Assembly (NCBI GenBank): GCA_947629375.1
Contig: CANRDN010000017.1
Location: 1-42,422 of the forward strand
Length of the DNA stretch: 42,422 bases
DNA from: an uncultured Bacilli bacterium
GTDB taxonomy: Bacteria; Bacillota_I; Bacilli_A; RF39; UBA660
Direction of reading: 5' to 3'
The position numbers were made by a program, and so were the translations under genes. Positions 1-42,422 of this stretch are shown here, piece after piece; the stretch's first letter is position 1, and every line of letters begins with the position of its first letter. Below the pieces are notes generated by a model. That model was not told the DNA's origin. It was given only the letters and a program-made list of their open reading frames with translations, and did no database searches.

Positions 1-7
1 ACACTTA

Positions 8-58
8 AAAATCTCTCAAATCCTTATAAACAAAGGACTCGGGAGATTTTGCTTTTTT
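8..58 (+). terminator. Intrinsic terminator, probably of a rightward gene ending before the window
   Basis: Arms at 8-25 and 33-50 pair with two mismatches and one G-U pair around a 7-base loop, followed by a run of six T at 53-58. The T run is on the + strand, so it would stop a rightward gene lying off the left edge. The opposite strand ends in a shorter T run, so it may also serve the leftward lon operon. Confidence 0.75.
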
Positions 59-89
59 AAAACTGATAAATTCAGGATTTTACCATAAA

Positions 90-914
90 TTATTGCTTTA
101 GCAAAGTTTTTTGATCACTTTCCCTTTTGATTTTTTCATATCTTTTGATGCTTTTTAAAGTTATATTAGAAAGTTTTCTATATAATTTTTCATCGAATCC
201 TGGCACATCATTTTTGATACTAGTATTTAAAGTTATATCTATAACTTCTTTAACTAAATTAATAAAATCTTCGTTAATTTTAAAAGATGGATGATATCCC
301 CTAATAAGATAATTTGCTGTAATTAAAAAGTTTGTATCAAAACATAATTTAAATTTAGGATTTGTTATTTTTAATAAATTAAGCATTGAGTCAACATAAT
401 TACATTCTGGATTTATCTGTTGCTTATCTTTACTTTTTTCATAAAAGTCACAAAAATCAAGCAAATTACCATCATCTTTCAAAGCTTTTTCAATATCGTA
501 AGTTGTTTTAAGCATTATAAAAATAATTTGGGCAACTGATGTTATATTTGGGATTTTAAAAGTCCCAATTGAATTTTCAAATAAACCAAGACCTTGTTCA
601 AAATATTCATCAAAATCTTCATTTCTTTTTTGTTCTATTTCTATAACTTTATTTAAATAACGACCTCTAGTGACTATCTTTTCGTTTTCAGGATATTTTT
701 CTATACATTTATTAGTAAATGAAAGTAGTTTATCATATGATTGATATAACAACATTATATAGTTGTTTCCAAGTATTGCCATATCAGAAAGTATTCCTAA
801 GACTTCTTCACATTTTTGTTCGTCATAAGCATACATTTTTGTTAAATTATCAACATCAAAATTCATTATGTTACTTGTTATTAGTAATTCTCTTTGAAGT
901 TTTTCTAAATTCAT
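90..914 (-). CDS. Hypothetical protein downstream of lon
   Basis: A 274-residue soluble-looking protein that I do not recognise. It has no signal peptide, no clear membrane segment and no catalytic motif I can name. It is rich in Lys, Glu, Asn and Ile, and the last 20 residues are strongly charged. The start is well supported: AGGAGAG lies 7-8 bases upstream of the ATG. The first 44 bases overlap the 3' end of lon in another reading frame, so it is almost certainly co-transcribed and probably translationally coupled with lon. The overlap suggests a long-standing partnership, but nothing in the sequence shows whether it is an adaptor, a substrate or unrelated. It ends just before the hairpin at 8-50. 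Confidence 0.75.
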   Translation of the reverse strand: MNLEKLQRELLITSNIMNFDVDNLTKMYAYDEQKCEEVLGILSDMAILGNNYIMLLYQSYDKLLSFTNKCIEKYPENEKIVTRGRYLNKVIEIEQKRNEDFDEYFEQGLGLFENSIGTFKIPNITSVAQIIFIMLKTTYDIEKALKDDGNLLDFCDFYEKSKDKQQINPECNYVDSMLNLLKITNPKFKLCFDTNFLITANYLIRGYHPSFKINEDFINLVKEVIDITLNTSIKNDVPGFDEKLYRKLSNITLKSIKRYEKIKRESDQKTLLKQ

Positions 915-3219
915 TTTTCTTCTCTCCTATTTCTTTATATATGTCTATGTAGTTATCTACCAAAACAAAATCAATATTATTTTTTATATCGTCAGGTATT
1001 TCTTTTAAATCTTTTTCATTCTCTCTTGGAATAAATATTTTATTTACTCTTGCTCTATAAGCTCCGATTACCTTTTCTTTTAGTCCTCCAATTGGTAAAA
1101 CTCTTCCCGTCAAAGTGATTTCACCAGTCATACTGATTTTTGATGAAATTGGTAATTCAGTTAGTAAACTTATAAGTACAGTTACAAGAGCCACTCCTGC
1201 AGATGGGCCTTCTTTTTGGATTGCTCCTTCAGGTACGTGAATATGGATTGTCTTGTTAACTAATTTATCGATATCAATATTAAATTTCTTATAGTTTGAC
1301 TTAACAAAGTCCAGTGCTATCTTAGCAGACTCTTGCATTACTTCGCCTAAAGAACCTGTTAAAATTAACTCATCTTTTCCATCGAACATCGTCGCTTCAA
1401 TAGGAAGAATATCCCCACCATAAATCGTATAGGCAAGTCCATTGACAATACCTACTCTATCTTCTTCTTGATTATCATTATATAGATACTTTTTAATTCC
1501 TAAGTATTCTTCCAAGTCATTTTCAGTTATCTTGTAAGTTTTCTTTTCTTTATCGACAACAATTTTCTTAACTATTTTTCTTAAAATAGTCGCAATTAAC
1601 CTATCAAGTTCTCTTACTCCTGATTCCTTAGTGTAATTCCTTATTAGAGAAAGTATTGCTTCATCACTAAACTCGACATCATCTTCTTTTAGTCCGTGTT
1701 CTTTCTTTTGATCGATTATTAAATGTCTTTTAGCAATATCTAATTTTTCGTATTCTGTATAAGAAGATAATTCGATTATTTCAAGTCTATCTCTTAATTC
1801 TTCTGGAATTTGATATAAATAGTTTGCCGTTGCAATAAACATAACGCTAGATAGATCAAACTCTTCTTCGATATAGTGATCAACAAAATATTTGTTCTGT
1901 TCTTTATCTAAAACCTCTAATAAACTAGATGCTGGGTCTCCTTTAATATCTTTAGTCATTTTATCTATTTCGTCGATAATAAATACAGGGTTTTTCGTTC
2001 CAGCTTTTTTCATACCTTGGATAATAAGTCCTGGTGCTGCCCCAACATAAGCTCTTCTATGCCCTATTATTTCAGCTTCATCATTTATTCCCCCAACGGA
2101 TATTTTAGTAACTTTTCTATTTAAACTTTTAGCAATGTTTTTAGCAAAAGTAGTTTTACCTACGCCTGGAGGTCCCACTAAACAGATAATTGGGCTTCTT
2201 AAATTGTTGGTATTTTGTTTTACAGCAAGATACTCTATTACTCTATCTTTAACATTTTCGAGGCCATAATGTGTACTATCTAAAATTTCACGGACTTTAG
2301 TCAAATCTTTTCTATCTTCCGTTGTTTTGCTCCAAGGAAGTGAAAGTAACCAATCTATGTAATTTCTAATCATACCAGTCTCAGGTGATATAGAGTTACC
2401 TACTTCATATTTATTAAGTTCGACATATAATTTATCTTTAACTTTTTTAGGGCACTCTAAATCATCTATTTTTTCTCTTAAAATATCAATTTCACTTTGG
2501 CTTTCTTCACCGAGTTCTTTCTTTATAGCTTTTATTTTTTCTCGTAAGACAAATTCTTTTTGAGATTCTTCAAGGCTTGTAGCTACACTTGCTTCAATAT
2601 CTTGTTCAAGTTTTAATATTTCGATATCACTATTGATATCATCTAAAATCATTTTTACTCTTAAAGTTGCAGAATTTTCTTTTAAATACTCTTGTTTTCT
2701 CTCAGAGTTAATTGGCAAGTAAAGTACTACGACATCTGTTAATTTATCGATATCATTTATCCCTGCTGCCTGAGAAAGAATCGTATTAGACATATAAGGA
2801 ACTTCTCTTACATAGACATCGATATGTTTATTTAAAGCTCTTACATAGGCCATTTCTTCTCTTGGAGATAATTCTTCTTTTGGAAGTGGACTAAATAAAG
2901 CTTCATAGATATCATCATCTTTCGAATAAGCAAAAATCTTAACTCTTGATTCACCATAAATAATAATTCTTGTTTTACCATTAGGCATTTCAAGTTTCAT
3001 TCTAATTTTACCTACGATACCATAATTTGGAAGATCATCTATTTCAGGGCTTATCTCAAGATTATCTTTAGGATTTACAATAAGTATTTTATTATCATAA
3101 CAAGATTCAGCTAAAGAAATTAATTTCTTATCTTCAGTCGTTTCAATTTCTATTCTAACTTCGTTATAAGGAAAGAGAACCATATTCTTCAATAGTAAGA
3201 CTGGAAGATTACTTTTCAT
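871..3219 (-). CDS. lon: ATP-dependent endopeptidase Lon (LonA type)
   Basis: Cytoplasmic AAA+ protease that unfolds and degrades damaged and regulatory proteins as a hexamer. The 782-residue length is normal for LonA. It has an N-terminal LAN substrate-binding domain (about 1-205), a coiled linker (205-300), an AAA+ module with Walker A GPPGVGKT at 349-356 and Walker B VFIIDE at 412-417, and a C-terminal S16 protease domain. The catalytic dyad is Ser673 in GPSAG and Lys716 in GGLKEK. The start is preceded by AAGGAGGTGA. Its own promoter (TTGCAT, 17 bp, TATAAT) lies just upstream. I see no CIRCE inverted repeat or CtsR heptad repeat, so heat-shock control of the usual Firmicute kind is not evident. 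Confidence 0.98.
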   Translation of the reverse strand: MKSNLPVLLLKNMVLFPYNEVRIEIETTEDKKLISLAESCYDNKILIVNPKDNLEISPEIDDLPNYGIVGKIRMKLEMPNGKTRIIIYGESRVKIFAYSKDDDIYEALFSPLPKEELSPREEMAYVRALNKHIDVYVREVPYMSNTILSQAAGINDIDKLTDVVVLYLPINSERKQEYLKENSATLRVKMILDDINSDIEILKLEQDIEASVATSLEESQKEFVLREKIKAIKKELGEESQSEIDILREKIDDLECPKKVKDKLYVELNKYEVGNSISPETGMIRNYIDWLLSLPWSKTTEDRKDLTKVREILDSTHYGLENVKDRVIEYLAVKQNTNNLRSPIICLVGPPGVGKTTFAKNIAKSLNRKVTKISVGGINDEAEIIGHRRAYVGAAPGLIIQGMKKAGTKNPVFIIDEIDKMTKDIKGDPASSLLEVLDKEQNKYFVDHYIEEEFDLSSVMFIATANYLYQIPEELRDRLEIIELSSYTEYEKLDIAKRHLIIDQKKEHGLKEDDVEFSDEAILSLIRNYTKESGVRELDRLIATILRKIVKKIVVDKEKKTYKITENDLEEYLGIKKYLYNDNQEEDRVGIVNGLAYTIYGGDILPIEATMFDGKDELILTGSLGEVMQESAKIALDFVKSNYKKFNIDIDKLVNKTIHIHVPEGAIQKEGPSAGVALVTVLISLLTELPISSKISMTGEITLTGRVLPIGGLKEKVIGAYRARVNKIFIPRENEKDLKEIPDDIKNNIDFVLVDNYIDIYKEIGEKKNEFRKTSKRITNNK

Positions 3220-3252
3220 TTATCGGTTCACCTCCTTAAAAATATGTTTTTT

Positions 3253-3281
3253 ATTATAACTATGGGACTTTAAAAATGCAA
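3253..3281 (-). promoter_or_regulatory. Sigma-A-type promoter of lon
   Basis: On the minus strand, TTGCAT (3281-3276) is separated by 17 bp from a perfect TATAAT (3258-3253). Transcription would start about 30 bases before the lon ATG. Confidence 0.75.
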
Positions 3282-3282
3282 T

Positions 3283-3312
3283 AAAAAAGACACTTTTTTA
3301 CAGTGCCATTTT
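3283..3312 (-). terminator. Intrinsic terminator after the 59-residue ORF
   Basis: Minus-strand stem GGCAC (3307-3303) pairs with GTGTC (3293-3289), including one G-U, and is followed by six T (3288-3283). It is flanked by an A run that can extend the stem. It sits directly upstream of the lon -35 box and separates the small gene from lon. Confidence 0.65.
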
Positions 3313-3337
3313 TACCTTGTTTTTCAATTCCTTATTT

Positions 3338-3517
3338 TTAAACATTTTTAGAATTATATCTTTTTATTTTTGCTAAAACAAGTCCGTTTGGTTTACTTAT
3401 TTGCTTTACATTTTCGTTTGATTTAAGAAAATTATTTTTACTTACATCTTTATTCATTTCTATATTTTTTAATTCTTTTAAATGTTCAGTATAAACTTTT
3501 ATATGTCTACAATTCAT
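3338..3517 (-). CDS. Small hypothetical protein, 59 residues
   Basis: An ATG reading frame of 59 codons starting MNCRHIKVYTEHLKELKN and ending in a basic tail. It has no signal peptide or membrane segment and I do not recognise it. Support for it being real: GGGGGA lies 6 bases before the ATG, a promoter (TTTACT, 17 bp, TATAAT) lies immediately upstream, and a terminator follows. It therefore has a complete one-gene transcription unit between pyk and lon. It is highly basic (many Lys and Arg), which could suit nucleic-acid or ribosome binding, but that is a guess. Confidence 0.55.
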   Translation of the reverse strand: MNCRHIKVYTEHLKELKNIEMNKDVSKNNFLKSNENVKQISKPNGLVLAKIKRYNSKNV

Positions 3518-3525
3518 AATTATCC

Positions 3526-3538
3526 CCCAATACTTGGG
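3526..3538 (-). promoter_or_regulatory. 5' hairpin covering the ribosome binding site of the 59-residue ORF
   Basis: Minus strand CCCAA (3538-3534), loop GTA, TTGGG (3530-3526). The right arm runs into the GGGGGA ribosome binding site. From the -10 position, transcription should start at or very near this hairpin, so it would sit at the 5' end of the mRNA. It could stabilise the message or partly mask the ribosome binding site. Confidence 0.4.
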
Positions 3539-3540
3539 TA

Positions 3541-3569
3541 ATTATATCATATTTTTATTTTTTAGTAAA
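3541..3569 (-). promoter_or_regulatory. Promoter of the 59-residue ORF
   Basis: Minus strand TTTACT (3569-3564), 17 bp spacer, perfect TATAAT (3546-3541). It lies only about 5 bp from the pyk stop codon, so the small gene does not need read-through from pyk. Confidence 0.6.
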
Positions 3570-3573
3570 GTTG

Positions 3574-4986
3574 TTATATCTCTTCGATTTTCATAAAATT
3601 TGTTTGTTTAATAGCTTGGTTTTCGTGGATACCACCAGTTATTATTATAACGTCATTTGCTTTTAAACCTAGATAATCTATAGCTACTTTTTTAGCGTGT
3701 TTTACAGCTTCGTCCATATCATCATCGTTAACATTGGGCGTAACTACTGGATATACTCCAAAATTAAGTGCAAGACTTCTTGCAACCTGTTCATTTGGAC
3801 AAGGAGCAAGTATTATTGGTCTTGGTCTTAAGTTACTTATGACAGTTGGACTGTGACCTCCAGTTGTTGGTACTACGATTGCTTTAACATCCAAGGCTTT
3901 TGATGAAGTTAGTACAGAATTTGCGATTGCTTCTGTTATATCATTGTTAGATTTATAATCAAATCTCGTACAATAACGATCATTTCTTTCAGATTCTTTA
4001 CAAATTTCAGCCATATATTTTACTGCTTCTACTGGATGTTTTCCTACAGTTGACTCTCCACTCAACATAACAGCATCAGCACCATCAAACACTGCATTTG
4101 ATATATCTGTTACTTCAGCTCTTGTAGGTCTTGCCGAAGTGTACATAGACGCTAACATTTCGGTAGCTACTATTACAAATTTTTCTTTTTCACGACATTT
4201 TCTTACCATATCTTTTTGAATAATTGGTAAAAATTGAACAGGGACTTCAACTCCTAAATCACCACGCGCTACCATTATTCCATCACTTTCGTCGATTATT
4301 TCATCTAAATTGTCAACACCAGTCTTACTTTCAACTTTAGAAATAATTTTCATATTGCTATTATGAGCTTTCAATATTTCTTTAACTTGTAAAATATTTT
4401 CACGAGATTCGACAAAAGAAAGGGCTAAAAAGTCTCCTTCATTTTGGCAGGCATACTCAATATCTTTTCTATCCTGTTCACTCATAAATGGAAGATCAAG
4501 TTTAACTCCAGGAACATTAATTCCCTTCTTAGATTTTAAAACTCCACCTTCTACTACTCTACAAGTAACACCATCCATCTCTTTTGATACAACTTCAAGT
4601 TTCATTAGAGCATCCTCTAACAAAACAGTGTTCCCAACATTTATTTTATCTATAACTTCTGGATGATTTACTGTAAATGATTTCTCTGTACCTATTACAT
4701 TTTCTTTAACAATTCTAATTAAATTACCTTTAACTAGTTGCACCCCTGCTTCAACCATCTCACCACATCTAAAATCAGGTCCTTTAGTATCATAAAGTAC
4801 AGCAATATTTCTTCTCGTTCTTAATCTTGTTTCCTTAACTACATTTAATATATCTGTATATTCTTGATAATCACCGTGAGAAAAATTTACTCTTGCAACA
4901 TTCATTCCATTTTCGACCATCAAAGACATAACATCAACATTTTGACTTGCTGGTCCAATACTACAAATAATCTTTGTTTTTTTCAT
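3574..4986 (-). CDS. pyk: Pyruvate kinase
   Basis: Final glycolytic enzyme: phosphoenolpyruvate plus ADP gives pyruvate plus ATP, in the cytoplasm. The 470 residues start MKKTKIICSIGPAS, the classic family N terminus. Visible motifs include NVARVNFSHG (substrate and metal region), DTKGP, SKVESKTGVDN and MVARGDLGVE (Mg2+/K+ active-site segment), MLSGESTVGKHPVEAV and a C-terminal allosteric-type domain ending in IIITGG. The Bacillus-type extra C-terminal PEP-utilising domain is absent, so this is the short form. A reading-frame extension adds GTG-ATG-GAT upstream, but AGGTGA is correctly spaced for the ATG at 4986. A perfect TATAAT (5014-5009) lies upstream, with only a weak -35. Confidence 0.97.
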   Translation of the reverse strand: MKKTKIICSIGPASQNVDVMSLMVENGMNVARVNFSHGDYQEYTDILNVVKETRLRTRRNIAVLYDTKGPDFRCGEMVEAGVQLVKGNLIRIVKENVIGTEKSFTVNHPEVIDKINVGNTVLLEDALMKLEVVSKEMDGVTCRVVEGGVLKSKKGINVPGVKLDLPFMSEQDRKDIEYACQNEGDFLALSFVESRENILQVKEILKAHNSNMKIISKVESKTGVDNLDEIIDESDGIMVARGDLGVEVPVQFLPIIQKDMVRKCREKEKFVIVATEMLASMYTSARPTRAEVTDISNAVFDGADAVMLSGESTVGKHPVEAVKYMAEICKESERNDRYCTRFDYKSNNDITEAIANSVLTSSKALDVKAIVVPTTGGHSPTVISNLRPRPIILAPCPNEQVARSLALNFGVYPVVTPNVNDDDMDEAVKHAKKVAIDYLGLKANDVIIITGGIHENQAIKQTNFMKIEEI

Positions 4987-5029
4987 ATCCATCACCTATC
5001 ATATTTATATTATAATACAAAAAACTAGT

Positions 5030-5068
5030 AAAAAAATAAAACTATTAATCTTTTTTAATAGTTTTATT
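5030..5068 (-). terminator. Strong terminator of the alaS operon
   Basis: A perfect 14-bp inverted repeat (5035-5048 and 5055-5068) with a 6-base loop, followed on the minus strand by a T run. It ends the operon made of the two P-loop kinases, alaS and the gene at 5093-5794, and insulates pyk. Confidence 0.85.
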
Positions 5069-5092
5069 CCCACTTAACAATTTATTTTACTT

Positions 5093-5794
5093 TTATTTTC
5101 TTAATTGTTTTAAACTTGGTCTTTGAAATTTTAATCTTTTTACATTGTCGTATCCATAGTCAAAATCTAGATTTTCTTCCTTAAGTGGAACCTCATTGGC
5201 AACATTATCAAGAATTAATTTTCCAAGTCTATCAAAAGTTACTTTGTTTTCTTCATCAAACATCAAATAACCATTTCCAATATCTTTAAATTTAGAATAT
5301 GCAATTAATAGATACAATAAGACTAAACTTTCAGGCATATCATCATATTCTTTTTTACTATTATAAATCTCTTTAAAATTGATGTTTCTTTGATATACCC
5401 TAAATCTATTTAAATCATCACAAGAACATAATCCTGAAATAATTGTCGTTAATAAATTATTTGTTCTTTCAAAGTTTACTTCAGGATCATCACCTTCTGT
5501 AACATTGAAAGTAGTTAAATCTCCAATTATTTCCAATGCACTATTATAAGCTTGTATTTTTTCTTCTTCTGTTTGATACCAGAAATCATCATTTATAACA
5601 GTTAGTAAAACATCATAAATTTGTGCTAAATTTTTAGATGATTTAGGTAAATACTCTTTAGCTTTTGACTTAATATAAATACTGCTTATATTATCTAAAT
5701 TTACTCCTTTAGTAAAATCACAGGCTAGATCTGTTTCATCGAACCCAATTAAATTCAAGTACTGTAATACTTGTTCTTTTGTAAGTTTTCTCAT
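5093..5794 (-). CDS. Hypothetical protein, last gene of the alaS operon
   Basis: A 233-residue acidic, helical-looking protein that I do not recognise. It has no signal peptide and no membrane segment. The N terminus MRKLTKEQVLQYLNLIGFDE resembles a short helical bundle, and the C terminus is basic (KRLKFQRPSLKQLRK). The reading frame extends to a TTG, but GGGGGA is spaced 9 bases from the ATG at 5794, so I chose that. It follows alaS after 23 bases and precedes a strong terminator, so its expression should follow the tRNA-Ala T-box upstream. Its function is unknown. Confidence 0.75.
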   Translation of the reverse strand: MRKLTKEQVLQYLNLIGFDETDLACDFTKGVNLDNISSIYIKSKAKEYLPKSSKNLAQIYDVLLTVINDDFWYQTEEEKIQAYNSALEIIGDLTTFNVTEGDDPEVNFERTNNLLTTIISGLCSCDDLNRFRVYQRNINFKEIYNSKKEYDDMPESLVLLYLLIAYSKFKDIGNGYLMFDEENKVTFDRLGKLILDNVANEVPLKEENLDFDYGYDNVKRLKFQRPSLKQLRK

Positions 5795-5817
5795 AACCAA
5801 AATTCCCCCATAAGTTA

Positions 5818-8514
5818 TTAATTATTTTGTTCTATGTCTTCTTTGACTGCTTTTAAAATCTCTTTAATGTTTCCACTATAAGATGACCCACCTTGAGCAA
5901 AAGTAGAACTTCCTCCACCTTTTCCTCCAGCCATCTCAGAAGCCTTTTTAACAAGAAGTCCAGCTTTAGATGCAACATCATTACATTTACAAATAAAGTT
6001 AACATTCTTTTCTTTTATATTTGCAATAAAGACAATTCCTTTACCAAGTCTATTGATAAGTTCGTCAACAATAGTCTTTAAATCGTTTGTCTCTAGATTT
6101 TCTACTTTCATAACAATTGTGTCAACATTTCCAATTGTTTCTTTCTTCTCTAGATATTTATCGATACTATTACTTGCAAGTTTTGCTTTTTCTTCATTAT
6201 ATTTTTTTTCTAGATTTCTTACTTCAGTTTGAACATATTCAAGTTGATTTTTATTATAAATAATATCTCTATAACTTGTTAGTCCTTGTTGATCCAAATT
6301 GATATCAAAAGATAATTCTATTCCCTCTTCTTTAGCTTTGGCAAGTATTTCTTGAGCTTTTGTTACTAATACTTTTATTTCATCGACATATTTTGCTACT
6401 GCTTCACTAATTAATACTGGTACCATATCGTTTGTACATCCTTCAAGACGATATAAGTTACTACCTTTAGACTCTATCTTTAAAATAGCAAAACGCTTTA
6501 TTTCATCAGTACTCTTTATATGTGTTCCTCCACAAAGTTCTATGGAGTCCCCAATTTTAACTACTCTTACGATATCTTTATATTTATCAGTGAAAAGTGC
6601 CATTGCTCCAAGCTTTTTAGCATCTTCTAAAGTCATATTAGTAATTTCACTTTCGATATGCTTACTTACAATTTCATTAACTTTATCTTCTATCTTAAAG
6701 ATATCTTCTTCACTTATTTTTCCAGTGTATGTAAAGTCAAAACGAAGTCTATTTTCATCGACATAACTTCCTGCTTGGTGAATAGAACTTGATAAAGTAT
6801 CCTGTAAAACTTTTTGAACGATATGGATACTGCTGTGGTTTGCTTGAGTCTTTAATCTTTTATCTTCCATTATTTTAAGAGTACAAGAGTCGCCAATTTT
6901 TAAGTGACCTTCAAGGATTTCTACTTGATGCATATGTTGTCCATTAGGAGCTTTAATGACATTTACTACTTTTGCTTTCAATTTATCGTTTTTAATAGCA
7001 CCTAAATCGGCAACTTGTCCACCACTTTCAGCATAAAAACAAGTTCTATCGAAGATTACATACCCAGAGTCATCTAGTTTTTTTACTTCTTTTCCATCTT
7101 TGAAAAGTCCAATTACACGTGCATCTTCAAGTTCGTATGTGTCATATAAAAATTCTGATGGAGATAAAAACTTAAGTAAATCTTCATTTTGAATATTCAT
7201 ATTAGCTTCTTGTTTTCTACTTTCTTTAGCAACTTTCTTAGCTTGTTCCATATACTTGTCGAATTCTTCTTTATCGACAGTCATATTTTCATCTTGAAGA
7301 TATTCTAAAGTAAGTTCAAATGGGAAGCCATAAGTATCGTATAACTTGAAAGCATCATAACCACTTATTGTACCATCGTGACTTTCTTTAATAAGTTCAA
7401 GAAGTTTTCTTTCACCTGCTCTTAATGTTTCATTGAATAGTTTTTCTTCATCTAAAACTTGAACCTTAACAAGTGATTTTGTTTCATATAACTTTGGATA
7501 ACTTTCACCCATAGTCTCGACAACTGTGTCGACAAGTTTATACATAAATGGCTCGTTTATTCCAAGTTTTCTTCCTGCTCTTACACTTCTTCTTAATAGT
7601 CTTCTTAGGACATAACCTCTATTGTTATTTTCGAATATTGCCCCATCTGATAATGCCATCGTAATTGCTCTTATATGGTCAGCAATTATTTTAAAGTAAC
7701 TTTCTTGATTATATTTTCTACCACTTATTTTTTCTATTTCTTCAATTATTGGTACAAATAAATCAGTATCGAAGTTAGAGTCGACGTTTTGGAATATACA
7801 GCACCATCTTTCAAGACCAGCACCTGTATCAATATTCTTGTGAGGAAGTTCTTTATATAAGCTTCTATCTACACCAGGCTCTGAATTATATTGACTGAAG
7901 ACATTGTTCCAAATCTCGACAAAACGCTCTTGATCTTCATCATTTTTAAACTTTTCTAAAGCTGTATTATCTTTATCGTATGCTTCTCCTCTATCGAAGA
8001 AGATTTCAGAATCAGGTCCACAAGGTCCACTTCCAATTTCCCAGAAGTTTCCAGGAAGTCTTACGATATGATCTGGTATCATTCCAAGACTTACCCATTT
8101 ATTGTAAGCAGCTTCATCTGTCATATATATTGTACAGTAAAGCTTTTCTACTGGAATATCACACCAATCAGGACTTGTTAAGAATTCAAAAGCAAAAGAT
8201 AAAGCTTCTTCTTTAAAGTAATCTCCTACTGAAAAGTTACCCATCATTTCAAAGAAAGTCTGATGTCTTTTAGTAACTCCAACATTTTCAATATCATTAG
8301 TTCTAATACATTTTTGGATACTTGTAAGTCTTTTGTTTTCTGGGACGATTGTTCCATCAAAGTATTTTTTTAAAGGTGTTACACCAGCATTTACAAAGAA
8401 TAATGAATCATCACCTTCAGGAATTAAAGAGGCACTTTCTATTACTTGGTGGCCTTTGCTTTTAAAGAAATCGAGCCACATATTTCTTATTTCTGTACTT
8501 TTTAAATATTTCAT
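5818..8514 (-). CDS. alaS: Alanyl-tRNA synthetase
   Basis: Charges tRNA-Ala and edits Ser/Gly mischarging in the cytoplasm. The 898 residues show the full class II architecture: a catalytic domain from residue 1 (TPLKKYFDG, HQTFFEMMGNFS, ETGAGLERW-like DTGAGLERW), the editing domain with HSSIH at 560-564 and CGGTH at 661-665 (the zinc-binding set), and a C-Ala domain ending in the GGKGGG loop. GGAGGAG precedes the ATG. It is the third gene of the operon, one base after the preceding kinase gene. Transcription is controlled by the T-box leader whose specifier reads GCU (Ala), so the operon should rise when uncharged tRNA-Ala accumulates. Confidence 0.98.
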   Translation of the reverse strand: MKYLKSTEIRNMWLDFFKSKGHQVIESASLIPEGDDSLFFVNAGVTPLKKYFDGTIVPENKRLTSIQKCIRTNDIENVGVTKRHQTFFEMMGNFSVGDYFKEEALSFAFEFLTSPDWCDIPVEKLYCTIYMTDEAAYNKWVSLGMIPDHIVRLPGNFWEIGSGPCGPDSEIFFDRGEAYDKDNTALEKFKNDEDQERFVEIWNNVFSQYNSEPGVDRSLYKELPHKNIDTGAGLERWCCIFQNVDSNFDTDLFVPIIEEIEKISGRKYNQESYFKIIADHIRAITMALSDGAIFENNNRGYVLRRLLRRSVRAGRKLGINEPFMYKLVDTVVETMGESYPKLYETKSLVKVQVLDEEKLFNETLRAGERKLLELIKESHDGTISGYDAFKLYDTYGFPFELTLEYLQDENMTVDKEEFDKYMEQAKKVAKESRKQEANMNIQNEDLLKFLSPSEFLYDTYELEDARVIGLFKDGKEVKKLDDSGYVIFDRTCFYAESGGQVADLGAIKNDKLKAKVVNVIKAPNGQHMHQVEILEGHLKIGDSCTLKIMEDKRLKTQANHSSIHIVQKVLQDTLSSSIHQAGSYVDENRLRFDFTYTGKISEEDIFKIEDKVNEIVSKHIESEITNMTLEDAKKLGAMALFTDKYKDIVRVVKIGDSIELCGGTHIKSTDEIKRFAILKIESKGSNLYRLEGCTNDMVPVLISEAVAKYVDEIKVLVTKAQEILAKAKEEGIELSFDINLDQQGLTSYRDIIYNKNQLEYVQTEVRNLEKKYNEEKAKLASNSIDKYLEKKETIGNVDTIVMKVENLETNDLKTIVDELINRLGKGIVFIANIKEKNVNFICKCNDVASKAGLLVKKASEMAGGKGGGSSTFAQGGSSYSGNIKEILKAVKEDIEQNN

Positions 8515-8515
8515 T

Positions 8516-9064
8516 TTACTCCTCCATCGTCTTTAATATTTCTTCTAATCTTTTGTAGTAGTCATCAAGTGTTCCATTATTGAACAAGAAATAATCGGCA
8601 TAAGCGATTGGTCCACCTTTAGCAAGATTTTCAATTTCTGAAATATCTCTTTTTATTATTTCTTCTCTATTAAATGGTCTTACTACTCTTGTTGATACTC
8701 TATCGTATCTTGTTTCTTTATCTGTAACGACACAAATAAGTTTTAATCTATCCTTAAACTCTTTTTGAAGAACCACTAGTTCATCCCAAGAATATAATCC
8801 ATCAAGCACTGTGTCTTTTTTCTTCAAGCTTTCTTTTATCTTAGGAAGTAAAATAATAGCAACGGCTGCCATTCCATATTCTTTTCTTATTTTTTCACGC
8901 ATCATTTTCTCATTTTCTGGCGTTACTTCTTTATTTTCTTCTTTTAGTTTGTCTAAGATAGCTCCTCCAAAATATATTTTGTTCCATCCTTTTTTCTCTA
9001 AATAATCTGTAGCAATACTTTTACCACTTCCAGCCATACCTACAACAGCAATTAACTTATTCAT
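8516..9064 (-). CDS. P-loop kinase of the UPF0200 / dephospho-CoA-kinase-like group
   Basis: A 182-residue P-loop NTPase with Walker A GMAGSGKS at 9-16. The segments REKIRKEYGMAAVA, VSTRVVRPFNREE and YADYFLFNNGTLDDYY resemble the archaeal UPF0200 proteins distantly related to dephospho-CoA kinase (family knowledge recalled, not searched). The likely chemistry is phosphoryl transfer from ATP to a small nucleotide-like substrate, but the substrate is unknown. AAAGGAGGT precedes the ATG. One-base gaps on both sides place it between another P-loop kinase and alaS. Alternatives are a bona fide CoaE or a (d)NMP kinase. Confidence 0.7.
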   Translation of the reverse strand: MNKLIAVVGMAGSGKSIATDYLEKKGWNKIYFGGAILDKLKEENKEVTPENEKMMREKIRKEYGMAAVAIILLPKIKESLKKKDTVLDGLYSWDELVVLQKEFKDRLKLICVVTDKETRYDRVSTRVVRPFNREEIIKRDISEIENLAKGGPIAYADYFLFNNGTLDDYYKRLEEILKTMEE

Positions 9065-9065
9065 A

Positions 9066-9596
9066 CTATACCTCCTTTAATACTATCTCTTTAGCTTGTC
9101 TTTCTAAATCTTCAAGTGTTTTATTTACAATTACATAATCGTAATTATATTCCTTATCGATATCTTTTTCCGTTATATGTTCCTTTTGTTCTTTTGATAA
9201 ATTATTCTCATAATTATCTCTTTCTATCTTGATTATTTTTATATCATTGAATCTTCTTTTAAGTTCTTCAAACTCTTCGATTAATCTTCCATCGGTAATA
9301 ATACCAACATCAAAGAAATTATCTAAAACTTTTATATCTTCTGTTAATCTATCGATTAAGAAATATTTAAGTCCCAGTTTTTCTTTTATTACTTCGATTC
9401 CCATCTTTTGAAGGAAATCTCTAGGTTTATGTTCTTCATCTACTTTAAGATTAAACTGCTCTTCAGCATAATGATAAAGAGGTGCAGTTATTCTTAAGAA
9501 GCAAACTTTTTTAGTTTTTTCTAATTCTGTTTTCAAGTAATTAGAGAATTCATTCTTACCTGAATGAGCTTTACCTGCTACTAGATATAATTTCAT
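9066..9596 (-). CDS. P-loop kinase resembling deoxynucleoside monophosphate kinases
   Basis: A 176-residue protein starting MKLYLVAGKAHSGKNEF, where GKAHSGKN is the Walker A loop. The segment HKPRDFLQKMGIEVIKE recalls the R-x-x-L-Q-x-x-G block of phage-type dNMP kinases, and VGIITDGRLIEEFEEL recalls their conserved D-x-R segment. I infer phosphorylation of a (deoxy)nucleotide, but the substrate cannot be read from the sequence. The open frame continues 27 codons upstream into the T-box terminator. GGAGGG spaced correctly before the ATG at 9596 fixes the start. It is the first gene after the tRNA-Ala T-box, which is unusual because the synthetase gene comes only third. Confidence 0.7.
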   Translation of the reverse strand: MKLYLVAGKAHSGKNEFSNYLKTELEKTKKVCFLRITAPLYHYAEEQFNLKVDEEHKPRDFLQKMGIEVIKEKLGLKYFLIDRLTEDIKVLDNFFDVGIITDGRLIEEFEELKRRFNDIKIIKIERDNYENNLSKEQKEHITEKDIDKEYNYDYVIVNKTLEDLERQAKEIVLKEV

Positions 9597-9614
9597 AATC
9601 CCTCCAAACAAAAT

Positions 9615-9780
9615 AAAAAGACCAAACTCTAGGAGTGTTTTGACACGGTACCATCCTAGTTTGATCTTAATTAACATAACGGTATTACCGACAGACTCAT
9701 AAAGTAGCCTTCCTAATTTTTCTTTAGCTTATTTCCACCCTTAAAGCCTCTCTTTAAAAGTCCAATTAGTACTCATCTTT
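9615..9780 (-). promoter_or_regulatory. T-box leader, tRNA-Ala specific (specifier GCU)
   Basis: Minus-strand leader RNA that binds uncharged tRNA. The Stem I base AAAG/CTTT encloses an internal loop (ATGAGTA opposite GAAGGCTA) capped by CTAATT/AATTAG. The specifier triplet GCT is at 9708-9706, followed by A as usual. The AGAGAG and GGTGGAAA elements of Stem I are present. The T-box bulge TGGTACC is at 9653-9647. CTAGGA/TCCTAG plus GTGT/ACAC form the antiterminator. The competing terminator pairs 9666-9654 with 9634-9620 and is followed by five T. UGGU implies an A discriminator base on the tRNA. It controls the two kinase genes, alaS and the last gene. Confidence 0.93.
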
Positions 9781-9794
9781 AATCAACATCTTTA

Positions 9795-9822
9795 AATATA
9801 TAAGATAAATTTATTCTAACAA
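9795..9822 (-). promoter_or_regulatory. Promoter of the alaS operon T-box transcript
   Basis: Minus strand TTGTTA (9822-9817), 16 bp spacer, TATATT (9800-9795), placed just ahead of T-box Stem I. Confidence 0.55.
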
Positions 9823-9843
9823 ATAATTTCTAAATAATCAATA

Positions 9844-10668
9844 TTATTCTTTTGTTTCTTCTTGTTTATTATCAACATTTTCTGAAGTTTGATTTTCATC
9901 TTTATTTTCTTCATTATCTTGTTCATCTATTACATTGTTACTACAATAATTTTGTTGATACTCTACAAGTGTTTTTTTACTATTTTCTATTAAAGTGAGT
10001 TTAAATTCTTTATTGTCATAATACTTTAGTTCATATTCAGCATTTACAATGATTGTGCTATCGATACCATCATTTTGCAATTTATCAAGATCACAAATAT
10101 CTACTCCATTAGATGAATCAGTTGGATATAAAAGATTATTATCTATTCTTGTTCCATATATTTTTAACTTTCCGTCTGTGAACTCTTCATAAAGTGTTAG
10201 TCCACTATCACTAGAATCAGAATGGTAGTCTTTAAGCTTATTAGCATCTTTATCTACTATATATAAATTAGTATTTCTTTTTGTGCCCACTACTCCAGTA
10301 GTAGATTTATTTTCTTTAGAAGAGACAAGCAAATAATTATCAAGTTTATAAACATCGATACTTCCACTTGTTATCTTAATTAAAGATAAGTCTCCAAATA
10401 GAAGTTCAACACTATCTTCTTCCTCTTTAATAGTTAACTTTATTTCTTTGTTATCTAAGGATACAACTACTTCATTTTCATCGAAATCCACTTTGCTTAC
10501 TGTATAACTTACTTCCTGAGGTTCTACTTCAGTTTTATCTTCCGTTTTAGGTTTATCAGCGTATTTTTGTGGATCGTCAGTCAAAAAGTAAAATGCTCCT
10601 AAAGACATAAATGCTATACCAGCAAAAATGAATAAAACATATAAATAATTACCACTTTCTTCTTTCAT
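9844..10668 (-). CDS. Membrane-anchored extracytoplasmic protein of unknown function
   Basis: A 274-residue protein: a short cytoplasmic start MKEESGN, one membrane helix (about 8-29, LYVLFIFAGIAFMSLGAFYF), then an acidic extracytoplasmic domain rich in beta-strand-like Val/Ile/Asp alternation, and a Glu/Asn-rich low-complexity tail. The upstream frame extension was rejected because AAAGGTGG sits correctly before the ATG at 10668. Two Cys lie in the outer domain (in VDICDLDK and QQNYCSNN) and could form a disulfide. It follows the 52-residue membrane protein and its terminator. I recognise no family. It could be an envelope stress or surface protein. Confidence 0.7.
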   Translation of the reverse strand: MKEESGNYLYVLFIFAGIAFMSLGAFYFLTDDPQKYADKPKTEDKTEVEPQEVSYTVSKVDFDENEVVVSLDNKEIKLTIKEEEDSVELLFGDLSLIKITSGSIDVYKLDNYLLVSSKENKSTTGVVGTKRNTNLYIVDKDANKLKDYHSDSSDSGLTLYEEFTDGKLKIYGTRIDNNLLYPTDSSNGVDICDLDKLQNDGIDSTIIVNAEYELKYYDNKEFKLTLIENSKKTLVEYQQNYCSNNVIDEQDNEENKDENQTSENVDNKQEETKE

Positions 10669-10733
10669 AATAACCACCTTTATTCTACTAAAATTATAAA
10701 ATACATTAAAAAAATAATCAATAAGATAATAAT

Positions 10734-10760
10734 AAAAAGTCAAGTTTTAATTAACTTGAC
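10734..10760 (-). terminator. Intrinsic terminator after the small membrane protein
   Basis: Perfect 8-bp arms GTCAAGTT (10739-10746) and AACTTGAC (10753-10760) with a six-base loop, followed on the minus strand by five T. The distal arm overlaps the stop codon of the 52-residue gene. Confidence 0.85.
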
Positions 10761-10918
10761 TATTCCATCATATTTTTCATCTTTTTACCAGCATCTTTTG
10801 TAAGATTTTCTAAAGATGTTTTCATCTCATTCATAGATTCTGGGCTCATTAATTTCCATACCAATAATGCTCCAGCACCGATACCCATTACTGCTAGTAC
10901 TTTCCACATACATTCCAC
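10760..10918 (-). CDS. Small single-pass membrane protein
   Basis: About 52 residues: one hydrophobic helix (WKVLAVMGIGAGALLVWKLM) followed by an amphipathic, Lys- and Met-rich tail that could lie on the cytoplasmic face. The open frame starts at 10960, but GAGGTGA is spaced for the GTG at 10918. An in-frame ATG at 10909 is a second option, with a less ideal spacing. I do not recognise a family, though the helix-plus-charged-tail shape recalls YtxH-type small proteins. A terminator immediately follows and a 14-bp palindrome precedes it. It may be a downstream cistron of recD2, since no terminator is visible between them. Confidence 0.6.
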   Translation of the reverse strand: MECMWKVLAVMGIGAGALLVWKLMSPESMNEMKTSLENLTKDAGKKMKNMME

Positions 10919-10946
10919 AAAAATCACCTCAATTAAAAAATATGAT

Positions 10947-10960
10947 ATGTATCGATACAT
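10947..10960 (-). promoter_or_regulatory. 14-bp perfect palindrome, possible operator
   Basis: ATGTATCGATACAT reads the same on both strands and lies 29 bp upstream of the start of the small membrane protein. The ATGT-N6-ACAT form is like sites of dimeric winged-helix repressors. No clear -10/-35 pair overlaps it, so the operator role is inferred. Confidence 0.35.
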
Positions 10961-10984
10961 TAATATTTTCTGTATTTTTTTACT

Positions 10985-13162
10985 TTATATACCACTTTTT
11001 TTAATTAGCTTATCTTTTATCGAAGTCATTCTTATATCTTGATTATTATTTAGTACAGCGATTTTTAAGGCGTCGAGATCACCTAGTACAATGAGTTTTT
11101 TCTTGGTTCTAGTAACAGCCGTATAATAAAGTTTACGATAAAGCATTTTGTTATACTCTTTTACAACTGGTATTACTACAGTATCAAATTCTGATCCTTG
11201 ACTTTTATGAATGCTTATGGCATAACCGTGTTTAAATTTATTAAAATTAGCAGGAGTAAACTTAACTTCGTTCGTGTCAAAGTCTACCGTTATCTCTTTG
11301 TTATCGATTCTTGAAATAACTCCTATATCACCATTAAATATGCGTTCATCAGGAATATTTACAAGTTGCAATATTTTATCGTTTTCACGATATACGACAT
11401 CGCCCACTACCAATTCTTTTTTATTTTTTGCTTTAGGATTAAAGATATCCTGAAGTATTTTATTTAGATTATCTATGCCATTTATTCCTTTATACATAGG
11501 TACTAAAACTTGGAAATCGTTATAGGATTTCTTTTTATAAGTTTCACTTATTTCTTGGAGAGTTTTAGAAATCTCTTTCGTTTTTATGAACTCTAAATCT
11601 TTATTTACATTAAATATATTAGAGTTTAGACCTCCTTCATTTATATCGTGAGCAAGAGTAATTATTGTGGAGTCTTCTCCTTGTCTATATAGCTGTTTTA
11701 AGTAAATTACATCTAAAACATTAGATTCTATTAAATCTTTTAAAAGTTGTCCTGGCCCCACACTTGGAAGTTGGTCATAATCTCCGACCATAATTATTTT
11801 AGTATCACTTCTTAAACCTTTTAATAAACTACTAAAAAGCATTACATCTACCATACTTGATTCATCGATTATTACCATTTTAGCATCACTTTTATTGTAT
11901 TCGTTTACGGCAAATTTATCCTGTTCTTTATTCCATTTCAGAAAGCTGTGGATAGTGGATGCCGGAAAATTACTCTTTTCAGTCAATCGTTTACTAGCTC
12001 TTCCTGTTGGAGCAAGTAAAACTATTTCTTTCGTTAATTCGTTATAATCAAGTTTATTAACGATGCTATATAAGTCTATTATCGAAGAAATTATAGTAGT
12101 CTTTCCTGTTCCAGGACCTCCTGTTATAATGAGAAAGTTTTTCTCTTGTGACTTCTTTATCGCTTCTTTTTGTTCGTTATTGTAAGTAATTAACTTATCT
12201 TTTTCTAACTCTTCGATATAGGAATCTAAGTCTTTTCTTAAAGTATCTTTTTTACCATTCAAATAAACAAGACGATTTACGATATTTTCTTCAGCATCGT
12301 ACATTGCTCGTAAATAATATTTTTCTTCTAGTTTGATTACTTTTAAGGAGAGGATTAAGCTGTTTAAGCAGTCGATAAATGATTCTTCTGTAATATTATA
12401 ATTTAAAGCAAGAACTGTATATTTATAAATCATATCGATATGTAAATAGCAATGACTTAAAGTATTACATAACTCATCCATCGTATTGATAATACAAGAT
12501 GTAACTCTTCTTTTATCGTCTTTTAAGTATCCTTTATTTAGGGCAATGGCATCTATTTTCTTAAACGTTATTTCTTTAATGTCTTCAATAATAGTATATA
12601 AATTTTCCTCAATTATATTTAAAGTATTAGCTTTATATTTATTATAGATAGACATCGAGTCTTTAGTAGAAAAACCCAAATCATTAAGTTTTAAAATAGT
12701 GCTGTAGCTATTGGAGTATTCAATTAAAGTGTTATGTAAAATATCTATCTGCTTTTTAGTAATTCCCGGAACAAGCATCAAGTTAGAGGGATTATCAATT
12801 ATTATTTGTAAAGCATCATCCCCTAAAACATTAACTATTTTCTCAGCTGTTTTTTCACCGATTCCCTTAAAAGTACCACTAGATAAAAACTCGACAATCG
12901 AATCTTTTTCTTCAGGCATTACTCTTTCATAAAAGGTAACATTAAACTGTTCTCCATATTTTGGATGGTTTACGATCTCACCATAAAATTTATAGTTTCC
13001 ATCTTCTTCTAATTCATGAAAAGTACCCGTAAAAGATAAAGAAGATTCTTTTAAGGACTCAAAAGAAGTTGAAGCATCTTTTACTTTAAATACTCCAACG
13101 ATATATCCATTTTCACTTCTAAATATAATTCTTCTTACATTACCAATGATATATTCTTCCAT
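10985..13162 (-). CDS. recD2: ATP-dependent DNA helicase RecD2
   Basis: A 5'-3' SF1B helicase of the stand-alone RecD2 type, acting in DNA repair independently of RecBC. The 725 residues begin MEEYIIGNVRRIIF. The N-terminal extension contains helix-hairpin-helix segments (GTFKGIGEKTAEKIV and PGITKKQIDILH), diagnostic of RecD2. Helicase motifs follow: GGPGTGKTT (Walker A), VIIDESSMVD (motif II), VGDYDQLPSVGPG (motif III), ISIHKSQGSEF (motif V) and YTAVTRTKKKL (motif VI). The frame extends 12 codons upstream, but GAGGTGC precedes the ATG at 13162. A TGTGTTATAAT extended -10 lies upstream. Confidence 0.95.
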   Translation of the reverse strand: MEEYIIGNVRRIIFRSENGYIVGVFKVKDASTSFESLKESSLSFTGTFHELEEDGNYKFYGEIVNHPKYGEQFNVTFYERVMPEEKDSIVEFLSSGTFKGIGEKTAEKIVNVLGDDALQIIIDNPSNLMLVPGITKKQIDILHNTLIEYSNSYSTILKLNDLGFSTKDSMSIYNKYKANTLNIIEENLYTIIEDIKEITFKKIDAIALNKGYLKDDKRRVTSCIINTMDELCNTLSHCYLHIDMIYKYTVLALNYNITEESFIDCLNSLILSLKVIKLEEKYYLRAMYDAEENIVNRLVYLNGKKDTLRKDLDSYIEELEKDKLITYNNEQKEAIKKSQEKNFLIITGGPGTGKTTIISSIIDLYSIVNKLDYNELTKEIVLLAPTGRASKRLTEKSNFPASTIHSFLKWNKEQDKFAVNEYNKSDAKMVIIDESSMVDVMLFSSLLKGLRSDTKIIMVGDYDQLPSVGPGQLLKDLIESNVLDVIYLKQLYRQGEDSTIITLAHDINEGGLNSNIFNVNKDLEFIKTKEISKTLQEISETYKKKSYNDFQVLVPMYKGINGIDNLNKILQDIFNPKAKNKKELVVGDVVYRENDKILQLVNIPDERIFNGDIGVISRIDNKEITVDFDTNEVKFTPANFNKFKHGYAISIHKSQGSEFDTVVIPVVKEYNKMLYRKLYYTAVTRTKKKLIVLGDLDALKIAVLNNNQDIRMTSIKDKLIKKSGI

Positions 13163-13186
13163 AATGCACCTCAAAAGTCTAATAGT

Positions 13187-13197
13187 ATTATAACACA
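13187..13197 (-). promoter_or_regulatory. Extended -10 promoter element of recD2
   Basis: TGTGTTATAAT on the minus strand (13197-13187), matching the Gram-positive TRTGnTATAAT form. The -35 is poor, as expected when an extended -10 is present. Confidence 0.6.
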
Positions 13198-13236
13198 TTA
13201 ATTTTCTCTAGACTAATGTAGTAGCAAATTTTCTTG

Positions 13237-13259
13237 TTTCTAATAAACTATATTAGAAA
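13237..13259 (+). promoter_or_regulatory. 9-bp-arm inverted repeat upstream of the YjcZ-like gene
   Basis: TTTCTAATA (13237-13245), loop AACTA, TATTAGAAA (13251-13259). It ends immediately before the GGAGGT ribosome binding site. It could be an operator or, if transcribed, a hairpin pressing on the ribosome binding site. Confidence 0.45.
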
Positions 13260-13272
13260 TGGAGGTATGAAT

Positions 13273-13437
13273 ATGTACTTTAATAATGGAGGAAATGGTT
13301 GCTGTGGTGCTGGATACCCAACATATCCTATGTACTACGGAAGTTGTGGAAATTATGGAAGCAATAACAACTATGCAATTATTCTAGTATTATTTATTCT
13401 ACTAGTAATCGTAATTGGTGCTAGAAATTCAAATTAA
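13273..13437 (+). CDS. YjcZ-like small Gly/Tyr/Asn-rich membrane protein
   Basis: 54 residues: a Gly-, Tyr-, Asn- and Cys-rich N-terminal half (MYFNNGGNGCCGAGYPTYP) followed by one hydrophobic helix (YAIILVLFILLVIVIGA). The pattern of a Gly/Tyr-rich head plus F-x-LIVVLFILLxIVG helix is that of the Bacillus YjcZ/SscA-type sporulation-associated small proteins (family recalled, not searched). GGAGGT precedes the ATG at 13273, so the longer frame starting at 13234 was rejected. If the organism does not sporulate, the role is open. It is transcribed divergently from recD2, with a palindrome in front. Confidence 0.55.
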   Translation: MYFNNGGNGCCGAGYPTYPMYYGSCGNYGSNNNYAIILVLFILLVIVIGARNSN

Positions 13438-13462
13438 ATTGTTCTTTTAAAATCAAGGATTT

Positions 13463-13473
13463 TGTGTTAAAAT
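13463..13473 (+). promoter_or_regulatory. Extended -10 promoter element of def
   Basis: TGTGTTAAAAT 24 bases before the def ATG, the same extended -10 pattern as at recD2 and thrS, with one change in the hexamer. Confidence 0.5.
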
Positions 13474-13496
13474 ATACCCAGTAGAGGTGTATTATT

Positions 13497-14045
13497 ATGC
13501 TATTGACGAAAGATATCCTAGATGAAAAAGAAAAAATATTAAGAAAAGTTAGTAAACCAGTAGAGTTTCCCCTATCAGATGAAGATAGAAAACATATTGA
13601 CGATATGGTAACTTATTTAAGAGATAGTCAAATTGATGAAATAGCTGCTAAATATAGTTTAAGGCCAGGAATGGGAATGTCTGCTGTTCAAATAGGAATT
13701 TTAAAAAGATATATTACAATCGTTCACGAATCAAGTGAGGGTCACTTCGATACTTATGTTGTAATTAATCCTAAAATTGTTAGTGAATCTAAAGAAAAAA
13801 TTTATGTTGAAGATGGCGAAGGATGCTTGAGTGTTAATAGAGAAACTATTGGAATTGTTCCAAGAAGTGCTAGAGTTACAGTCGAAGGATTCGATGTAGA
13901 TGGAAATCCTATTAGTATTAGAGCAAGAGAAGAATTAGCAATCGTCTTCCAACACGAGATAGATCACTTAAACGGAATTTTATTTGTCGATAGAATAGAT
14001 CCTAAAAATCCATTTAAATACAAAGATACTTATAGAGCAATTTAA
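13497..14045 (+). CDS. def: Peptide deformylase
   Basis: Metalloenzyme that removes the formyl group from nascent proteins at the ribosome exit. The 182 residues include all three family motifs: motif 1 GMGMSAVQIG (usual form GxGLAAxQxG, so Met/Ser replace Leu/Ala here), motif 2 EGCLSV with the metal-binding Cys, and motif 3 HEIDHLNG with the two metal His and the catalytic Glu. Its length and the insert between motifs 1 and 2 fit the Gram-positive type 2 class. AGAGGTG lies before the ATG. It ends at a hairpin shared with the convergent PBP gene. Confidence 0.96.
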   Translation: MLLTKDILDEKEKILRKVSKPVEFPLSDEDRKHIDDMVTYLRDSQIDEIAAKYSLRPGMGMSAVQIGILKRYITIVHESSEGHFDTYVVINPKIVSESKEKIYVEDGEGCLSVNRETIGIVPRSARVTVEGFDVDGNPISIRAREELAIVFQHEIDHLNGILFVDRIDPKNPFKYKDTYRAI

Positions 14046-14047
14046 AA

Positions 14048-14074
14048 CTCGAGAAATTAATCTCGAGCTTTTTT
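14048..14074. terminator. Terminator between convergent def and the PBP gene
   Basis: CTCGAGA (14048-14054) and TCTCGAG (14061-14067) form a 7-bp stem with a 6-base loop. Six T follow at 14069-14074 on the + strand. A run of four T on the minus strand could let it act for the PBP gene too. Confidence 0.8.
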
Positions 14075-16232
14075 AATATTTAGCTGTAAATTTAACTTCG
14101 AGGACTGTCTCTTTATTCAGGACAGTTCCTTCTTTTATACTCTGCTCCGATACATACCCTATTCCATCAGTTGTATAAGGAATCTTTAAAAGGTTAACAA
14201 GTGAGTAGAAGTCTCTTGCGCTATAACCAATTATCTTAGGCATTTTAATAGTTTCAGAATTAGTAAGTAAGAAGACTTTATTAATTTTATTTATTACTTC
14301 GCCTTCTTTAGGATACTGAGCAACTACTTTATCACCATCACCTAAAACGACATAGCTAATGCTGTTACTTGCTAATGTTGATGTTACACTTTTAACTTCT
14401 TTATTTATATATGAATCGACTGTTATTTCGTCTAACTCTTTTGTTTTCTCTTTATCTTCATCATAAATTCCTAAGAATTTACTTGTATTTTTAATAACAT
14501 CTTTTACAGGACCGGCAATTGTTTTTGGACTACAGTTATCACTTCTTAAAGCAAGATAAATAATTACTTGTGGGTCATACCCAGGAAACATTCCAGCAAG
14601 ACCTCTTGTAACCATCGTATCAGAGTAACCTTTACCATCTTCTCTTGCAACTTGAGCAGTTCCTGTTTTAGCAATGAAGTCATAACCATCAACACGATAG
14701 TAATATCCAGTTACGGAGTTACTTGAATCACCATTTACAACGCTTCTCATTAGTTCTTTCATTTTTTGAACTGTCTTAGTACTTGCAACACGCTCTATTT
14801 CAGTCTTACCACCTTGGTAAAGGATTTCGCCTGTGTCGTGGTCTACTATTTTATCGACGATGTATGGCTTTAATAAGATTCCATCATTAGATATAGATGT
14901 TAAAGCTTTAACATTTTGAATTGGTGTTGTCGTAATACCTTGTCCAAATCCGGCATTAAGTATTTCTGTTTCATATTTAAAGTTTACTTTACCTGCTACT
15001 TCGTTTGGAAGTTCAATACCAGTCTCACTACCAAAACCTAATTTTTTGTAATATCTTTTTAATGTTGCTCCATCCATATATTTAGAAATCAAGTTCATAA
15101 CCGCGGTGTTACTTGAAAAAGCAAAACCTTGGTCATAGGTAATATAACCCCAACCTTCTCTTTTCCAGTCACCTATTTTTGTTCCATCTTTAGCTGTAAA
15201 AATACCTGATTTGTATTTTTCATCACCGTTGTAGACTCCTTCTTCCATAGCAGCCATATATGAATATATTTTCATTGTACTACCAGGTTCGTAAGCCGCT
15301 GAAACATTGAAATTCAAATAAGAAGTCATATCTTTAATATTAGGGTCAAATGTCGGATAGGTTCCACTTGCAAGGATTGCTCCAGTTTTAGCGTCGGCAA
15401 GCATCATCGTAATAAACTCTGTATCACATTTGTTGGATATTTCAGTTAAAGCATCTTCGACAAATAATTGAATATGACGATTTATTGTTAAATAAACATC
15501 GTTTCCGTCAACTGCTTCAACAGTGATTTCTTTAGTATTAGGTATTCTATTACCTTGTAAATCCTTTTGAAATAAAGTCATACCGTTCGTACCAGTAAGC
15601 TCGTCATTAAAGTATTTTTCGATACCCATTTCCCCTACCAGTTCTTCTACCATATCACCATTTTCATCTTTGACATTTTCTTTTTTAGTATATCCTAAAA
15701 CATAAGAAGCAAGGCTGTTATAAGGATAGCTTCTCTGTTGTGTCTCAATAAAATCAATTCCTGGTAAATTTAGAGCTTTTATTTCATCTTTTTTTAGTTC
15801 TGACAAGTTTTTAGCTTTAGAACCAAGCTCAACTTGATAAGCATCTTTAGATAGGTAGTAGACAATCTGCTCTTTGGGAATATCTAAAACGGTAGATAAT
15901 TGTTCTGCTGTGTAATCGACATCTACTACGTGCTGTGGTGTTTTACTATTACCTGTTCTACTTGGAGATAGGTACGCTATTAAAGTATACGATGAAACAT
16001 TTTGAGCAAGGACATCACCATTTACATCATAGATAGTTCCTCGTTTAGAATAAAGTGTCTCTTGCTTTGTCGTTCTATTACTAGCAAGTTGTTGCAAATT
16101 AACATTCTCAACTATCTCACTAGAAGACAACATATTAATTCGATATATAATTAAACCAAAAACAAAAAGACCGACTAAAATATAGGTTCTACTAAATCTA
16201 ATATTTTTTAAATCGTTCTTTTCTTTCTTCAT
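14073..16232 (-). CDS. Class B penicillin-binding protein with PASTA domains (division transpeptidase)
   Basis: A monofunctional peptidoglycan DD-transpeptidase working outside the membrane at the division septum. 719 residues: a short cytoplasmic tail, a membrane helix at about 17-33, a PBP dimerisation domain (about 58-230), and a transpeptidase domain with SxxK (S318-TM-K321), SSN (373-375) and KTGT (522-525). Two PASTA domains follow, at roughly 604-658 and 661-719. This is the FtsI/Pbp2B/SpoVD type, and its place after mraZ, rsmH and ftsL supports a division role. I leave the symbol open because Pbp2B and SpoVD cannot be told apart here. AAGGTGTG lies upstream of the ATG. Confidence 0.95.
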   Translation of the reverse strand: MKKEKNDLKNIRFSRTYILVGLFVFGLIIYRINMLSSSEIVENVNLQQLASNRTTKQETLYSKRGTIYDVNGDVLAQNVSSYTLIAYLSPSRTGNSKTPQHVVDVDYTAEQLSTVLDIPKEQIVYYLSKDAYQVELGSKAKNLSELKKDEIKALNLPGIDFIETQQRSYPYNSLASYVLGYTKKENVKDENGDMVEELVGEMGIEKYFNDELTGTNGMTLFQKDLQGNRIPNTKEITVEAVDGNDVYLTINRHIQLFVEDALTEISNKCDTEFITMMLADAKTGAILASGTYPTFDPNIKDMTSYLNFNVSAAYEPGSTMKIYSYMAAMEEGVYNGDEKYKSGIFTAKDGTKIGDWKREGWGYITYDQGFAFSSNTAVMNLISKYMDGATLKRYYKKLGFGSETGIELPNEVAGKVNFKYETEILNAGFGQGITTTPIQNVKALTSISNDGILLKPYIVDKIVDHDTGEILYQGGKTEIERVASTKTVQKMKELMRSVVNGDSSNSVTGYYYRVDGYDFIAKTGTAQVAREDGKGYSDTMVTRGLAGMFPGYDPQVIIYLALRSDNCSPKTIAGPVKDVIKNTSKFLGIYDEDKEKTKELDEITVDSYINKEVKSVTSTLASNSISYVVLGDGDKVVAQYPKEGEVINKINKVFLLTNSETIKMPKIIGYSARDFYSLVNLLKIPYTTDGIGYVSEQSIKEGTVLNKETVLEVKFTAKY

Positions 16233-16254
16233 TTATAATCACACCTTAGTTTTC

Positions 16255-16551
16255 TTATTCAACTGTTTTTATGTTATCATTATTATAACTTAAACCTTGA
16301 CTATGTGCAACTTCTATTATTTTATCAAGAGATGCTAACTCATTTATTTTCATTGTAAGAGATTCATTTTTCTTTTCTTGAGTTTTAATCTCTTTTTTTA
16401 CTTGTTCAACTTGCACATTTACTTTTGATAAAGTAGCTTGCAAAAATACAATTGTAAATGGAAGTGCTAATACTAGTAATATTACTGAAGTATATAGTAA
16501 TCTTTCAAACTTACCAACCTTTACAACTTTTTTTAATTTTTTTGCTTTCAC
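16255..16551 (-). CDS. ftsL: Cell division protein FtsL-like
   Basis: 98 residues with the FtsL/DivIC layout: a basic cytoplasmic start (MKAKKLKKVVKVGK), one membrane helix (about 19-40), then a coiled coil (VEQVKKEIKTQEKKNESLTM) and a short outer tail. FtsL scaffolds the divisome with DivIB/DivIC and is recognised here mostly by layout and position between rsmH and the PBP gene. The start is GTG, supported by AGGGTGA upstream. It is 11 bases after rsmH and 22 before the PBP gene, so all are one operon. Confidence 0.85.
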   Translation of the reverse strand: MKAKKLKKVVKVGKFERLLYTSVILLVLALPFTIVFLQATLSKVNVQVEQVKKEIKTQEKKNESLTMKINELASLDKIIEVAHSQGLSYNNDNIKTVE

Positions 16552-16562
16552 TTTTAATCACC

Positions 16563-17486
16563 CTATTTTATTCTTTCTATTATTCTAAGTTTTGCTGAAC
16601 GGGATCTATTGTTTACCTCTAGTTCTTCTTGACTTGGAACAATAACATTTTTATTTATTAGCTTGAAATCAGGAAGATATTCATCTGGTATATCAGGTAA
16701 CCCTTTTACTTTTGGATCGATATCCGTACATTCTTTGAAGACATTTTTTACAATTCTATCTTCTAAAGAATGGAAAGTAATAATACAAATTCTTCCTCCT
16801 ATATTAAGCATAGATAGCGCATCTTTAATCGAATCTTCCAATATATCAAGTTCGTGATTAACTTCAATTCTTATTGCTTGAAAAACACGCCTTGCTGGAT
16901 GATGTTCTCTTTTTGCTTTCATAGGAACAGAATTTGCAATGATATCTGCTAATTCCAAGGTAGTTTCAATTTTTTTATTTTCACGATATTTTACGATGTT
17001 TTTTGCAATACTTGCGGAATACTTTTCTTCTCCATATTTAAAAAATATTTCTCTTAATTTGGACTCAGGATAAGTATTAACGACATCGTAGGCCGTTAGT
17101 TTGGCATCTTGATCCATTCTCATATCGAGTTTTGCATCGTGATGATAACTAAAACCTCTTTCTGTTTCATCTAACTGAACTGATGAAACACCTAAATCAA
17201 ATAAAAAACCGTCAACAAATTTTACATTTCTTTTTAATAATTCTTCTTTCAAACAAGAAAAGTTACTTTTTATAATAGTAAAGTTGTCTCCAATTTCTTT
17301 TAGTCTTTTCTCACTACTTATAATTGCATCTTTATCTTGATCTATGGCGAATAGATAACCCCTTCTAACTCGTCTTAGTATTTCACTGGAATGCCCTGCA
17401 TAACCCAATGTGCAGTCTACATATATACCGTCTTCTTTTAAATTCAATCCTTCAATTGATTCATTTAATAAAACACTTATATGCAT
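16563..17486 (-). CDS. rsmH: 16S rRNA (cytosine-1402-N4)-methyltransferase
   Basis: SAM-dependent methyltransferase acting on C1402 of 16S rRNA in the ribosomal P site (formerly MraW). 307 residues starting MHISVLLNESIEGL. It carries the SAM loop YVDCTLGYAGHS, then DGFLFDLGVSSVQLD, ERGFSYHHDAKLDMRMD and the C-terminal block VFQAIRIEVNHELD and ITFHSLEDRIVK, all characteristic of the family. AGAGGAG precedes the ATG at 17486, and the longer frame was rejected. Only two bases separate it from mraZ. Confidence 0.97.
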   Translation of the reverse strand: MHISVLLNESIEGLNLKEDGIYVDCTLGYAGHSSEILRRVRRGYLFAIDQDKDAIISSEKRLKEIGDNFTIIKSNFSCLKEELLKRNVKFVDGFLFDLGVSSVQLDETERGFSYHHDAKLDMRMDQDAKLTAYDVVNTYPESKLREIFFKYGEEKYSASIAKNIVKYRENKKIETTLELADIIANSVPMKAKREHHPARRVFQAIRIEVNHELDILEDSIKDALSMLNIGGRICIITFHSLEDRIVKNVFKECTDIDPKVKGLPDIPDEYLPDFKLINKNVIVPSQEELEVNNRSRSAKLRIIERIK

Positions 17487-17488
17487 AT

Positions 17489-17929
17489 TTACTCCTCTTG
17501 CCAATTAGAATCAAATAAAGTCTCTGCAATATCTGACAAACTATCTTTATTTGTATCATAGAAATTATTCCATTTTTCACTTGACCATATTTCAAGTCGG
17601 TCCCCTACGCCGATTATGACGCATTCCTTTTTTAAATCGGCGTAAGTAACCAATGGAGAGGTAATATTAATTCGACCTTGCTTGTCAAACTCTGCTGCAG
17701 TAGCACCAGAAAGGAAAAATCTCATAAAACTACGAGCGTCTTTCTTTGTGAACGGCAAATTATTAAGTCTTTTGGTAATTTTTTCCCATTCGTCCATCGT
17801 GTAAACGAAAAGGCATTCTTCAAGACCGCGTGTAATAATAAAATTTTCACCTAATTCTTCTCTGAACTTAGCAGGAAGAGTTAAGCGTCCTTTTTCATCG
17901 ATATTATGATGAAACTCACCCATCAACAT
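17489..17929 (-). CDS. mraZ: Transcriptional regulator MraZ
   Basis: A 146-residue AbrB-fold DNA-binding protein with two SpoVT-AbrB-like repeats: [20 protein letters not shown] near the start and [20 protein letters not shown] in the middle. It forms rings and autoregulates the division cluster by binding direct repeats in its own promoter region. Three such repeats are present just upstream. GGGGGA precedes the ATG at 17929 (MLMGEF). The longer open frame to 18013 runs through the operator and was rejected. First gene of the mraZ-rsmH-ftsL-PBP operon. Confidence 0.96.
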
Positions 17930-17938
17930 AATAATCCC

Positions 17939-18001
17939 CCACTTTTCACCACTTTCAACCACTGCTATCATTATATTACTATGAAACCACCCACTTGTAA
18001 A
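17939..18001 (-). promoter_or_regulatory. mraZ promoter with three 10-bp-spaced MraZ boxes
   Basis: On the minus strand AGTGG occurs at 17963-17959, 17953-17949 and 17943-17939, exactly 10 bp apart. The contexts GCAGTGGT, AAAGTGGT and AAAGTGGG match the AAAGTGG box reported for Mollicute MraZ. A fourth AGTGG is at 17995-17991. A promoter is suggested by TTTACA (18001-17996) with TAATAT at a 17-bp spacer, or TATAAT (17975-17970) at 20 bp. The three boxes lie between the -10 and the ATG, ideal for repression. Confidence 0.85.
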
Positions 18002-18011
18002 GTTTTTTTTC

Positions 18012-18049
18012 AAAAAATAAAATCACCATTGTAAATTTTACAACAGTGA
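18012..18049 (-). terminator. Terminator of thrS
   Basis: A 13-bp stem including two G-U pairs (18049-18037 with 18035-18023), then a T-rich tract on the minus strand. It separates thrS from the mraZ promoter. Confidence 0.8.
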
Positions 18050-18075
18050 CTTTTTTAACATTTATAAGTTGTTTT

Positions 18076-19842
18076 TTATTGGTTTAACAAGCGTTTTTCT
18101 TCGATATCTTTTTGTAAAAGGTCTAAAAATTCTTTTATTGTTACTGTCTTTGTCTCATTAGTTCCATAGACCCTATAACTAATCTTTTCTTCATTTTTTT
18201 CATTATCACCAAGGATTAAAGTATAAGGAATTCTTCTCATTTGAGCTTCTCTCATACGATAACTTAGCTTTTCGTTTCTAGCATCTAGTTCTACTCTAAT
18301 TTTATTTTTCTTTAGAAGTTCTGTTACTTTTTCAGCATAGTCAGTTTGATATTCAGAGTTAACAGGCATTACGATAACACCAACTGGTGCAAGCCACAAA
18401 GGAAGGATTCCCTTTGTCTCTTCTAGATAGAAAGCAATAAATCTATCAAGAGAACCAAAGATTGCTCTATGAATAACAACTGGTGTTTTCTTTGTACCAT
18501 CACTATCGATATAGTTCAAATCAAACTTTTTAGGTAAACAGAAGTCAAGTTGACAAGTAGATAATGTGTACTCGTTTCCCACAGCAGGTTTTACTTGAAC
18601 ATCAAGTTTTGGTCCATAGAATGCTGCTTCTCCTATTTTTTCAACATAATCAAGACCTAAATCATTTAATACTTCACGAAGCTTATTTTCAGCATTGTTC
18701 CACATTTCATCATCTTGATAATATTTTACTTTGTCTTCTGGATCTCTTAATGAAAGTTCAAAACGATATTCTTTTATTCCAAGTTCACGATATACTTCGA
18801 GAATTAAATCGACAACACCTTTAAATTCACTTTCAATTTGATCTTTAGTACAGAAAATATGAGAGTCATTTTGACAGAATGTACGAACTCTTTCTATTCC
18901 TTTTAAAGATCCACTTGTTTCAAAACGACAATCTCTTGCTATTTCAGCAATTCTTATTGGTAAATCACGATAAGAGTGAATGCTATTTCCATAAATCATC
19001 ATATGATGTGGACAGTTCATTGGACGAAGAACAAATTCTTCTCCTTCTACTTCCATTTTAGGAAACATTGAATCTTTATAATGGTCCCAGTGACCACTTG
19101 TTTTATATAGTTCAACATTACCAAGAGGTGGTGTTAAAACGTGCAAATAACCTCTTTCAAGTTCTTTATTTCTAATATAGTTTTCCAAAGTATTCCAAAT
19201 CATAAAACCATTAGGCAAATACATTGGAAGTCCTTTACCAATTAAATCATTAGTAACAAATATCTCTAAATCTTTTCCAATCTTACGATGGTCTCTCTGT
19301 TTGGCTTCTTCAAGTTCTTTTAAGTGAGCCTCTAGATCTTCTGGTGTTTCAAAGCAAACTCCATAGATTCTTTGAAGCATTTTATTTTTAGAATCTCCCT
19401 TAAAATAAGCTCCAGCTACTTTTAGAAGTTTAAAGTTCTTTAAAAGTTTAGTGTTTTCAACGTGAGGCCCACGACAAAGGTCTGTAAAGTCGCCTTGATC
19501 ATACGCTGTAATTACCGTTTCATTTTCATCCATTCTAGAAATTAAATCAAGTTTATAAGGATCATCTTTAAATTCTTTTAAAGCTTCTTCTTTAGATATT
19601 TCACGTCTTTTAATTAACTTAGCGTCCTTAGCACACTTCTTCATTTCTTTTTCAATAAGTGGTAAATCTTCTTCAGTTAAAGATTTGTCTCCAAGATCGA
19701 TATCATAGTAAAATCCGTCTTCTACAACAGGACCTACCCAAAATTTAGCATTAGGATATAAATGCTTTACTGCTTGTGCAAGTAAATGAGCACAAGAATG
19801 GTTTAAAATATTTAGTTTTGCATCTTCTTTAATATTAATCAT
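18076..19842 (-). CDS. thrS: Threonyl-tRNA synthetase lacking the TGS domain
   Basis: Charges tRNA-Thr and edits Ser. 589 residues from the ATG at 19842 (GGAGGG ahead of it). The N-terminal TGS domain of typical ThrRS (about 60 residues) is missing: the protein opens almost directly into the N2 editing domain, with HSCAH at 15-19 and CRGPH at 123-127. The class II core follows, with RPMNCPHHM (zinc Cys), FETSGSLKGIERVRTF (motif 2), VVIHRA and the motif 3 block AIFGSLDRFIAF, and a C-terminal anticodon-binding domain. A Thr-specific T-box controls it. Confidence 0.97.
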   Translation of the reverse strand: MINIKEDAKLNILNHSCAHLLAQAVKHLYPNAKFWVGPVVEDGFYYDIDLGDKSLTEEDLPLIEKEMKKCAKDAKLIKRREISKEEALKEFKDDPYKLDLISRMDENETVITAYDQGDFTDLCRGPHVENTKLLKNFKLLKVAGAYFKGDSKNKMLQRIYGVCFETPEDLEAHLKELEEAKQRDHRKIGKDLEIFVTNDLIGKGLPMYLPNGFMIWNTLENYIRNKELERGYLHVLTPPLGNVELYKTSGHWDHYKDSMFPKMEVEGEEFVLRPMNCPHHMMIYGNSIHSYRDLPIRIAEIARDCRFETSGSLKGIERVRTFCQNDSHIFCTKDQIESEFKGVVDLILEVYRELGIKEYRFELSLRDPEDKVKYYQDDEMWNNAENKLREVLNDLGLDYVEKIGEAAFYGPKLDVQVKPAVGNEYTLSTCQLDFCLPKKFDLNYIDSDGTKKTPVVIHRAIFGSLDRFIAFYLEETKGILPLWLAPVGVIVMPVNSEYQTDYAEKVTELLKKNKIRVELDARNEKLSYRMREAQMRRIPYTLILGDNEKNEEKISYRVYGTNETKTVTIKEFLDLLQKDIEEKRLLNQ

Positions 19843-19859
19843 AATTATCCCTCCAAAAT

Positions 19860-20060
19860 AAAAACTCCTACAAATATTGTAGGAGTGCATAACACGGTAC
19901 CATCCTTAAGTTTAACTTAATTAGACTTGTAACGAAGTCACTCGGAATTTTCTTTCGAACTCTGCTCCTAAGTAGTAACTTAAATACTTCTTTATTATCT
20001 TCCACCAAACGATAACTCTCTATAAAATAGGTACCTAAATCGTGTCTTATTCACTGCATT
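19860..20060 (-). promoter_or_regulatory. T-box leader, tRNA-Thr specific (specifier ACU)
   Basis: Minus-strand leader upstream of thrS. The Stem I base TAAG/CTTA and the upper helix TTTAGGTAC/GTATTTAAG flank the specifier loop, which contains ACT at 19976-19974 followed by A. AGAGAG and GGTGGAAG of Stem I are present. T-box TGGTACC is at 19902-19896. AGGA/TCCT plus GTG/CAC form the antiterminator. The competing terminator stem CTCCTACAA/TTGTAGGAG (19885-19865) is followed by TTTTT. A short 5' hairpin (TTCACT...AGTGAA) precedes Stem I. Confidence 0.93.
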
Positions 20061-20069
20061 TATAAGTGA

Positions 20070-20097
20070 ATTATAACACATTTTTTAAATATTTCAA
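20070..20097 (-). promoter_or_regulatory. thrS promoter
   Basis: Minus strand TTGAAA (20097-20092), 16 bp spacer containing a TGTG extension, TATAAT (20075-20070). One of the clearest promoters in the window. Confidence 0.8.
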
Positions 20098-20112
20098 TAG
20101 TAAAGATTTTTA

Positions 20113-20568
20113 TTAGATAGTAAATTCTGCAGCTAAATAAATTCTCATATCTATATTGCCATCCTTGGAAAAAGGTTTTACAAGTCTATATGTTCCTTTA
20201 GGTAGTTTTCCATATGTATTCTCCCAGTTGAATTCTAGTTCTTTTACCTCTCCTGGAAGAACACTATATGAAGGCAATGTAATATCAAATGTTAAATCTA
20301 TTTTGTGCCATTTGCCATCTTGCTTAATTTCTAGTTCGTCAGCATTTCCATAAGAATATAAACTATCACTATCATTTTTAATTACAAATGTAGCTCCCGT
20401 TTTAGTTAATGTGTCTTCTTTAACAGATAATGTTATTCCAGCATCATTAGATATTACTAAATCAGATTCATTTCCTATTTTGATTTTGTTTTCTTCTTCA
20501 CTACTTCCACATCCTGTTAGTCCAAACACAAAAATTCCACATAACAAAATTGTAAATATTTTTTTCAT
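20113..20568 (-). CDS. Lipoprotein with a bacterial Ig-like (Big_14-type) domain
   Basis: 151 residues with a lipoprotein signal peptide: MKKIFTILLCGIFVFGLTGC, where LTGC is the lipobox and Cys20 would be lipidated. The mature part carries the pattern NDSDSLYSYG...LEIKQDGKWHKI...VLPGEVKELEFNW...YGKLPKGTYRLVK, which matches the immunoglobulin-like domain often found in Firmicute lipoproteins. It is anchored on the outer face of the membrane, and its ligand is unknown. GGAGGG precedes the start. It is 53 bases downstream of the protease gene with no terminator between, so probably one transcript. It belongs to the TCGA-poor 20.1-23.9 kb block. Confidence 0.8.
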   Translation of the reverse strand: MKKIFTILLCGIFVFGLTGCGSSEEENKIKIGNESDLVISNDAGITLSVKEDTLTKTGATFVIKNDSDSLYSYGNADELEIKQDGKWHKIDLTFDITLPSYSVLPGEVKELEFNWENTYGKLPKGTYRLVKPFSKDGNIDMRIYLAAEFTI

Positions 20569-20621
20569 ATATAGCCCTCCATTATCAATTATACAGATGT
20601 TATTTAAAAATGTATAGAATT

Positions 20622-21863
20622 TTAATATCTTTTTTGTAACGCAACTGGTATGGAACTTAAATCTGTAAAAAACATTCCGACTTCATTCAAAGGTCCACCA
20701 CTAATTATTCCAATACCGATTGCGCCTCCATTGTCATCTGTTCTAGGTATCATAACAACACCGCCACTATCGCCTCCACTGGCATATGCATCAGTTTTAA
20801 TCAACCCTTTTATTAATGTAGTGCCCTTATCATAATGGGCTGTATAATTTAGACCAGTTACTTTTCCAGTAGTATACTTAGTTGTGGCTCCAGCCTTTGA
20901 AATAGCCATATTGTCAGCAATAACAGGGGAATAATTTATAAGGCCAAGTTTTGTTATATTACTTGGTAAATTATCATATTTATATAAAAAATTTGTTGGT
21001 GTATATGATGAAGATGTTTTTACGAATGCATAATCATATTTTTCATTATTAGCATATTGTGCTACTTCAATAGTTCCAGTAGTAAAATTTTTTAAACCTG
21101 TTGCACAATGACCTGCCGTTAAGTATCCATCGTTACCATTGTATCTAACCCTCATTCCCATAGAACAAAATGGGGCTTTATTTGCAACAAGTAAAAACAT
21201 TTCACCAGCATTTATGTCCTTAAAAGTTATGGGTTTTTGAGCTGTACTGAATTTTATTGCATTTAAGTTTAGATTACCTTTTGTTTTAGCTAATGTATTT
21301 TTAATATTTAATTGTTCCAAAATATTATTTTTAGTAAGTTCAATATTTACACTATTGTCCATTATATCAAGATATGTTCCAGCAACATTATTGTCTATTG
21401 ATTCATCTGTAAACAAATTGTCACTTACATAATTGTTTATATTATTTAATTCATTGAAAGTATAATTAACATATTCAACTTTTACTGATTCATCCATATT
21501 AATAATTTTATTGTAAATATCAAAGTCTTTACTTTCAACTGGTGGAATGTTCTCTTTTACAATTTGAACAATTAAATTTCTTGCATCATCACTAACATAC
21601 ATACCACCAAAGTATGTAGGATAATAATCATTATAAATATCTTTTATATTGTAGTAATCATTTAAAGTTGTTTGAATTTTCGTAGCAAGTTCTACTCTAG
21701 CCCAATTGCGTTCAAGATATTCTTCATCCTCAAACATATCATAATCATCTTGTTGTACATTATCTAATGCTTGTTTTCCATTATCTAATGCGTTAATCGA
21801 AGTAATAGATCCAGATAGTAAAACAAACAAAGCTACTAAAAAAATTAATATTTTATTTTTCAT
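20622..21863 (-). CDS. Secreted chymotrypsin-fold serine protease with propeptide
   Basis: A 413-residue preproenzyme. Signal peptide 1-26 (MKNKILIFLVALFVLL..), acidic propeptide to about 210 containing YFGGMYVSDDARNLIVQIV, a motif like those in streptogrisin/alpha-lytic prodomains, then the protease. The catalytic triad is readable: His252 in LTAGHCATG, Asp277 in EKYDYAFV, Ser366 in GGDSGGV. Cys233 and Cys253 are placed for the conserved disulfide beside the catalytic His. It acts outside the cell; its substrate is unknown. AAAGGAG fixes the ATG at 21863 over the upstream frame. Its neighbours are a second secreted protein upstream and the lipoprotein downstream. Confidence 0.9.
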   Translation of the reverse strand: MKNKILIFLVALFVLLSGSITSINALDNGKQALDNVQQDDYDMFEDEEYLERNWARVELATKIQTTLNDYYNIKDIYNDYYPTYFGGMYVSDDARNLIVQIVKENIPPVESKDFDIYNKIINMDESVKVEYVNYTFNELNNINNYVSDNLFTDESIDNNVAGTYLDIMDNSVNIELTKNNILEQLNIKNTLAKTKGNLNLNAIKFSTAQKPITFKDINAGEMFLLVANKAPFCSMGMRVRYNGNDGYLTAGHCATGLKNFTTGTIEVAQYANNEKYDYAFVKTSSSYTPTNFLYKYDNLPSNITKLGLINYSPVIADNMAISKAGATTKYTTGKVTGLNYTAHYDKGTTLIKGLIKTDAYASGGDSGGVVMIPRTDDNGGAIGIGIISGGPLNEVGMFFTDLSSIPVALQKRY

Positions 21864-21996
21864 AAATACTCCTTTCATTTTTTCTTTAATTAATTTTTCC
21901 ATTTTATATTACTGTTCGATATCTTACATTTTTATACCACCACCATTTTTCAATAATTCAAAACCTGTTCATATAAAACGAAAGGTTTTTACAAAA

Positions 21997-22716
21997 TTAA
22001 AGATTTATGTCCACTCCTGCTGAATTATCATAATAAGTAGCTGCAACTGATGAAAATTTGAAAACATTGCCATATCCGTTGTCGCCTATAGTATATTGTT
22101 TGCTAATGGCTTCAGTCGTATTCTTTTTCGCGTGTTGATAACTTCCATAAACAGTACCACTAGTAGTTGTAACAAATGAAGCTGTCATTTCTATATTACT
22201 AACATTAGGTACTAGAATAGAATATCCAAATCCATTATCATAAACTGACGGATTACTATAAATTTTACTATAATTATTCCCAGATACAACTACATCACTA
22301 ATATTAATTATCGTTCCATTTTTAATTCTAGCTCCAAATACATCATAACTTTTTACACTTGGAGTTTTATTCCATTTGTTACTCAACACCATTAGACAAT
22401 TTTTTGAACAAGTTTTAGTAATTGTCAAAGTTCTTAAATTATCATTTATGGATGTACCTTTAGTCAAAAATGGTTCTTTAAAATGCATCATTACTCTTTC
22501 AACAGGTTTACCAAACAAATCCATATCTTTTATTAGATTGTAATCATCAGGCGTAAGATATTTTTGATACCCTTCACCATACATTTCAGATATAAAATTA
22601 TATTCTTTCTCCGTTAATATTACTCCGTAATCATTTTTGTAAAAATAATCACCTGCAAGTACTGGCTGTGCAAATAATGCAACAAATAAGATAATAATTA
22701 ATTTATATACTTTCAT
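21997..22716 (-). CDS. Secreted protein of unknown function
   Basis: 239 residues with a clear signal peptide (MKVYKLIIILFVALFAQPVLAG, cleavage likely after ALA-like VLA). The mature N-terminal part is helical with a Tyr-rich segment and LTPDDYNLIKDMDLFG. The C-terminal part is beta-like and rich in Ser/Thr/Asn/Val (SFVTTTSGTVYGSYQHA), resembling a secreted beta-sandwich. KTCSKNCLM contains a CxxxC pair. I do not recognise a family. GGAGGAG precedes the start. It is followed by the secreted protease after about 130 bases. It could be a protease partner, substrate, inhibitor or adhesin. Confidence 0.75.
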   Translation of the reverse strand: MKVYKLIIILFVALFAQPVLAGDYFYKNDYGVILTEKEYNFISEMYGEGYQKYLTPDDYNLIKDMDLFGKPVERVMMHFKEPFLTKGTSINDNLRTLTITKTCSKNCLMVLSNKWNKTPSVKSYDVFGARIKNGTIINISDVVVSGNNYSKIYSNPSVYDNGFGYSILVPNVSNIEMTASFVTTTSGTVYGSYQHAKKNTTEAISKQYTIGDNGYGNVFKFSSVAATYYDNSAGVDINL

Positions 22717-22756
22717 AAATTTCTCCTCCTATGAATCAATCATAAAATAAGTCAAT

Positions 22757-22788
22757 AAAAAAAGGTAGTGACAATTTGTCACACCCCT
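22757..22788 (-). terminator. Terminator after the XRE transmembrane regulator
   Basis: Minus-strand GTGACA/TGTCAC stem (extended by a GGG/CCT helix beyond two mismatches) followed by seven T at 22763-22757. It separates the regulator from the secreted protein genes. Confidence 0.7.
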
Positions 22789-22809
22789 ATTTCAGTCAGT
22801 AATCACTTG

Positions 22810-23856
22810 TTATTTTAAATATTTTAAAACATAAGATTTATAAAATTCATCATATATTTTTTGCTTTTTCTCACAGTCTTGGTCATTACAAATAATTTTA
22901 TCATTATCAAACTTAGCAATAAACTTATCACTAGGATTATTATTATCATATGCAAAGTAACTATTATTTAAATTATATGTATAGTAAGATTCATTATTGT
23001 ATACAACTAAAGTTCCTGAATTATAATTCAATAATTCATCACCAATTGCTAGACTACAACCAGAATCATCACATTGAAATGTCTCCTTGATTTTTTCTGG
23101 TATTTCATCTTCAACATATTCCGTCACTGGTGGTCCTATTTTTTGTTCTTTGGTATATATAAATTTATTGTTTACATATTCTTCTTTAAATTCAAGATCT
23201 ATTCTTTCACCATCAATAACCACAAAAATCTTTTGTTTTGAGTTTACAAAATCATCATAAGAAATTAAAGCCTCATAACCATAAAGATCTTTTAATATAA
23301 TATCTGGGTCACCTTTATATATTTGAAATGTCTTATCATCTTCTTCAACATAAACAGAAATTTCATCAACTTCTGGATCTATATTTTCTATTTTTAAATA
23401 AATTTTTTCTTTAGTTAAAATTAATAATCCATCATAAATATTATAGTTTTCTGAAGAGCCTTTAATACTGTATATTCTTACTGTTTTATAATTTTGTAAA
23501 AAATAGAAAATAGTAAGTAAAGAAAATGAAATTAAACATAGAACAGCAAAAAATATAGTTAAGATTCGAATTTTTTTAGATTTCGTTTTTTGTGATTTTA
23601 AATATTCCTTAAAAGTAATATCAATACTTTTCTCATTTTTCTTATTTTTTCTTTCTCCCGATACCAATTCTTCTAATGAAATATCAAATATTTTACTAAG
23701 TAGAATCATATCTTCTAAGTTAACAGCTCTTTTACCATTTTCAATTTTATTTATTTTTGTTCTATCACAATGTATTTTTTCACCCAGATATTCTTGACTC
23801 CAATTTTTCTCTTCACGAAGTTCTTTAATAAAGTTACCTATTTTTTCTTGCTCCAT
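22810..23856 (-). CDS. One-piece XRE-type transmembrane regulator with an extracytoplasmic sensor domain
   Basis: 348 residues. An N-terminal XRE helix-turn-helix (1-65; SQEYLGEKIHCDRTKINKIENGKR is the reading-head region) is followed by a charged linker, one membrane helix (about 97-120) and a roughly 225-residue outer domain with two CX4C pairs (CDDSGC and CNDQDC) that could form disulfides. A DNA-binding head joined to an outer domain suggests direct signal reading across the membrane. No strong Shine-Dalgarno lies right before the ATG. Instead an overlapping 16-codon frame with a good one starts upstream. A near-consensus promoter precedes it. The target is unknown; the adjacent secreted genes are natural candidates. 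Confidence 0.85.
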   Translation of the reverse strand: MEQEKIGNFIKELREEKNWSQEYLGEKIHCDRTKINKIENGKRAVNLEDMILLSKIFDISLEELVSGERKNKKNEKSIDITFKEYLKSQKTKSKKIRILTIFFAVLCLISFSLLTIFYFLQNYKTVRIYSIKGSSENYNIYDGLLILTKEKIYLKIENIDPEVDEISVYVEEDDKTFQIYKGDPDIILKDLYGYEALISYDDFVNSKQKIFVVIDGERIDLEFKEEYVNNKFIYTKEQKIGPPVTEYVEDEIPEKIKETFQCDDSGCSLAIGDELLNYNSGTLVVYNNESYYTYNLNNSYFAYDNNNPSDKFIAKFDNDKIICNDQDCEKKQKIYDEFYKSYVLKYLK

Positions 23857-23888
23857 TTTACTACCATAAAATCAACTTCAAAAAACAT
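23838..23888 (-). CDS. Possible 16-residue leader peptide overlapping the regulator start
   Basis: ATG at 23888 with AGAAAGGA about 8 bases upstream, encoding MFFEVDFMVVKWSKKK and stopping at a TAG 16 bases inside the regulator gene, in a different frame. Ribosomes ending here could reinitiate at the regulator ATG, which has only a weak binding site of its own. The regulator N terminus (MEQEKIGNFI) is typical of its family, so a frameshifted true start is unlikely. Confidence 0.4.
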   Translation of the reverse strand: MFFEVDFMVVKWSKKK

Positions 23889-23930
23889 AATTGATTCCTT
23901 TCTTAAATTTCTTTAAAGTTTTCTAATTTA

Positions 23931-23959
23931 ATTATACTTAATAACAATATAATTGGCAA
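23931..23959 (-). promoter_or_regulatory. Promoter of the XRE transmembrane regulator
   Basis: Minus strand TTGCCA (23959-23954), 17 bp spacer, perfect TATAAT (23936-23931). The predicted untranslated leader is about 65-70 bases and holds the small overlapping frame. Confidence 0.8.
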
Positions 23960-24023
23960 AGTAATCATTAATAATATTTATTGGAAACATTACTACAATT
24001 TTGTCAATTTATGCCAAAAAGAT

Positions 24024-24051
24024 TTATCAAATTAATAATTTAGAATATAAT
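24024..24051 (+). promoter_or_regulatory. Promoter of the glmS ribozyme transcript
   Basis: TTATCA (24024-24029), 16 bp spacer, perfect TATAAT (24046-24051). It is divergent from the regulator promoter; about 65 bp lie between the two -35 boxes. Confidence 0.65.
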
Positions 24052-24093
24052 AATATTAAGATTTAAATGTAGAAAGGTTGTAAATTTATTTCT

Positions 24094-24222
24094 AGCGCCT
24101 GGACCACTTTGGTTGACGAGGATTAATAGCTATCGAAAGATTCGGCGGATGCTATTACGGTAAGTGTGACCGTTATATATACTTAAAAAGCAAAATTAAA
24201 ATTGTAACAAAGGTATATAGAC
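24094..24222 (+). ncRNA. glmS self-cleaving ribozyme/riboswitch
   Basis: GlcN6P-activated ribozyme in the glmS leader. The conserved core is complete: AGCGCC at 24094-24099 with cleavage expected between A24094 and G24095, GGUUGACGAGG, CUAUCGAAAG, UUCGGCGGAUGC, and the CGGU/ACCG helix. A P4-like helix TATATAC (24176-24182)/GTATATA (24213-24219) follows. P1 is very short (ACCA-CUU-UGGU). GlcN6P, the GlmS product, triggers cleavage and lowers glmS mRNA. Confidence 0.95.
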
Positions 24223-24248
24223 ATAATACATTATAGGAGAAAAAAATT

Positions 24249-26027
24249 ATGTGTGGTATCGTTGGATACGTAGGTAAAAAGAACGCCTTAAATGTTCTTA
24301 TCGACGGACTTAAATCACTTGAATATCGTGGTTATGATTCAAGTGGTATAGCATACATTTCAAATGATGAAGTTAATATTATCAAAGAAAAAGGAAAAGT
24401 TAGTGAACTTGAAAAAAAGATTAACTTTAATCAAGATGTAGATTTAGGAATTGCTCACACTAGATGGGCAACTCACGGAGAACCAAGTGTTAAAAATGCT
24501 CATCCTCATACGTGTGAAAAAATAACGCTTGTTCATAATGGAATTATCGAAAATTACGAAGAATTAAAAGAAGAACTAGCAAAAAAATATAATTTTTTAT
24601 CGGATACAGACACTGAAGTTGTGGCAGTTTTATTAAATGAAATTTATAAAGAAAAGAAAGATATTGTCGATTCACTTATCGAATTAAAGAAAAAACTTGT
24701 AGGGTCATACGCTCTTGCAATTCTAGTAAGTGATGAAAAAGATAAGATTTATGCTTTAAGAAAAAATAGTCCTCTTATAGTAGCAAGAAGTACTGATGCC
24801 TCTTTCTTAGCAAGTGATGTACCGGCAATATTAAAATATACAAAAAAATACTCATTACTTTTAGAAAATGAAATTGCTATATTAACCAAAGATAAGATTA
24901 CTTTTTTAAATGATGAAAAAGAAGAAATAACAAAAGAAATAATTACTTTTGAAGGAGAAGAAAACGCTGCTTTAAAAGGTGGCTATGATCACTTTATGTT
25001 AAAAGAAATCTATGAAGAAGAAAATATTGTTAAAAGATTAAGTGAAGAATACTCTTCTTTTGAGAAATTACTTCATAACTTTAAAGATATAAAGAAATAT
25101 AATAAAATAGATATCGTAGCGTGTGGTTCTGCTTACCATATTGGAATTATTGCAAGATACTTAATAGAAGAATATGCTGATATTCCTGTAAATGTAGAAG
25201 TAGCAAGTGAATATCGTTATAAGAAAAACTTTTTAGATAAAAATTCATTAGTTATCTTTATTTCCCAATCAGGAGAAACAGCAGATACTCTTGCTTGCCT
25301 TCGCAAAGTAAAGGAACTTGGTGTAACTACTCTTTCAATTGTCAATGTTGTAGGAAGCTCTATAGCAAGAGAAAGTGATATCGTTATTTACACTAAAGCA
25401 GGACCGGAAATTGCTGTTGCAACTACTAAAGCTTTTGTAGCTCAACTAGTTATTGTTATTCTTCTTACTCTATATTTTGCATATCAAAATAATAAAATGA
25501 CGAAAGAAGAAGTTAGCTCTGTTTTAAAAGATTTACAAAAATTAAATATAAAAGATGTAATAAATAAAGACTATAAAGACATAGCCAAAATTTTAAAAGA
25601 TAAAAATGATATTTTCTTTCTTGGAAGAAACATCGACTATGCAGTAGCACTCGAAGGTTCATTAAAATTAAAAGAGATATCTTACATTCACAGCGAAGCA
25701 TATGCAGCTGGAGAATTAAAGCACGGAACAATATCCCTTATTGAAAATAAAACACCTGTTATTAGTTTACTTACTTGTGATAAGATTATCGAAAAAACAA
25801 TAAGTAATATTAAAGAAGTTAAAGCAAGAGATGCTTATACGATTGCTATTACTACTAAAGCCTATGACTTTATCGATAAGAATATCGTTATTGAAAAAAC
25901 AAACAAATTATTGATGCCTATCTTAGCTGTTATTCCTCTACAATTAATTGCCTATGAAACAGCCAAATTAAAAGGTTGTGACATCGATAAGCCAAGAAAT
26001 CTTGCTAAGTCTGTAACTGTCGAGTAG
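24249..26027 (+). CDS. glmS: Glutamine--fructose-6-phosphate aminotransferase (isomerizing)
   Basis: Makes glucosamine-6-phosphate from fructose-6-phosphate and glutamine, the entry step to peptidoglycan amino sugars, in the cytoplasm. 592 residues. The N-terminal class II glutaminase domain starts MCGIVGYVG, with Cys2 as the nucleophile after Met removal, followed by RWATHGEP and HNGIIENY. Two SIS sugar-isomerase domains follow (FISQSGETADTLA and GRNIDYAVALEGSLKLKEISY). The C terminus DKPRNLAKSVTVE is the family signature. AGGAG precedes the ATG. The upstream ribozyme gives product feedback. Confidence 0.98.
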   Translation: MCGIVGYVGKKNALNVLIDGLKSLEYRGYDSSGIAYISNDEVNIIKEKGKVSELEKKINFNQDVDLGIAHTRWATHGEPSVKNAHPHTCEKITLVHNGIIENYEELKEELAKKYNFLSDTDTEVVAVLLNEIYKEKKDIVDSLIELKKKLVGSYALAILVSDEKDKIYALRKNSPLIVARSTDASFLASDVPAILKYTKKYSLLLENEIAILTKDKITFLNDEKEEITKEIITFEGEENAALKGGYDHFMLKEIYEEENIVKRLSEEYSSFEKLLHNFKDIKKYNKIDIVACGSAYHIGIIARYLIEEYADIPVNVEVASEYRYKKNFLDKNSLVIFISQSGETADTLACLRKVKELGVTTLSIVNVVGSSIARESDIVIYTKAGPEIAVATTKAFVAQLVIVILLTLYFAYQNNKMTKEEVSSVLKDLQKLNIKDVINKDYKDIAKILKDKNDIFFLGRNIDYAVALEGSLKLKEISYIHSEAYAAGELKHGTISLIENKTPVISLLTCDKIIEKTISNIKEVKARDAYTIAITTKAYDFIDKNIVIEKTNKLLMPILAVIPLQLIAYETAKLKGCDIDKPRNLAKSVTVE

Positions 26028-26033
26028 TTCTTT

Positions 26034-26062
26034 TTGACTTTTTGACCATTTTGTGTTATAAT
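26034..26062 (+). promoter_or_regulatory. Near-consensus promoter of the 75-residue gene
   Basis: TTGACT (26034-26039), 17 bp spacer ending in TGTGT, TATAAT (26057-26062). It combines a good -35 with an extended -10, the strongest promoter by eye in the window, yet it serves a small unknown gene right after glmS. Confidence 0.85.
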
Positions 26063-26091
26063 TACTAAACAATGTTGATGGGGGTTTAAAA

Positions 26092-26319
26092 ATGGAAAAG
26101 AAAGTTATCGAATATATGATGGCTAAAGGATTTAATGACAGTACAATTAATTATATTTTATCTAGAGAACAACTAAAACTTGAGTTAGCTGGATTAATTG
26201 CTGAATACGAAAAAAAAGTTGCTAAAGAAGGTTTAGTTGGAAGAGAAGCATATGATTATTTTGTATCATATCAAACAAGTCAAAGAATCTTAGAGCAACA
26301 TAAATTAGCAATGAAATAA
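26092..26319 (+). CDS. Small conserved-looking hypothetical protein, 75 residues
   Basis: A soluble helical protein, MEKKVIEYMMAKGFNDSTI..., with alternating charged and hydrophobic positions. It has no signal peptide and no known motif that I recognise. GGGGGT lies before the ATG. It is transcribed from its own near-consensus promoter and closed by its own hairpin terminator, so it is a highly expressed single-gene unit between glmS and dnaI. A stable three-helix bundle is plausible. Confidence 0.75.
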   Translation: MEKKVIEYMMAKGFNDSTINYILSREQLKLELAGLIAEYEKKVAKEGLVGREAYDYFVSYQTSQRILEQHKLAMK

Positions 26320-26344
26320 GAGCAAAACACTTGCTCTTTTTTCT
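26318..26344 (+). terminator. Terminator after the 75-residue gene
   Basis: AAGAGCAA (26318-26325) and TTGCTCTT (26331-26338) form an 8-bp stem with a 5-base loop, followed by T-rich sequence on the + strand. It lies between convergent genes. Confidence 0.85.
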
Positions 26345-26345
26345 T

Positions 26346-27224
26346 TTACTTTCTTCTATCCTCACCGATTAACTCTACTGGTGTAGAAACTTGTTTTATT
26401 CTTTCCATAATTCTTCTTGCTTTTAATTGATCACCATTTACGATAAAATGTTTTTCAAGTTCTTTTATCGAATAATTAGAAGTGAAAAATGTTGGTAATT
26501 CTTGATCCATTCGGTACTGTAATATTGGTTCAATTACTTCATCCCTTGCCCACTCTGTCAAGTATTCAGCACCTATATCATCCAAAAGAAGAAGTGGTGT
26601 ATTCATAAGTTCATAGAATCTTTCACTGTAGTCAGTGTCAAAGGAATCTTTAATTGATCTTAATAACTCTGGTACGTGAACTATTACACTTCTTACATCT
26701 TTTTTGGCTAAATCATTAAATAAGGCTGCTATAAGGTAAGACTTACCACATCCAAAATTACCATATAGATAGATTCCTTTAGGTCTTTCATCTGCTAAGA
26801 ATGAATCTTTAAATTTTTTCATCATCTTTAAAACTTCTTTACGAGAATTATCATCATTATAGACATTGGCAATCGATGCCTCTCTAAGTTTTAAAGGAAC
26901 ACTATAATATGTAACGTTCTTTTGATAGTTATATTTAGTTTTATATTTGCATTCCACATAAGAAAAGTTTATTCCTTCATCATTTTTGAAAGCCTTAAAT
27001 AAATTACCATTAATTTCATTTTTACACTCATTAAGTCCACTGCAGTTACTACAATTTTCAAACTCTTTAGCTGCAGACTTTAAAGTAGATGTATACCTCA
27101 TTAAAGTTTCTTCTGGAAGTTCTAAACTCTTACAAATTTTACAAAAATATTTATTTTCTAAAGCTTTATGAAACTTTGCTTTTAAATCGATAGTATTTGT
27201 ATTCTTAAAAGTCATCTTATCCAT
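26346..27224 (-). CDS. dnaI: Primosomal protein DnaI (helicase loader)
   Basis: An AAA+ ATPase that loads the replicative helicase DnaC/DnaB at origins and restart sites. 292 residues from the ATG at 27224 (GGTGAT upstream). The N-terminal region carries a Cys cluster (C58, C61, C67, C92) fitting the zinc-binding helicase-interaction domain of DnaI, with C28 and C31 in addition. The ATPase has Walker A GNFGCGKS (155-162) and Walker B LLLLDDIGAE. The usual partner dnaB is not adjacent. It has its own extended -10 promoter. Confidence 0.93.
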   Translation of the reverse strand: MDKMTFKNTNTIDLKAKFHKALENKYFCKICKSLELPEETLMRYTSTLKSAAKEFENCSNCSGLNECKNEINGNLFKAFKNDEGINFSYVECKYKTKYNYQKNVTYYSVPLKLREASIANVYNDDNSRKEVLKMMKKFKDSFLADERPKGIYLYGNFGCGKSYLIAALFNDLAKKDVRSVIVHVPELLRSIKDSFDTDYSERFYELMNTPLLLLDDIGAEYLTEWARDEVIEPILQYRMDQELPTFFTSNYSIKELEKHFIVNGDQLKARRIMERIKQVSTPVELIGEDRRK

Positions 27225-27244
27225 AATATCACCAACTAAGATTA

Positions 27245-27274
27245 TTATAACACGCATAATATCTTTTAGTAAAT
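27245..27274 (-). promoter_or_regulatory. dnaI promoter
   Basis: Minus strand TTTACT (27274-27269), 18 bp spacer ending in CGTGT, TATAAT (27250-27245). Confidence 0.65.
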
Positions 27275-27285
27275 TAAAGTAAAGT

Positions 27286-27308
27286 AAAAAAGTACCCAAA
27301 AGGTACTC
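27286..27308 (-). terminator. Terminator of the pilC-prepilin peptidase pair
   Basis: Arms AGTACC (27308-27303 on the minus strand) and GGTACT (27297-27292), five-base loop, then six T (27291-27286). Confidence 0.85.
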
Positions 27309-27314
27309 TACTAT

Positions 27315-28121
27315 TTAAGATAAAACTTTAAAGAAAATTAAAAAGTCAAAAGATGTTAAAAACATTATTAAAGTTGCAATAAGTATAAATGGTCCAAAAG
27401 GAATTAATCTCTCCTTTTTAGAAAAATAACTTAATAATGCAAAGGGAGATGCAATTAAACTTGATAAAAAGATTACAAAGAAACCATTCAATAAAGTTAT
27501 GTAACTAGATACATTTAAAAGACTAAGTGGTTTGATTACATTTAATACTGCACCTACAAAAAACATCAATTTAACATCTCCACCACCAAGTGCTTCTTCC
27601 TTCATTATCACGCTTCCTAAGTACATTATGAAATACATAACAAGGAATAAAATAACTCCAAAGACACAAGATGATAAAGCGTATTCCCATCCGTTAAGTA
27701 TAAGCTCTACAACAACACACAAAATAGAAAAAGTAAATGTTACTTCATCAGGTATAATCAAATAACTAAAATCACTTACTATTACTATTACTAAAAAAGA
27801 AACTGTAAGTATTGAGATTATAAATTCTAAAGAGAAACCAAAAACTAAGTATGATACTAAAAATAAAATTCCTGTCGTAAGTTCTATAAATGGATAAAAA
27901 AGAGAAATTTTACATTTACATTTTCGGCATTTTCCTCCTTGAATTAAAAAAGAAAAAACCGGTATTAATTCATACCATTTTAATTCGTGATTACACTTTG
28001 GGCAAAAAGAACCCGGTTTAACAATGGATAAGTTGTTAGGAACTCTATAACCTACTACATTATAGAAAGAACCTAACATTAATCCATAAATAAATACAAT
28101 AGTTGCAAATAATATTTCCAT
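27315..28121 (-). CDS. Prepilin peptidase (A24 family, ComC/PilD type)
   Basis: A polytopic membrane aspartyl protease that cleaves and N-methylates type IV pilin-like proteins. 268 residues with the N-terminal signature LMLGSFYNVVGYRVP, two CxxC pairs (CPKC and CRKC, the zinc-binding cytoplasmic domain), and both catalytic aspartates: one in SDFSYLIIPDE and one in GGGDVKLM. About seven membrane helices are visible. The ATG at 28121 is preceded by GGGTG; the frame extends to a GTG four codons earlier. It is 19 bases after pilC, with a terminator after it. No pilin or ATPase gene is adjacent. Confidence 0.95.
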   Translation of the reverse strand: MEILFATIVFIYGLMLGSFYNVVGYRVPNNLSIVKPGSFCPKCNHELKWYELIPVFSFLIQGGKCRKCKCKISLFYPFIELTTGILFLVSYLVFGFSLEFIISILTVSFLVIVIVSDFSYLIIPDEVTFTFSILCVVVELILNGWEYALSSCVFGVILFLVMYFIMYLGSVIMKEEALGGGDVKLMFFVGAVLNVIKPLSLLNVSSYITLLNGFFVIFLSSLIASPFALLSYFSKKERLIPFGPFILIATLIMFLTSFDFLIFFKVLS

Positions 28122-28140
28122 ACCAAACACCCATTAATTA

Positions 28141-29733
28141 TTATAATTGTCCATATAAATCGAACATCGGCATAATGATAGACATAATGATAAATCCAAC
28201 TCCACCTGCTAATACAACGATAACAGCTGGTTCAATTAAACTCTTCATTGCTGTAACAGAGTTGTTATGTAACTCTTGGAAGTGTTCAGCAACTTTTTCC
28301 ATCATAAGACCAAGTTGTCCTGTGGATTCACCAGTAACAAGCATTTCATAGGCAACTACTGGGAATGCCCACTCACCTTTAAATGAATCACTTATTTTAC
28401 CACCTTTACTTAGGTTAACTAAAGTTCTATTAATTATTTCTTTATAAACTTCGTTATTTGATAGTTTAGAAAGAATTTCCATACTATCTGTAATAAATAC
28501 ATTGTGGTTTAAAAGTGATGCGAATGTTCTAGTAAGAGTTGAAACTTCGTTATATATAATCATATTACCAAATACCGGCATATGCATATAGAACGTTTGC
28601 ATTGATTTTTTAAACGATTTAACATTATTAAATAACCATCTATATAATAATATTAATGCAACAAGTCCAAGAATCAATTTCCACCAGTTTGCTCCTAAGA
28701 AGTCACTTGCTGCAATAACGAATTTAGTGATTGCAGGAAGTTCAGCACCATTTTGTGAGAACATTCCAACAAATTGTGGAACAACATAGATGATAACGAA
28801 AGCAAGAGCTGCTATTGTTGCTGTTAAGATAACTGCGGGGTATATCATTGCTGATTTCATTGCTTTTCTTGATTTTTCAATTTCAGTATAATACTCTGAC
28901 ATTTCATCTAGTGTACTAGCAAGGTCTCCTGTCATTTCAGAAGTCTTAACCATATTTACCAACAATGTTGGGAAAGCTTTACCTTGTTTTTCAAGAGCTA
29001 CTGAGAATTTTTCACCAAGAACAAGTTCATAAACAACTTTATTTAAAACTTTTTTCTCAGCAGCATTACTTGACTGTTTTGCCAAGATTCTTACGGCGTT
29101 TATAAGTGGGATTCCTGCTTTAATATACGTTGATAACTGTGTCAACATAAAAGCAAGGCTTCCATTTTTTATTTTAGAGTTAAAGTTGATATCGATATCG
29201 AACTTTCCTCTTTCTTTTATTTCAACAACTTCATATCCTTCATTTTGTAAGAAAACTCTAACATCCGTAGCAGTTGGAGCTTCAAATGTATTACTAACAA
29301 TTTTACCACGAGAATCTTTAACTTTATAACGATAAGAAATCATCTTCTTATTCATATCTCGTTGTACTCTTATCTTGTCGTCCTTATCAGATTGATCGAT
29401 GTAATCTTTACTATCATCTTGAACTTTATCAAGTTCTTTTTCTAGTTCTTCACCAGAAGATTTTTGTACTTGGAAGGCAGAAGTGTCGTTTTTTACTACT
29501 CCAGATACAAATGACAATCCGTGGAAAGCTTTAGTTATAAAATTTGTAAGTTTTGAAAAGAATTTACCTAATATACCAGTTAAACCTTTGTTTTTATTAT
29601 TAGGTATCTCTGTTTCTACTTTTTTAACTTCTTCAGTATTTTGGTTTTGCTGTGTTTCATTTGGTGTAGCAGTTTGTGCTTGTGTTTGCTGTGTTTGTGC
29701 TGTGTTTTGCGCTGCATTATTACTGTTATCCAT
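28141..29733 (-). CDS. Type II secretion / type IV pilus inner-membrane protein PilC (GspF family)
   Basis: The inner-membrane platform protein for assembling type IV pilus-like fibres. 530 residues: a Gln/Thr/Asn-rich low-complexity N terminus (about 1-40), then a basic and acidic linker, an N-terminal unit with YRYKVKDSRGKIVSN..., and two GspF domains (LSTYIKAGIPLINAVRIL...VKTSEMTGDLASTLDEMS and FASLLNHNVFITDSMEIL...VTGESTGQLGLMMEKVA), with three membrane helices. GGGAGGG precedes the ATG at 29733. It sits upstream of prepilin peptidase but without a PilB ATPase or pilins nearby. The long low-complexity N terminus is unusual. Confidence 0.93.
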   Translation of the reverse strand: MDNSNNAAQNTAQTQQTQAQTATPNETQQNQNTEEVKKVETEIPNNKNKGLTGILGKFFSKLTNFITKAFHGLSFVSGVVKNDTSAFQVQKSSGEELEKELDKVQDDSKDYIDQSDKDDKIRVQRDMNKKMISYRYKVKDSRGKIVSNTFEAPTATDVRVFLQNEGYEVVEIKERGKFDIDINFNSKIKNGSLAFMLTQLSTYIKAGIPLINAVRILAKQSSNAAEKKVLNKVVYELVLGEKFSVALEKQGKAFPTLLVNMVKTSEMTGDLASTLDEMSEYYTEIEKSRKAMKSAMIYPAVILTATIAALAFVIIYVVPQFVGMFSQNGAELPAITKFVIAASDFLGANWWKLILGLVALILLYRWLFNNVKSFKKSMQTFYMHMPVFGNMIIYNEVSTLTRTFASLLNHNVFITDSMEILSKLSNNEVYKEIINRTLVNLSKGGKISDSFKGEWAFPVVAYEMLVTGESTGQLGLMMEKVAEHFQELHNNSVTAMKSLIEPAVIVVLAGGVGFIIMSIIMPMFDLYGQL

Positions 29734-29841
29734 CGCTTTCACCCTCCCAACCTATTCTATAAATAAGTATAGCACAACTTTTTTTTTATTTAAACTTTTT
29801 TTTACTTAAAACATATAATAATTATGAAAAGAGGTAAAATT

Positions 29842-30141
29842 ATGTTTAATAGCAGTTATTATCCTTACAATAATTATAATAATTTAAATGCGGTATCAAA
29901 AATTAGAAGAGTAAATTGGGGTTCGTTTTTAGATGGTGCTCAAAAGACTTTAGGCGTTATAAATCAAGCAATTCCCCTATTCTATCAGATTAAACCACTG
30001 TATGAAAATGCTAAAACTGCCTTTAAGGTTGTCAGTGCAATAAAAGAAGATGACAAAAGTACCAAAAAAGTTAAAGAAACTAAAACAGAAAAAAAAGTTG
30101 AACCAGTAGCTACTTCTAATAGTCCAACTTATTTTCTTTAA
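29842..30141 (+). CDS. YqfQ/VrrA-like small protein
   Basis: 99 residues: an Asn/Tyr-rich N terminus (MFNSSYYPYNNYNNLN), then NWGSFLDGAQKTLGVINQAIPLFYQIKPLYENAKTAFKV, which resembles the central segment of Bacillus YqfQ/VrrA proteins (from memory), and a Lys/Glu-rich tail. No signal peptide. Function is unknown in the family. AGAGGT precedes the ATG at 29842. Its TAA overlaps the stop codon of the convergent addA (shared bases at 30138-30141), and no hairpin terminator is visible between them. Confidence 0.55.
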   Translation: MFNSSYYPYNNYNNLNAVSKIRRVNWGSFLDGAQKTLGVINQAIPLFYQIKPLYENAKTAFKVVSAIKEDDKSTKKVKETKTEKKVEPVATSNSPTYFL

Positions 30142-33100
30142 GATAATTTTTTCAAAGTACCATTTATTATAGAAAATAGATATATGTCTATTTTTTTATT
30201 CGTCTTTGAAAGAATATAATCTTTATAACTATTTAATTGTTTTATATAGTTTTCATCTTCGACATTCTTTAATTTGTAATCGATAATACTTATTTTATCA
30301 GAATATTCTATAATTAAATCAATTATTCCATTGTAGAAGGTGTCATCTTTCTTGTATCTAAACTCATATTCTTTATAGATGTTTATCGCTTTATCTACAT
30401 TGATTTCTTCAATGAACTTTTTAATTTTTTCAATGTAGAATTTATCTATTCCTAGATTATCATACTTTGGATTTTTAAAATCTAAAAGTTCTAATACTTC
30501 GTGTACTTTAGTACCAAACTTCATCTTTTCTTTAACATCTTTATCAAGTAAACTATGTGTCTCTTTAGATATTTTTTCTTTATGTATTTCACTATTTTTA
30601 ATGTCTACTTGGAATGTATTTATAACATTATTAGAAGGTGCAATCGCATCTTTGTAATTAATCTTTTTAATCAAATTATAGTCCTTTGTAAGATTTAAAG
30701 AATTAATATCGAGAGCCTTTATATATGGTGTAAGACTATCTTGAACATAATATAAGAAATCAAGGAAGGATCTTGCATCTTTCAAAGAGATAACTTTACC
30801 TTCTTGCATACTTGTTACAATAATAAACTTTTCCCTAGGTCTAGTAAGTGCGACATAGAATAACCTTACTTTTTCACTAATTTCCTCTCTGTAATATAAA
30901 TCCTTTACCAAATCTTTAACGAAAGTCTTACCGATTCCTTCTTTAAAGTACGGAGATATTATTCCATATTTATTATTATACATAAACTTTTCGTTCAATT
31001 CTCTTAGATTAAATTTAGAATGCATCGAAGCAAAATAACATATTGGATACTCCAATCCTTTAGAACCATGAATGGTCATAAGTGTTACACTGTTAGGAAT
31101 TAAATCCAAGTCTTTTATTTCTATTTTGTCTTCTTTTTCAATAAGTTCATTTAGATAGTTATAGGCATCTATAATATCGTAAGATAAAGATGATAAAGTA
31201 TCAAAGATATTAATAATTGATGTTATTCTATTGACTCTATTTTTAACATCACCAAGTAGAATCACTTTATTATAGAAATCAAACTTATCGATTATCATAT
31301 AAATTATTTCTTTTAGAGATAAAGAGTTTATATTTTCAACTATTTCATCAATTTTTTCTAAAAGACTAGATGTGTAATCGTTAGATGAGACTATATCAAA
31401 TATTTGTTGATCGCTATATTCAAACAAATTACTTCTAGCAATAGATACAAAAGCATATTTAAACTCGATATCGTAGTTATTATCTTTTCTACCTATAAGT
31501 AATTTTAAAATGTTTTTGATAAGTACGATTTCTATTTCTTCTGTTAAATTTGTTGTCGTATATTTAGAAAGTGGAACGTTAAAATACTGGAATATCTTTT
31601 TATATAAATCAAAGTTTGTGCTTTTATCAAGTAATATTGCAAAATCTTTATAAGTTATATCTCTTAATGTTTTTAAATCTTTATCATAAACTTGGTATTT
31701 ATTTTCTACTTTATTTTTTATATCTTTTGCTATAAAAAAGATTTCTATTTCTTCTTTAGTGAAGCCACAGTTTTTATCGTACTCGTAGTTATAAAGTTCA
31801 AAGTCATTCGAATAATTAGTTTTACCTTCTTCTAAATAATCATTGTTTCCAAAAAGCATCTTGTGAGATTCTTTGTAGTCAGCATCCCCTATTTCACTAG
31901 ACATAATAATTGAAAAGATTAAGTTAATATTATCTATTACTTCACTTCTCGATCTAAAGTTTTTAGTTAAATCTATTTTAAAGCCACCATTATTTTTACT
32001 ATAGTTTTCATATTTTTCTTTAAATAAGAAAGGATTAGCATTTCTAAAACGATAGATAGACTGTTTAATATCACCGACCATATAGACGTTGTTATTCTCG
32101 ATTAAAGATACAAACATATCTTGTAAATCAGAAGTATCTTGATACTCATCAATCATAATTTCATTAAAACTATTTCTAAGTTCTAAAGCGACGTTTTTAT
32201 TTTCTTTTAAAATTTTAATAGCAAGCTTTTCAATATCAACAAATTCATAGATATTTAGATTCTTTTTAAAGTTGTAAATTTTCTCATCGAGTTCTTTAAT
32301 TATATCGATAATAACTGTAACGTAGTCCTTAGTAGATGAAAGTGTATCAATAAGTTCTTTACTGTCTTCGAAGCGAGCTAGAGAAGAAATGTTTTCAATT
32401 TCTTTTTTTATTTTTTCTTTAAGAGTTTTTGTTTCTTCTTCACTATTTTTTGGAAGTCTAGGCATTTTTACTTCACAATTTATTTTATATTCATCATAAG
32501 TTTTACTATTTAAAAGCGGCGTTAAAGATAATTCTAAATCTTCTAGGAAAGTGCTGTCAGCATAACTAGATAACTCTATCAATAAGTCATTGATGTTTTT
32601 GACTTTCTTTTCCAAAAGATTTAAATATTCTTTTTCAAATAAAGATATATTTGAGTTACCGTAATAGGATTCAATATAATTATCTAAATAATCTTTTTTA
32701 TCATATTTTAATTCAAGTTTATCGAAAATATCTAAGATATATTCTTTTATATCGTCATCTTTTTTTACTGTGAAGTCTCCGATTAGTTTAAGAAAGCGAG
32801 GATTTTCTTCCTTATAAAGTCTTTCAAAGATATCATCTAATGTTTTTCTTTTTTCAAGAAGAATAGTAGAACTGTCGGCAACTGCTACACTCTTTGAAAT
32901 GTTTAAAAGATAACTATATTTTTTTACCATCGATAATGCAAAAGAATCAAATGTTGTTATATAAGCACTATCGATATAATCTAGTTGGTTAATTATACTT
33001 TGGTCTTCAGTTATTTTTTTTCTTATTCTATCTTTCATTTCAAAAGCTGCTTTATTAGTAAATGTAAGAATTAGTAAATTATCGATATTTACTCCACTTC

Positions 33101-33224
33101 TAAGTTTTCTTATAACTCGCTCGGATAATACTGCTGTTTTACCACTTCCAGCACCTGCTGAAACAATAATGTTACATCCTTCTTTATCGATAGCAAGTTG
33201 TTGTTCTTCAGTCCATTTAGGCAT
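30138..33224 (-). CDS. addA: ATP-dependent helicase/nuclease subunit A (AddA/RexA)
   Basis: UvrD-like helicase plus nuclease subunit of the AddAB double-strand-break resection enzyme. 1028 residues, shorter than the about 1230 of Bacillus AddA. Walker A AGAGSGKT (23-30), IMIDEYQDTSDLQ (motif II), LTKNFRSRSEV, TIHGSKGLEYPI (motif V) and FYVALTRPREKFI (motif VI) are present. The C-terminal nuclease carries FYNGIIDLIIEYSD...SIIDYKL, the PD-(D/E)XK catalytic set. The start ATG at 33224 overlaps the addB end by 8 bases, with AAGGTG inside addB, so the two are translationally coupled. Confidence 0.95.
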   Translation of the reverse strand: MPKWTEEQQLAIDKEGCNIIVSAGAGSGKTAVLSERVIRKLRSGVNIDNLLILTFTNKAAFEMKDRIRKKITEDQSIINQLDYIDSAYITTFDSFALSMVKKYSYLLNISKSVAVADSSTILLEKRKTLDDIFERLYKEENPRFLKLIGDFTVKKDDDIKEYILDIFDKLELKYDKKDYLDNYIESYYGNSNISLFEKEYLNLLEKKVKNINDLLIELSSYADSTFLEDLELSLTPLLNSKTYDEYKINCEVKMPRLPKNSEEETKTLKEKIKKEIENISSLARFEDSKELIDTLSSTKDYVTVIIDIIKELDEKIYNFKKNLNIYEFVDIEKLAIKILKENKNVALELRNSFNEIMIDEYQDTSDLQDMFVSLIENNNVYMVGDIKQSIYRFRNANPFLFKEKYENYSKNNGGFKIDLTKNFRSRSEVIDNINLIFSIIMSSEIGDADYKESHKMLFGNNDYLEEGKTNYSNDFELYNYEYDKNCGFTKEEIEIFFIAKDIKNKVENKYQVYDKDLKTLRDITYKDFAILLDKSTNFDLYKKIFQYFNVPLSKYTTTNLTEEIEIVLIKNILKLLIGRKDNNYDIEFKYAFVSIARSNLFEYSDQQIFDIVSSNDYTSSLLEKIDEIVENINSLSLKEIIYMIIDKFDFYNKVILLGDVKNRVNRITSIINIFDTLSSLSYDIIDAYNYLNELIEKEDKIEIKDLDLIPNSVTLMTIHGSKGLEYPICYFASMHSKFNLRELNEKFMYNNKYGIISPYFKEGIGKTFVKDLVKDLYYREEISEKVRLFYVALTRPREKFIIVTSMQEGKVISLKDARSFLDFLYYVQDSLTPYIKALDINSLNLTKDYNLIKKINYKDAIAPSNNVINTFQVDIKNSEIHKEKISKETHSLLDKDVKEKMKFGTKVHEVLELLDFKNPKYDNLGIDKFYIEKIKKFIEEINVDKAINIYKEYEFRYKKDDTFYNGIIDLIIEYSDKISIIDYKLKNVEDENYIKQLNSYKDYILSKTNKKIDIYLFSIINGTLKKLS

Positions 33225-35610
33225 TTTCTTCACCTTCTTCTAAGAAACTTAAATCTCTATATTTTTTTAGATTTACTATATCTTCATTTTTTCTAAAGCA
33301 AATATCTTTATACTTGCAATACTGGCAGCCCGTAATCTCTTTATCTTCAGCAATCCATTTAGGGTTTATCGAGAAATCGCCATTAAGAATTAAATCTCTT
33401 GCTGTATCAATCTTTTTATCGACAAGTTTTACTAAATCGTCCATTGTCTCTTTTGATAAAACATTGGAGTAAGCATAGAAACCATTCTTTGTAACTTTTA
33501 AGCTTTTTATATACTCACTATCTTCATAAGTCTTATCAAATTTCATTAAAGGTCCTTCTTCATCTAGTGAATAACCATATAGTTTTAGATTATCATTTTT
33601 CAATTCTTCATAGGTCTTATTAGGTTCAATATTTACTTCCGTACTTAATATTTTTTGAAGATAGAATCCGACACATTTAAAATTATTAAATAAATTACTC
33701 TTCGTAATCAAATACAAATAAATTATAAGTTGCATTCCAATACCATAAACAGAATTATTAATATTTATATCAGCACTTCCCGTTTTATAGTCGATTATCG
33801 ATAATAAAGTTTCATCATCTTCTTCTTTATACATTATTTTATCGACGATTCCTTTGAAAGTTACTTCTATATCACTTGATTTATCTATCTTGATATTCTT
33901 TTCCGTAAAGACATTAACAAACTCGGTATCCTTATAAAAGTCCTTTAATCTTTTTATAACTAAAACTAACTCACTTTTTAGCTTGTTTAGATAAAATTTC
34001 TCTTTATAATTAAATGTTTTGTCTTTCAAAAACTCTTCATAATGTTTATCTAAATCAAAATCATCATCATAGACGTGAGATAAAACATAATGAAATAAAC
34101 TTCCTAAAATAGTATAAAAAGTCTCTTCATAGATATTAAGTTTTAATATATTATCGATATAGTATCTAAAAGCACACTTATAATAAGTGTCGATTGTCGA
34201 ATAAGATAAAGTTAGCTTATTATCAAGTCTCTTATAAAGTGACTCTTTAGATATAGCTTTAAACTTGTTATCAAATTCAGAATATCTTATTTTGAAAGAA
34301 TTAAAGTAATCACTTAAATTTTCATCTTTTTCATTATATTTAATTAAATTATCGAGCATATAAGATAATTTTAACTCTGAATAAGGAAGGGATGCAGATG
34401 TTTCTAAGGTAGCTTTTTCTTCTTTAAATAAAGAGTTAGATAACAAGTTAGAAGGATAATAAGAAGTATCTAAGTAAAGAAGTTTATATGTTACAAAAAT
34501 ATTTTTAATGGCTTTCAAATTATTAATTGTAGCTTCATTTTCCATTTTGTTTTTAGTAGATGTTAAATCAAGTCCCACAAGACTTTTAATCGAGTCATCG
34601 ATATAATCTTCATCTTTAAATACTTTTGGTATACTTCCTTGATTGAAACCTAGAAGGAAGACATAATCATCGTCATCATAATAAGAATTATTTAAAGTAG
34701 CAACTCTTACTTTATTTTGTAGGATATTGTTGTCGATAACTAATTTCCCAAGTTCTTCTTTTACAGCACTTATTACCACATCTTTAGAATATTCCAAGTC
34801 ATTATATTTATTAAATACATTTAAGAAATTTTTATAAATGCAAGAGTTTAATTCATTATTAAGACCAAAAGAAGAAATAAAGTTTAAAGTTTCTTCAAAT
34901 GATTTAGTGCTTTCTAAAACTTCTAATGCTTCTTTGCCTATTAAAGTACTTAAAATAGTTGAACTAGTAGATATATCTACAGGAATATTAAACATCTTAA
35001 ATAATTTTAAAATTTCAAGATTATAAGAAGAATCTAAATTCAAAAGATAGATTTTATTTATATCGACATTACGATTTATTAACTCGACAATTTTATTTAT
35101 GACAAATAATATTTCATCTTCCATCGTATCAAATTTATAGAAAGGAATTTCTTTTTCAATAGACTTTTTCTCTATAAATTTATAATTAAAGTTACTAAGA
35201 ATCTTTTTGTCGAAACTAGATAAATAATCGTATCCAAAAACGATAAAAGGTACATTTTTATAAGACTCGATAAACAAAGGATTAAAAGTAAGTAAGTTAT
35301 TTTCTACAAGTTCTTTTTTTAGATTAACTAGAAAGTCAAGTTTTTCATTATGATACTTTTTATCTTCGACATAATATAGGTTATCAAGGTAATACTTAGA
35401 TACTTCGTAACTATATTTATATTTTTCCATCAAATAAAGAATTGCTTCTTCATTGTAATCAAAGAAAACATTTCTTTTTAATTCTTCTAGAGTATAAAGT
35501 TTAACATTAACTAATTTATTCTTATTGTTTAGATAATCAAAAATCTTATCTTTTACCATATAAGGTGTTACAATTATTGTTTTATTTTCAAGTTTATCTA
35601 AAAAGTCCAT
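33217..35610 (-). CDS. addB: ATP-dependent nuclease subunit B (AddB/RexB), compact form
   Basis: The partner subunit of AddA, which scans DNA and holds a nuclease domain. 797 residues, much shorter than Bacillus AddB (about 1160). No Walker A motif is seen near the N terminus, as in RexB. The C-terminal part has LSYSTIDTYYKCAFRYYID (first Fe-S cysteine), GIVDKIMYKEED...SIIDYKTG (nuclease), and GCQYCKYKDICF (three further Fe-S cysteines), so the Fe-S-stapled nuclease is intact. AAAGGA lies 9-10 bases before the ATG. An extended -10 (ATGTTATAAT, 35648-35639) precedes the gene. Confidence 0.9.
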   Translation of the reverse strand: MDFLDKLENKTIIVTPYMVKDKIFDYLNNKNKLVNVKLYTLEELKRNVFFDYNEEAILYLMEKYKYSYEVSKYYLDNLYYVEDKKYHNEKLDFLVNLKKELVENNLLTFNPLFIESYKNVPFIVFGYDYLSSFDKKILSNFNYKFIEKKSIEKEIPFYKFDTMEDEILFVINKIVELINRNVDINKIYLLNLDSSYNLEILKLFKMFNIPVDISTSSTILSTLIGKEALEVLESTKSFEETLNFISSFGLNNELNSCIYKNFLNVFNKYNDLEYSKDVVISAVKEELGKLVIDNNILQNKVRVATLNNSYYDDDDYVFLLGFNQGSIPKVFKDEDYIDDSIKSLVGLDLTSTKNKMENEATINNLKAIKNIFVTYKLLYLDTSYYPSNLLSNSLFKEEKATLETSASLPYSELKLSYMLDNLIKYNEKDENLSDYFNSFKIRYSEFDNKFKAISKESLYKRLDNKLTLSYSTIDTYYKCAFRYYIDNILKLNIYEETFYTILGSLFHYVLSHVYDDDFDLDKHYEEFLKDKTFNYKEKFYLNKLKSELVLVIKRLKDFYKDTEFVNVFTEKNIKIDKSSDIEVTFKGIVDKIMYKEEDDETLLSIIDYKTGSADININNSVYGIGMQLIIYLYLITKSNLFNNFKCVGFYLQKILSTEVNIEPNKTYEELKNDNLKLYGYSLDEEGPLMKFDKTYEDSEYIKSLKVTKNGFYAYSNVLSKETMDDLVKLVDKKIDTARDLILNGDFSINPKWIAEDKEITGCQYCKYKDICFRKNEDIVNLKKYRDLSFLEEGEENA

Positions 35611-35638
35611 AACATAAATCCTTTCTTTTCATAAATAT

Positions 35639-35649
35639 ATTATAACATC
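35639..35649 (-). promoter_or_regulatory. Extended -10 promoter element of addBA
   Basis: GATGTTATAAT on the minus strand, about 29 bases before the addB ATG. The -35 region is not clear. Confidence 0.5.
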
Positions 35650-35654
35650 TCCAA

Positions 35655-35704
35655 AAAGAAAAAAGAACTATTCCAAGATGGTTTTCATATTAGAAAGTTC
35701 TTTT
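35655..35704 (-). terminator. Terminator overlapping the 3' end of the GH10-like gene
   Basis: Nine-bp arms AAAAGAACT (35704-35696) and AGTTCTTTT (35669-35661) with a 26-base loop that can pair further (TTC/GAA), followed by a T-rich tract. The upstream arm is inside the coding sequence. Confidence 0.6.
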
Positions 35705-36843
35705 AAAGTATTAGAAGTTTGATAGTCTTTATTGAATAAATAATTGTAACTGAAAAGAGAAAAACCTTGGTATTTTGAATCCGTTCTCGATACTAAAATT
35801 TGTCTTTTAATTATATCTGTTTTATTAATCCATTCTTCCTTGCCACTCAAGGCATATGTATCACTTTTTCCTGATTTATAAATAGCAAGAGCTGGAAGCA
35901 ATTTGATTTCTTTATCTTTTATTAGACTGCTCCACTCTTTTAAAGTATTGGTAAAAGGACGGGTCTCGTTTTCAAATCCAAAATAAATTTGAGGCATTAC
36001 ATAATCTAAGTATTCGTGACTCTTAAGTATTTCTTTTATGTCGAGAAAACTATTATAACAGTTATCGATATTTCCTTCTGGTGCAATTCCAAATAAAACA
36101 TCTTTATTTGTTTTTTTGATTACTTTATTAGTATTTTTTATAAGACTTTTAACATTATTTAATCTATATGTTTCAAGGTCATCTTTACCACCATTTTTTA
36201 TATACAAGTCGTAACTATCCAAATCTATTTTAGTATCCGGATAAAAATAATCATCAAAAGTAACTCCATCAATATGATACTTTTTTACTATCTCCTCTAT
36301 TCCACCCACAATAAGATCATTTACTTCTTTGTTTCCAGGATCTAAATAGATTCCTTTAGAAGTTGCGCTACAGAAATTATTTTTTTTACATAAATTATCA
36401 GCTGGTAAAAGATTAAAATCATTTGAGTTACTTATTCTGTAAGGATTAACCCAAGCATCAAACTTAATTCCTCTTTTATGAGCTTCATCGATAAAGTATT
36501 CTAAGACATCATAGTTGGGTGCCTTATTCTTATCTGTTAGAATATAACTACTTAAAGGATAATAACTAGACTCATAAATAGAATCACCAAAAGGTCTAAT
36601 ATGAACGATAATTCTATTTAGATTTAAAGACTTTATATTATCGAGGATTTCTCTAATATTTTTCTTTTGATTATCTTCACTTTTTCCCTTAATATAATTT
36701 TCAAATTCGATATAAGAAAAATATACTGCTCTTGTTTCACTAAATTTATTTTTTTCTTTAGCAATAATACTATCTTCACTATCAAAAATAAAGAAAAAAG
36801 AAATTACAAAAAGAATGCCTACTACCATAGTCCAATATTTCAT
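35668..36843 (-). CDS. GH10-like (DUF187/YngK-type) extracytoplasmic glycoside hydrolase
   Basis: 391 residues with an N-terminal membrane anchor or uncleaved signal (about 5-20, WTMVVGILFVISFFFIF), so it acts outside the membrane. The TIM-barrel domain shows the family blocks AVYFSYIEFENY, NRIIVHIRPFGDSIYESSYYP, EAHKRGIKFDAWVNPYR, DGVTFDDYFYP and MPQIYFGFEN. Members of this family include hydrolases acting on peptidoglycan-like glycans; the substrate here is not known. GGTGAT precedes the ATG. It is divergent from the paralogue pair at 36911-38132. Confidence 0.88.
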   Translation of the reverse strand: MKYWTMVVGILFVISFFFIFDSEDSIIAKEKNKFSETRAVYFSYIEFENYIKGKSEDNQKKNIREILDNIKSLNLNRIIVHIRPFGDSIYESSYYPLSSYILTDKNKAPNYDVLEYFIDEAHKRGIKFDAWVNPYRISNSNDFNLLPADNLCKKNNFCSATSKGIYLDPGNKEVNDLIVGGIEEIVKKYHIDGVTFDDYFYPDTKIDLDSYDLYIKNGGKDDLETYRLNNVKSLIKNTNKVIKKTNKDVLFGIAPEGNIDNCYNSFLDIKEILKSHEYLDYVMPQIYFGFENETRPFTNTLKEWSSLIKDKEIKLLPALAIYKSGKSDTYALSGKEEWINKTDIIKRQILVSRTDSKYQGFSLFSYNYLFNKDYQTSNTLKELSNMKTILE

Positions 36844-36880
36844 TTTATCACCATTAAATTATATGCTTGTCTACTTTATT

Positions 36881-36891
36881 TATGTTATAAT
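36881..36891 (+). promoter_or_regulatory. Extended -10 promoter of the paralogue pair
   Basis: TATGTTATAAT, a perfect TRTGnTATAAT match, 20 bases before the ATG at 36911. The -35 is weak. Confidence 0.65.
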
Positions 36892-36910
36892 TTTTTTAGG
36901 GAGAATTTTT

Positions 36911-37513
36911 ATGGTTAAAGTTGAAGAGATTGGAAAAGATTGTGTAAAAGATGATTGTGTTTTAGTAATGATTCCATTTACAGAAGGACTTGAAATAAGT
37001 GATTATAATACTGGTGAACAAATTTTTTATTTTACGAAAAATGATCATAAGTATATAAATAAATATTTAGAAGATGAAAGAAAAATAGGATTCCCTAATA
37101 GTAATATTCCTTTTCATAAAGCAATTAAAAATTTTAAAATATATAATGTTGCACATCAAATATTAAATTATGGAACTATATATAAAATTGGAACTTACAA
37201 AAAGAATATTATTGATCATACCGATATGAGTGAGTTAAGTACCGTAGAAAAAGTGGTTTGGGAAAGAAGTGATTATAAATATTACACTTGTTTTGCAAGT
37301 GTTATAAGAGATGGTGACGAAGCCCTTTTTGTTGTTTCAGACAAAGTTGTACCTGAACTAGAGATGACTCCAGAAGAATTAAAAAGTTTAAAGCTATTGA
37401 ATAAGGTTAAATTTAGTATATTTAATAGTGGAAAAGCAATTTCTAAAGTTTCAAGTAACAAAACAGAGAAAAATCGTGAAGAAGTTAAAAAGTTATCTAA
37501 AAAATTAAAATAA
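36911..37513 (+). CDS. Hypothetical protein, first of a tandem paralogue pair
   Basis: 200 residues, soluble-looking, with no signal peptide. It shares with the next gene the blocks LVMIPFTEGLEI, YLEDERKIGFPNSNIP, IYNVAHQILNYGTIY and VSDKVVPELEM. The C terminus is Lys-rich (KNREEVKKLSKKLK). I do not recognise the family. The open frame extends to 36815 as a hydrophobic stretch through the promoter, but AGGGAG and the TATGTTATAAT element place the real start at 36911. It is followed by its paralogue after 22 bases. Confidence 0.75.
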   Translation: MVKVEEIGKDCVKDDCVLVMIPFTEGLEISDYNTGEQIFYFTKNDHKYINKYLEDERKIGFPNSNIPFHKAIKNFKIYNVAHQILNYGTIYKIGTYKKNIIDHTDMSELSTVEKVVWERSDYKYYTCFASVIRDGDEALFVVSDKVVPELEMTPEELKSLKLLNKVKFSIFNSGKAISKVSSNKTEKNREEVKKLSKKLK

Positions 37514-37535
37514 CATTTATTTTGTAGGAGGTTTT

Positions 37536-38132
37536 ATGCTTAAGATAAAAATAATAAAAGAACCATTTAAAAATGAAGATGGTGCATTAGTAATGTTTCC
37601 TTTTAGAAAAGGACTTAGAATCGAAGAATACTATCGAGATAAAAAATTATTATTCTTGTTAAGAGATGATAAGTTTGGTTATAAAAATGAATATTTAAAT
37701 GATGAAAGAAGAGAAAAATTCCCTTATAGTAATATTCCCGTTTTTAATACAATTAAAGGCTTACACATCTATAAGGTAGCTAATCAAATACTTAATTATA
37801 ATCAAATATATCTAGTTAAGTACTATAAAGAAGATTATGTATATGATGGAACTAACACAAGTGAATCTCATAAAGAAATTCTTGAAGACACTGAACTTGT
37901 AAGTGTTATTAACGATGATGACCCTAATAGTGATAAAGCTTATATGGTAATAAGTGATAAAAGGGTTCCTGAACTAGAACTAAATGCTAAAGAGTTAAAA
38001 AACTTAATCACTTTAAAGCAAGTTGAACTAGAACAAATGAAAGAACCTTATATACCTACTTTATTAAACAAAGGGATTACAAAAGACGATGTAAAAAAGG
38101 CAAAAAGACTTGTAAAAGAAAAACGTTCTTAA
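37536..38132 (+). CDS. Hypothetical protein, second of a tandem paralogue pair
   Basis: 198 residues, with AGGAGG 4-5 bases before the ATG. Homologous to the preceding gene along its whole length: ALVMFPFRKGLRI, YLNDERREKFPYSNIP, IYKVANQILNYNQIY, VISDKRVPELEL. The central region has diverged most (DGTNTSESHKEILEDTELVSV). The conserved DER, FPxSNIP and QILNY blocks suggest a folded enzyme or binding domain rather than a repeat. Function is unknown. Its stop codon sits inside a hairpin that also serves the convergent queA. Confidence 0.75.
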   Translation: MLKIKIIKEPFKNEDGALVMFPFRKGLRIEEYYRDKKLLFLLRDDKFGYKNEYLNDERREKFPYSNIPVFNTIKGLHIYKVANQILNYNQIYLVKYYKEDYVYDGTNTSESHKEILEDTELVSVINDDDPNSDKAYMVISDKRVPELELNAKELKNLITLKQVELEQMKEPYIPTLLNKGITKDDVKKAKRLVKEKRS

Positions 38133-38148
38133 TGAACGTTTTATTTGT
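38121..38148. terminator. Bidirectional terminator between the paralogue pair and queA
   Basis: AAACGTTC (38121-38128) and GAACGTTT (38134-38141) form an 8-bp stem with a 5-base loop. The + strand continues TTATTT and the minus strand TTTCTTTT, so it can stop both convergent transcripts. Confidence 0.85.
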
Positions 38149-39172
38149 CAGTTATGAACATCGAATCTCCAAATGAGAAGAAACGATATTTATTTTTAAT
38201 AGCTTCATTGTAAGCATTTAAAATATTTTCTCTTCCAGCTAAGGCACTAACAAGCATCACAAGAGTTGACTTTGGAAGATGGAAATTAGTTACTAAATTA
38301 TTTACAATTTTAAATTCGTATCCAGGATAAATGAAGATATCTGTCCAACCAGAGTCTTCTTTTAATTTTCCATACTTTGTAGCAACTGTTTCTAGTACTC
38401 TAACAGAAGTTGTTCCAACTACTACAACTTTGTGACCAGTTTCTTTCGTTTTATTAATCGTATCACAAGCTTGTTGAGATATTTGATAAAACTCACTATG
38501 CATATGATGTTCTAAAATATTTTCGACATTGACTGGTCTAAAAGTTCCAAGCCCAACGTGTAAGGTAAGATAAACTATGTTTACTCCTTTTTCTTCAATT
38601 TCTTTTAATAGCTCAGGAGTAAAATGTAGTCCGGCTGTTGGAGCTGCTGCACTTCCTAAGTTCTTCGCATATACAGTCTGATATCTATTTTGATCTTTCA
38701 ATTGTTCGTGAATATATGGTGGTAGTGGCATTGTCCCAAGTTTATCAAGTATTTCATATAAAACGCCAGAATAAATTAGTTCAAACTTTCTTATTCCTTC
38801 TTCCCCTACTTCGATACATTTAGCTTTTAGTAATCCATCACCAAAAGATACTACTGTATCTAGCTTTACTCTTTTAGCAGGCTTACATAAAGTTTCCCAA
38901 GTATTTCCTGTTATATTTTTTAAAAGTAATACTTCAATAACAGCTTTTGTATCCATCTTTTCACCGATTAATCGTGCAGGAATTACTTTTGTATCATTAA
39001 GAACTAAAGAATCACCTTTATCTAAATAATCTATTAAATTTTTAAATGTTTTATGTATAACTTCACCAGTGTTTTTATTTAACACCAATAATTTTGATGA
39101 AGATCTATCATCAAGTGGTGTTTGAGCAATTAATTCTTCTGGTAAATCATAATCAAAATCTTCTAGTTTCAT
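38141..39172 (-). CDS. queA: S-adenosylmethionine:tRNA ribosyltransferase-isomerase
   Basis: Adds the cyclopentenediol-forming ribosyl group from SAM to preQ1 at the wobble position, making epoxyqueuosine in tRNA-Asp/Asn/His/Tyr. 343 residues with family blocks [22 protein letters not shown] at the start (split here by Leu-rich sequence), [41 protein letters not shown] and [19 protein letters not shown] precedes the ATG. It is two bases after the 112-residue gene, in the ruvB operon. ruvB-queA linkage is common in bacteria. Confidence 0.97.
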
Positions 39173-39174
39173 AA

Positions 39175-39513
39175 CTACTCCTTTGTTGTTTTCTTATCTA
39201 TCTTACTTTTTATTTTATCCATTTTAGCAAATTGTTCATCCAAAGTTTTAGAGTTTTTGATGATATCATCGACTTTATCTTTGTAGGCATCGATATACTT
39301 TTCGTAGTCTTTTTCATCTATTTCTTTTAAATAAATCATAATAAGTCCAATTCCTTGAGGTGAAACTTTTCTTATTTTATCCTGATAAACTCGATAGACA
39401 TACCCTAAGATAGTTGAATAATCATTAACATCTTTATTTAAATACTTACAATAATTATCGATACTTGATGCGACTAACATCAAGTATTTAGTCATTTCAT
39501 TCATTTCCATCAT
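39175..39513 (-). CDS. Hypothetical protein between ruvB and queA
   Basis: 112 residues, helical and highly charged ([14 protein letters not shown] tail), with [28 protein letters not shown] in the middle. No known motif. Its first 17 bases overlap the end of ruvB in another frame, and GAGGAT inside ruvB serves as the ribosome binding site, so it is probably translationally coupled. The start could be either of two adjacent ATGs. Its function is unknown. Confidence 0.7.
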
Positions 39514-40531
39514 TTATATCCTCATCAAATAACGTGTTTTGATAATGCAAGTTTAGATGTTTATATCCTAAATCAGTAACTACTCTACCTCTTGGTGTTC
39601 TTTTAAGAAGACCTTTTTGTAACAAGTATGGTTCGTACACATCTTCAATTGTTGTTACTTCTTCTCCGATAACACTTGCAATTGCTTCGACACCAACTGG
39701 TCCACCATTAAACTTTTGAATAATGGCTTTAAGTAATTGATGGTCAGTATCATCAAGTCCAATGTCATCAACTTTTAATCTTTCAAGAGCCTTTTTAGTT
39801 ACTTCTAAATCAATTTCGTCTTTACCATCGACAATTGCAAAGTCTCTAACACGCTTAAACATCCTGTTAGCAATTCTTGGAGTTCCTCTACTTCTAGATG
39901 CCAACTCCTTAGCTGCTTCATCATTAATTGGGGCATTAAGAACTCTTGATGTTCTTTTAATAATTGCCATAAGTTCATCAGTGTCATAATATTGCATTTT
40001 AGCAGTTATTCCAAATCTATCACGCAAAGGTGCAGTTAAGTCTCCAGCTCTTGTAGTAGCACCTACCAAAGTAAATGGTGGCAAATTAATTCGAATATTT
40101 CTTGAGTTTCCTTCACTACCAACAATAATATCTAAGACATAATCTTCCATTGCTGAATATAAGACTTCTTCAACAAAAGATGGAATTCTATGTATTTCAT
40201 CGATAAATAATACATCACCTGGTTCAAGAGAAGACAAAATAGCAGCCAAATCACCTGTCTTTTCGATACTTGGTCCACTAGCCATTCTTATGTTACTTCC
40301 AAGTTCATTAGCGATAATATAGGCAAGAGTTGTTTTACCTAAACCTGGTGGTCCATAAAGCAAAACGTGATCTAGACTTTCATTACGCTTTTTAGCAGAT
40401 TCAATAAAAACTTTAATATTTTCTTTAACATCTTTTTGACCTATATATTCATCAAGAGTTTCTGGTCTAATATTATCTAAAGTTTCATCTTCTTTTGTTT
40501 CTTCTTCTGTAAAAATTTCATTCTTGCTCAT
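39497..40531 (-). CDS. ruvB: Holliday junction branch migration helicase RuvB
   Basis: AAA+ motor that drives branch migration with RuvA. 344 residues starting [11 protein letters not shown]. Walker A GPPGLGKT (60-67), Walker B LFIDEIHR, sensor 1 GATTRAG, the arginine-finger block [10 protein letters not shown], and a winged-helix C-terminal domain ending in [23 protein letters not shown] precedes the ATG at 40531; the long upstream frame passes through the promoter and terminator and was rejected. ruvA is not adjacent. The stop is TGA. Confidence 0.98.
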
Positions 40532-40550
40532 ATCATCACTTCCTGTAGAT

Positions 40551-40579
40551 ATTATAATACATTTGTTTATAGTTAACAA
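40551..40579 (-). promoter_or_regulatory. ruvB operon promoter
   Basis: Minus strand TTGTTA (40579-40574), 17 bp spacer, TATAAT (40556-40551). No SOS (LexA/DinR) box of the CGAACnnnnGTTCG type was seen near it. Confidence 0.7.
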
Positions 40580-40600
40580 GAAAAAAGCCCTAAGGCTTTT
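40580..40600 (-). terminator. Terminator of the surface protein gene
   Basis: AAAAGCC (40600-40594) and GGCTTTT (40589-40583), four-base loop, with the T run continuing on the minus strand. It overlaps the stop codon of the surface protein. Confidence 0.85.
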
Positions 40601-42422
40601 ATATTTTTTTCTTAAGTAGAACGAGGCCAAATAGACCGACTACTCCAATTATACCAGTTGTAAGATATTTACCTATTGAGTCATAAGTCAAAGGTGAATC
40701 AACAATTTTCTCAAATTTACCTACAAAGACAACCTTGTTATCAGGCATATCGAATGCACCATCAACTACTTCTACATCTTCAGTGTGCCATCCAAGAAAT
40801 CGATAACCATTTATAATATCACCTGCTTTTAAACCATTCATCTTAACTTTAGATCCTTTTAGGTAAGATTCTACTTCAGGTGGAAGGAATCCATTAGGCA
40901 TATCTCCATCAATTACATATTCTACAGTATTACCTTCAACTACTTCATAAGGGTTAGTTGGGCTACCATCACCACTAGATACAACCATAGAGTGCTTTAG
41001 AGAGACCATTGGACGAACTGAATACTCACCACAACTAGATGCTATAGGTGCAACTCCTAAATCTAAGGACACAGGAGTGCAAGATGGACTTGCAATATCT
41101 AAAGCACCGGAATATAAAATTACAAAACCTACACTTTCTGAATGATATTCATCTAAAAAATATGTTGAAGGTGTCATAGTATAAAACTCATAACCACTAG
41201 ATAAATAGCTATATGGTTCAACATAAGAAAAAGGTTTTATAGAACTTTCATCTTCTCCTGCAAATGGACTTCCGGCATATATTGCTTCTTGAGCAGTTAT
41301 TGTAGCTGTTGGATATTTTAACTTACCATTTCCAATTTTATCACTCACGGTGAACATATCATTTTTATTTATATATTTTAATGAAGCTGTTATTTTGTTG
41401 TTATCTTTAATTGGTGAATTTTTATTAAATAATGCTACTACATTGCTTTTATCATTATACCAAACTACATCTTCTATTTTATCATCATAACTCAACAATT
41501 CATTAGCATACCATTTATCAATAATTTTTTTCATTCCTGAATCATATTTGTTTTCAGAATGATAGTAACTGTTATATATATCATCAACTTTTTCTCCATC
41601 TTTAAAATATATATAATCAAACTTGTTATAAATTTTATTGTAGTAAAAATAAATAACCTCTTTACAACTATTAGAAAAATTACTACAAAAATAATGATGA
41701 CCATTAAAAAGAGTCTCATCAGATATATGTAATATTCCTTCTTCAAATGACAAATAAGGAAAAATATCAATAGGATTTTTTAATGTATACTTTCCGTCTT
41801 TAAATTCTACGTCATTTGCAAACAAAAATTTAGAATCATTTATAGAATCATATGTTAATCCTTGTTCAAATTTAAAATAATTAGAAGTAAAACCAAAATC
41901 ATTATCTTGAAAATAACTCCAATCGATTACACTTACTTCAGAACAGGAATAGGAATGGCCACAGGTATAAATAGGATAAGTATTTTTAATTTCATCAATA
42001 TTAGTTTTACTGAACATTCTAGGATTTTTTAATATATATGTATTAGTACCAATATCATAATCTACATCATTACTAAAAAATTCATAATTATATATAATAG
42101 CACCGGAATCAAGTGAAACCGGAAAAAATGCGTCAAATATATTATAATCATCATATACTTTTGAAAATAAGTTGTCATTTAATGAGTCAGATAGCATATA
42201 CAAATTACTACCTCCACTATATAACTCTGAATCGTATCTTGTATTTTCACACTTACCATTCTCGTCTGGTGAACCATTGTAAATTAACTTTACTCCGCCT
42301 GTCTCTGTTGTTCTTACTATTTGCCAACAGAATCCTCCAAATAGAACATTATTGTTATCTATATTTCCTCTATAATAATGGATTGGATATAAGTCATCTT
42401 TAGTACTTGCTATTGTGTATAC
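40599..42422 (-). CDS. Large repeat-containing surface protein, 3' part only
   Basis: Open in frame to the right edge, so the N terminus is missing; 607 residues are visible. The first part contains [22 protein letters not shown], a module I recall from large surface proteins of uncultured Firmicutes. Two copies of a Y-x-LKNP ... C-x5-6-C-x-EV unit follow (about residues 129-166 and 212-257). A segment ending [12 protein letters not shown] and [11 protein letters not shown] comes next, then a SHIRT/InlB-repeat-like domain (about 498-573: [28 protein letters not shown]). The C terminus is SPLTYD, a membrane helix and KKKI, which looks like a sortase-type anchor. Probably an adhesin. Confidence 0.8.

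What the first reader, a model, noticed from the sequence alone, without database searches (positions are those of the whole stretch)
20113..23856. Secreted-protease island with a one-piece transmembrane regulator
Four leftward genes lie together: an XRE-headed single-pass membrane protein with an outer domain holding two CX4C pairs, a secreted protein of unknown family, a chymotrypsin-fold preproprotease with a readable His-Asp-Ser triad, and an Ig-like lipoprotein. A DNA-binding head fused to an outer sensor beside a secreted protease suggests a surface-sensing and proteolysis module in which the outer domain, the secreted protein or the lipoprotein could be the signal, partner or substrate. 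I know of no named system with this layout. The functional link is inferred from position only; a terminator separates the regulator from the other three.
Basis: partly seen in the sequence, partly recalled or inferred. Interest (0 to 1): 0.62.

Follow-up and report, generated by a model that had tools for sequence, protein, structure and literature searches.

The report
Swappable secreted-protease locus with membrane regulator
In gut bacteria of animals, a membrane-anchored gene switch and a secreted partner protein form a constant pair, and behind that pair the cells carry interchangeable secreted proteases, each usually followed by a membrane-anchored partner that may protect the producer; the window holds the version with a serine protease.

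Summary
The four genes are real and form one 3.9-kb insert between thrS and glmS (about 20115-24024), absent from three congeners. The regulator (XRE head, one TM helix, outer beta domains) and the 239-aa secreted protein (here SEC, no database family) are an obligate pair: 98 of 101 distinct SEC genes have the regulator directly upstream, two more sit at contig ends. The cargo behind the pair is exchangeable. In 14 of these loci it is a secreted peptidase of one of four unrelated classes (S1 serine, matrixin-like metallo, C39-like, clan-CD-like by motif); in others it is an ABC exporter with a small secreted protein. Two pairs of relatives share the regulator-SEC locus but carry a serine protease in one and a metalloprotease in the other; in one pair, 94% DNA identity stops just past the SEC stop codon. 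The serine protease's pro-region also occurs as an anchored tandem beside a protease, as orphan lipoproteins, and as the outer domain of XRE membrane regulators. Best reading: a membrane-regulated locus for swappable secreted effector plus self-protection cassettes, working like a ToxR/ToxS-type pair but not a member. Function is inferred; no experiment exists.

The parts
22810..23856 (-). XRE-headed single-pass membrane regulator (HTH 1-69, long helix with TM 75-122, outer beta domains 127-228 and 261-347)
   Evidence: HTH_3 E 5e-15; AlphaFold pLDDT 93; directly upstream of SEC in 98 of 101 SEC loci
22768..22782 (-). stem-loop of intrinsic terminator between regulator and SEC, followed by T run
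   Evidence: similar elements in relatives
21997..22716 (-). SEC: secreted 239-aa protein, signal peptide, N-terminal helices 36-64, beta sandwich about 66-239, conserved CX3C (103/107), SYQHA motif
   Evidence: no Pfam/NCBIfam/PHROG/PDB family; AlphaFold pLDDT 91
20622..21863 (-). cargo: S1 (alpha-lytic/streptogrisin-type) preproprotease, pro-region about 21288-21725, catalytic domain about 20622-21185
20113..20568 (-). cargo partner: Big_14 (Ig-like) lipoprotein
   Evidence: PF20251 E 1e-21; homologue (34%, E 4e-18) behind the S1 protease of L145
20115..24024 (.). approximate extent of the insert between thrS and glmS that is absent from congeners G194, G196, G200

Best explanation
The window carries one version of a modular locus. 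Constant part: a membrane-anchored XRE transcription regulator plus its cognate secreted protein SEC, acting together as a two-protein surface sensor (the regulator's outer domains read SEC, alone or bound to a cue) that switches the cassette. Variable part: a secreted effector with a partner that stays on the producer's surface. Here the effector is an alpha-lytic-type serine protease made as a preproenzyme and the partner is a Big_14 lipoprotein, most likely protecting the producer. Shown by sequence: the obligate pairing, the single insert, the cargo exchange, several unrelated peptidase classes, reuse of the protease pro-region as anchored proteins and as a regulator's outer domain. Inferred: that SEC binds the regulator, that the regulator controls the cargo, that the lipoprotein protects, and that the target is competitors rather than food or host protein.
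For: 98 of 101 distinct SEC genes have the XRE gene directly upstream, 2 are at contig ends. The regulator's outer domain diverges in step with SEC (distance r 0.67) more than with its own HTH (r 0.52) in 63 pairs. The four genes are one insert. L050 and L145 share 6763 bp at 94% through regulator and SEC, ending 39-51 bp past the SEC stop, followed by metalloprotease + TM protein versus serine protease + Big_14 lipoprotein; their SECs are sisters with full support. L164/L165 show the same exchange at 71% DNA identity. A degenerate SEC fragment lies behind the cargo in L145, L113 and L215. Partners travel with effectors: Big_14 lipoproteins of window and L145 are homologous, and the TM protein behind the metalloprotease of L050 is homologous to those of L165 and L189. 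In L164 the partner is a TM anchor with two copies of the protease pro-region subdomain. Orphan lipoproteins of the same subdomain occur in further genomes. Two XRE membrane regulators carry the pro-region as outer domain (38% identity, E 5e-21). The pro-region is the folding catalyst of alpha-lytic protease and forms a complex with it (PMC2829044).
Against: No expression, binding or activity data. The terminator between regulator and SEC means the two are not simply one transcript. No shared operator was found. About a quarter of SEC loci have no same-strand gene close behind them and many others have ordinary genes there, so the pair must have a role without this cargo. Some regulators of this type lack SEC and sit before ABC exporters. 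The protective role of the Big_14 lipoprotein is by analogy with L164 only.
Confidence: 0.5

Rival explanations
1. SEC is itself the main secreted effector (an adhesin-like or toxin-like beta sandwich) under control of the XRE regulator; the peptidases and exporters behind it are accessories that process or complement it.
For: Many regulator-SEC pairs stand alone; SEC is sometimes duplicated in tandem with a longer paralogue; its predicted fold is closest to MSCRAMM/pilin domains and to leukocidin-type caps (Z 9.5-9.7, tied).
Against: Middling Z without sequence support; unrelated peptidase classes make a specific processing role unlikely; tight co-divergence with the regulator's outer domain points to a signalling partner.
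Confidence: 0.22
2. A nutritional or colonisation module: the protease digests food or host protein, SEC and the lipoprotein bind substrate or surface, and the regulator senses peptides or surface contact.
For: Gut and rumen habitat of the source genomes; regulator also linked to FtsX/MacB-type ABC genes; Big_14 lipoproteins are common elsewhere.
Against: Cargo exchange at a fixed locus, an anchored tandem pro-region beside a protease and orphan pro-region lipoproteins look like effector/self-protection pairs; nutritional genes rarely show such exchange (general knowledge).
Confidence: 0.18
3. No functional link between the pair and its cargo: thrS-glmS and similar intergenic sites are insertion hot spots that collect unrelated genes.
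For: Other congeners carry unrelated genes at thrS-glmS.
Against: Peptidases 13 of 87 directly behind SEC against 4 of 1083 elsewhere (part of the motif set was chosen after seeing the near set, so the p value flatters); same kinds of cargo in many genera and sites; exchange junction at the SEC end.
Confidence: 0.08

Closest known systems
Co-component transmembrane transcription regulators ToxR/ToxS, VtrA/VtrC, PsaE/PsaF (PMC9214523, PMC10269533)
   Same: membrane regulator with cytoplasmic HTH, one TM helix and outer domain, directly followed by a fast-evolving extracytoplasmic partner gene
   Different: XRE-type HTH; SEC appears to be cleaved and released, and its predicted fold is a beta sandwich; gut Bacilli; swappable cargo
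BcrR / BreG, membrane regulators of Gram-positives (PMC10269533 Table 1)
   Same: one-component membrane regulators tied to bacitracin resistance (an ABC transporter) or bacteriocin synthesis
   Different: no associated protein is listed for them; here there is a large outer domain and a paired secreted protein
Alpha-lytic protease / streptogrisin (S1) with Pro_Al_protease pro-region
   Same: catalytic domain and pro-region architecture of the window protease
   Different: pro-region only weakly recognised by PF02983; reused as anchored tandem, orphan lipoprotein and regulator ectodomain in relatives
Lactococcin-972-type bacteriocin cassettes
   Same: in L171 the cargo is a small secreted protein, a protein weakly like bact_immun_7tm (E 5e-5) and an ABC ATPase
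   Different: peptide not recognised by any model; not present in the window
Polymorphic toxin / CDI / Rhs loci (general knowledge)
   Same: constant upstream part, exchangeable effector plus partner cassettes, displaced remnants
   Different: effector is a separate secreted enzyme, not fused to a delivery protein

Membership tests
Co-component TTR (VtrA/VtrC-ToxR/ToxS superfamily) | membrane regulator followed directly by extracytoplasmic partner gene | tested here: met
   98 of 101 SEC loci
Co-component TTR (VtrA/VtrC-ToxR/ToxS superfamily) | ToxR-type DNA-binding domain (OmpR-like, from general knowledge) | tested here: not met
   lambda-repressor/XRE-type HTH_3
Co-component TTR (VtrA/VtrC-ToxR/ToxS superfamily) | partner with lipocalin-like eight-stranded barrel | tested here: inconclusive
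   SEC model aligns best to beta-sandwich folds
Co-component TTR (VtrA/VtrC-ToxR/ToxS superfamily) | obligate heterodimer of the two outer parts | not testable with these tools
   only co-divergence seen
BcrR-type XRE membrane regulator | XRE HTH plus membrane part, adjacent ABC genes | tested here: inconclusive
   XRE HTH met; ABC next to some relatives but not in the window; single TM helix and large ectodomain here
S1 peptidase, alpha-lytic/streptogrisin type | His-Asp-Ser triad in chymotrypsin-type domain | tested here: met
   H265, D290, S379 in TAGHC, KYDYAF, GDSGG contexts; PDB alpha-lytic E 4.5e-11
S1 peptidase, alpha-lytic/streptogrisin type | Pro_Al_protease pro-region | tested here: inconclusive
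   4 of 11 family members match PF02983, best E 9e-4; 2pro in register at E 0.76
Lactococcin 972 bacteriocin system | Lactococcin_972 peptide family | tested here: not met
   no hit for the L171 peptide or the other cargo peptides scanned; not relevant to the window itself
Effector-immunity pair | partner neutralises effector | not testable with these tools
   inferred from co-inheritance and from the anchored pro-region in L164

The most novel reading that the evidence does not exclude
A new class of weapon locus: a constant membrane receptor plus released secreted partner gates a cassette that is exchanged between strains, in which secreted proteases of unrelated catalytic classes are the weapons, membrane-anchored inhibitors (including recycled protease pro-regions) are the immunity proteins, and regulators with a pro-region ectodomain sense a neighbour's protease.
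Probability: 0.28. Interest if true: 0.85.

Novelty: new variant of a known kind. Interest (0 to 1): 0.66.

Why it matters
It turns a set of unnamed genes in uncultured gut Bacilli into a testable system: a paired membrane regulator and secreted partner, with natural cargo exchanges that separate the constant control part from the variable enzymes. If the effector/self-protection reading is right, secreted proteases join the arms used between gut bacteria, and reuse of a protease pro-region as surface inhibitor and as sensor domain would be a simple evolutionary route from enzyme to immunity and signalling.

Tried and rejected
Shared operator or inverted repeat between the region upstream of the regulator and the regulator-SEC gap: an ungapped 16-mer comparison gave no score clearly above shuffles in the first six loci; the script then stopped on an error and the rest was not tested. 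Promoter scan: 36 hits against 34.5 expected, uninformative. PADLOC and PHROGs gave nothing for SEC; PHROGs' weak lipoprotein matches (unknown function) start at its signal peptide; the regulator matched almost only HTH models. The clan-CD assignment of the L157/L161/L215/L113 cargo rests on the GH...GC motif only; no Pfam match for the members scanned and no PDB match. The fold search of the regulator covered only the HTH, so its outer domain's fold is untested. Lipocalins did not appear among SEC's listed fold matches, which excludes nothing. BFVD gave only weak matches for SEC. No direct repeat longer than 8 bases at the island edges. Papers on a comparable XRE plus secreted-partner system were not found in the held library, which is limited.

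Full report
What is there. The window (G000:C17, a 1.87-Mb genome; relatives are mostly gut and rumen metagenome assemblies of Bacilli) holds four leftward genes at 20113-23856: a Big_14 lipoprotein, an S1 preproprotease (probable start 21863), a 239-aa secreted protein without a family (SEC), and an XRE-headed single-pass membrane regulator. AlphaFold gives confident models: SEC (pLDDT 91) has a signal peptide, short N-terminal helices and a beta sandwich; the regulator (pLDDT 93) has an HTH, a long helix including the TM segment, and outer beta domains. SEC's closest folds are MSCRAMM/pilin domains and leukocidin-type caps at tied, middling Z (9.5-9.7); this does not settle its function.

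One insert. In three congeners thrS and glmS are about 450-520 bases apart; others carry unrelated genes there. Homology of the window to these congeners stops at about 20085-20114 and resumes at about 24025-24041, just before the glmS ribozyme at 24083. All four genes therefore lie in one 3.9-kb insert.

An obligate pair. SEC relatives were sought in 193 genomes of the family and in a collection of 84,980 species genomes. Of 101 distinct SEC genes, 98 have the XRE gene directly upstream on the same strand, 2 are at contig ends, and one long-type SEC lacks it. In the family sample the regulator's outer domain and SEC occur together in 29 genomes, alone in 4 and 6 (p 2e-24; relatedness inflates such p values). 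The own genome has three such pairs. The outer domain diverges with SEC (r 0.67) more than with its own HTH (r 0.52; the HTH half is shorter and noisier). Presence of the regulator's C-terminal CX4C and of SEC's CX3C is associated (p 0.003, again without correction for relatedness). Hairpins with T runs recur between the two genes.

Exchangeable cargo. Behind the pair lie, in 14 of 101 loci, secreted peptidases: S1 in six, matrixin-like with HExxH in four (PF00413 above cutoff in L050 and L165), clan-CD-like by motif in three, C39-like in one (PF13529, 51 bits); L113 has a further clan-CD-like candidate. Sixteen have ABC ATPases of the MacB/LolD/lactococcin-972 type within three genes, often with a small secreted protein. 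Peptidases are 13 of 87 genes in the first two positions against 4 of 1083 elsewhere, and those 4 come from loci fetched because of their protease (motifs partly chosen after inspection).

Two natural exchanges. L050 and L145 share 6763 bp at 94% identity, including regulator (93%) and SEC (94%); the match ends 39-51 bp past the SEC stop codon, after which L050 has a metalloprotease and a TM protein, and L145 a serine protease and a Big_14 lipoprotein. A degenerate SEC lies behind the L145 cargo, and SEC fragments behind the L113 and L215 cargo. L164 and L165 (SEC 72%) show the same change of class. The window protease is closest (49%) to one in L042 that has no regulator-SEC pair nearby, while L145, whose SEC is among the nearest to the window's (52%), has a protease only 29% identical. 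The protease thus moves independently of the pair.

Partner proteins and the pro-region. Most of the peptidase loci have a small secreted or membrane-anchored protein next to the peptidase. Those of window and L145 are homologous, and that of L050 is homologous to those of L165 and L189. In L164 the partner consists of a TM anchor and two copies of the protease pro-region subdomain. Orphan lipoproteins of the same subdomain occur in at least six further genomes without an adjacent protease in the stretches read. In L048 and L049 (the latter from the window's genus) the pro-region forms the outer domain of an XRE membrane regulator (38% identity, E 5e-21 for L048); in these two genomes the protease query found nothing but the fusion. 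Because the pro-region binds the protease as its folding catalyst (PMC2829044), anchored copies are plausible inhibitors and sensors. This is inference.

How it most likely works. The regulator and SEC form a surface sensor, like ToxR/ToxS or VtrA/VtrC (PMC9214523; PMC10269533), but with an XRE head and a partner that looks released, so it is not filed in that family. It would switch on SEC and the cassette behind it. The cassette makes a secreted enzyme plus an anchored partner that protects the producer. Shown: anatomy, pairing, insert, exchange, co-inheritance. Not shown: binding, regulation, protection, target.

Limits. The relatives are metagenome assemblies; junctions could in principle be assembly errors, though two independent exchanges argue against it. 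The regulator's outer fold was not searched on its own. The literature library is partial.

Noticed in passing
L048:8119-9405 and L049:6232-7554: XRE membrane regulators whose outer domain is the pro-region of the S1 protease followed by an unrelated domain of about 110 residues; the protease query found no separate S1 protease in their genomes.
   Followed up: partly
L250-L255, L259, L260: Orphan small proteins, mostly lipoproteins, that contain a single alpha-lytic-type pro-region subdomain with no protease next to them; candidate surface protease inhibitors.
   Followed up: partly
window 19890-24249 and L271-L276: The thrS-glmS interval is a variable site in this genus: empty in three genomes, occupied by unrelated genes in others (555-aa protein, alpha/beta hydrolase-like protein, other genes).
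   Followed up: partly
L232, L233, L235, L141, L144: The same type of regulator without SEC stands directly before or near ABC ATPase plus FtsX-like permease genes.
   Followed up: partly
L106, L119, L121, L122, L126, L130, L133, L135: Regulator-SEC pairs, often with a longer SEC, stand repeatedly just upstream of spoIVA-like genes.
   Followed up: no
window 24083-24229: glmS ribozyme upstream of glmS (Rfam 75.7 bits).
   Followed up: yes
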